From Clostridiaceae bacterium (GTDB taxonomy: Bacteria; Bacillota; Clostridia; DSM-8532): a stretch of 38,073 nt of DNA. The stretch covers positions 1 to 38,073 of the forward strand of contig JAAYKJ010000226.1 in the NCBI GenBank assembly GCA_012522505.1, in the 5' to 3' direction. Positions 1 through 38,073 of the stretch are shown piece after piece. Under the pieces are notes generated by a model. The model made no database searches. It worked only from the letters and a program-made list of their open reading frames with translations, and was not told where the DNA came from. Positions within the stretch are counted from its first letter, which is position 1. Every line of letters begins with the position of its first letter. Made by a program: the position numbers and the translations under genes.

Positions 1-231
1 CCTCATAACAGGTCTGAAGAAGCGGCTGATGGGATGTATCGCGCCTGTTTTCAGGATAAGCCGGGAGATTACGAAAAACGGGAGCAGGGATGGGATGATG
101 ATGTTTATACACAGGTTTACCGCTTTTTTACCGGAGGCGATTACACTTTGCGGATCGATCAGAAGCAGGGTGAGAAATCCCAACAACAGTGCAGTCACCA
201 AATATGAGCGTGTTGTTTGTGATCTTTTCAT
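1..231 (-). CDS. ylbJ: Sporulation integral membrane protein YlbJ-like (partial, N-terminus only)
   Basis: The frame is open from an ATG at 231 down to the window edge, giving 77 codons with no stop. A GGGAGA ribosome binding site lies just upstream. The product has a hydrophobic stretch at residues ~11-24, then a segment containing IIIPSLLPFFVISRLILKTG, which resembles the N-terminal region of YlbJ/spore-maturation-type membrane proteins. YlbJ is a polytopic membrane protein needed for sporulation in Bacillus. The rest of the gene lies outside the window. A plus-strand frame over the same bases codes for nothing recognisable. The family call rests on the visible motif only. The gene is divergent from the Asp23 gene, and I saw no clear promoter for it in 232-395. 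Confidence 0.72.
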   Translation of the reverse strand, partial: MKRSQTTRSYLVTALLLGFLTLLLIDPQSVIASGKKAVNLCINIIIPSLLPFFVISRLILKTGAIHPISRFFRPVMR

Positions 232-395
232 TCAATCTCTCCCGTTAAAGAATATTTTGTGAGATTCAAACAAGCCTGATACAATACTATATGGTCTGAA
301 ATCGTAAATCAGTACCGTTTTTCGCAGGTCAACCCCCACGGCATTCTCACCCTGCTGGTTTTGAATTTTTATTCTGAGTCCCGTCTCCTGACGTC
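232..395. other. Divergent intergenic region
   Basis: This stretch separates the ylbJ-like gene (minus) from the Asp23 promoter (plus). It holds the ribosome binding site of the minus-strand gene at its left end. I see no ORF with a plausible start and no convincing minus-strand sigma-A promoter. A sporulation sigma-factor promoter is possible but cannot be asserted. Confidence 0.5.
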
Positions 396-423
396 TTGCA
401 GCTTTGCTGCGCTATGGTATAAT
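396..423 (+). promoter_or_regulatory. Sigma-A promoter of the Asp23/Gls24 gene
   Basis: TTGCAG (396-401), a 16-bp spacer and a perfect TATAAT (418-423). The spacer contains the inverted repeat GCAGC-TTT-GCTGC (398-410), a possible operator. Transcription would start near 430. This rules out an in-frame ATG at 404 as the start of the downstream gene. Confidence 0.7.
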
Positions 424-478
424 AAAAAGGCATATCGGTGGCAGAAAGCTACCAGTTCAGAACAAGAGAGGTGATCGT

Positions 479-940
479 ATGCCAAGTACAAAGGATACTG
501 GAAAGACAATAAATCAACCAGAAGAAACCAATCAATTCATTTCCGATAAGGAAGGAATGGGCGAAATCCGCATTTCAAGCGATGTGGTATCGATTATTGC
601 CAGCAATGCCGCGCTGGAAGTTGAGGGGATATCAAGCCTTAGTGGTGGAATTGCAGGAAATATCTCGCAGGTCCTCGGAAGAAAAAATCCATTCAAGGGT
701 ATCAAGGTGGATGTTTCTGAAAACCGTGAGGTGAATATCGATTTGCATATTATTGTGGAATATGGGGCTCGTATTCCGGATGTTGCATGGAAAATCCAAG
801 AGCGTATCAAAAGAAATGTGGAACAAATGACAGGCCTTCATGTTGAAGCGATCAATATCCACGTACAAGGGGTAAGCTTTGACAAGGAATCAAAGAAGGC
901 CGAGCCTGTAGCCCCAAGTGAAGAATCCATCGAAGAGTAA
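479..940 (+). CDS. Asp23/Gls24 family envelope stress response protein
   Basis: A 153-residue protein with an Asp23/Gls24 (YloU-type) domain over residues ~25-130. The visible family pattern is GEIRISSDVVSIIASNAALE, followed by a segment on maturation of the central fold and a conserved VNIDLHIIVEYGARIPDVAW stretch. The tail is acidic and low-complexity. Proteins of this family are cytoplasmic or membrane-associated and are linked to cell-envelope homeostasis. The start at 479 follows a GAGAGGTG site, and the promoter at 396-423 excludes the ATG at 404. It is followed 12 nt later by the DUF5685 gene, so it probably heads an operon that continues to at least 2519. Confidence 0.85.
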   Translation: MPSTKDTGKTINQPEETNQFISDKEGMGEIRISSDVVSIIASNAALEVEGISSLSGGIAGNISQVLGRKNPFKGIKVDVSENREVNIDLHIIVEYGARIPDVAWKIQERIKRNVEQMTGLHVEAINIHVQGVSFDKESKKAEPVAPSEESIEE

Positions 941-952
941 GACGGGGGAACG

Positions 953-1834
953 ATGTTCGGATATATTACACCGGATAAGCCGGAACTTAAAATTAGGGAG
1001 TTCGAGGTGTTCCGGGGTTATTATTGTGGTGTGTGCAAATCAATTGCGAAACAAGCCGGGCACAGAAGCAGGGCAATTCTGAGCTATGACACGGCTTTTT
1101 TGGCTTTGCTTATGGATTCTTTGCGTGATGAACCGATAGCAGGAAAACAAGATAGGTGCTTCATCCATCCACTGAAAAAAAGATTCATGGTAACAAGAAA
1201 CCCGTCAATCGAATATGCATCAGACATAAACATTCTGCTTGCGTATTATAATCTAAAAGACAAATGGCAGGATGAAAGGAACCTGTTGGGGCCTGTCGGA
1301 ATGGCTGTGTTGCGCAGAGGCTTCAAAAGGGTTAAAAGAAAGTATCCCACTCTGATTCATGATATTGAAAACGAATTGGCTCTTCTCGATAAGCTGGAAC
1401 AGCAAAAATGTGGCTATATTGATGAAGCCAGTGAGCCTTTTGCCAGGATAATGCAGAAGGTTTTTGAACTGAGAGGGAAAGACGATGCAACGAAAGCGGC
1501 CATGGGTTGGATAGGGTACAACCTTGGTAAATGGATATATTTACTGGATGCATATGACGATATTGAAGATAATATTAAGAATGGGGCATATAATCCGTTA
1601 GTGGTGCAATTTCATTATGGTGGCGAAGAGGAACTGAAATCCTTCAGGCAAAGAATAAGAGAAGAAACAGAATTCAGTTTGGTTTATTCGCTAAGTGAAA
1701 TGGAGAAAGCGTTTTCTCTGCTGGAAATTAAGAAAAACCGTGGTATTTTGGAAAATATCGTATACCGCGGGCTACTGATGAGAACTAGGAATGTGTTGGA
1801 GATAGGAGCAGGTTGCAATGAGAAATCCGTATGA
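953..1834 (+). CDS. DUF5685 family protein
   Basis: A 293-residue protein starting [20 protein letters not shown] and followed by a YYCGVCK motif, which is the hallmark of the DUF5685 family. Further cysteines and histidines are in the first third (RCFIHPLKK). The rest is largely helical, with a [14 protein letters not shown] segment that recalls helical lipid- or isoprenoid-binding folds; that resemblance is only suggestive. The biochemical function is unknown. The start follows a GGGGGA ribosome binding site 12 nt after the Asp23 stop. The 3' end overlaps the J-domain gene by 17 nt, which indicates translational coupling and a shared process. Confidence 0.8.
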
Positions 1835-2519
1835 AGTGTTGGGCCTGAAAGAAGGCGCGAGTGCCGAGGAAATTAAAAAGGCTTATCGTGAACTGGTAAA
1901 AAAATATCACCCGGATCGGTATATGGATAATCCTCTTTCTGATCTGGCTGAGGAAAAGCTTCGTGAAGTGAATGAGGCCTATGATTACCTGATGAAAAAT
2001 GGCGGAGGCGGATATCAGCAGCAACGCTCCTACCATCAGCAGCAACGCTCCTACCGGCAGCAGCATAGTCAACAGCAAAGCCAGCAACGACAGCAGCAAC
2101 AGCAGCAGCAGCAAAGACAGAATACCGGTTATGGCTATGCCGGCGATAACCAAATGTACTATCAGATCAGGATGATGATTCAAAACGGTAACCTTGCTCA
2201 GGCACAGCAGTTACTCGATTCCATTCAGAACAGGGACGCACAGTGGAATTACCTACAGGGCCTTGTGTTTTTAAGACGCGGCTGGTATGACCGGGCTAAT
2301 GTTTTGCTGCAAAAAGCAGTTTATATGGACCCGAATAATATGGAATACAATGATACGTTAAGCCGCGTAAGCAATCAATATCGAGGATACCAGCATAACC
2401 CTCAGTTTTACAGAGGAGGATATAACCGTGAACCTGATATGTGCCAGATATGCGGTACCTTATGGTGTGCCGATAGTTTATGCGAGTGCTGCGGCGGTGA
2501 TTTGATCGGTTGCTGCTGA
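1818..2519 (+). CDS. J-domain (DnaJ-type) protein with polyglutamine linker and Cys-rich tail
   Basis: A 233-residue protein. Residues ~2-66 form a J domain with the invariant HPD motif (KKYHPDRY, ~33-35), which in this family stimulates an Hsp70/DnaK ATPase. Residues ~70-103 are a glutamine/serine/arginine-rich linker encoded by CAG/CAA repeats. Residues ~110-175 look like a helical TPR-type repeat ([19 protein letters not shown] and a second unit). The C-terminus carries eight cysteines in a zinc-ribbon-like arrangement ending GCC. It lacks the DnaJ zinc-finger and substrate domains, so it is a specialised co-chaperone rather than DnaJ itself. It overlaps the DUF5685 gene by 17 nt. Confidence 0.85.
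2018..2120 (+). repeat. CAG-rich coding repeat in the J-domain gene
   Basis: Two tandem 21-bp units of the type CAGCAGCAACGCTCCTAC are followed by a run of CAG/CAA triplets. They encode the Gln-rich linker. The length could vary between strains by replication slippage in steps of three bases, which would keep the frame. Confidence 0.8.
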
Positions 2520-2558
2520 TAGTTCGACAATGATGAAGATCCAATTTAGGTGAAGCAA

Positions 2559-3113
2559 ATGGGAGAAAAGTTTCTAAACCGTAACTCAACCAAGATTGCG
2601 CTGGCGGGAATATTAACCGCACTAGGGGCAGCAGTGCTATTTCTTGAAAACATCTTCCCCACTGGCAAGCTTGGTTTTTATGCTCTTGCAGGCTTTATCC
2701 TGTCTGCAGTTGTTATCGAGTGCGGTTTGTCTTTTGGATGGATCAGCTATGCAGTCGTTTCTCTTGTATCATTCCTTCTTGTCCCAGAAAAAACGGCTGT
2801 TATTCCATATATATTGTTTTTCGGCATGTATTCCATGGTGAAAAGCCATATTGAAAAGCTGAACCGGCTTATTGCAGAGTGGATACTAAAATTTGCATTC
2901 TTTAACCTGTCTCTTTTTTTTATGTGGAATATTGCAGTGAAGGTTTTAGAGCTTATTCCCAGCAATCTTCTTGCTACACTCCCACTCTATGCTGTGGTGC
3001 TACTGCTTCAGGCAGCGTTCTTTGGTTATGATTGGGTATTTACATTCTGGGTTCAATACTATCTGAAGAGGATACAGCCCAAGATTCATGGCAACAGGAA
3101 TTCTGGTCGATAA
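2559..3113 (+). CDS. Uncharacterised membrane protein
   Basis: About 184 residues and very hydrophobic, with roughly five to six predicted membrane segments. Examples are ALAGILTALGAAVLFLENIF near the N-terminus, then segments around residues 40-60, 65-85, 105-125 and 135-155. The fold resembles small ECF-type substrate-binding membrane components, but no motif proves that. The ATG at 2559 follows AGGTGA with five bases between. An in-frame GTG at 2550 is possible but has no ribosome binding site. The gene lies 39 nt after the J-domain gene, so it may be the last gene of that operon. No function is assigned. Confidence 0.65.
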   Translation: MGEKFLNRNSTKIALAGILTALGAAVLFLENIFPTGKLGFYALAGFILSAVVIECGLSFGWISYAVVSLVSFLLVPEKTAVIPYILFFGMYSMVKSHIEKLNRLIAEWILKFAFFNLSLFFMWNIAVKVLELIPSNLLATLPLYAVVLLLQAAFFGYDWVFTFWVQYYLKRIQPKIHGNRNSGR

Positions 3114-3211
3114 CATGGTCTTTTCGTTCAAGATTGTTTCAAGTAATAGTTTCATTTTGTTTACATTTCTGTTAAGTGAATAATAAATTCGTTACAGTTT
3201 GGTGAATTTCA

Positions 3212-3239
3212 TTGAGGTTTCCTAAAAATTATGTAAATA
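3212..3239 (+). promoter_or_regulatory. Possible promoter of the amidase gene
   Basis: TTGAGG (3212-3217), a 16-bp spacer and TAAATA (3234-3239) in an AT-rich stretch 36 bases ahead of the GTG start. Both boxes deviate from consensus, so this is tentative. Confidence 0.35.
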
Positions 3240-3275
3240 TAAAGCTGTTATTAACCTTAACAGGAGGCAATAAAA

Positions 3276-4325
3276 GTGCTGAAAAAGGGTTTCATTTTTT
3301 TATTCGTTATGATCTTATGTTGTGGAGTGCTTCCGATTTCAGCCAAGGACAGTGGTACCTATGTGCCCTGTGATACCAGACTGTGGGTGGATAATCAGCT
3401 TGTTCAAACCGATACAGGGTTTGTCACGCAGAATGGATCCCTATTGGTTCCAGTAAAGATTGTTGAAGAAATGGGCGCATCTTTTCAGTGGAGCTCTGAA
3501 GACTGGATGATTCAGATTTCATCCGAAAACAAGAGACTGACCATGTATATGAAAAATTACCAGTGCGCGAATGGGGCAAAGGTGGAAAAAATGCCTGCGC
3601 AGCCAACTGTATTCCAGGGAACGGCAATGATCCCGTTGCGGTATGTTGCTGAAAACCTGGGGCATTTCGTATTATGGAGCGGAAAAGATGTTTATGTTTC
3701 AACAACTGGTGAATTTCAGTTAATTACGGAAACCAACGAGGAAAAACCGGATGTTCAGCCGTCAAAGTCACTGATGAAGAAGACAGTTGTTATCGATCCG
3801 GGACATGGGGGTTCAGATCCTGGTGCGGTGTCAGGAAAGATCAATGAGAAGGACTTAAACCTTCAGGTAGCGAAGATATTGAAGGATCTTCTTGACCAAA
3901 AGGGAATGACGGTTTACATGACGCGTTCAGAAGACAGATATGTAGGGCTGCATCAAAGAGCAGAATTTGCCAACAACTTAAAGGCGGATTTGTTCGTCAG
4001 TATCCATCATAACGCTTCGCCCAATACCGCTGCCCAAGGTGTCATGACTCTCTTTTATCCAACGTCCAACAACCAAAAGATGAATGGGCGTAGATTTGCA
4101 GAGATTGTACAAAGAAATATGGTGGAGGAACTGAAGACCAGAGACTGGGGTATCATAGCAAGGCCGAACCTTGTTGTAACCCGGAGAACAAAAATGCCTG
4201 CAGTAATTGCCGAGCTGGGCTTTATGACCAATAAGGCCGAATTGGATAGGCTGGTTACATATGAATTTCAAAAGCAGGCAGCAGAAGCATTGTACAAAAG
4301 CGTTCTCGAAGCTCTTCAGAATTAA
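3276..4325 (+). CDS. Secreted N-acetylmuramoyl-L-alanine amidase (Amidase_3) with N-terminal copper-amine-oxidase-N-like domain
   Basis: A 349-residue cell-wall hydrolase that cuts the bond between N-acetylmuramic acid and L-Ala of peptidoglycan. Residues 1-24 are a signal peptide (KKGFIFLFVMILCCGVLPIS). Residues ~35-150 form the Cu_amine_oxidN1-type domain common in clostridial secreted proteins (SLLVPVKIVEEMGASFQW and AMIPLRYVAENLG). Residues ~170-347 are the zinc amidase. Its zinc ligands are probably H177 (in DPGHGG), E191 and H244 (in SIHHN), and its catalytic glutamate is E313 (in VIAELGFM), all intact. The GTG start follows AGGAGG at 3263. A strong terminator follows at 4382, so the gene looks monocistronic. 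Confidence 0.92.
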   Translation: MLKKGFIFLFVMILCCGVLPISAKDSGTYVPCDTRLWVDNQLVQTDTGFVTQNGSLLVPVKIVEEMGASFQWSSEDWMIQISSENKRLTMYMKNYQCANGAKVEKMPAQPTVFQGTAMIPLRYVAENLGHFVLWSGKDVYVSTTGEFQLITETNEEKPDVQPSKSLMKKTVVIDPGHGGSDPGAVSGKINEKDLNLQVAKILKDLLDQKGMTVYMTRSEDRYVGLHQRAEFANNLKADLFVSIHHNASPNTAAQGVMTLFYPTSNNQKMNGRRFAEIVQRNMVEELKTRDWGIIARPNLVVTRRTKMPAVIAELGFMTNKAELDRLVTYEFQKQAAEALYKSVLEALQN

Positions 4326-4381
4326 CTTGAAGGCTGTATATGTTGCATAACAGCCAAAACATGTGAAGCACTTAGGACAAT

Positions 4382-4410
4382 AGACGGGGTAATCCCCGTC
4401 TTCTTTTTTG
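4382..4410 (+). terminator. Intrinsic terminator after the amidase gene
   Basis: An 8-bp stem, AGACGGGG / CCCCGTCT, with a TAAT loop, followed by a T-rich run. It lies 57 bases past the amidase stop. Confidence 0.9.
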
Positions 4411-4515
4411 CCATTTCCATAAGGCCCAATACTTTTAGTGAACCCTGTTGGCCGGAAGAAAAAATGGTTATACCCAAAAACTACCTCCAGCACTGGCTTT
4501 CCCACAAATATTCCA

Positions 4516-4526
4516 TATGGTATAAT
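4516..4526 (+). promoter_or_regulatory. Extended -10 promoter of mutS2
   Basis: TATGG-TATAAT is a perfect extended -10 (TRTGN) element; the -35 region is weak. It gives a 5' leader of about 125 nt before the mutS2 ATG, in which I found no ORF or known riboswitch. Confidence 0.6.
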
Positions 4527-4659
4527 ATTCTGGGTGTTTGATTAAGGAAAGAAACACAGCAGGCAAGAGGATGCAAAGGCTAAATCCCATGTGCGGTTCG
4601 TTCATCCATGCCAGCGTAACCCGAGCACAAAAATTATGAAATGACTGGACAGGTAGAAT

Positions 4660-7044
4660 ATGACTGAGAAAATACTGAGAGTTCTGGAATATGAAAAAAT
4701 TGTTGACAGACTGAGAGATAGAGCCTCAAGTCAGTTGGGGAAAGAATTGGCATCTGAAATGGTACCATTAACGGATATCGTGCGTATTGAAGAGGCGCAG
4801 AAGGAAACAACGGATGCCGTTACCTGCATTTTGAGGAAGGGTTCTCCACCCCTGGGCGGGATTTATGACATCCGATCATATGTCAGGCGTGCCGAAGCAG
4901 GAGGGATGCTAAATCCTGGTGAGCTTTTAAAAATCGCAGATGTTTTGCGTGCTTCCCGCAGGTTGAAGGGATATCTGACACAGGATAAAATGGAACTTTC
5001 AGCTGCAAATATAATTTACGATTTATGCAGCCGCCTCGGATCGAACAAAACCCTCGAGGAAAGGCTAATGCAGTCTATTGAGAACGAAGATACATTATCG
5101 GATTATGCAAGCCCGCAGTTGGCATCCATACGAAGGAACATTCGCCGTATGCAGGATTCAATCAAGGAGAAATTAAGTCGCATCATACACTCATCGCAGA
5201 ATAAGAAATACATGCAGGACGCAGTGGTTACAATACGGGGAGACCGGTATGTTGTTCCTGTAAAACAGGAGTACCGAAGCCAGATTCCAGGGCTTGTTCA
5301 TGACATGTCTTCCAGCGGAGCAACACTTTTTGTGGAACCCATGGCTGTTGTCGAAGCCAATAACGAGATTCGTCAGCTTAGAAACAAGGAAGAGCAGGAA
5401 GTGGAGCGCATCTTGATGGAGCTGACCGGTGAAGTGTCGCAGATTGGTGGTATGTTGCATGAGAACACCGAACTGTTGGCCAAAATCGATTTCGCGTTTG
5501 CAAAAGCACGCTTAAGTCTGGACATGAATGGGGTCGAACCGATTATGAATAGAGAACGACGCATTGTGATTAAACAAGGCAGACACCCGCTTATCGATCC
5601 CAAAACGGTTGTCCCCATTGATATTAGCCTGGGTGATACCTTTTCAACGATGGTAATCACCGGTCCCAATACTGGTGGAAAGACGGTAACCCTGAAGACA
5701 ACAGGGCTGTTTGTTTTAATGAGTCAGGCAGGATTGCATATTCCTGCAGCTGAAAACAGCGAGATGGGTGTATTCCAAAGGGTTTTTGCCGATATCGGCG
5801 ATGAACAGAGCATCGAGCAGAGCTTAAGCACATTTTCATCCCATATGACCAATATCGTACAGATATTAAAGCAGGTAGATGAGAATTCTCTTGTGCTGTT
5901 TGATGAGCTTGGAGCAGGAACAGACCCTACGGAAGGTGCTGCGCTTGCCACAGCAATTCTGGATAACCTGACCAAAAGAGCAATCCGGACGATGGCAACC
6001 ACCCATTACAGTGAACTAAAGCTATACGCGATGTCAACCGAAGGGGTGCAGAATGCCTGCTGTGAATTTGATGTGGAGACACTGCGGCCCACCTACAGGC
6101 TTTTGGTAGGGATTCCGGGCAGAAGCAACGCTTTTGCAATCTCCAAAAGGCTGGGGCTTGGGGAAGAAATTATTCGCGAAGCGAAGAATTTTATGACCGG
6201 TGAAGATATCCAGTTCGAAGAGCTTCTGTCAGATATTCAGCAAAACCGTATGGCTACCGAGAAAGAACGTGAGCAGGCCGAAAAGGATAAGCAGGAAATT
6301 GAAAGGTTAAAACAGATATCCCGTGAAGAAAAAAAGAAGATCGAAAATGAAAAACAGGCGATTATGGATCAGGCCAGACGAGAGGCCAGAAGGGTACTGA
6401 TGGAAGCCAAACGCGAGGCTGATGAGATTATGGAACGCCTGAAGGAGATGGAAAAAGCACAGCAGAGGTTGATTGAGGACCAGGAAATGAGGGATGTAAA
6501 ACAGAGCATCCGGCAAAAGGTGGATGAACTGGATCGCCAACTTGCTGAATCGGTACTGCCCAGGAAAGGGCATGCAAAGCCGCCTGAAAACCTGAAAGCC
6601 GGGGACACCGTCATGATCCTGAACCTGAACCAAAAAGGTACTGTTCTGGACAAACCGGACAAAGACGGTCAGGTACAAATTCAGGCTGGCATCATGAAAA
6701 TAAACGTGCATATTACACAGCTCCGGCTTGTCGATGAGCAGAAGGCTGTGGTGGATACATTCCAGAATGCAAGGGTAACCGGTGTAAAAGCAGGGCATGT
6801 GACGCTTGAATTGGATATACGTGGGGACAATATTGAAGAAGCCATTGTGAGGGTAGATAAATATATAGATGAGGCTGTTATCGCAGGGCTTCATGAAGTT
6901 TCGATTATTCATGGTAAGGGAACAGGTGCGCTGAGGAAGGGCGTACAGGATTTTTTAAAAACCCATGCTCATGTCGCATCGTTTCGGCTTGGTAAGTATG
7001 GTGAAGGGGAAACAGGTGTAACTGTTATAACCCTGAAATCATGA
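4660..7044 (+). CDS. mutS2: MutS2 family protein (Smr-domain DNA/ribosome rescue ATPase)
   Basis: A 794-residue, full-length MutS2. The order is an N-terminal core and clamp region (1-310), a MutS-type ATPase with Walker A GPNTGGKT (335-342) and Walker B VLFDELGAGTDP (D415-E416), a long charged coiled coil (~520-640), a KOW-like linker (GDTVMILNLNQKGTVLDKP, ~650), and a C-terminal Smr nuclease domain with LDIRG (718-722) and HGKGTG (751-756). Unlike MutS it lacks the mismatch-recognition domain. Family members suppress recombination, and in Bacillus MutS2 also acts on collided ribosomes. The ATG follows an AGGT site. No terminator was found after it; repeat copy A begins 2 nt past the stop. 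Confidence 0.95.
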   Translation: MTEKILRVLEYEKIVDRLRDRASSQLGKELASEMVPLTDIVRIEEAQKETTDAVTCILRKGSPPLGGIYDIRSYVRRAEAGGMLNPGELLKIADVLRASRRLKGYLTQDKMELSAANIIYDLCSRLGSNKTLEERLMQSIENEDTLSDYASPQLASIRRNIRRMQDSIKEKLSRIIHSSQNKKYMQDAVVTIRGDRYVVPVKQEYRSQIPGLVHDMSSSGATLFVEPMAVVEANNEIRQLRNKEEQEVERILMELTGEVSQIGGMLHENTELLAKIDFAFAKARLSLDMNGVEPIMNRERRIVIKQGRHPLIDPKTVVPIDISLGDTFSTMVITGPNTGGKTVTLKTTGLFVLMSQAGLHIPAAENSEMGVFQRVFADIGDEQSIEQSLSTFSSHMTNIVQILKQVDENSLVLFDELGAGTDPTEGAALATAILDNLTKRAIRTMATTHYSELKLYAMSTEGVQNACCEFDVETLRPTYRLLVGIPGRSNAFAISKRLGLGEEIIREAKNFMTGEDIQFEELLSDIQQNRMATEKEREQAEKDKQEIERLKQISREEKKKIENEKQAIMDQARREARRVLMEAKREADEIMERLKEMEKAQQRLIEDQEMRDVKQSIRQKVDELDRQLAESVLPRKGHAKPPENLKAGDTVMILNLNQKGTVLDKPDKDGQVQIQAGIMKINVHITQLRLVDEQKAVVDTFQNARVTGVKAGHVTLELDIRGDNIEEAIVRVDKYIDEAVIAGLHEVSIIHGKGTGALRKGVQDFLKTHAHVASFRLGKYGEGETGVTVITLKS

Positions 7045-7045
7045 G

Positions 7046-7107
7046 TTACTGTTACGAGGTATCTGATGAGAGATAGATGTGCAATAATAGGAAACATTAG
7101 CGTAATG
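7046..7107 (+). repeat. Dispersed repeat, copy A
   Basis: Contains TTACTGTTAC, then GAGAGATAGATGTGCAATAA and GGAAACATTA. It matches copies at 9931 (inverted), 28331 and 32801, and is closest to the 32801 copy. The 5' half is the most diverged of the four. It begins 2 nt after the mutS2 stop and ends 5 nt before a strong -35 box. Confidence 0.65.
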
Positions 7108-7111
7108 CAGC

Positions 7112-7141
7112 TTGACTTTACACCTTTGCGAAGCCTATAAT
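7112..7141 (+). promoter_or_regulatory. Sigma-A promoter of the hydrogenase-regulator leader
   Basis: TTGACT (7112-7117), an 18-bp spacer and a perfect TATAAT (7136-7141). Transcription should begin near 7148. Confidence 0.75.
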
Positions 7142-7147
7142 AAGTAT

Positions 7148-7251
7148 GTATAGCATATGGTTGCTCCTGACGCATTTGGGTACGTCCCGGATGGAAAGGT
7201 GACGGATTATGATAGGAATGCATGATTCCGCGCCTTTGGCGTGGTTTTTTT
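7148..7251 (+). ncRNA. Candidate terminated leader RNA (attenuator or small RNA) ahead of the hydrogenase regulator
   Basis: A strong promoter and an intrinsic terminator bound about 100 nt with no credible ORF. Internal elements that can pair include GACG...CGTC (around 7169-7186), UCCCG...CGGA, and GGAAT-GCATG-ATTCC (around 7216-7230); this last hairpin overlaps the start of the terminator stem and could compete with it. I do not recognise a known riboswitch class. The gene at 7284 has no separate promoter, so expression probably depends on read-through. Confidence 0.5.
7228..7251 (+). terminator. Intrinsic terminator at the end of the leader
   Basis: A 7-bp stem, CCGCGCC / GGCGTGG (one G-U), with a TTT loop, followed by seven T. 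It lies upstream of, not after, a gene: the next start is 33 bases downstream. Confidence 0.85.
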
Positions 7252-7283
7252 ATTGCAGAGTTTTATGAATGGGGGTGTTGTCA

Positions 7284-7529
7284 ATGGATAACAGAATCGC
7301 TGTGATAAGCATTATTGTGAAAGATATCAACGTATCTGCTCACATTAATGACCTGTTCCATAACTTTAGCAATTACATCGTAGGCAGAATGGGAATGCCA
7401 TATAAGGCCCGCGGTGTATCGGTCATTTGTATCATCATGGATGCACCGGAAGACGTGATAAGTTCTCTATCGGGCAAGCTTGGAATGCTGAAAGGAGTAA
7501 GCATAAAAACAACCGTTACGAAAATGTAA
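7284..7529 (+). CDS. Iron-only hydrogenase system regulator (TM1266 family, ACT-like)
   Basis: An 81-residue protein matching the TM1266 family pattern: RIAVISIIV at the start, YIVGRMGMPYKARGVSVI in the middle, and APEDVISSLSGKLGMLKGVS near the end. The fold is ferredoxin/ACT-like. Family members are found near [FeFe]-hydrogenase and maturase genes and are thought to sense and regulate that system. The start at 7284 follows GGGGGTG with ideal spacing; the in-frame ATG at 7269 has no such site. No hydrogenase gene is in this window. It is followed 20 nt later by an ABC importer, which suggests cotranscription. Confidence 0.85.
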   Translation: MDNRIAVISIIVKDINVSAHINDLFHNFSNYIVGRMGMPYKARGVSVICIIMDAPEDVISSLSGKLGMLKGVSIKTTVTKM

Positions 7530-7549
7530 GTGAACAATGGAGGAGAACA

Positions 7550-8590
7550 ATGAAAAAATTATTACCGATGATTTTAGCAACAGCTCTTATAACCATGATG
7601 ATGGCAGGATGCCAAATAATCCCGGAAGACAGCAATACCACTAATCCAACCGCTGCTCCAACAGGTTCCATCCAAACCGGAGCCAGTGAACAAACCGAGC
7701 CTATTGAAATAAAGATAGGTGGCCTTAAGGGTCCAACCTCCATGGGGTTGGTTAAGCTGATGGAATCGGCCGAGAAAGCTGAGGCTAAAAACAACTATAC
7801 CTTCACGATTTCAGGCTCGGCAGATGAAGTGACACCCAAACTAATCAAAGGTGAACTTGATATGGCAGCAGTGCCAGCAAACCTTGCATCAGTTTTGTAT
7901 AACAATACAAACGGTGAAATCAAGCTGCTTGCAGTGAATACCCTGGGTGTTGTCTATATCGTTGAGAAGGGAAATGAAATAAATTCCTTTATGGATCTGA
8001 AAGGTAAGACAATCTATGGAACCGGGAAAGGATCAACCCCTGAATATACGCTCAGATACTTGCTTTCTGAAAAGGGGATCGATCCCGATAGGGATGTCAA
8101 TCTTGAATGGAAGGCAGAACCCACCGAAGTCGTGGCCCTGTTCTCTGAACTTGATAAGGGCGTGGCGATGATGCCCCAGCCCTATGTTACTGTAGCCCAG
8201 ACTCAGATCGAAGGATTGCGAATGGCCATAGATCTGACAAAGGAGTGGGATGCTCTTGATAGTGGAAGTTCTTTGATTACCGGAGTTTTGGTTGTTAGAA
8301 AGGAATTTGCAGAAAAATATCCGGAACAAATTGCTGCATTTCTTGATGAATACCAACAATCTGCAGAATATGTAAATACCAATATTCCAGAGGCCGCAAA
8401 GCTAATTGAAAAATACGGAATCGTAAAAGCAGCGATTGCAGAAAAAGCAATACCCTATTGCAATATATACTTTATGGAGGGTGCTGAAATGAAGGCTTCG
8501 ATGCAGGGTTACCTGAGTGCACTCCTTGAACAAAATCCCAAATCAATTGGCGGTAAACTACCTGCCGAAGATTTTTATTATGAAAGATAA
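7550..8590 (+). CDS. ABC transporter substrate-binding lipoprotein (NMT1/SsuA-TauA-like)
   Basis: A 346-residue lipoprotein: a signal peptide ending MMMAGC (lipobox, Cys ~20), a Ser/Thr/Pro linker, then a periplasmic-binding-protein fold of the NMT1/THI5/SsuA type (IKIGGLKGPTSMGLVKLM; ELDMAAVPANLASVLYN; LKGKTIYGTGKGSTPEYTLR). That superfamily binds sulfonates, nitrate, pyrimidine precursors and similar small molecules; the substrate cannot be read from the sequence. The ATG at 7550 follows GGAGGAG; upstream in-frame ATGs would run into the regulator gene. The permease gene overlaps its end by 11 nt. Confidence 0.9.
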   Translation: MKKLLPMILATALITMMMAGCQIIPEDSNTTNPTAAPTGSIQTGASEQTEPIEIKIGGLKGPTSMGLVKLMESAEKAEAKNNYTFTISGSADEVTPKLIKGELDMAAVPANLASVLYNNTNGEIKLLAVNTLGVVYIVEKGNEINSFMDLKGKTIYGTGKGSTPEYTLRYLLSEKGIDPDRDVNLEWKAEPTEVVALFSELDKGVAMMPQPYVTVAQTQIEGLRMAIDLTKEWDALDSGSSLITGVLVVRKEFAEKYPEQIAAFLDEYQQSAEYVNTNIPEAAKLIEKYGIVKAAIAEKAIPYCNIYFMEGAEMKASMQGYLSALLEQNPKSIGGKLPAEDFYYER

Positions 8591-9341
8591 GAAGCATGGG
8601 AATAGAACAGAAAAGATAGCTGCAGTTGTGTTTGCCTTGGTCATTTGGCACATAGCTGCAGTGATTATCAACAACAGTTTGCTTCTCGTTACCCCTCTGA
8701 CTGTAGCAAAAAGGCTTTTTTACCTTTGCTTTGAGAAGGATTTCCTGAAAGCGGTAAGCTTTTCTTTTATCCGGATTGTTTCAGGTTTTTTATTGGCCTT
8801 GGTAACGGGAAGCGTTCTGGCCGTTATTGCGGGGAGATTTCGCATCGCGCAGATTATGTTATGGCCGTTCATTGTGGCTATAAAATCTGTGCCGGTAGTA
8901 TCGTTCATCATTCTCTGTCTGATATGGCTGAATGCAGGGAATCTTTCGATATTCATAGCCTTTTTAATGGTGCTTCCAATTGTATATACCAATATGCTTC
9001 AGGGGATTCAAAGTACCGACAGTAAACTTCTGGAGATGGCATCCCTTTTTCATGTTAGCTGGCTTAAGAAACTGAAATACATATATTTGCCCCAGCTGAA
9101 ATCCTACATCATTTCAGCGTGCAGTGTCTCAATTGGCCTTTCGTGGAAAGCCGGCACTGCTGCTGAGGTGATAGGGATTCCAGAAGGTTCGATAGGCGAG
9201 AAGCTTTATCAGGCAAAAATATATTTCAGCTCGGGTGATCTTTTGGCTTGGACGGTTGTTATTATTGCCGTTAGCATCGCATTTGAAAAACTGTTCCTGC
9301 TATTTTTAAGACATTCCTTTCAGAGATTGGAGAGGATGTAA
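8580..9341 (+). CDS. ABC transporter permease (SsuC/TauC-like)
   Basis: A 253-residue membrane protein with about six helices and the binding-protein-dependent permease domain. The EAA-type loop is around TDSKLLEMASLFHVSWLKKL (~155-175), where the ATPase docks. The ATG at 8580 overlaps the end of the binding-protein gene (translational coupling); an earlier in-frame ATG at 8517 would lie deep inside it. It imports the substrate captured by the lipoprotein. The ATPase gene starts 1 nt after its stop. Confidence 0.9.
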   Translation: MKDKKHGNRTEKIAAVVFALVIWHIAAVIINNSLLLVTPLTVAKRLFYLCFEKDFLKAVSFSFIRIVSGFLLALVTGSVLAVIAGRFRIAQIMLWPFIVAIKSVPVVSFIILCLIWLNAGNLSIFIAFLMVLPIVYTNMLQGIQSTDSKLLEMASLFHVSWLKKLKYIYLPQLKSYIISACSVSIGLSWKAGTAAEVIGIPEGSIGEKLYQAKIYFSSGDLLAWTVVIIAVSIAFEKLFLLFLRHSFQRLERM

Positions 9342-9342
9342 T

Positions 9343-9936
9343 ATGGACATCGTAGTTTCAAATATTTCGAAAAGTTTTGGCACAAAGCCTGTGTTGGTTG
9401 ATTACAACGCAGTTTTTCACGAGCATCAGATCAATTGCTTAATGGGTCCATCGGGCTGTGGAAAAACGACACTGCTAAATATTCTAATGGGTTTTATTCG
9501 CCCCGACAGCGGAACTGTAAAGGGAGTACCCAGGCATAAAAGCGCTGTTTTTCAGGAGGATCGGCTTTGTGAAAGCTTTAATGCAGTTTCAAATGTTCGA
9601 CTTGTTTGCACAAGGAAAGTCAATAACAGCAAGATCATCTCACATCTTGAACACATCGGTCTTAAGGGTAGCCTCGCGCAGCCTGTAAGTGAATTAAGCG
9701 GTGGTATGAAGCGCAGAGTCGCGATCGTACGAGCCATACTTGCCCAAAGTGATATATTGTTTTTAGATGAGCCATTGAAAGGCCTGGATGAGGATACGAA
9801 GAAAGATGTTATCCAGTATATTAAAGCTCAAATTCAAGGCAGGACGGTTATAATGGTAACCCATAGCATTGAAGAGGTAAAGGCTTTTGGCGGGAGGCTT
9901 ATCACAATGGGCGGGAAGGATGGCAATGGAGCGTAG
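9343..9936 (+). CDS. ABC transporter ATP-binding protein (SsuB/TauB-like), short
   Basis: The energising ATPase of the importer, 197 residues. It has Walker A GPSGCGKTT (~35-43), a Q-loop (FQEDRL), signature LSGGMKRR (~121-128), Walker B DILFLDEP and the H-loop VTHS. It is shorter than the usual 240-260 residues of SsuB/TauB ATPases and lacks most of the region after the H-loop. The nucleotide-binding core is complete, so it is probably active. Dispersed repeat copy B covers its last codons and stop, so the C-terminus may have been altered by the repeat. Confidence 0.9.
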   Translation: MDIVVSNISKSFGTKPVLVDYNAVFHEHQINCLMGPSGCGKTTLLNILMGFIRPDSGTVKGVPRHKSAVFQEDRLCESFNAVSNVRLVCTRKVNNSKIISHLEHIGLKGSLAQPVSELSGGMKRRVAIVRAILAQSDILFLDEPLKGLDEDTKKDVIQYIKAQIQGRTVIMVTHSIEEVKAFGGRLITMGGKDGNGA

Positions 9937-9988
9937 TTTCCGTTATACACAGCTATCTCTCAAGTATATAGGGTGTGAACAGTAACGG
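9931..9988 (-). repeat. Dispersed repeat, copy B (inverted orientation)
   Basis: Read on the minus strand it contains TTACTGTTCACACCC, CTATATACTTGAGAGATAG, CTGTG and ATAACGGAAACTACGCT, very close to copy C at 28331. It is bounded by the inverted repeat CCGTTA (9940-9945) / TAACGG (9983-9988), so it can form a hairpin. It overlaps the ATPase stop codon (9934-9936) and ends 35 bases before the -35 box of the next gene. Confidence 0.75.
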
Positions 9989-10022
9989 TAAAAGGGCGAT
10001 TAATGACGAAACCTGTTGTAAT

Positions 10023-10051
10023 TTGACAAACACAACTTTCTATCATATATT
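10023..10051 (+). promoter_or_regulatory. Sigma-A promoter of the zinc-ribbon protein gene
   Basis: Consensus TTGACA (10023-10028), exact 17-bp spacing and TATATT (10046-10051). It rules out the in-frame ATG at 9975 and fits a start at 10092. Confidence 0.85.
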
Positions 10052-10091
10052 ATTCCTAATAAGCAAAATTTACTTAAGGTGGAATGATAAT

Positions 10092-11762
10092 ATGTTATGT
10101 AAAGACTGTGGTAATGAATATTCCCCGGGCGACAAATTCTGCCAAAAATGCGGTAGTATGATTACACACGAACAAATCAACGAGCCTTCTTTAGAAGACA
10201 ATGCACCAAAAGAAGCCAACAGACCCCATGAACAGGAACCTATGAATAATGAACCTGCGCAAGCAGAGCAACCAACCCCTGCTGACACCAAAAGACCTCC
10301 AAAGCTTCCTGTTATCGTGGCTGCTGGTATAGGAGTTGTTGCGATCATCATCCTGTTACTTGTTATGATGCCTGGGGGTTCAAAATACCTGAAAAGCAGC
10401 AATGCCTACAATATGCTTTTTTATGTTGACAGTGGTAGTTATGTAGTGCTGACTCCCGAGAACGGAACAATTGATCTGGATGTAGAAGATGATATAGATA
10501 GAATTTCATACTCTATGGGCGGAACGGAGATGGCTTTTTTAGCGGACTTCTTCTCCATAGACGGCGGGACGCTTTACTTTATGGAGGGACAAACGGTTAC
10601 AGAGGTTTCTGATGGCGTATACAGTTTCCTCCTTAACGCCGAAGGGAACGCAATTGCCTACCTGGCGGATTACGGTGAAGATGGCGGTGACCTGTACTTG
10701 TATGACTGCAAAAAGAAGAGCAAGGAGAAGGTAGCGAAAGAAGTTTATAGTATCGAAGCAATCTCGCCGGATGGAAAGAGTGTGGGATACATAGCCAGTT
10801 ATAGAAATTACGACAATTATCGAGGGTTTATCAGTATCAACGGACGTGAACCAGAGTCGGTGGGAAAAAACTGCAGACCTTTTGCTGTTTCCAATAATGG
10901 AAAATATGTTTATTATGAAAGGTATGGCAATGATGCAGATACCCTCTATGTGAAGGCCGGGAAAGACGACATTAAGCTGGGGAAGTATGACAGTTATTCT
11001 GCATTTCTAAATCGGGAATACTCTGAAATCCTCTTTTCCAGTGAAGGAAGGACATACATCAGTGCAAAAGGAAAAGACAAGATTAAGGTGAGTAATTCAA
11101 ATATTAGATGGCTTTTAAAGCCCGCCGCTATGGCCTATGTGCAGTATGGTACCATTATGGTATATGGCTTGGATTCTTTTGCAGGTAAAGTAGCAGTAGG
11201 GGATGACAACTCTCTATTTTACATTAATAAGGATTTTTCCTCTGAAAGAATATCATCGGGTGTTAGTTCCAACGTCCTTATATCAGATGATATGAATACT
11301 GTTTTATATGCAAACAATCGTGGCAGTCTGTTCAAGGTTGAAAACCTGAAAAAATCCTTCGAGCCTGTTGAAATTGGTGAAGACCTGGAAGTTGTTCGCT
11401 TTCAGGCTACAAGTGATATGAAAAAAATATATTATGTTAATGAAGATGATGATTTGTATTATATCAGAGGGAAATCCAAACCTAAAAATATCGCTCACGA
11501 TGTAGAGGATATCCTGATGAACACAAAGGATGACAGGCTGTATTTCCTTGAAGATTTTAGAAGAGATAGTGGAACCCTCTATACAACCAAAAACGGCAGC
11601 AAGAAGCAAGCTGTTGAGAATGCTGACGAGGTAGCCAGTATACAGCTGTATGGTGACAAAGTGATTTATTTTGAAGGCGACTATAATGGCTTCACCCTCT
11701 ACATTTCAGAATCGCCGACGAAGTTTGAAAAATTATTGGAAGATATAGATTATTTTTATTAG
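10092..11762 (+). CDS. Zinc-ribbon, single-pass membrane protein with propeller-like outer domain
   Basis: A 556-residue protein. Residues 3-20 form a zinc ribbon (CKDC...CQKC). A Pro/Glu-rich linker leads to one membrane helix at ~72-93. The remaining ~460 residues are outside and consist of repeated units of the kind GGDLYLYDCKKKSKEK, ISPDGKSVGYIA and SNNGKYVYYERYG, typical of TolB/DUF5050-like beta-propellers. The start follows AAGGTGG. It has its own strong promoter and a hairpin after its stop. The function is unknown. The cytoplasmic zinc ribbon joined to an outer propeller suggests a sensor or scaffold rather than an enzyme. It precedes the vWA locus. Confidence 0.75.
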   Translation: MLCKDCGNEYSPGDKFCQKCGSMITHEQINEPSLEDNAPKEANRPHEQEPMNNEPAQAEQPTPADTKRPPKLPVIVAAGIGVVAIIILLLVMMPGGSKYLKSSNAYNMLFYVDSGSYVVLTPENGTIDLDVEDDIDRISYSMGGTEMAFLADFFSIDGGTLYFMEGQTVTEVSDGVYSFLLNAEGNAIAYLADYGEDGGDLYLYDCKKKSKEKVAKEVYSIEAISPDGKSVGYIASYRNYDNYRGFISINGREPESVGKNCRPFAVSNNGKYVYYERYGNDADTLYVKAGKDDIKLGKYDSYSAFLNREYSEILFSSEGRTYISAKGKDKIKVSNSNIRWLLKPAAMAYVQYGTIMVYGLDSFAGKVAVGDDNSLFYINKDFSSERISSGVSSNVLISDDMNTVLYANNRGSLFKVENLKKSFEPVEIGEDLEVVRFQATSDMKKIYYVNEDDDLYYIRGKSKPKNIAHDVEDILMNTKDDRLYFLEDFRRDSGTLYTTKNGSKKQAVENADEVASIQLYGDKVIYFEGDYNGFTLYISESPTKFEKLLEDIDYFY

Positions 11763-11777
11763 TTCCTGACCACATAT

Positions 11778-11806
11778 GGCCTGTATACTTTTCTCGTATA
11801 CAGGCC
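11778..11806 (+). terminator. Terminator-like hairpin after the zinc-ribbon gene
   Basis: A perfect 11-bp stem, GGCCTGTATAC / GTATACAGGCC, with a 7-nt loop TTTTCTC, 16 bases past the stop. The T-tract after it is short (TGTT), so termination may be partial. Confidence 0.6.
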
Positions 11807-11965
11807 TGTTAAATTAGGATGCACTCTAGCCTCCAGGCTATTGCATACCGGCATGGGAAGCTCTTTTTATTAGAACAAAGCAAATCCCTACCGATATGGA
11901 AACTCTGGCCTTAAGCTTCAGCACTGATACAGCGTTATTTTTAATCTAATTCAGGGAGTCTGGAA

Positions 11966-14900
11966 ATGAATTCGTTATTTCAAATTGCTTTGGTAGGAAT
12001 GGTCACTTCCATCCTTTTGCTGACCATCATGTTCGTTCGCAAATTTTTTACTTTCCGCAGCATTCTTGTCTGCACCTATTGTGTATTCATAACCTGTTTT
12101 GCAGGCTATTTCGGCATATCAAGCCAAGAGGATACCTTATCGATATTCCCCTTATGGAGGGAAGCTGGCATAAGCCAGAGCACTAATAACCTTATCCTTG
12201 CAAATGAGCTAATCCTGGAAGGACAATATGAATTGTCTGTATTCGTCTTGGAGGATATGGGAAAATCTGATACCGTCCGGCCCGAAAGTGTTTTAACCCA
12301 AGCCCGTCTAAAAGCCCTTCAGGGTGAATTGAAGAGCGCGGCAGTGTTATATAATAAAGCAGCTCAGCTATATAGCAGCAATGGTATTGAAGGTTTCCCA
12401 GAGGATGAATTCACTTTCATCTCTGTTTCAAATACGCAGCCTTCCTTCTCAACGGATCCGGCAATGATTTCGTTTTTGAATCATACAGGCAAGGACCCAC
12501 TTCAGTATGGTTTCCAGACCACTGCGAAGCAAGATGGTGTGGTTTCTCATAAAGAAGTGTCCGAGAGGATATTGTCCAGCCTGGATAATGAACTGAATAT
12601 CATGAAGGAATCTGAAAAGGTACAGACCATCAGTCGCATTGGCGAAATGATTGGTCAGGTGGAAGAGATTTATCGTGATTATCTCGAAGGTAAAACCAAT
12701 CAACAGAACCTGGTGAAGCTGGAGAAGAAGCTTAGCGCAGCTCTTGCGGAAAACACCGAAATGCAAGGCAATAAGGCTGCCCGGTTGGCTCTGCTGAAAG
12801 CTATGGTCTTGAACGGGAACTATAAAGGGATCGCAGCTTCGGTGGATGAAAAAGCAAGCAGCGAGGAACTGATGATTGTTTCAGAGCTTTATATGAATGG
12901 AAATATTAGGAGTTCTGATTTTAATGACAGCTTTTCCGAACGTTATGATCTTATGTATGAGGCTGTACTGGAGCAGTGCGGGAAGGTTTACGACCAAGTG
13001 GTGCCTTATGAATCGAAAAGAAACCGCAGAATATATAAGGAAAAAATTGAATCGCTTATACAGGCGTGGAACAATAAAGAACTGACCGAAACCCGTGAAT
13101 TACTGGCCGAAAAGATTCATGCCACGAATCCTGCGCTTGAAAGCAAAGAGTATTTACAGCTGGCAAAGATTGAAAATTACCTGAACAATACCGACATGGC
13201 AGACAACTATCTGGATATGGCTATTGGGACGGCCAGCAATTGTGATGATGAAAACTACACGCGGCCGATGTATGAGTTGATAGGAGTTATCTCTGGCAGC
13301 ACTGAAAAGAGTTCCGATGAAATGAGGAATATTGCAGCTTATGTTGATCAGGTTATCGATAACTCCATGCCTATTCCTCTGGTCATACCCGACAGCGATA
13401 TAGTTCAGGATGTATCGTCACCGCAAGAAACAGAGAGAACCGAAAAAACAGACTTTAATCAATATTTTGCCGATCTTGTCACTAAAAAAACAGCCATGAT
13501 CAACATCGGTACCATTGACAAAAGCAATTTTCCCGAAATGAGGGCACGGATACAGGTGAGTTCCGGTCTTATCAGCACTACTGACGAATTTCTGACCCAT
13601 ATGCAATTCAAGGATTGCAACAGTCCTGTTGATAATCTTTCTGTAGAACGGCTGGAATACACAACTTCAAGGATTATTCTGCTTTGTGACACATCCGGCA
13701 GCATGTCACCAAATATTCAGGAACTCAACAACGCAATCTTGCAGTTTGCGGATGAAATGAACGCAAATGAAGAAATTGCGGTTGTAGGTTTTGACAGCTC
13801 CATTCAGTTTGACACGGGATTTACGTCAAACGCTTCAGAAGTAAAGGCTGCCACGGCGCAGATAGATGATTACGGCGGGACGGATATGTTTTCGGCCTTG
13901 TTGTATGCCGGGAGCACATTTCCAGATGATGTGAGTGCCAACAACATCATCATCCTGATGACAGATGGCCAGGACAATAACCCCAAAAGTGAGTTTACCC
14001 TTTACAACGATATCGGGGCCATGGTAGCTGACAAGGCGATAACGGTATATACCTTAGGGCTTGGCAGCAGCGTGGATATGAACTATCTCAAAACGATCGC
14101 CGAGGTTGGAAATGGGGGATTCATCTATGTAGACAAGGCTTCCAGCCTGCAGAGCTTTTATGACTTTATTCACCAGCAATTAACCAACCAATATGTCATC
14201 AGCTACCAAGCCAGGAACAGGACACTGAATGAAAGGACGCTTACCGCAAGTATTCCGGAGGAAATTACCACAGCCAGGAAAAAGTATTATCTTGTTGAAC
14301 CCGAATTGGATCAAGGTACTGAGGCCAATATGGAAATGGACCTTTTTGATATTGATGAAGCAGCGGTTTATGGTCTTAGCACCAAGGTTGTGTACAAGGG
14401 CAGCAAGGACCAAACGATAAACCTGAAAGGAAAGGGGTTTCGTGAGGATAGCGCTGTTTCGGTTTTGCTGACCGGGACGATTAATTACGATCTGAAGGCA
14501 TCCTTCGTGGATGAAAACACATACAGTATTTTAATTCCAAACAACCTAAAACCAGAAACCTATGATGTTCATGTGACACTGGATACGTCAACCTATTCCT
14601 TTGAGAAGGAATTAACCATTGCGGTTCAGGGAAGTGAAAGGAAGCTCATCTTCGGTGACTATACCTTCACAGCTCTGCATAGCAACAATAACTCAAGTGG
14701 GGATGGTGTTCTGAGTGGCCTTGTCACGATGAACGGATGGCTCAATTTCAAAGGCGATGTCGTCATCCGGGGAGATTATCAGTCCAGTGACAGGATTACC
14801 GTCTCGGACAACAATGGGGCTTATATTTCCTACAAAGCAAACAACAGCGCAGGGTTGGCCAAATACATGGCAGAAAAAGGGATTCCAGTGAGTATGGCTC

Positions 14901-16108
14901 CATTGGGAGATTTTATGATTTATGGTGAGATGTATGATCCCGAAAGCTTTGCGGAGTTCCCCACCGATGAGATCGTTGACAGTTCCAATATAAACCTGCT
15001 GTTTATGATAATTGACAACGCATATATTTGTCTTTATCCAGACATGCTTTATTTCAAAGCCTTTGGACTGGATTTGGACTTGCCCTTCCAGGAGCAGATT
15101 CTGCGCAATCTGCCAAAGCGACTTGAGCCCTATAAGCTGGACGCCTCTGTAGACATGAACGCAGGAATGGCCTTTACCGCAACCAATATCGGCTGCAATA
15201 TGGATTTTACATATTCCAGGAATGAGGATATGTCTCTTGTTAATTTACCTCTTTACCTTGATGAATTTGAAACTGCCATCGATACCATTCACAATAACTA
15301 TTCCCTGGAGCTGAAGGTGAAGATGAAAGCATGGCCGAATATGGACTCCATGGGGCTTGGCTTTGAAGTGAAAAATGGTAGATTTGACGGGTTCACCCTT
15401 TTTGCTGATAGAAAGGTGGTCCTAACCACTTCCCCAGTACCTATTTCGATGAGCGATTTTTCTCTTGGGCTGGCGGGGTTTAGTGAATATCCGTCCGATG
15501 CATCAACATTGAAAAAAGCATTATCCACAACCATAAAGGCGGGTTTTAAAATGGATTTTGCCGATGCATCGGCAGTCGTACCCAAGCTGGCAGATTTCAT
15601 TGGCGAAGATGTGAGTATCGCGACTTTGGATGATTGTGAAATGACCATCATCCCGAAAAACATCAATCTGAACTTTAGCTCGAAGCTGAAGCTGTTTACT
15701 GTATTGAATGTCGGAAGCTGTGAAATCAATATGGGCAAATTCAGCTACTCAAACGAGCTACTGGGCTATAACGGGATCTCACAGTACGGGCTGAGAGCTT
15801 CCATAACCCTTGGATCCAAATGGGAAACCGCCAATTGCTATCTGGATTTAAATGGCACGGCTGAGCTGACCTTGGGGTATCCTTACACTGGTATTTATGG
15901 AAATGTGGGCTGTGATTTTGATGTAAGATGGTGGATCTTTAAAAAAGATTTTGACGTGTCCGGCGACTTGCTGATTGGAGTGTTTAAAAACAGCTCTGAC
16001 AATCTTCAATTCTCAATGATTGTACGCGGTACGAACAAGAAAGGAAAATATTCGGGTTTTCGCCTTGATATCACAAGGATAAAAGGGATGAAGTATTCCA
16101 AATATTAA
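11966..16108 (+). CDS. Large membrane-anchored von Willebrand factor A domain protein
   Basis: 1380 residues. Two N-terminal membrane helices (~5-25 and ~32-50) are followed by a long helical, TPR-like region (~65-470). The vWA domain (~565-760) has a complete MIDAS site: DTSGS (D575-S579), a GGT threonine (~639) and TDG (D667). It should therefore bind Mg2+ and, by analogy, a protein ligand. After it comes an IPT/TIG-like beta domain (~790-880) and ~500 residues of beta-rich sequence of unknown type, ending without a sorting signal. A GGGAG site precedes the start. The next gene starts 15 nt after its stop, so the two are probably coexpressed. The domain order is not one I know as a named system. 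Confidence 0.85.
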   Translation: MNSLFQIALVGMVTSILLLTIMFVRKFFTFRSILVCTYCVFITCFAGYFGISSQEDTLSIFPLWREAGISQSTNNLILANELILEGQYELSVFVLEDMGKSDTVRPESVLTQARLKALQGELKSAAVLYNKAAQLYSSNGIEGFPEDEFTFISVSNTQPSFSTDPAMISFLNHTGKDPLQYGFQTTAKQDGVVSHKEVSERILSSLDNELNIMKESEKVQTISRIGEMIGQVEEIYRDYLEGKTNQQNLVKLEKKLSAALAENTEMQGNKAARLALLKAMVLNGNYKGIAASVDEKASSEELMIVSELYMNGNIRSSDFNDSFSERYDLMYEAVLEQCGKVYDQVVPYESKRNRRIYKEKIESLIQAWNNKELTETRELLAEKIHATNPALESKEYLQLAKIENYLNNTDMADNYLDMAIGTASNCDDENYTRPMYELIGVISGSTEKSSDEMRNIAAYVDQVIDNSMPIPLVIPDSDIVQDVSSPQETERTEKTDFNQYFADLVTKKTAMINIGTIDKSNFPEMRARIQVSSGLISTTDEFLTHMQFKDCNSPVDNLSVERLEYTTSRIILLCDTSGSMSPNIQELNNAILQFADEMNANEEIAVVGFDSSIQFDTGFTSNASEVKAATAQIDDYGGTDMFSALLYAGSTFPDDVSANNIIILMTDGQDNNPKSEFTLYNDIGAMVADKAITVYTLGLGSSVDMNYLKTIAEVGNGGFIYVDKASSLQSFYDFIHQQLTNQYVISYQARNRTLNERTLTASIPEEITTARKKYYLVEPELDQGTEANMEMDLFDIDEAAVYGLSTKVVYKGSKDQTINLKGKGFREDSAVSVLLTGTINYDLKASFVDENTYSILIPNNLKPETYDVHVTLDTSTYSFEKELTIAVQGSERKLIFGDYTFTALHSNNNSSGDGVLSGLVTMNGWLNFKGDVVIRGDYQSSDRITVSDNNGAYISYKANNSAGLAKYMAEKGIPVSMAPLGDFMIYGEMYDPESFAEFPTDEIVDSSNINLLFMIIDNAYICLYPDMLYFKAFGLDLDLPFQEQILRNLPKRLEPYKLDASVDMNAGMAFTATNIGCNMDFTYSRNEDMSLVNLPLYLDEFETAIDTIHNNYSLELKVKMKAWPNMDSMGLGFEVKNGRFDGFTLFADRKVVLTTSPVPISMSDFSLGLAGFSEYPSDASTLKKALSTTIKAGFKMDFADASAVVPKLADFIGEDVSIATLDDCEMTIIPKNINLNFSSKLKLFTVLNVGSCEINMGKFSYSNELLGYNGISQYGLRASITLGSKWETANCYLDLNGTAELTLGYPYTGIYGNVGCDFDVRWWIFKKDFDVSGDLLIGVFKNSSDNLQFSMIVRGTNKKGKYSGFRLDITRIKGMKYSKY

Positions 16109-16123
16109 TCTTTGGAGGAGAAA

Positions 16124-17689
16124 ATGAAAAAGCTGATACTGTGTCTGATATTGGCCTTTTGGGTGGTCCAGCAGCCAGTGAAGACCTCTGCAGAATCAAT
16201 TACCATGAATTTTGAATATATTGATACGGAAAAGGACATTCTCATCCATGTCATTTGGGAAAAAGAGCAGCCTGATCTGCTGTTTATTGCCCCGGACGGT
16301 ACCCAATACAATCCTGAACTGGAGCAGGAGGGAGCCATGACGGTCATCGGGGCTGATGAAATGTTTTATTTGATCTATAAAGCCCCAAAAGGACAATGGA
16401 AAATAACCTATGACAAAAAGTCCAACGAAACCATTCAAATTGGTGTTGAAGATTATAATACAAATTTCTTTATTTCCAGCTTTACGATTGGCCAGATGGA
16501 CGGCAGTATGCTTCCGGTTGTTTTTCAAGCCGAACACTCAACCTATGATGTGCAGTATCAGTACGTCATCTCTGCTGTAATTGAAAAACTGGGTGAGGAA
16601 AAGGAACTGGCCAGAGGCAGAGCCTATGCCAACCAGGAGAGTTCGATCATGCTGAACCTGGAGAAGCTGGCATCCTATTCAGATTATATGCTGCAGCTGT
16701 ATGTGGTATATAATGACAATGGAACGGATATTTTTGATATGATCTATTCCGAGCCGTTTTCCTATACGAATCCTGCGACGCCACAGGCAGTTACCGATTA
16801 TACCGTCCTGATGAAGCCCGATGAGTATCTTGTGGATATCCGATGGGACAACTACCCGCGAAATGCTCAGTCCGTTATGATTGCCCTTTTTCAGAACAAC
16901 GAAACCGAGCCTGTCTTCTATGACGAATATCATCCCGATGACAAGTCGGTGTCCCTTTCCTATTACCCTGGCGTCGAAACACTCAAAATTGATTTCAGCG
17001 TCAAAACAAACGATCTCTATTCAGAACCCCTCGTAAAGACCATTGAACTTACCGCATCTGCCAGCATAGAGTTTGAAGATATCCTTGCAATGAATAAAAA
17101 CATGCTGGAAATGCGATATCATCACTTCAGTAAGCAGAAAGCAATATTGACAGTGAATGAAAACCAAACCGAGCTTTATCTTGATGGAAGCGGTGGGATG
17201 GGGATTGGGCTGCAGGACGACTGGAATCATGTGAATGTTACGTATACCGACAGCAACAATATTTCCTGGATAGTATCCAAGGAGATCTTTGTCGATCGTA
17301 TACCTCCGGTTCTGTCATTGTTTGAAGACTATAATGGCATTCTTACAAAAGACTCAGAATTCATGATTGTTGGAAGTGTGGGAGACTGCAGTTCCCTTGT
17401 GATAAACGGGCAGGAAGTTCAGTTTGACGTGGACGGCAGTTTCAGCCATACCGTAGCCCTTCATGATGGAGAGAACAGATTTGACTGTGTAGCGTCGGAC
17501 GCAGTAGGAAATGAGACGCTGTATACTGCTGTGATCACAAAAGTTTCGGGTTCTGATAAAGCTGCTTCTGACAAGCAGAACACTGTAAAGGGAATTCGCG
17601 GGTACCTGCCGCTGATTATCGGAAGCGCACTGGGCTTTCTTGCTTTGTTGTATGCGCTGATTTTCTGGCGGAAAAGAAAACCAAATTAG
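16124..17689 (+). CDS. Secreted type I membrane protein with Ig-like/glucodextranase-B-like domain
   Basis: A 521-residue protein: signal peptide (1-25), a beta-rich ectodomain, and a C-terminal membrane helix (LIIGSALGFLALLYALIFW) followed by a short basic tail RKRKPN. Residues ~390-475 match the bacterial Ig-like/Glucodextran_B pattern (LVINGQEVQFDVDGSFSHTV, then ENRFDCVASDAVGNET). Earlier parts hold Fn3-like units. The ATG at 16124 follows GGAGGAG; a TTG at 16112 lies inside that site. It sits 15 nt after the vWA gene, so it is a likely partner of that protein at the cell surface. The function is unknown. Confidence 0.8.
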   Translation: MKKLILCLILAFWVVQQPVKTSAESITMNFEYIDTEKDILIHVIWEKEQPDLLFIAPDGTQYNPELEQEGAMTVIGADEMFYLIYKAPKGQWKITYDKKSNETIQIGVEDYNTNFFISSFTIGQMDGSMLPVVFQAEHSTYDVQYQYVISAVIEKLGEEKELARGRAYANQESSIMLNLEKLASYSDYMLQLYVVYNDNGTDIFDMIYSEPFSYTNPATPQAVTDYTVLMKPDEYLVDIRWDNYPRNAQSVMIALFQNNETEPVFYDEYHPDDKSVSLSYYPGVETLKIDFSVKTNDLYSEPLVKTIELTASASIEFEDILAMNKNMLEMRYHHFSKQKAILTVNENQTELYLDGSGGMGIGLQDDWNHVNVTYTDSNNISWIVSKEIFVDRIPPVLSLFEDYNGILTKDSEFMIVGSVGDCSSLVINGQEVQFDVDGSFSHTVALHDGENRFDCVASDAVGNETLYTAVITKVSGSDKAASDKQNTVKGIRGYLPLIIGSALGFLALLYALIFWRKRKPN

Positions 17690-17747
17690 CTGGATGGCCA
17701 TCACCAGACCGATAGAGGTAAAAAGGTTATTGATACATCGCAAAAGT

Positions 17748-17770
17748 CGCCCAGTTTTGGGCGGTTTTTT
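17748..17770 (+). terminator. Intrinsic terminator after the Ig-like gene
   Basis: CGCCCA / TGGGCG stem with a GTTT loop, followed by GTTTTTT. It lies 58 bases past the stop and 50 bases before the next gene. Confidence 0.85.
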
Positions 17771-17820
17771 GGGAAGGTATGCGTTGAAGAATATTCAACC
17801 AGGGAGGTTACAGATACAAA

Positions 17821-18132
17821 ATGAAAACAAGCAGAATTCAAAATTACATTGTTACAGGGATATTATTTTTGGGAACCCTGGCTGGTGCCGGTTACAATTA
17901 CTATAGATGGCGGGAGCTAAACAAAGGTATCTTATCGCTTGACTATATCAATCTAGCCTCTAAATCCGCCAAGGATGCGTACATGATGGTCAAAGAAGCA
18001 GCAATTTATTACCGAATGTTTGTTACCCTGGGAATCGCTGCGGGTATATTATTGCTGGTTTTAGCCGCTTATATATTGATAACTTCCGTCCTGACCAAAA
18101 AAGAGCGCAACAAATTAACCGGCTCAGAATAA
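17821..18132 (+). CDS. Small two-helix membrane protein
   Basis: 103 residues with an N-terminal helix (YIVTGILFLGTLAGAGYNYY), a ~35-residue loop outside or inside, and a second helix (FVTLGIAAGILLLVLAAYILITSVL) with a basic tail. No family was recognised. GGGAGG lies 13 bases before the ATG, longer than usual, but no other in-frame start exists. It has no evident own promoter and lies behind a terminator, so read-through from the vWA locus is possible. Confidence 0.6.
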   Translation: MKTSRIQNYIVTGILFLGTLAGAGYNYYRWRELNKGILSLDYINLASKSAKDAYMMVKEAAIYYRMFVTLGIAAGILLLVLAAYILITSVLTKKERNKLTGSE

Positions 18133-18167
18133 GTCTTGATAACGGCTTTTTGCTCAGACACTTTTTT
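18133..18167 (+). terminator. Terminator between convergent genes
   Basis: GTCT-GA / TC-AGAC stem (one bulged T) with a 14-nt loop, followed by six T. It lies directly after the small membrane protein gene. Confidence 0.5.
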
Positions 18168-18223
18168 ACCCTTTTAACCCTTATTGCTGGTTTTGGTGGC
18201 GAGCCTTCGCGTGAATATGAATC

Positions 18224-18478
18224 TTAGTTTAAATCGATAAGCTTGGCCTTTATTCCTTCAAGGCTGTTCAGTTCCTTAACCAATTTCTCAACTTCTTCTT
18301 TGGTTCCATATGGTTGAAGCACAATAAGACCATCATTTGCGCAAGCATGATCACTTACTTCATGTAAGCCCAAACGAGTTTTAATCTTACAGCCGTTTTT
18401 AGTTAGGGTCTCCTGAAAATTCAGAGCATTGTCAACCCGATTGTTCATACGTACTCCAATAACATAATAGCAAGACAT
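18224..18478 (-). CDS. Small ACT-like protein, distant relative of the TM1266 regulator
   Basis: 84 residues: YYVIGVRMNNRVDNALNFQE, then KTRLGLHEVSDHACANDGLI, then EEVEKLVKELNSLEGIKAKL. The strand-helix-strand pattern, the RxG turn and the C-terminal L..LeGik segment match the order seen in the TM1266-type protein at 7284, so a ferredoxin/ACT-like fold is likely. That is an inference from visual alignment. GGAGG lies 8 bases before the ATG. It has its own promoter at 18506-18533. The role is unknown; sensing of a small ligand would fit the fold. Confidence 0.65.
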   Translation of the reverse strand: MSCYYVIGVRMNNRVDNALNFQETLTKNGCKIKTRLGLHEVSDHACANDGLIVLQPYGTKEEVEKLVKELNSLEGIKAKLIDLN

Positions 18479-18505
18479 AAAGTATCCTCCTCGATGTTCG
18501 TTTTC

Positions 18506-18533
18506 TTTATATCATTGTAAACGATCGATTCAA
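18506..18533 (-). promoter_or_regulatory. Promoter of the small ACT-like gene
   Basis: On the minus strand: TTGAAT (18528-18533), a 16-bp spacer and TATAAA (18506-18511). Confidence 0.6.
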
Positions 18534-18594
18534 TAAAAGCTATCTGTTTTTTCGCACTACTGAAAGTATTATATATGGCATCTCCGCGGGAATC

Positions 18595-18617
18595 CTGGTG
18601 AGAGGAACAACCACCAG
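18595..18617 (-). other. Hairpin downstream of the GntR regulator gene
   Basis: CTGGTG / CACCAG stem with an 11-nt loop, 59 bases past the regulator stop on the minus strand. No T-tract follows, so a terminator role is uncertain. I see no gene in 18534-18675. Confidence 0.35.
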
Positions 18618-18675
18618 AATTTCCATAAAATTGGATGAACGTTAAGAACTCGACGCTTTATTTGGATGGGGTTCT

Positions 18676-19398
18676 TTAAAAAGTCTTCAGTTGGAAACTC
18701 GTTTCGTTTTCAATTTTGAAGTATTCTGGATATTTCTCGGATAAAGTTTCAATTTCTTTAACAAGCTTTGATGAATGCTCCAGAAAAAGCTGCCGAACGA
18801 TATCGATATTACAGGCTGTGATATTCTGAAGCATATGCTTGTGTTGCTCAATGACACCCAAGAAAATGTCATGATCCCAGATACTCATAAGACGCACTCT
18901 TCTGTAATGCCCAGACAAGCTTTGTATTGTATTCCAGCACATGTTTTTGTTGATGGCATTAAAAAAAACGTGATGAAATTTGTCATCGTATTCAAGGCAG
19001 GAAAGATAATCTTTTGCTTCAAGGGCTTCAACCTGCTTGTCGATAAATGCTTGAAGGCTGTCGATGTGGGAATGCTGATACTCCTGCATAAAAACACTGA
19101 CGGCCCGCACCTCCAGACTTAGGCGTAAAAAAAGTTCTTCTTCAACCCTGCGAATATCAATTCTTGAAACACTTGTCCCTTTTTGCGGGAACACATCCAC
19201 AAGACCTTCCTTGGCAAGTTTTATCAGTGCATCCCTAACGGGTGTTCTACTAACATTCAATTGTTCTGAAATGCTTTTCACATTTAAAGCGTCACCTGGC
19301 TTCAGGTTCAAATTGACGATATTATCCAAAAGTGTGAAATAAACAATATCCCCGATATTGTATGATGAAGGTACGCTATTCATACTATTTGTAAACAT
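18676..19398 (-). CDS. GntR/FadR-family transcriptional regulator (FCD domain)
   Basis: 240 residues. Residues ~12-75 form a winged helix-turn-helix (ISEQLNVSRTPVRDALIKLAKEGLV with the wing QKGTSVS). The rest is an all-helical FCD ligand domain with metal-binding residues visible in YDDKFHHVFF, EQHKHML and LEHSSK. FadR-type regulators of this group often respond to sugar acids. The gene lies directly downstream of uxuA on the same strand, so it probably controls hexuronate catabolism. The start at 19398 has CAGGAG six bases upstream; an ATG at 19404 abuts that site and is too close. Confidence 0.88.
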   Translation of the reverse strand: MFTNSMNSVPSSYNIGDIVYFTLLDNIVNLNLKPGDALNVKSISEQLNVSRTPVRDALIKLAKEGLVDVFPQKGTSVSRIDIRRVEEELFLRLSLEVRAVSVFMQEYQHSHIDSLQAFIDKQVEALEAKDYLSCLEYDDKFHHVFFNAINKNMCWNTIQSLSGHYRRVRLMSIWDHDIFLGVIEQHKHMLQNITACNIDIVRQLFLEHSSKLVKEIETLSEKYPEYFKIENETSFQLKTF

Positions 19399-19450
19399 AT
19401 GCATCTCCTGCTAAAGCATTGCTGAGGGCAAAACCCCAAATCCCACTACT

Positions 19451-19482
19451 ATCTTATTACAACGCAAGCAATTGCGCAAGCA
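19451..19482 (-). promoter_or_regulatory. Promoter and possible operator of the GntR gene
   Basis: On the minus strand: TTGCGC (19474-19479), a 17-bp spacer and TAAGAT (19451-19456). The direct repeat TGCTTGCG-CAAT-TGCTTGCG (19463-19482) covers the -35 and spacer, so it may bind a regulator. Confidence 0.45.
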
Positions 19483-19536
19483 TATGCAACACACGGTAAC
19501 AAGGTTCCAATAGAGAAGGGGAGGGGTTCAAATGAG

Positions 19537-19573
19537 AAGCGGAAGCAATACGTCTGTGTAATTGCTTCCGCTT
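19537..19573 (-). terminator. Hairpin between uxuA and the GntR gene
   Basis: A perfect 13-bp stem, AAGCGGAAGCAAT / ATTGCTTCCGCTT, with an 11-nt loop, 32 bases past the uxuA stop. It lacks a T-run, so it may be an attenuator or an mRNA-stabilising 3' structure rather than a full terminator. Confidence 0.55.
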
Positions 19574-19604
19574 GTTATTGGAGAGTATTTATTGGTATTA
19601 CATG

Positions 19605-20753
19605 CTAAACTGTTGATTTTGGCTTACTATACATCAGTATACCTGGAAGGTTTATTCCATAGCATTCATTTCCATAGGTTACCGGGGCAGCGCTTTGCTT
19701 GCGGATAGCCTCCCAAAGGCCACTCAAATAGGCTACACCAAGGGCACGATCATACAAACCATAGCCCGGCATGGATTTTTCATCCCATATGGCTCTGCCG
19801 TGGTCTGGCCGCATAATGCCATCAAAGCCAATATCGTGAAAGGCCTTCATGATTTCATACATGTCCAGGGAACCATCAGAAGACAGATGCGCTGCTTCAT
19901 CAAATTTTCCCTTGCCCAAGTGTCGGACATTGCGTACGTGTGCAAAGTGAATTCTGTCACCCAGGGCCCTTATTATTGCAGGCAGATCGTTATCCGGGTT
20001 TGAGCCCAAAGAACCAGTGCATAGGGTAATTCCGTTATATGGGCTGTCTACCATACCAATAATTTTCTGCAGATTATTCAAATTGGTAACTACACGGGGC
20101 AGACCAAACACCGGCCAAGCCGGATCGTCGGGATGGATGGCCATTTTTATGCCATACTCTTCACAGGTGGGCATAATGGCCGTCAGGAAATATTTCATGT
20201 TCTCCAGCAGTTTGTCATTATTAACGTCCTTATACAGCTCGAACAAAGAACGTATTTTTGCCATTCTTTCAGGTTCCCATCCGGGGAGTACAAAACCATT
20301 TGCATTGGAATCCATTCTGTCGAACATGTCGTCAGGGTTTATTTTGCTGATGATCTCCTGATCATAGGACAGAACAGTGGAACCATCCTCCCGCGGTTTG
20401 GCCAGGTCTGAGCGGGTCCAGTCAAATACTGGCATAAAATTGTAGCAAACCAGACGGATCCCCTCTTCACCTAAATGTCTCAGTGTTTGAATATAGTTTT
20501 CAATGTAATGATCCCTTTCCGGAAGCCCGGCCTTGATGGCGTCGTGAATGTTAACGCTCTCTATGCCGGATACCTCAAGGCCATGCTTTTCAACCTCGGC
20601 TTTCATCGCACGAATTCTTTCCTTTGACCAAACCTCACCGGCTGGAATATCATAAAGAGTTGTAACAACTCCTGCTACACCGGGGATTTGCCGGATATAT
20701 TTTAATGGAATGGTATCAACTTCTGACCCAAACCACCGTAATGTCATCTTCAT
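19605..20753 (-). CDS. uxuA: Mannonate dehydratase
   Basis: 382 residues, matching UxuA from end to end: the start KMTLRWFGSEVDTIPLKYIR, then QIPGVAGVVTTLYDIPAGEVW, YNFMPVFDWTRSDL, KMAIHPDDPAWPVFGLPRVV, LCTGSLGSNPDNDL, HFAHVRNV and MRPDHGRA. It dehydrates D-mannonate to 2-keto-3-deoxy-D-gluconate in glucuronate breakdown and uses a divalent metal held by His/Asp/Cys residues in these blocks. GGGTGGGA precedes the start. Its promoter overlaps a palindromic operator-like site, and the GntR regulator lies downstream. No other hexuronate gene is in the window. Confidence 0.96.
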   Translation of the reverse strand: MKMTLRWFGSEVDTIPLKYIRQIPGVAGVVTTLYDIPAGEVWSKERIRAMKAEVEKHGLEVSGIESVNIHDAIKAGLPERDHYIENYIQTLRHLGEEGIRLVCYNFMPVFDWTRSDLAKPREDGSTVLSYDQEIISKINPDDMFDRMDSNANGFVLPGWEPERMAKIRSLFELYKDVNNDKLLENMKYFLTAIMPTCEEYGIKMAIHPDDPAWPVFGLPRVVTNLNNLQKIIGMVDSPYNGITLCTGSLGSNPDNDLPAIIRALGDRIHFAHVRNVRHLGKGKFDEAAHLSSDGSLDMYEIMKAFHDIGFDGIMRPDHGRAIWDEKSMPGYGLYDRALGVAYLSGLWEAIRKQSAAPVTYGNECYGINLPGILMYSKPKSTV

Positions 20754-20809
20754 CGTTCATCCCACCCTTTCTGTAATACTGGGTTTTGTGTGTTTTCCCA
20801 TCTATAGTA

Positions 20810-20840
20810 ATATATTAACATACTAATATATCAGTGTCAA
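20810..20840 (-). promoter_or_regulatory. uxuA promoter overlapping an inverted-repeat operator
   Basis: On the minus strand: TTGACA (20835-20840), a 17-bp spacer and TAATAT (20812-20817). The inverted repeat ATATATTA-N6-TAATATAT (20810-20831) covers the -10 and most of the spacer, where a bound repressor would block RNA polymerase. Confidence 0.7.
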
Positions 20841-21005
20841 TATGAGTAGAATAATCGAAAATATCCGGTGAAATATCATTTTTTTCAACAAAATGCACAA
20901 GAGTGTCTATGTGAGCCAACTGTTGTGGAGACAAAAACACCCGGTTATCTTATAATCCATATGTGTATTGGATATAATACTGGAAATCAGCTTTATATGA
21001 CTATC

Positions 21006-22298
21006 TTAGAGGGAAGAGCTTGGGAGGTCGATGTTGAGGGATGCCCCTCCAGCATGATTATTTGTTGCCCATATTTTACCACCGCAGGCTTCTACGATCT
21101 CCTTGCAGATGGATAGTCCCAGACCTGCGACCGTTCGCCCCTTATCGGAAGTATAGAACGGATCGAATACTTTCTGAAGCTCACCTTCTGGAATGCCAGA
21201 ACCATTATCATCTACAACAAAACGTACCACATCTGCTTGCAGGAAGCAGGAAATAACAATGGAAGGTCGTTGCTCTTTTATGTGTTTCAGGCTATTGTCG
21301 ATAATGTTCCCGAAAACTCTTCTCATTTTCGACACATCGATAAAAATGGACTCGTTAGGACAGTTCACCTGGATAGAAAAGTCAATGTCCTTATCCAGCA
21401 ACTCAGCTTCATAGTCAGCTTTCAAAATGGCGCAGAACTTTTCAACGGAGATTCGCTGTTGTTTCAGTCCGCTATGAATGTAAAGGCTCAGATACTCGTC
21501 AAAATCCTCGATGAGGTTTTTGATTGAAATAGACTTGTTGTAGATGATTTGGACATATTGCTCACGTCTGTCCGGTGTTAAGGAGGGTTTTTTCAGGCGT
21601 TCGGCAAAGCCCATGATCGAAGTGAGCGGTGTTTTGATATCATGTGAAATGGAGGCGATAATCAAATGTTGTTTCCGCTTTTCTTTCTCGATGGTTTCGG
21701 TAAGGGTAACAAACTCGTTTTGTAAAAGCCCGATTTCATCGTCACGCACCACCCTTTGAGGTCTGGAGCCTTCTTTATAATGCGCCATGTTTTTATACAA
21801 AGAAATAATAGGCTTTGCGAACCCCCAATAAATAGGGAGCGCGGAGAACAGCAAAATAATAAAAATAATGATGATTTCTGCAGTGAAAATACTCCATGCT
21901 ATTTCATATGCCGATATATGCTTCAATTGCATCATCTGCGTTACCTTAAGCAAATACACCTTATCGCCAAGGTGAAACAGGTTGGCGGCACTGTTTTTAA
22001 CGTGCACCTCTGTTTCTTTACCTGCATGCAAAACGGTTGCACCATCCTCATCGCTCACTTCGATGAGGAAATCGTTCTGTGCAGCAATCTCGTGCAACAC
22101 ATCTGCGAAATCCTCCCGGTTGTCTATTTCCTTTGCAATGCGGTTGGTTTCAGCCTGCAGTTCTTCGTGCATGCTGGTATTGAAGCTGGTAATCTGCCTG
22201 GAAAGGAAAAGATTATAATAGCCATACACAAACAGGATATTTGCAAGGAATGCGCAAAGGACAAACAACAAAAGCTTGGTTCTAATACTCATCTTCAT
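21006..22298 (-). CDS. Sensor histidine kinase
   Basis: 430 residues: a membrane helix (~7-31), an outer domain of ~95 residues, a second helix (~128-158), a HAMP-like linker, the phosphoacceptor domain with SHDIKTPLTS (H219), and a HATPase_c domain with N box (IDNSLKHI), DNGSGIP and GLGLSICKEIV. It should autophosphorylate and pass phosphate to the response regulator encoded just upstream; the two genes overlap by 17 nt. The start may be the ATG at 22298 or the one six bases further on. The signal is unknown; linkage to an ABC exporter suggests an envelope-active compound. Confidence 0.92.
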   Translation of the reverse strand: MKMSIRTKLLLFVLCAFLANILFVYGYYNLFLSRQITSFNTSMHEELQAETNRIAKEIDNREDFADVLHEIAAQNDFLIEVSDEDGATVLHAGKETEVHVKNSAANLFHLGDKVYLLKVTQMMQLKHISAYEIAWSIFTAEIIIIFIILLFSALPIYWGFAKPIISLYKNMAHYKEGSRPQRVVRDDEIGLLQNEFVTLTETIEKEKRKQHLIIASISHDIKTPLTSIMGFAERLKKPSLTPDRREQYVQIIYNKSISIKNLIEDFDEYLSLYIHSGLKQQRISVEKFCAILKADYEAELLDKDIDFSIQVNCPNESIFIDVSKMRRVFGNIIDNSLKHIKEQRPSIVISCFLQADVVRFVVDDNGSGIPEGELQKVFDPFYTSDKGRTVAGLGLSICKEIVEACGGKIWATNNHAGGASLNIDLPSSSL

Positions 22299-22977
22299 AT
22301 TCCGGGTTCTTTACAAGCTTGTACCCGACCCCCCATACGGTCTTAATGTAACGGTTTTGTTTGTCAAGTTTTGAGCGAAGGTTTTTGATGTTGACAGCCA
22401 CAGTACCAATATCTGCAAATTCGGTTCCCCATACTGCATTAAAGATCTGTTCCTTTGAAACAACCTTCCCGGCATTTTGAAAAAGGTAATGCAAAAGTTG
22501 AAATTCTCTCATGGTCAACTCCACAGGTTTATTGTTCACTTTAACCTCATAACTTTCCGGGTCAAGCTGAATGTTTCCGATGGTAAGGGTTAAGTTTTTA
22601 TTTTGAAGGTTTCGTTTTTCTCTGCGCAAATGGGCTTTAACCCGTGCAACCAGTTCTTCGGATATAAAAGGCTTTGAGATATAGTCATCTGCACCCATTT
22701 CAAATCCGAGCATGGTATCATATGTGCGGTTTTTTGCAGTTACAAATAAAATGGGGCAGGAAACGGTGTTTCTGATTTGCCTGCAGATTTCCAATCCATC
22801 AACATCGGGCAGCATGATGTCGAGAAGGATTAAAGAGATATCCGGGTTATTGTTAATCAGCTTAAAGGTGCTTTCTCCATTAAAGGCAACCAAGCATTCA
22901 TAGCCCTCATCGGTTAGGGTATCCGAAATGAGCAGTGCGATTTCTTTATCATCATCAACGATCAGTATTTTTTCCAT
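22282..22977 (-). CDS. OmpR/PhoB-family response regulator
   Basis: 231 residues. A receiver domain (1-120) has an acidic pocket (DDD near 9), the phosphoacceptor D53 (LILLDIMLPD), a conserved T/S and K (FVTAK; YISKPF), followed by a winged-helix DNA-binding domain (~130-225; ELTMREFQLLHYLFQNAGKVV, VAVNIKNLRSKLD, GVGYKLV). AAGGGG precedes the start. It lies between the adaptor and the kinase genes and probably controls the whole unit. Confidence 0.94.
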   Translation of the reverse strand: MEKILIVDDDKEIALLISDTLTDEGYECLVAFNGESTFKLINNNPDISLILLDIMLPDVDGLEICRQIRNTVSCPILFVTAKNRTYDTMLGFEMGADDYISKPFISEELVARVKAHLRREKRNLQNKNLTLTIGNIQLDPESYEVKVNNKPVELTMREFQLLHYLFQNAGKVVSKEQIFNAVWGTEFADIGTVAVNIKNLRSKLDKQNRYIKTVWGVGYKLVKNPEYEDEY

Positions 22978-22997
22978 GATAACACCCCTTTGATACC

Positions 22998-24191
22998 TTA
23001 TTTTACAGGGAAATACACATCAGCGCTGTAGCCCGGTTTCAGCTCCCACTGCGGATCCTGTGGTTTAACCTGCACCTTGACAATTCGCTTCCCGTCCTTC
23101 TCCACTGCCAGGTTGGAGATGTGGATGACCTCTCCAGGGATTGACAGGCTATTATCCTGTGGAGGGACAATCTGAACGGTCATGCCAAGGTTAACTTTTT
23201 TGATGAACTCCTCGTCTACTTCAGCACTTACAACGATAGAGTCCATATCGATCAGTTGCAGCACCCTTGTAGGTGTATGCTGTGTTCCTACTGCGGTGCC
23301 ATTCATCACCCCAATGTTTTTTACAATGCCATTTTCGATATGAGAGACAATATGGTTGTTATTCAGATACTCTTTGGTACTCTTATTCTTCATCATTTTC
23401 AGATCGATCTGGGACACATTGATACTGCTTTTTTGCATCGCGGTATTGGCTGCATTTGATCTTTCAATCTGGTTCAGCTGGGTTTGCTTGGACTGTAAAG
23501 CAAGATTCAGTTGATCCAGTTCAGTTTTTAAAGCCCTCTTTGTCTTTTCAATATTATTTTCAACATCGACGAATGCATTTTCTCTTCGTGTAAGAATATC
23601 CGTATATTGATCCAGAACACTTTTAGGGATTGAACCCGCAGCATACAAGGTCTGATGATCCTGCACATCCCGCTTTGCAATATCCAACTCAGTTTTTGCC
23701 GATTCCAGGGTTGTTTGGAGAATGATTAAATCTGCATTGGTTTCCTGAGCATATTCCCGGGTTTTGGTTTCGATATCCTCTTTCAGTTGTGCAATATCTG
23801 CCAGAAGGGCGGTGGTATCCTGGTGTGTGTTTTCAAGCGCAGCTTTACCGGAGGCTATCTGTTCCTGCAATTTATCAATAGTTGCATGATACTCCGACAT
23901 ATCCAGTTCTGCCAGCTCCTGCCCCAGGGATACCCGGTCACCTTCCTTTACCTTCACATCGGTAACGAAGGTTGGAAAGTCAATGATGATATCGTAAATT
24001 TTATCGTAGGTTACTTCACCCCATGCAACCATGGTTTCAGGCCGTTTTGGTTGCGAAAAAGTCGGATCGGGGTTTGTTTTACTGCGCTGCTGTATTTCAT
24101 TATATCGAATTATCCCTGCTGCTACAAGGACGATCAGGATGACGACCGGTATCAGGAACCACTTTCGCTTCTTTGATTTAACTTTTGACAT
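22998..24191 (-). CDS. HlyD-family efflux adaptor (membrane fusion protein)
   Basis: 397 residues: an N-terminal membrane anchor (WFLIPVVILIVLVAAGIIRY), a lipoyl-like half (VKEGDRVSLGQELAELD), a long alpha-hairpin coiled coil (~95-265) and a second beta domain (VSAEVDEEFIKKVNLGMTVQ). In Gram-positive bacteria such adaptors work with MacB/FtsX-type permeases. GGAGGG precedes the start; it lies 17 nt after the permease gene. The export substrate is not apparent. Confidence 0.88.
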   Translation of the reverse strand: MSKVKSKKRKWFLIPVVILIVLVAAGIIRYNEIQQRSKTNPDPTFSQPKRPETMVAWGEVTYDKIYDIIIDFPTFVTDVKVKEGDRVSLGQELAELDMSEYHATIDKLQEQIASGKAALENTHQDTTALLADIAQLKEDIETKTREYAQETNADLIILQTTLESAKTELDIAKRDVQDHQTLYAAGSIPKSVLDQYTDILTRRENAFVDVENNIEKTKRALKTELDQLNLALQSKQTQLNQIERSNAANTAMQKSSINVSQIDLKMMKNKSTKEYLNNNHIVSHIENGIVKNIGVMNGTAVGTQHTPTRVLQLIDMDSIVVSAEVDEEFIKKVNLGMTVQIVPPQDNSLSIPGEVIHISNLAVEKDGKRIVKVQVKPQDPQWELKPGYSADVYFPVK

Positions 24192-24208
24192 GGGTATCCC
24201 TCCATTAT

Positions 24209-26518
24209 TTATTCAACACTCTTTAAAGCTTCAAGCATATCCAAGCTTCTCATTTTTTGGGCAACAACACTGTTGTTGATCAGGGCAAACAGCAATGTGA
24301 TGGCCCCGGAAATAACGACGGTGGTGAACGGAATGTGGCTTAAAAGATCCAGCTGATCATTCATACCACTTGCTGCAACATCAGCAATAAACTTGCCCAG
24401 AGGTACTCCGAAGATCGAACCGAAAACAACAGAGAGGATGTTTTCGGTGAGCACAAGAGCACGGATCTCGTGTTGGTAAAACCCTAACACCTTCAAGGTA
24501 GTCAGATCGCGTACCCGCTCAGAAAAGTTCAGAATACTGCTATTATACAAAACAACAAAGGCCAGAATGGCTCCCATGATAATTAGCAAAACTGCTGCGA
24601 TGTATACCACCTGCGTACTGCCTTTGGTGTCTTCTATCTGGGTGACTCTGTCCACATATTCATCCACGTAATCACTGGCAAGAAAAGCCTCGTCGGGCTG
24701 TTGATTCCACTTTACAAGAATGGCAGAGGGTTTGAAGGTTTCTCCGATGGATTCATAAAACTCGTCCGTCATATACATACCCTGTCCAGTCGCCATATAG
24801 ATGATTTGCCTGATCGGCACCTTAACATAGCTCTTGTCTGTGTGCTTCAGCTCGATGAAGTCTCCCACTTTGACGCCCAGTGTCTGTGCAAGTTTTCTGG
24901 TGATGGTGAGGCCGTCCTGTGCAAGATGTGTCTCATTTCCATCAACATCCTGCAAATGGATCAGTGGGCTGTGCAGGGGGAAAATCGTTAATTGTTCCAT
25001 GGTTCTTATGCCTCCAGGACGGATGATCTCGATTGCAGTTTCCTTGATCTGTTGAACAGTTCCATCCAGCCCTTTGTTGTGGATGTAGCGGGAATCGGCT
25101 TTCTCGTCCAGTATGATTTTGTGGTCGTAAGAGTACGTTACCCCATACGTATACCGGGCAATTCCTTCCACCATACTGCTAAGGGTAAAGGCGGCTACAA
25201 TCAGCCCAGTACAGCCTGTTATTCCAAGCACACTCATCAAAAGGCGCATTTTATTCTTTAAGGTATTGCGTGCAATCAGCTTTCTGCTGAATCGCATCCT
25301 GTTCCAAAGCCAGGGTAGGTTTTCCAAAAAAATATGGCTCCCCTCCTTCGGAGGCTTATCACGCAGTAGAAACGCAGGGGTATCTTTCAATAGTTTCAGG
25401 CCTGCATAGAGGGAAATACCGCCCGTACAAGCCAGGATCAACAGCAGGCTGTAAGCTAAATTCACATAGTTGATGGACATCTGATTGCTCGAAAGGTTTA
25501 GCTGCAGCCAAGGGATTAACAGATTGGTGAAAAAAACCGGGCCAATCAGGAACCCGGTAAGGGCCCCCAGACCTCCCATGTAAACGCCGTATGAGGTGTA
25601 ATGCCACAAAATCCTGCCCTTCGAATAACCGAGGGCCTTGAGTACGCCGATTTGTCCCCGTTGATTTTCTACCAGCCTGAACATCGTGCTTTGTGTGATC
25701 AAAGCCGTTACGACAAAAAACATCAACGGAAATATGGTACTTAGGGTTCTGAACTGGCCGATATTTGCGTAGATATTGTTTGTACTGCTGTCTTCGCCTT
25801 TGGCGATGGTGCCAATGAGGTCATCCCCGAGCACCCGGGCGATTTCATTCTTCACTTCCGAAGCATCCGCCCCAGGGGACAAACGAATACTGATCTGGTT
25901 GTAGATTTTTTGTCCATAGATGCCCTTGAGCATATCTTCGTGAATAATCATAAATCCATATTTACTGGAATCGGGCATGATCATCGTGGTACCCTTAACC
26001 GAATAGATATGCTCACCGCTTAATGCCAGCCCCTCTATGGTGAACGTGGTCCATTTCTTATTCAGCTTCAATTTAATTTTGTCATTAATGCCGAGTCCAT
26101 GCTTGTTTGCAAAGCCTTCATCGAGGATAACACCACTTTTGCTTCGCATGCTTCCCTGCTGAAGGATGGGGCGATCCAGCGCGCTTTGGCTGGAAAATGC
26201 GTAGACCTTCAGTGTTGGGCGGCCTGCCAGATCGGATTTGGCGTTAAGTGTAAACCGCTTTTCTGCATGTTCAACCCCCTGAATCCTGGAGATACTCCAC
26301 ATTTGCTTTTCTGTCGGGTTTGAAACATAGACCCACATATCCGAAATATTAGTTGCGGAATACATGATGTTGGTATTGTCCTCAACGGTTTTCCATACGC
26401 TGTCGAGGCCGGTGACAATGGTTACAGAAAGAGCAGCCATGATAAAAATTGAAATAAACTGGGCCTTTGCGTTTTGCATATCCCGAATGGATTTTCTAAA
26501 CAGCGAATTTCTTACCAT
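24209..26518 (-). CDS. FtsX-like ABC transporter permease
   Basis: 769 residues with an N-terminal helix, a large outer domain, three central helices (FPLMFFVVTALITQSTMFRL onward), a fourth helix near ~430, a second outer domain, and a final three-helix FtsX domain (~640-760). This duplicated layout is the large form of FtsX/MacB-type permease that moves substrates by mechanotransmission. Its ATG overlaps the stop of the ATPase gene (ATGGTAA), so the two are translationally coupled. With the ATPase and the HlyD-like adaptor it should form an export system. Confidence 0.9.
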   Translation of the reverse strand: MVRNSLFRKSIRDMQNAKAQFISIFIMAALSVTIVTGLDSVWKTVEDNTNIMYSATNISDMWVYVSNPTEKQMWSISRIQGVEHAEKRFTLNAKSDLAGRPTLKVYAFSSQSALDRPILQQGSMRSKSGVILDEGFANKHGLGINDKIKLKLNKKWTTFTIEGLALSGEHIYSVKGTTMIMPDSSKYGFMIIHEDMLKGIYGQKIYNQISIRLSPGADASEVKNEIARVLGDDLIGTIAKGEDSSTNNIYANIGQFRTLSTIFPLMFFVVTALITQSTMFRLVENQRGQIGVLKALGYSKGRILWHYTSYGVYMGGLGALTGFLIGPVFFTNLLIPWLQLNLSSNQMSINYVNLAYSLLLILACTGGISLYAGLKLLKDTPAFLLRDKPPKEGSHIFLENLPWLWNRMRFSRKLIARNTLKNKMRLLMSVLGITGCTGLIVAAFTLSSMVEGIARYTYGVTYSYDHKIILDEKADSRYIHNKGLDGTVQQIKETAIEIIRPGGIRTMEQLTIFPLHSPLIHLQDVDGNETHLAQDGLTITRKLAQTLGVKVGDFIELKHTDKSYVKVPIRQIIYMATGQGMYMTDEFYESIGETFKPSAILVKWNQQPDEAFLASDYVDEYVDRVTQIEDTKGSTQVVYIAAVLLIIMGAILAFVVLYNSSILNFSERVRDLTTLKVLGFYQHEIRALVLTENILSVVFGSIFGVPLGKFIADVAASGMNDQLDLLSHIPFTTVVISGAITLLFALINNSVVAQKMRSLDMLEALKSVE

Positions 26519-27213
26519 ATGATTTCCTCTGCATCCTTCGGGCTCTCGTTGTGCTGAATCCCAAAAATTTTGCCGTCCTTCATATGGATTACCGTATTGG
26601 CCATATCTGCAATTAACGCATTATGGGTTACGATGATCACTGTTTTTCCCATGCTCTCAGCAGAATCGCAGATCAATTTCAGAACCTTGCGCCCAGTAGC
26701 GGAATCCAATGCTCCTGTAGGTTCGTCACATAATACAATCTCTGGATTCTTGGCCAGGGCTCTCGCAATAGAAACTCTTTGCTGTTCTCCACCCGATATC
26801 TGGCTGGGGAAATTGTGGAGCCTGCCTTCCAGGCCTACCTTTATCAGCATTTCTTTCGAATCCAAAGGGTCCTCACAGATTTCCATCGCAAGCTGTACAT
26901 TTTCCAGAACAGTCAAGTTTGGTACAAGGTTATAAAACTGAAAAACAAAGCCGATTTTATTCCGTCTGTAGGTAGTCAGCTCATGCTCAGACATATCTGA
27001 GATCTCCTGCCCCCCAACCATGATGCGCCCTTTTGTGGGAGAATCCATGCCTCCAAGCAAATTGAGCACGGTGGTTTTGCCAGCACCACTTTGCCCCAAA
27101 ACCACATTGATGGTTCCCATATGAATTCCAAAGCTGATACCGTCGACTGCTTTGATCACACTGTTGCCAACATGATATTCTCTCTCTACATTTTCAAAGG
27201 TAATAAAATCCAT
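26512..27213 (-). CDS. ABC transporter ATP-binding protein (MacB/LolD type)
   Basis: 233 residues with Walker A GQSGAGKTT (~38-46), a Q-loop (VFQFYNL), signature SGGEQQR, Walker B EIVLCDEPTGALD and the H-loop VTHN. The GALD segment and overall length are typical of ATPases paired with FtsX-like permeases. AGGGAAG precedes the ATG by about 10 bases. It is the first gene of the five-gene unit running down to 21006. I saw no convincing promoter upstream. Confidence 0.93.
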   Translation of the reverse strand: MDFITFENVEREYHVGNSVIKAVDGISFGIHMGTINVVLGQSGAGKTTVLNLLGGMDSPTKGRIMVGGQEISDMSEHELTTYRRNKIGFVFQFYNLVPNLTVLENVQLAMEICEDPLDSKEMLIKVGLEGRLHNFPSQISGGEQQRVSIARALAKNPEIVLCDEPTGALDSATGRKVLKLICDSAESMGKTVIIVTHNALIADMANTVIHMKDGKIFGIQHNESPKDAEEIIW

Positions 27214-27455
27214 TGCGTCAATTCTTCCCTTTCTATATCCCTGGAAAGCCTGAACAAGCGATAAAGAATCATTTAATCATATTTTCGCCACTCATGAGTA
27301 TAAAAGAACTTCATGAAATTGTAAGAGGAAAATGCTTAAGAATTATTAAGAACCGATGGTGCATCCCAAAATACCAAACGCCCGAGAGAAAATCTGTACC
27401 GTGGTGAAAGGCTGCGTTCAAATTGGAATGCCAATTGTTTTTAACTGTATATAAC
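27214..27455. other. Intergenic region between TraX and the exporter unit
   Basis: It holds the start region of the ATPase gene. It also contains the inverted repeat AATTGG-AATG-CCAATT (27421-27436) followed by T's on the plus strand. A plus-strand frame at 27213-27407 has no ribosome binding site or family likeness and is not called. Nothing else was recognised. Confidence 0.45.
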
Positions 27456-27484
27456 AAAAAGTTCCCACCTCTTAAGATGGTGGG
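27456..27484 (-). terminator. Intrinsic terminator after traX
   Basis: On the minus strand: CCCACC / GGTGGG stem with a 9-nt loop, then AAC and TTTTT, 14 bases past the TraX stop. Confidence 0.8.
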
Positions 27485-27497
27485 GGTACGTCACGCC

Positions 27498-28223
27498 TTA
27501 TCGTAATATGGCATCGATGAGGTAGAGAATAATCATATGCGCTGGATAAAAAGCATAGAAGAAAAACTTCAGTTTTCTGCCCTGCTCCCCGTTGTACATT
27601 GCGATCAGAAAAACCGAAGCCATTGAGTACAACTGTATCGCATGGGGGAAGGACGCGTTGCCTGTGCGTATCAGGCCGGTTATCATATCAAAACCCGCAT
27701 AGGCTGTATGCAGAACAACCGTACCCATCAACAGGCTTTTTATGTCTGTACCGGCAAGATAAAAGGTCAATACGTACATGACCCCATAGGCCCCGTAATC
27801 GGCACCTGTCACCTGAGCCAATACTGCCATGAGTATCGCAGCAGCCCAAGCCATTGCATTGCTTTTACTCTTCGACTTGTGAAACAGGGCGATGGCTGCC
27901 AGACCCAAGAACAAGGTCGCAAAGATGTTGAGCACGTAATGCACGCCAAACAAGGGGTTGATGGTAAGCTTGCCGTAGATGGATGAAAACCAGTCCGGTA
28001 TTTGGAACGTAATTGCACACGCCCCTAAGCGAATCAGGTATTTTTTTACTGAGCGGGTGTGCTGAAACCCCTCTACAATAAAGAAAGCAAACAACGGAAA
28101 GGACAACCGCCCGATAATACGAAAAACCAATATTTCAGGAAAAAACAATGCACCGGTGTGATCAATGACCATCAGAGAAATAGCGATTATTTTTAATTGA
28201 AAACCATTCAAGCCTTTTTTCAT
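27498..28223 (-). CDS. TraX family membrane protein
   Basis: 241 residues with about eight membrane helices and the TraX pattern near the start: GLNGFQLKIIAISLMVIDHTG, then FRIIGRLSFPLFAFFIVEGF and RLGACAI. F-plasmid TraX acetylates pilin, but chromosomal homologues in Firmicutes have no known substrate and resemble acyltransferase-3-type membrane enzymes. GAGGGATT precedes the ATG. It is followed by a terminator, so it is probably monocistronic. No conjugation gene is nearby. Confidence 0.88.
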   Translation of the reverse strand: MKKGLNGFQLKIIAISLMVIDHTGALFFPEILVFRIIGRLSFPLFAFFIVEGFQHTRSVKKYLIRLGACAITFQIPDWFSSIYGKLTINPLFGVHYVLNIFATLFLGLAAIALFHKSKSKSNAMAWAAAILMAVLAQVTGADYGAYGVMYVLTFYLAGTDIKSLLMGTVVLHTAYAGFDMITGLIRTGNASFPHAIQLYSMASVFLIAMYNGEQGRKLKFFFYAFYPAHMIILYLIDAILR

Positions 28224-28528
28224 AATCCCTCACAAAACCCAAATTTAATGGTATTGCTTTCATTTTAGCTGATCGGAGGCCTTTTTTCCATAGCTTTGTA
28301 CAAAGGTTTACACACGATTTTCATCCATTGTTACTGTTGACACCCTATATACTTGAGATATAGCTGAGCATAACGGAGACTATGCTTCATTTGCAGTTAC
28401 AGGAAATCAAGACGTATCCAGTGATTTTTTACATTGTTCAATATTTTCTGTGTCAATCTACAAATCTGTGGGAAACAATATAGTAAGGATTCCCAATCGG
28501 TTTAGTTAAAAAATTCAGAGGGATTAGC
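28224..28528. other. Divergent intergenic region traX / GGDEF-EAL gene
   Basis: 305 bases holding repeat copy C (28331-28387). A weak TTGTTC (28434) with a poor -10 may serve the plus-strand gene, but I found no convincing promoter on either strand. Confidence 0.5.
28331..28387 (+). repeat. Dispersed repeat, copy C
   Basis: TTACTGTTGACACC, then CTATAT-ACTTGAG-ATATAG (a perfect 6-bp stem with a 7-nt loop), AGCTGAGCATAACGG and AGACTATGCTT. It is closest to copy B at 9931. It lies 142 bases before the GGDEF-EAL start. Confidence 0.75.
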
Positions 28529-30676
28529 ATGAAGCATGAAAAACCCGAAAGGAAATTTCCAGGATACAAAACCTCCCGAAACGCATCCTTCAAAGTATCG
28601 GGTTACTATTTAATTTTTGGTGCAGCATGGATACTGCTGTCTGATATTTTGCTGGCCGCATTTTCGGGCGGGTTGGAGGTTGTATCGGTAATCAGTATTG
28701 CCAAAGGGCTTGCCTTCGTTTTCATCTCATCTCTTGTCATTTATAATCTCGTATTCCATTCCATTCAGAAAGTGCAGTTGAAGGACAGTAAAATTGCCGA
28801 AAAGCAGATCCAAATAAAAAACGCCAATGATGCATTGGCAGAAGCGATGGAGATGAACGCAGCCATCATCGAAAAAATGATGAATGCCTTTGCGTTACAT
28901 AAGATTATACTGGATGATACCGGCAAACCCATCGACTATATATATTTGGATGTGAATCCCGCCTTCGAGGAGTTTACCGGAATAAAAAGGGAAGAAATTA
29001 TCGGCAAAACATACCGGGAAATCCTCCCGGGAAGGGAAGAACAAAAGTTCTACTGGATCGGGATATACGGCGATGTTGCATGTACAGGGCAACCAAAACG
29101 TATTGTGGAATATACTGCAGACTTTGACAAATGGGTTGCCGTGAATGCATACAGTCCCAAAAAGGGTTTTTTCATTACAGTCTTCGATGATATTACTCCT
29201 ATTAAGCGATCGGAAAAGGATTTAAGAGAAAAGAACGAGGAAATCACAAAGCTGTATGAAAAACTTGTGACTTCGGAAGAGGAACTACGTCGCAATTATG
29301 AGGAATTGATCGTTACTCAGAAAGAGCTGAAAAAACAGTATTTAGAGCTTGAGAACTATCAAGACAAGCTGCATTACAGCGCTTACCACGATCTTTTGAC
29401 GGGCCTGCCCAACCGCCTTAGCCTGGTTGAAGAAATGGACAAGCATATCGACCGATATCCAGGCAGTAAGATGGCATTGCTGTTTGTGGATACCGATAAT
29501 CTCAAGCTTATCAATGATACCATGGGCCATTCCTTTGGTGATCAGTTGATCATCCATATTGGGAAAAGGCTCACATCATTAATGGGTGAGGGACAAACGG
29601 TGTACCGGTTTGGCGGGGATGAATTCATTGCATGTTGCTATGGTTTTGAGGATTTATCTCAGGTTACGCATTGTGCGGAGCAAATCATGCAGAGCTTTAG
29701 AAATCCAGTGGTTATTGACGACAGCATCATTCACATTACGGTAAGCATTGGAATTTCGATTTTTCCTGAAAACGGATGCAATGCAGATGAACTTTTGCTA
29801 AGTGCCGACATCGCAATGTATAAGGCCAAACAGTTGGGCAAGAACAGATATGTGTTTTTTGATGAAAGCATGAAGAAGCCGGTTAGCGAAAGAATGAGCA
29901 TAGAGAAGAACTTACGCGAAGCATTGAAAAACCATGAGATGTTGTTATATTACCAGCCGCTGATCGATATTGGACAAGGTAAAATTTGCGGATTTGAGGC
30001 ATTACTGCGCTGGAACAGCACTGCTCTGGGCTTTATTCCTCCGCTGAAGTTCATCGGGGTTGCAGAGGAAACCAGGATGATCATTCCCATAGGAGAATGG
30101 GTCCTTTATGAAGCCTGCAGCTTTCTGAAAGGAATACAACAGGGTGGAAACGAAGATATGATCATCGCAGTAAATATATCCATTCTTCAGTTATTGCAAG
30201 ATAATTTTGTGGAACTGGTTTTGAAGGTGCTCAGGGATACCGGGTTAAATCCGGCCTGTCTGGGGCTTGAGATCACCGAATCGATTTTAATGGAGTCCTA
30301 TCAGGCGGTTACGCAGAAACTGCAACAGCTGAGGAAGACAGGGGTTAGAATCGCGCTGGATGATTTTGGGCAGGGTTATTCCTCTTTAAGCTACTTGCAA
30401 AAGCTGCCCATTGATACGCTGAAAATTGACAAATCGTTCATCGATGGCGTCGTTACTGAAAATTCTGAAAACAACCTTACCAGCGCAATAATTGCGATCG
30501 GCAGGAAAATGGGACTGACAATTCTGGCTGAGGGCGTAGAGAAGAAATGCCAGCTGGAATATCTGAAAAAGCATCAGTGCCATAAGGTGCAGGGATACTA
30601 TTTCAGTAAGCCATTGCCCCAGCACGAAGCCGTGGAATACTGGCGGGAGTACCATGCAAGCATGCCGGAAACGTAG
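28529..30676 (+). CDS. Membrane PAS-GGDEF-EAL protein (c-di-GMP synthase/phosphodiesterase)
   Basis: 715 residues: two N-terminal helices (~22-40 and ~48-72), a coiled coil, a PAS domain (~115-225), a second coiled coil (~230-285), GGDEF (~290-455) and EAL (~460-710). The cyclase motif GGDEF (362-366) is intact. In the EAL domain, EALLRW (E490), the Asn of IAVNIS, LEITES, LDDFGQGYSS, LKIDKSF, AEGVE and QGYYFSKP are all present, so both activities look competent. It makes and/or degrades cyclic di-GMP, the second messenger for motility, adhesion and biofilm switching. GAGGGA precedes the ATG. It has its own unit with repeat copy C upstream. Confidence 0.93.
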   Translation: MKHEKPERKFPGYKTSRNASFKVSGYYLIFGAAWILLSDILLAAFSGGLEVVSVISIAKGLAFVFISSLVIYNLVFHSIQKVQLKDSKIAEKQIQIKNANDALAEAMEMNAAIIEKMMNAFALHKIILDDTGKPIDYIYLDVNPAFEEFTGIKREEIIGKTYREILPGREEQKFYWIGIYGDVACTGQPKRIVEYTADFDKWVAVNAYSPKKGFFITVFDDITPIKRSEKDLREKNEEITKLYEKLVTSEEELRRNYEELIVTQKELKKQYLELENYQDKLHYSAYHDLLTGLPNRLSLVEEMDKHIDRYPGSKMALLFVDTDNLKLINDTMGHSFGDQLIIHIGKRLTSLMGEGQTVYRFGGDEFIACCYGFEDLSQVTHCAEQIMQSFRNPVVIDDSIIHITVSIGISIFPENGCNADELLLSADIAMYKAKQLGKNRYVFFDESMKKPVSERMSIEKNLREALKNHEMLLYYQPLIDIGQGKICGFEALLRWNSTALGFIPPLKFIGVAEETRMIIPIGEWVLYEACSFLKGIQQGGNEDMIIAVNISILQLLQDNFVELVLKVLRDTGLNPACLGLEITESILMESYQAVTQKLQQLRKTGVRIALDDFGQGYSSLSYLQKLPIDTLKIDKSFIDGVVTENSENNLTSAIIAIGRKMGLTILAEGVEKKCQLEYLKKHQCHKVQGYYFSKPLPQHEAVEYWREYHASMPET

Positions 30677-30782
30677 CTGTATACCATTATGCTGTGACGA
30701 AAATCAATTCCCTGAATATCAAACGAGCAGCCCAATCGTTTCACGGGTTTCATACCAGCAGTCTCATAGGAAGATGTTCACA

Positions 30783-31313
30783 CTATCGGCAAAACTTCTC
30801 AATATAATTATCTATTTCTTTACTGATGGTTAGAATTGCCTTCTCGTGGCCTTCAACCTCGGTAACCACTGTTTCTATTTTCTCCAGTTCCTTGTAAACG
30901 CTGAAGAAGTGGGTCATTTCAAGAGAGATATGCTTGGGTAGCTCAGAAACATCTTTGTATCCGTTATAGCTTGGGTCGGAAAAAGGAATTGCAATCACCT
31001 TGCTATCTTTCCTTCCATTATCGATCATGTAAAAGACCCCGATCGGATAACACCGCACCAATGTCATTGGTACGATCGGCTCGGAGCACAGTATCAATAC
31101 ATCCAATGGATCATTGTCATCTCCGTATGTGCGGGGAATAAACCCATAGTTCGCGGGATAGTGTGTGGAGGTTGAAAGTATGCGATCAAGCACCAGCATG
31201 CCTGTATCCTTGTCGAGCTCATATTTCGTTTTTGATCCTTTTTGTATTTCAACTACAGCATAAAAATCGTCAGCTCTGATGCGTGTCGGGGTTATATCGT
31301 GCCAAATATTCAT
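30783..31313 (-). CDS. ppa: Inorganic pyrophosphatase (family I)
   Basis: 176 residues of soluble type I pyrophosphatase: SKTKYELDKDTGMLVLDR, YPANYGFIPRTYGDDNDPLDVL with the signature DNDPLDV, and the later D and K residues of the Mg2+/PPi site (DNGRKDSKVIAIP, HFFSVYKELE). It hydrolyses pyrophosphate to two phosphates and drives biosynthesis forward. The ATG at 31313 follows AAAGGAGA; an upstream in-frame ATG at 31340 lies almost on the -10 box and is unlikely. It has its own promoter. It is convergent with the GGDEF-EAL gene. Confidence 0.95.
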   Translation of the reverse strand: MNIWHDITPTRIRADDFYAVVEIQKGSKTKYELDKDTGMLVLDRILSTSTHYPANYGFIPRTYGDDNDPLDVLILCSEPIVPMTLVRCYPIGVFYMIDNGRKDSKVIAIPFSDPSYNGYKDVSELPKHISLEMTHFFSVYKELEKIETVVTEVEGHEKAILTISKEIDNYIEKFCR

Positions 31314-31344
31314 TGAAAAATCTCCTTTCAGTTTGTTCATAAAT

Positions 31345-31373
31345 ATTATACCTGTTATATAGGTTTACCGAAA
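31345..31373 (-). promoter_or_regulatory. Promoter of the pyrophosphatase gene
   Basis: On the minus strand: a perfect TATAAT (31345-31350) with 17-bp spacing to a weak TTTCGG (31368-31373). A start near 31338 leaves a short leader. Confidence 0.6.
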
Positions 31374-31421
31374 GGCATCGGCGTAAAAATCCATCAGGAA
31401 CGCACCATGTGGACCGACCCA

Positions 31422-31444
31422 CAAAACAAGGCGCTTTCAGCACC
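31422..31444 (-). terminator. Terminator after the MFS gene
   Basis: On the minus strand: GGTGCT / AGCGCC stem (one G-U) with a GAA loop, then TTGTTTTG, about 53 bases past the MFS stop. Confidence 0.55.
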
Positions 31445-31496
31445 CGCGTTTGGTACACAATTCACGCAAGCCTCATCGAATGAAGTTGGGGAGTAT

Positions 31497-32720
31497 TCAT
31501 ACGGTGCGGTTTTTACGCTTTAAGACAGCCACACCCACCCACATGAGAATTGGAAAGATGATTGCAGCAAAAAGCCCGGTTTTTAAGCCGGATTCATTTA
31601 TGTTTGAACCGGTAAACATAAATATTCCGTTCTCCTTTACGGTGTTAGATACCAAACCTACCAGACCGGGACCCATCGAACACCCGAGATCTCCTGCCAG
31701 AGCAAGAACCGCGAACATAGCTGTGCCACCTTGTGGAAAATTTCTGGCAGACATGCTGAAAGTGCCGGGCCACATCATTCCCACTGCGAACCCACAAAGG
31801 GAACAGCCCACAAGCGATATCAGTGGATTTTGAGAGAACACTGCCAACAGGTAACAAGCTACACATAGAATACTGCTGAAGATCAGCATTTTCTCAAGAT
31901 TGATCTTCGATCCTTTTATCCCATAGAAAGTTCTTACAGAGCCCATTAGAATAGCAAAAGCACAGGGACCCAACAAGTCTCCCATGGTTTTGGAAACACC
32001 AAGGCCCGTTTCGGCAAATAACGAGGCCCATTGGGACATAGCCTGTTCTGAAGCGCCTGCACAAACCATTAGTACAAAAAACAGCCAGAAAAATTTACGT
32101 TTAAACAGTTTCAACAAGGGAATACGCTCTTCTTCTGCCACTAAAACTCGTAAGGGCACTTTAAAAAACAGCAGCATATTCAGAAGAGGAACAGTTGCCC
32201 AAAACAGAGGAAGATAAAACCACTTTTCAACACCAAATAATAGAAAGTAGCCAGTTGAAACAACGACCACTGCAACGTGGCCCCAGCAATAAAAAGAATG
32301 CAGCAGGCTCATTACCGAAGCCTTTTCTTCCCCTGGAAGGGATTCAACAATGGGGCTGATTAAGACTTCAAGAAGCCCTCCACCCATAGCGCTAACCATC
32401 ATGGCAATGAGCAGTCCGAGATAGGCACTTGAAAACATAAACGGAAACACAGCAAGTGCAATCAGCCCTAAAAAGCTTAACACGTGTGCGATGATTGCAG
32501 CTCTTCGGTATCCTATTCGATCAACATATTTGATTGACACCAGATCAGTGAGTAACTGTACTGCAAAATTAAATGAGATCAACAGGCCGATCTGTTCCAG
32601 TGAAACCGAAAATTCTCTCTGGAAGGTTACAAACAGCAACGGTGTCAGGTTGTTTATAATGGCCTGCGTAATATATCCCAGACAGCATGCGTGTAATGTA
32701 TGCTTATAAGTGTACTTCAT
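31497..32720 (-). CDS. Major facilitator superfamily transporter
   Basis: 407 residues with about 12 membrane helices in two halves. The first loop holds SIKYVDRIGYRRA, the MFS motif-A-like G-x-x-x-D-R-x-G-x-R-R pattern, and the centre is a charged loop (VAEEERIPLLKLFKRKF). It is nearest to MFS families that carry sugars or unknown metabolites; no substrate is inferred. GGAG lies 9 bases before the ATG. Its promoter region is a 62-bp inverted repeat, so it is likely tightly regulated. Confidence 0.88.
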   Translation of the reverse strand: MKYTYKHTLHACCLGYITQAIINNLTPLLFVTFQREFSVSLEQIGLLISFNFAVQLLTDLVSIKYVDRIGYRRAAIIAHVLSFLGLIALAVFPFMFSSAYLGLLIAMMVSAMGGGLLEVLISPIVESLPGEEKASVMSLLHSFYCWGHVAVVVVSTGYFLLFGVEKWFYLPLFWATVPLLNMLLFFKVPLRVLVAEEERIPLLKLFKRKFFWLFFVLMVCAGASEQAMSQWASLFAETGLGVSKTMGDLLGPCAFAILMGSVRTFYGIKGSKINLEKMLIFSSILCVACYLLAVFSQNPLISLVGCSLCGFAVGMMWPGTFSMSARNFPQGGTAMFAVLALAGDLGCSMGPGLVGLVSNTVKENGIFMFTGSNINESGLKTGLFAAIIFPILMWVGVAVLKRKNRTV

Positions 32721-32726
32721 CCAGCG

Positions 32727-32788
32727 TTTCTCCTTCAGCCTTCATATGCTACATTTGACATTGTAGCATATGAAAGTAGAAGGAGAAA
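32727..32788 (-). promoter_or_regulatory. Large inverted repeat over the MFS promoter
   Basis: Two 27-base arms (32727-32753 and 32762-32788) are complementary except for a 4-base block, and an 8-base spacer separates them. The inner 13 bp, TTCATATGCTACA / TGTAGCATATGAA, are perfect; the outer 10 bp are TTTCTCCTTC / GAAGGAGAAA. An extended -10 (TATGC-TACAAT on the minus strand, TACAAT at 32760-32765) lies inside. The outer left arm carries the ribosome binding site of the MFS gene. Operator or leader hairpin are both possible. Confidence 0.65.
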
Positions 32789-32800
32789 CCAGTTTGTGTG

Positions 32801-32860
32801 TTAATGTTCACACTCTATATACTTAAGAGATAGCTGTGCAATAGTAGGAAACATTATAAT
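32801..32860 (+). repeat. Dispersed repeat, copy D
   Basis: TTAATGTTCACACTC, then CTATATACTTAAGAGATAG, CTGTGCAATAGTAGG and AAACATTATAATG. The 5' half is close to copies B and C; the 3' half is close to copy A. It ends 40 bases before the -35 box of the next transcription unit. Confidence 0.75.
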
Positions 32861-32899
32861 GTTTGTGTCGTATATTCATAGTTATAAATCGTAAATATA

Positions 32900-32928
32900 T
32901 TGTACACTGAAGATAAAAGAAGTATAAT
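32900..32928 (+). promoter_or_regulatory. Promoter of the small ORF / mgtE unit
   Basis: TTGTAC (32900-32905), a 17-bp spacer and a perfect TATAAT (32923-32928). The ~75-nt leader contains a 7-bp stem, CCCTTGC (32962-32968) / GCAGGGG (32975-32981), shortly before the ribosome binding site of the small ORF. Confidence 0.7.
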
Positions 32929-33010
32929 ATAGGTATATTTCTTTATAAAACATGTTTACGACCCTTGCCCTAAAGCAGGGGATAATCCGATTTCTTCAGG
33001 AGGTGGTAGA

Positions 33011-33103
33011 ATGGACACTGGTTCGGGTGACTATTATTTACGAGTAACAGTTACATTATTCCGGTTTGTTTTCTTTCTGCTGCCTTTATCTATAATTGCT
33101 TAA
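33011..33103 (+). CDS. 30-residue hydrophobic peptide upstream of mgtE
   Basis: ATG at 33011 with an ideal AGGAGG eight bases upstream and TAA at 33101. The peptide starts MDTGSGDYYLRVTVTLFRF and ends in a hydrophobic FVFFLLPLSIIA, so it would be a small membrane peptide or a leader peptide. It lies behind a good promoter and before the mgtE gene with hairpins in between, which suggests a role in regulating mgtE translation or transcription. I know of no family for it. Confidence 0.6.
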   Translation: MDTGSGDYYLRVTVTLFRFVFFLLPLSIIA

Positions 33104-33247
33104 GGTCTTTTCCCAGCCATTTTGGCTTTTCCAGGGGATTCAATTGCCTTTTTTACGCATACTATGATATATCATGGCGGCAGACGCTAATTGCTTGTGT
33201 TTTTTAGCGTCAAATTCCACTGACTCATGAATGATAAGGAGGTCGTT
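33104..33247 (+). promoter_or_regulatory. Structured spacer between the small ORF and mgtE
   Basis: It contains AGCC-ATTTT-GGCT followed by T's, a TTTTTT run, the palindrome ATGATATATCAT (33164-33175) next to a TATGAT that could be a -10 (TTCAAT 18 bases upstream), and an 8-bp hairpin GACGCTAA (33183-33190) / TTAGCGTC (33204-33211) 37 bases before the mgtE start. It does not match the M-box magnesium riboswitch as I know it. Confidence 0.45.
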
Positions 33248-34594
33248 ATGATGAATTTTGAAAGATTTGATCAGCTTATGCTTGAAAAGAAATATACACT
33301 TTTGAAAGAGGAATTGTTGAATGTTTTACCAGCGGATATAGCTGATTTTATTAGCCGATTAGACGAAAAACAGGCCTTGATTGTATTTAGGCTGCTTCCT
33401 AAAGGAATTGCTGCTGCTGTCTTTTCTTACTTAACAAAAGAAATGCAGGCAATGATTTCATATCTTGTTAACGAAAAAGAGCTTGCCAGTATCATGGCCG
33501 ATTTATACTTTGATGATAAGGTTGATCTCGTTGAAGAGATGCCTGCAAATGTAGTGAAGAAAATATTGAAGAACACAAGTGAGGTTGAACGGAAATTAAT
33601 CAATCAATTTTTAATGTACCCTGATTTCTCTGCCGGCAGTCTTATGACGATCGAATTTGTTGATTTGAAAAAAGAGATGCTGGTGAAAGAGGCTCTCGAG
33701 AGAATAAGAAAGACCGCGCCCGATAAAGAAACTATCTATACTTGCTATGTTACCGATGCTACAAGGCATCTTGAGGGAACAATATCACTGAAAGATTTGG
33801 TTCTGGCCAATGTTGATAAAAAAGTAGGTGATATCATGCAAAAAGATCCCTTATTTGTGAATACCCACGATGATCAGGAATATACAGCTGACTTATTTAA
33901 GAAATATGATCTTCTTGCGATACCTGTAGTTGATAATGAGCAGAGGCTGGTTGGTATCATTACATTTGATGACATTATTGATGTTATTGAAGAAGAAAAT
34001 ACAGAGGACTTTTACAGGATGGCTGCTGTTCAGCCAACTGATGAAGGATATATCAATGCAAGCACCTTCCAGCTTGCACGCAAAAGAATTCTTTGGCTTT
34101 CAATATTGATGATCTCAGCGACTTTAACCGGTTTAATTATACGAAAATTTGAAAATGCACTGCAATCGGTTGTTGTTCTTGCTGCTTTCATACCCATGTT
34201 GATGGACACAGGAGGTAATGCAGGCTCCCAGACATCTACCATGGTTATTAGAAGTATTGTTCTTGGAGAGATTGAATTCAAGGATATGGCGAAAATTGTT
34301 TGGAAGGAATTACGGGTTAGCCTGCTAGTTGGATCTACGCTTTCGGCATTGAATTTTATCAGACTTTATTTTTTAGAGCGGCACTCGATAAGTATTTCAA
34401 TCACAGTATCTTTTACCCTCCTATTAACTGTCATAATTTCCAAGGTGATCGGTAGCATTTTACCCCTGACGGCCAAAAAACTTCGGTTGGATCCGGCTAT
34501 TATGGCAGGGCCACTTATTACGACCATAGTGGACGCAATAGTTTTGTTAGTATACTTCTATAGCGCTTCATGGCTCATTGGAATTCCAATATAA
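33248..34594 (+). CDS. mgtE: Magnesium transporter MgtE
   Basis: 448 residues in the MgtE order: a helical N domain (~1-120) with LPADIADFISRLDEKQALIVFRLLP, two CBS domains (~125-245; DPLFVNTHDDQEYTADLFKKYDLLAIPVVD), a plug helix, and five membrane helices (~280-448) including DTGGNAGSQTSTMVIRSIVLGEI, which contains the conserved pore motif. It is a Mg2+ channel gated by cytoplasmic Mg2+ through the N and CBS domains. AAGGAGG lies five bases before the ATG at 33248; the ATG at 33227 would precede that site. Expression probably depends on the promoter at 32900 and the structured spacer. Confidence 0.95.
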   Translation: MMNFERFDQLMLEKKYTLLKEELLNVLPADIADFISRLDEKQALIVFRLLPKGIAAAVFSYLTKEMQAMISYLVNEKELASIMADLYFDDKVDLVEEMPANVVKKILKNTSEVERKLINQFLMYPDFSAGSLMTIEFVDLKKEMLVKEALERIRKTAPDKETIYTCYVTDATRHLEGTISLKDLVLANVDKKVGDIMQKDPLFVNTHDDQEYTADLFKKYDLLAIPVVDNEQRLVGIITFDDIIDVIEEENTEDFYRMAAVQPTDEGYINASTFQLARKRILWLSILMISATLTGLIIRKFENALQSVVVLAAFIPMLMDTGGNAGSQTSTMVIRSIVLGEIEFKDMAKIVWKELRVSLLVGSTLSALNFIRLYFLERHSISISITVSFTLLLTVIISKVIGSILPLTAKKLRLDPAIMAGPLITTIVDAIVLLVYFYSASWLIGIPI

Positions 34595-34819
34595 TATATC
34601 ACCTGCTGTTGCTTATCTCGCTATAACCGTCATGCAGCGCCTATGGTGAGCTACAACAGGGGACTATAAAACCTGTTAGCCGGAGCTTTGCAAATAGACA
34701 TCGGGCAGTAGAAAGCCGGGAATCCATCAATAACCTGACGGATGCCCGGCCTGTACAATAAAGCACCTAAATGCCTGTTTAATGTTGAACTTTGTTCTCT
34801 TCGTTTATTAAAAACATAA
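34595..34819. other. Intergenic region after mgtE with an 11-bp hairpin
   Basis: The stem GCCGGGAATCC (34715-34725) / GGATGCCCGGC (34740-34750) has one mismatch and a 14-nt loop. No clear T-run follows on either strand. A weaker pair, CTGTTG / CAACAG, flanks an earlier part. No gene was recognised; a minus-strand frame at 34651-34881 is a shadow. Confidence 0.45.
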
Positions 34820-35002
34820 TCAACCAAATAAAGTGATAAATATACCTGCAACGATTGCAGAACCAATGGTACTGGAAACAATTGGCCCCATAGCGTGCAT
34901 TAGCAGATGATTATGAGGATTATATTCCAGCCCCAGCTTTTCGCTTTCTATATTCTGGTATAGCCGCCCTGCATAATAATTGCATCCAGTTTGCGGCCAT
35001 TC
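34820..35002 (-). pseudogene. C-terminal remnant of a sodium-translocating decarboxylase beta subunit (OadB/GcdB type)
   Basis: In a frame offset from the PRTase-like gene, the segment [21 protein letters not shown] followed by [13 protein letters not shown] and a stop (34820-34822) closely resembles the C-terminal tail of oxaloacetate or glutaconyl-CoA decarboxylase beta subunits ([26 protein letters not shown]). Only about 60 codons are open and no start or upstream part is present. Its first part overlaps the end of the PRTase-like gene in another frame. It is read as a decayed fragment left by a deletion or rearrangement. Confidence 0.6.
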
Positions 35003-35589
35003 TTACACATTTCACAATCGCTTGGAGTAAGCATCTTATAATCAGGAAAATCCTCGCTTGTAAACAAAGAATTTATCCTATGCTCGGATTCGTCTGGAAA
35101 AGCGTTAAACAAGGCAGAAATTCCAACGACTTTACCATTATAATAAGAAAGGCATTCCAAAGCACTCTTAATTGTGATTCCACTTGATACAGAGGATACT
35201 AAAAGGATTACATTTTTTTCATCAATTAACTCCTGCGTATTACTTTGGAAAATTAATTGTCTGTTAATATTGTTCAGTGGAGTTACGATATATATATCCC
35301 TTCCTGCATTTATAACGGATGTTCCTTGGCGGGACAACTCTTCTGCCATATATGCACCAATGACTTCAGTGCCTTCCAGGCACACGATAGTATCTACAAG
35401 CGTAGTTGATACATAGGGTAAAGCCAATTCTGTTGCAACCTCTCTTGCACGAGCGGAGTTTGTTTTTAAGTTGTCCAAGTCAAGATAATGAGTTAGATGA
35501 AAATGGCTGGTGGTAAAATGCCCCGGTATTACATTCATAACGATATCCGGGTTCTTGGATAATGAAACTGTAAACGCTTTTCTTTTCAT
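34948..35589 (-). CDS. Phosphoribosyltransferase-like protein (PyrE-related clostridial paralogue)
   Basis: 213 residues resembling the clostridial orotate-phosphoribosyltransferase-like family: [39 protein letters not shown], a PRPP-loop-like [40 protein letters not shown] and the end GGYTRI. The usual acidic pair of the PRPP loop is replaced by serines. CxxC is present near the C-terminus. The ATG at 35589 has GGGAG seven bases upstream; an ATG at 35595 and an upstream TTG are less likely. The last ~18 codons overlap the decarboxylase remnant in another frame. The substrate is unknown. Confidence 0.75.
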
Positions 35590-35945
35590 TCTCATTCTCC
35601 CTTCCAAAATCAATAATATTGTTACCTAAATCCAATATCAATAATAGACTATTGATACATTAAGTACTTTATACCACACTATATCGCACCTTATTTCAGC
35701 TAATGATAAAATAACATGCTTATCATTGTGTCGGCAGGTATTAGGAGTTCCAATGGAATCAAATAGTTTGATAGCTATAATCGATTTTATTAGACTGTTT
35801 AATCGGAATAATTGTGATTATCGTCAATACATTTATACCACAATTATCATCAATAAACAAGCTAAACTTAGCGATACCAAATAGAGTTAATCAGGCTCAT
35901 CATTTCAGAGGAAAGAAGAAGTATAGTCATCAAGAATACACCGAT
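35590..35945. other. AT-rich divergent region dense in inverted repeats
   Basis: It contains CAATAATATTG (35611-35621), TATCAATA-N6-TATTGATA (35636-35657), AATGATAA / TTATCATT (35702-35727), and direct repeats ATTATC[G/A]TCAATA (35817-35829 and 35843-35855). The first two lie just upstream of the minus-strand PRTase-like gene, together with a possible extended -10 (TGTGG-TATAAA, minus strand). I see no ORF here. Confidence 0.5.
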
Positions 35946-36004
35946 ACTTTACGTTATTGAATAATCTTTGATATTTTATCAAGACTAAGTAGCGATAACG
36001 TAAA
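35946..36004 (+). promoter_or_regulatory. Nested hairpin in the leader of the coat protein pair
   Basis: A perfect outer stem, CTTTACGTTAT (35946-35956) / ATAACGTAAAG (35994-36004), encloses an inner stem TTGATA-TTT-TATCAA (35967-35981). It ends one base before the AAAGGAG ribosome binding site, so it could control translation or act as an operator. Confidence 0.55.
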
Positions 36005-36019
36005 GAAAGGAGAAACAAT

Positions 36020-36205
36020 ATGGCACAAATCAACGAAATGGAATTGCAGAATCTGCGGCATATGGTGGGGGCCCACGAGACATGCGAAAAAAAACTCGAA
36101 ACCTACGCACAGCAATGCCAGGATCAGGCTCTTAAGCAAATGCTTCAGAAAGATGCGACTGATGCGAAGAACAACAAACAGAGATTGATGTCATTCTTAC
36201 AGTAA
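36020..36205 (+). CDS. Small spore coat-type protein (CotF-pair, first gene)
   Basis: 61 residues, all helical: MELQNLRHMVGAHETCEKKL, TYAQQCQDQALKQMLQKDA and NNKQRLMSFLQ. This matches the short partner found next to CotF-like proteins in Clostridia. AAAGGAG lies eight bases before the ATG. Its stop overlaps the ribosome binding site of the next gene (TAAGGAG), so the two are coupled. A forespore or mother-cell promoter is expected but was not identified. Confidence 0.75.
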   Translation: MAQINEMELQNLRHMVGAHETCEKKLETYAQQCQDQALKQMLQKDATDAKNNKQRLMSFLQ

Positions 36206-36217
36206 GGAGATGGTTTT

Positions 36218-36520
36218 ATGATGACTGAAAAAGATATGGTCAACGACTATTTAAACTCATTAAAAAGCAGCTTAACTGGTTATGCCAATGCGATTTCCGA
36301 AACCAGCAATCCTGAACTTAGAAGAACTTTCCAACAAATGCGTGATGCTGATGAAGAACGCCAACAAAGATTGGCTCAATACGCGACTCAAAAAGGATAT
36401 TACCAGCCTGCGTCACAGGCACAGCCGAATCAGATACAACAGGTGTTTACACAATTGCAAGGCGGAGGACAGCAACAAGGGCAGCAGGGTATGCAAAACA
36501 GTCAAAACATGCGGATGTAA
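36218..36520 (+). CDS. Spore coat protein, CotF family
   Basis: 100 residues. Residues ~1-65 are a helical CotF-like domain (MVNDYLNSLKSSLTGYANAI, RTFQQMRDADEERQQRLAQY, KGYYQPA), and the tail is rich in Gln and Gly. CotF-like proteins are part of the outer layers of the endospore. AAGGAG precedes the start (two adjacent ATGs). A terminator follows at 36527. Confidence 0.8.
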   Translation: MMTEKDMVNDYLNSLKSSLTGYANAISETSNPELRRTFQQMRDADEERQQRLAQYATQKGYYQPASQAQPNQIQQVFTQLQGGGQQQGQQGMQNSQNMRM

Positions 36521-36526
36521 CAGAAT

Positions 36527-36567
36527 ACCAGGGTAGGTGTATCTGCCCTGGTTTAAACTTTATTATT
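36527..36567 (+). terminator. Terminator after the coat protein pair
   Basis: ACCAGGG (36527-36533) / CCCTGGT (36546-36552) stem with a 12-nt loop, then a T-rich but interrupted tail (TTAAACTTTATTATT). Confidence 0.65.
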
Positions 36568-36766
36568 ACCGGTTTCGAATTGGTAACAATCCACCATAAG
36601 CATATAATTGGTTACTCATCGTATTTCTGCAGTGTATGACAGAGCACAATTTGTTCTCGTCAGAACTGCTTTTCTGCCATCTTCTATTTACATCGAATTC
36701 GATTCATGTATAAGCCGAGGTGGCATTTTTTGGCATGCATATTTTTAAATATCCAGCAGACACGTA
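36568..36766. other. Intergenic region before the surface protein
   Basis: About 200 AT-rich bases between the coat terminator and the next promoter. I found no ORF, known RNA or repeat copy in it. Confidence 0.5.
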
Positions 36767-36794
36767 TTGACATATCATGGAGGCGTTGTATAAA
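36767..36794 (+). promoter_or_regulatory. Promoter of the surface protein gene
   Basis: Consensus TTGACA (36767-36772), a 16-bp spacer and TATAAA (36789-36794); TAAAAT two bases on is an alternative -10. Confidence 0.65.
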
Positions 36795-36832
36795 ATAGTA
36801 TATAAAATAAACAAATAAAGGAAAAAATAAGC

Positions 36833-38073
36833 ATGAAAAGAAATTTGGTAAAAAAAAGTACTAATAATGGCATTGTGTGTACTGATTCTGCAACAGAATT
36901 TTATTATTCAGGGCACTTTGATAACGAAAGATATCCATGTTGAGAACACATCTTCTATTTCAGAGCTATTGCCAGAGAAACTGCAAAAAGAAGAAATCGT
37001 ATCCGATGTCGAAGACGAAAATAGTTCATTATCAAATGTATTTGTTGCACCTGATAAATCATCTGCTACTGCGCAGGACATGATTAAATTGGATGTTCCG
37101 AAAAATGATGCAGATAATGCAGCCATTTCTCCGGAAGCTGAGCCAGAGGCTGAAAGTTATATAGAGCAGAAAGAGCTTTTTGTTGAAAAGAAACAGGACA
37201 ACCCTCCCGACATACATAAGGAAGTTCATACTGAAAAGACAACACCGTTAACACGGGATAAAGCGGGGTTGAGTACATCTCCAATTCCTGTTCAAACACG
37301 AGAAATACTCGCGGAACCGCAAATACATGAACAAAGAGAAATGCCGGAAGAGATGGATATGCCTGAATTGGTTTTGGATACATCTGAGCCCTGTAATGAT
37401 GAAGAAATGAGAACCCCTGTACCAGTTGAAGTACCTGAAAATGAAGAGATGCAAATTGATAACACCAATTCCGCAAATGAACCTGATATATTCATTGACC
37501 AAATTCAAAATGAAACAGTGCCTGCTCCAGCCATATCGATTACGAATATTTTCTTTACCGAAGAAGCTTATACCATGATGGTTAACGAGACGTGTCAGAC
37601 GGTGGTTCAGGTTGTTTATAACGATGATACAACGGCTGATATTACCGCCATGTGCGTATTTGATATATCTGATAAAACAGTGGCAGAAATCGATGCTGGT
37701 GGCGTATTATCCGCAAAGAAACCTGGACAAGCACAGGCTTGTGCAGAATACAACGGAAGGAGCTGCTCTGCAGATGTCTTTGTACAGCCGCAGCCTGTTA
37801 ATGTACCCGTGAATCTCAGAGCCGATAGCTTCCCAAACCGGATCAATATATCATGGGATGAGGTTGAATATGCTGATTTGTATGAGGTGGAAGCGGATGG
37901 AAACAGTTGTACCGTAGCCCAAACGGTATATACACATTCCGCTCTCTTTCCCAATACAACACATACATACCGAATAAAAGCAGCGAACGAATATGGAACA
38001 AGTGAATGGAGCAGTGTTTTGTCGGTAATGACAAAACTGGAAACACCCGTGAATCTGACTGCAGTTACAGAGG
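36833..38073 (+). CDS. Secreted surface protein with BIG2-like and fibronectin III domains (partial; frame change at an A8 tract)
   Basis: The ATG at 36833 has AAAGGAAA upstream and encodes MKRNLVKK, but its frame stops at a TGA at 36941. A second frame is open from before 36858 to the window edge and begins VLIMALCVLILQQNFIIQG, a hydrophobic core. The two halves join as one normal signal peptide if one A is removed from the A8 run (36850-36857). The only in-frame ATG in the long frame is at 36867, with no ribosome binding site and no basic N-region. Then follow a Glu/Pro-rich spacer of ~190 residues, a BIG2-like domain (~37530-37800), an Fn3 domain (~37800-38035) and the start of a second one. 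The 3' end lies outside the window. Confidence 0.7.
36850..36857 (+). repeat. A8 homopolymer in the signal peptide codons
   Basis: Eight A's between GGT and GTAC. With seven A's the start codon and the long frame would be joined; with eight they are not. It is a possible slippage or phase-variation site, or a sequencing error. Confidence 0.6.

Follow-up and report, generated by a model that had tools for sequence, protein, structure and literature searches.

A gene for a secreted protein with Big_2- and fn3-like domains, in which an A tract codes for lysines of the signal-peptide n-region, is found with its start and its body in different frames at the end of a clostridial contig, and the reading that we consider somewhat better than evenly probable is that this copy, with its eight A's, is off or nearly off, probably as the result of a one-base replication slip. 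The window, i.e., the whole stretch of DNA that was analysed (38,073 nucleotides), takes up contig C140 entirely, so that the gene lacks its 3' end; the contig belongs to a 3.29-Mb draft genome in 276 contigs (completeness 99.06, contamination 2.62). This genome was sampled by regions, for 1.23 Mb (37%).

Start region and break of the reading frame

The residues MKRNLVKK are encoded from the ATG at 36833-36835, and the A8 tract comes next, as read from the sequence (Table 1). The full translation of this start frame is MKRNLVKKSTNNGIVCTDSATEFYYSGHFDNERYPC, closed by its stop codon. In the frame that lies one off the start frame, a TAA is found at 36849-36851, after which the frame is free of stops from 36852 to the contig end, i.e., for 407 codons; this shifted frame begins KKVLIMALCVLILQQNFIIQG and includes the hydrophobic core VLIMALCVLIL, which is one frame away from the ATG at 36833. 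The original prediction had placed the A8 tract at the junction of the start frame and this core, with the protein frame open to the window edge, and these positions and frames were confirmed. The length of the tract sets the reading frame of the gene, as is found for the homopolymers of inlA-type phase-variable genes.

The core has a Kyte-Doolittle value of 3.53 over 11 residues, and values of at least 3.5 were reached by 0.23% of the stop-free 35-codon segments on the plus strand of the sampled genome pieces, which were used as the background. A textbook signal peptide had been foreseen here, and the n- and h-regions do fit this description, but no clear A-X-A cleavage site was seen in QQNFIIQGTLITKD; the homologue from genome G006, described below, has ANA (INAANADE). 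The ribosome binding site, which had been called good, is present but only moderate in its motif and distance from the start. A -1 ribosomal frameshift was considered and rejected, given that the -1 frame reads AAG TAC TAA, an immediate stop, and does not continue the protein.

Table 1. Features at the 3' end of the window
Feature	Position	Strand	Basis
Start frame as assembled: MKRNLVKK and 28 unrelated residues, then TGA (36941-36943)	36833..36943	+	Translation
A8 tract, point of frame loss	36850..36857	+	Sequence
Shine-Dalgarno-like AAAGGA, ~10 nt from ATG 36833	36817..36822	+	Sequence
Strong promoter-like site, sigma-70-type, TTGACA-18-TAAAAT, 11/12 consensus, kept in the C36 copy	36767..36796	+	Consensus match only
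Promoter segment, 111 bp, 93% identical to C36:39326-39436 (L003:1501-1611), there before a decayed VanY/M15-like open frame	36714..36824	+	DNA match
Intergenic repeat, 203 bp, second copy inverted in C126 33861-34064 (L002:1501-1704), 92% identical	36511..36713	.	DNA match
Frame coding for the secreted protein, open up to the contig end, where it is cut: hydrophobic core, acidic low-complexity linker, Big_2-like and fn3 domains	36852..38073	+	Frame, domain search, homologue

A runs in the sampled genome

Among the 2,351 runs of A6-A9 in the 1.23 Mb, the A8 of the window is the only clear one at which a start preceded by a Shine-Dalgarno-like site and a long open frame are separated by the A run. 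Most of the other listed pairs, as judged from their translations, were genes that adjoin or overlap each other, or frames lying inside or antisense to other genes. Given this single clear split and the 0.23% hydropathy figure, the core and the split together are more than chance. The possibility that the assembly has homopolymer errors throughout was also considered and rejected, given that no further clear split was found in the 1.23 Mb, whether at the 124 runs of A8-A9 or at the 549 runs of A7; the assembly thus shows no general homopolymer problem.

The A/T runs drop steeply in number beyond eight bases (118 A8 and 6 A9 in the 1.23 Mb), suggesting selection against runs of nine or more in this genome. 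Runs of A8 or longer reach 2.88 per 10 kb in the first 30 nt of the genes, as against about 0.5-0.7 further in, an approximately five-fold enrichment that reflects 8 runs among 925 genes, in a gene set of simple ORF calls from which genes with broken starts escape. A 5' bias of such tracts has been described for 99 genomes (PMC2831843), and the sampled genome agrees with it. Given this enrichment, there is nothing out of the ordinary in an A8 within a lysine-rich N-terminus, and the unusual part is its out-of-frame position.

The downstream gene and its homologues

Judged from its domains and relatives, the shifted frame is a real gene, and the domain matches and the homologues with a signal peptide make a secreted or surface protein its likely product. 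The matches to fn3 (20 bits, cutoff 25) and Big_2 (15.6 bits, cutoff 22.8) both fall below the Pfam gathering scores, and the Big_2/fn3 part is 46% identical (E=1.5e-46) to the protein L005 of G006 (MAG JAAYGP010000105, 'Clostridiaceae bacterium'), in which the fn3 domain passes the Pfam cutoff. This homologue has an intact start, MRKRMIMRFFIFTLTTLLFLQTSLI, and an uninterrupted, similarly placed signal peptide; its protein start MRKRMIMRFFIFTLTTLLFLQTSLIHNNLLINAANADE can be aligned by eye to MKRNLVKK followed by VLIMALCVLILQQNFIIQGTLI, a colinearity that is a visual judgement, given that automatic alignment scattered the N-terminus over gaps. A more distant relative, L156 of genome G347, has a signal peptide, ricin-like, Big_2-like and fn3 parts, and an SLH-repeat-like C-terminus, all labelled by eye. 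No comparable long A tract is present at the starts of L005 and L156, these homologues being few and distant. The original proposal that the signal peptide is split in a protein of surface type is well supported by the domain matches, the contiguous signal peptide of the homologue, and the 407-codon frame, whose lack of stops argues that the break is recent or tolerated. Of the description as an adhesin-like surface protein, the surface type is likely, while the adhesin is a guess from the Big_2 and fn3 domains only.

The DNA search for the same locus in three genomes of the genus matched the genome of the window only, the locus being absent from the other two, and no isolate of the same species came up; the family-level search gave matches in three genomes. 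The class- and order-level searches returned mostly generic fn3 arrays, and the one scan of genome contigs returned the G006 record only. A search of other contigs for the continuation of the gene gave nothing beyond fn3 look-alikes and one small piece in C12.

In the intergenic region upstream, the 203-bp repeat begins inside the final codons of two genes that are unrelated to each other (the one in the window being Coat_F-like), and its copy in the window ends exactly where the promoter segment starts. Elsewhere in the genome, the contig C124 (L031) has a cluster of large secreted proteins, formed by a protein with CBM3 and 13 fn3 domains, a protein with seven fn3 domains, and an RHS-repeat protein that runs off the contig end, and this cluster adjoins a transposase-like gene (identified by eye).

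Origin and fate of the A8 tract

The probable cause of the break would be a one-base slip of replication that added an A to the lysine-coding tract, following which ribosomes that start at the ATG at 36833 would be out of frame once eight residues are made and would meet the stop at 36941, with the gene off or nearly so. This account is supported by the promoter-like and Shine-Dalgarno-like sites just upstream of that ATG, by the intact start of the G006 homologue, and by the lack of a comparable split in the 1.23 Mb, while the single draft genome in its 276 contigs and the lack of conservation of the tract in the homologues read count against it. Going by published precedents, such a slip could revert, and RNA polymerase slippage on the A8 could yield a little full-length protein, so that reversion of the tract is possible and a weak transcriptional rescue plausible.

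The strongest of the other explanations, although still an unlikely one, is that the frameshift is a step towards gene loss, given that the same promoter segment in C36 precedes a frame-broken VanY/M15-like remnant; a gene has probably been lost behind this promoter before, which makes decay a fair rival, but a second lesion is absent from the 407 codons. A real A8 could be on its way to decay, be leaky or act as a switch, and the likelihoods given to these rivals here overlap. It is rather doubtful that the A8 itself is an artefact, with a true tract of A7, or a consensus that mixes A7 and A8 strains, and an intact gene: the genome is a MAG-like draft, homopolymers are where such errors fall, and the remainder of the gene is open, but the other A7-A9 runs speak against any general error of this kind. 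Very improbable, and rejected here, is a start at the ATG at 36867, the only other nearby one, which is in frame, encodes MALCVLILQQNF, and would remove the frame problem; it has neither a Shine-Dalgarno-like site nor a basic n-region, and the start of the homologue corresponds in position to the ATG at 36833 instead.

The loss of one A by RNA polymerase in a fraction of the transcripts, which would give some full-length protein from the A8 allele, is also unlikely. The A9 tract of IS1447 of Clostridium thermocellum slips both ways (PMC6211511), and the scarcity of A9 in the sampled genome is as expected if longer runs slip; on the other hand, on the poly(A) runs tested with it, the E. coli RNA polymerase made no deletion that could be detected (PMC6260861), nine is the length at which A runs are usually seen to be selected against (PMC1088944), the mRNA structure at the tract gives z = -1.1 with no stable structure upstream, and the A8 is not conserved. 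The original prediction of phase variation or functional slippage is a candidate reading only, given that the homologues examined lack such a tract, that A8 is common in lysine-rich N-termini of this genome, and that a single genome is concerned. We regard it as improbable that the A8 is a working switch, in which changes of tract length or RNA polymerase slippage would set which cells of this uncultured clostridium display the surface protein, and as slightly more improbable that selection has kept the tract as an on/off switch. The 5' position, the surface-type product, the long open frame, and the inlA parallel (PMC2831843) are in favour of such selection, but runs of this length are common enough in the first 30 nt of genes for the location to need no special reason, the homologues lack the tract, and it has only eight bases. 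Should the tract be variable in the population, the case would add to the inlA-like controls of surface proteins, here in a clostridium of which little is known, and would warn against labelling genes of this kind as pseudogenes; with a fixed tract or an error, the case is an ordinary one.

Comparison with known systems

The Ricin-lectin/Big_2/fn3 surface proteins of Clostridia (L005 of G006 and L156 of G347) share with the protein of the window a signal peptide and, going by its matches below the gathering scores, Big_2-like and fn3 domains, whereas the part in the window has an acidic linker and no ricin-type domain, its C-terminus being missing. IS1447 is similar in having an A tract in a clostridial gene whose continuing frame is shifted, but the conservation of its tract (7-9 A's) extends over 34 elements, and its slippage was measured, with 10 A's in 8/52 cDNA clones of the A9 tract and 8 A's in 9/52, seven A's being enough for the slippage product (PMC6211511), whereas the tract described here is not conserved.

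Finally, the direct parallel is the 5' poly(A) tract of inlA in Listeria monocytogenes, with A6 and A7 alleles and a truncated product (Orsi et al. 2010, PMC2831843), which also lies close to the start of a gene for a Gram-positive surface protein, in which a one-base change ends translation early. Allelic variants and reversion were measured in inlA, at about 5.5e-7 for A6 to A7 and 3.9e-8 for A7 to A6, as against a single A8 allele from one genome here, and the premature product has 36 residues in the window and 8 in inlA (PMC2831843).
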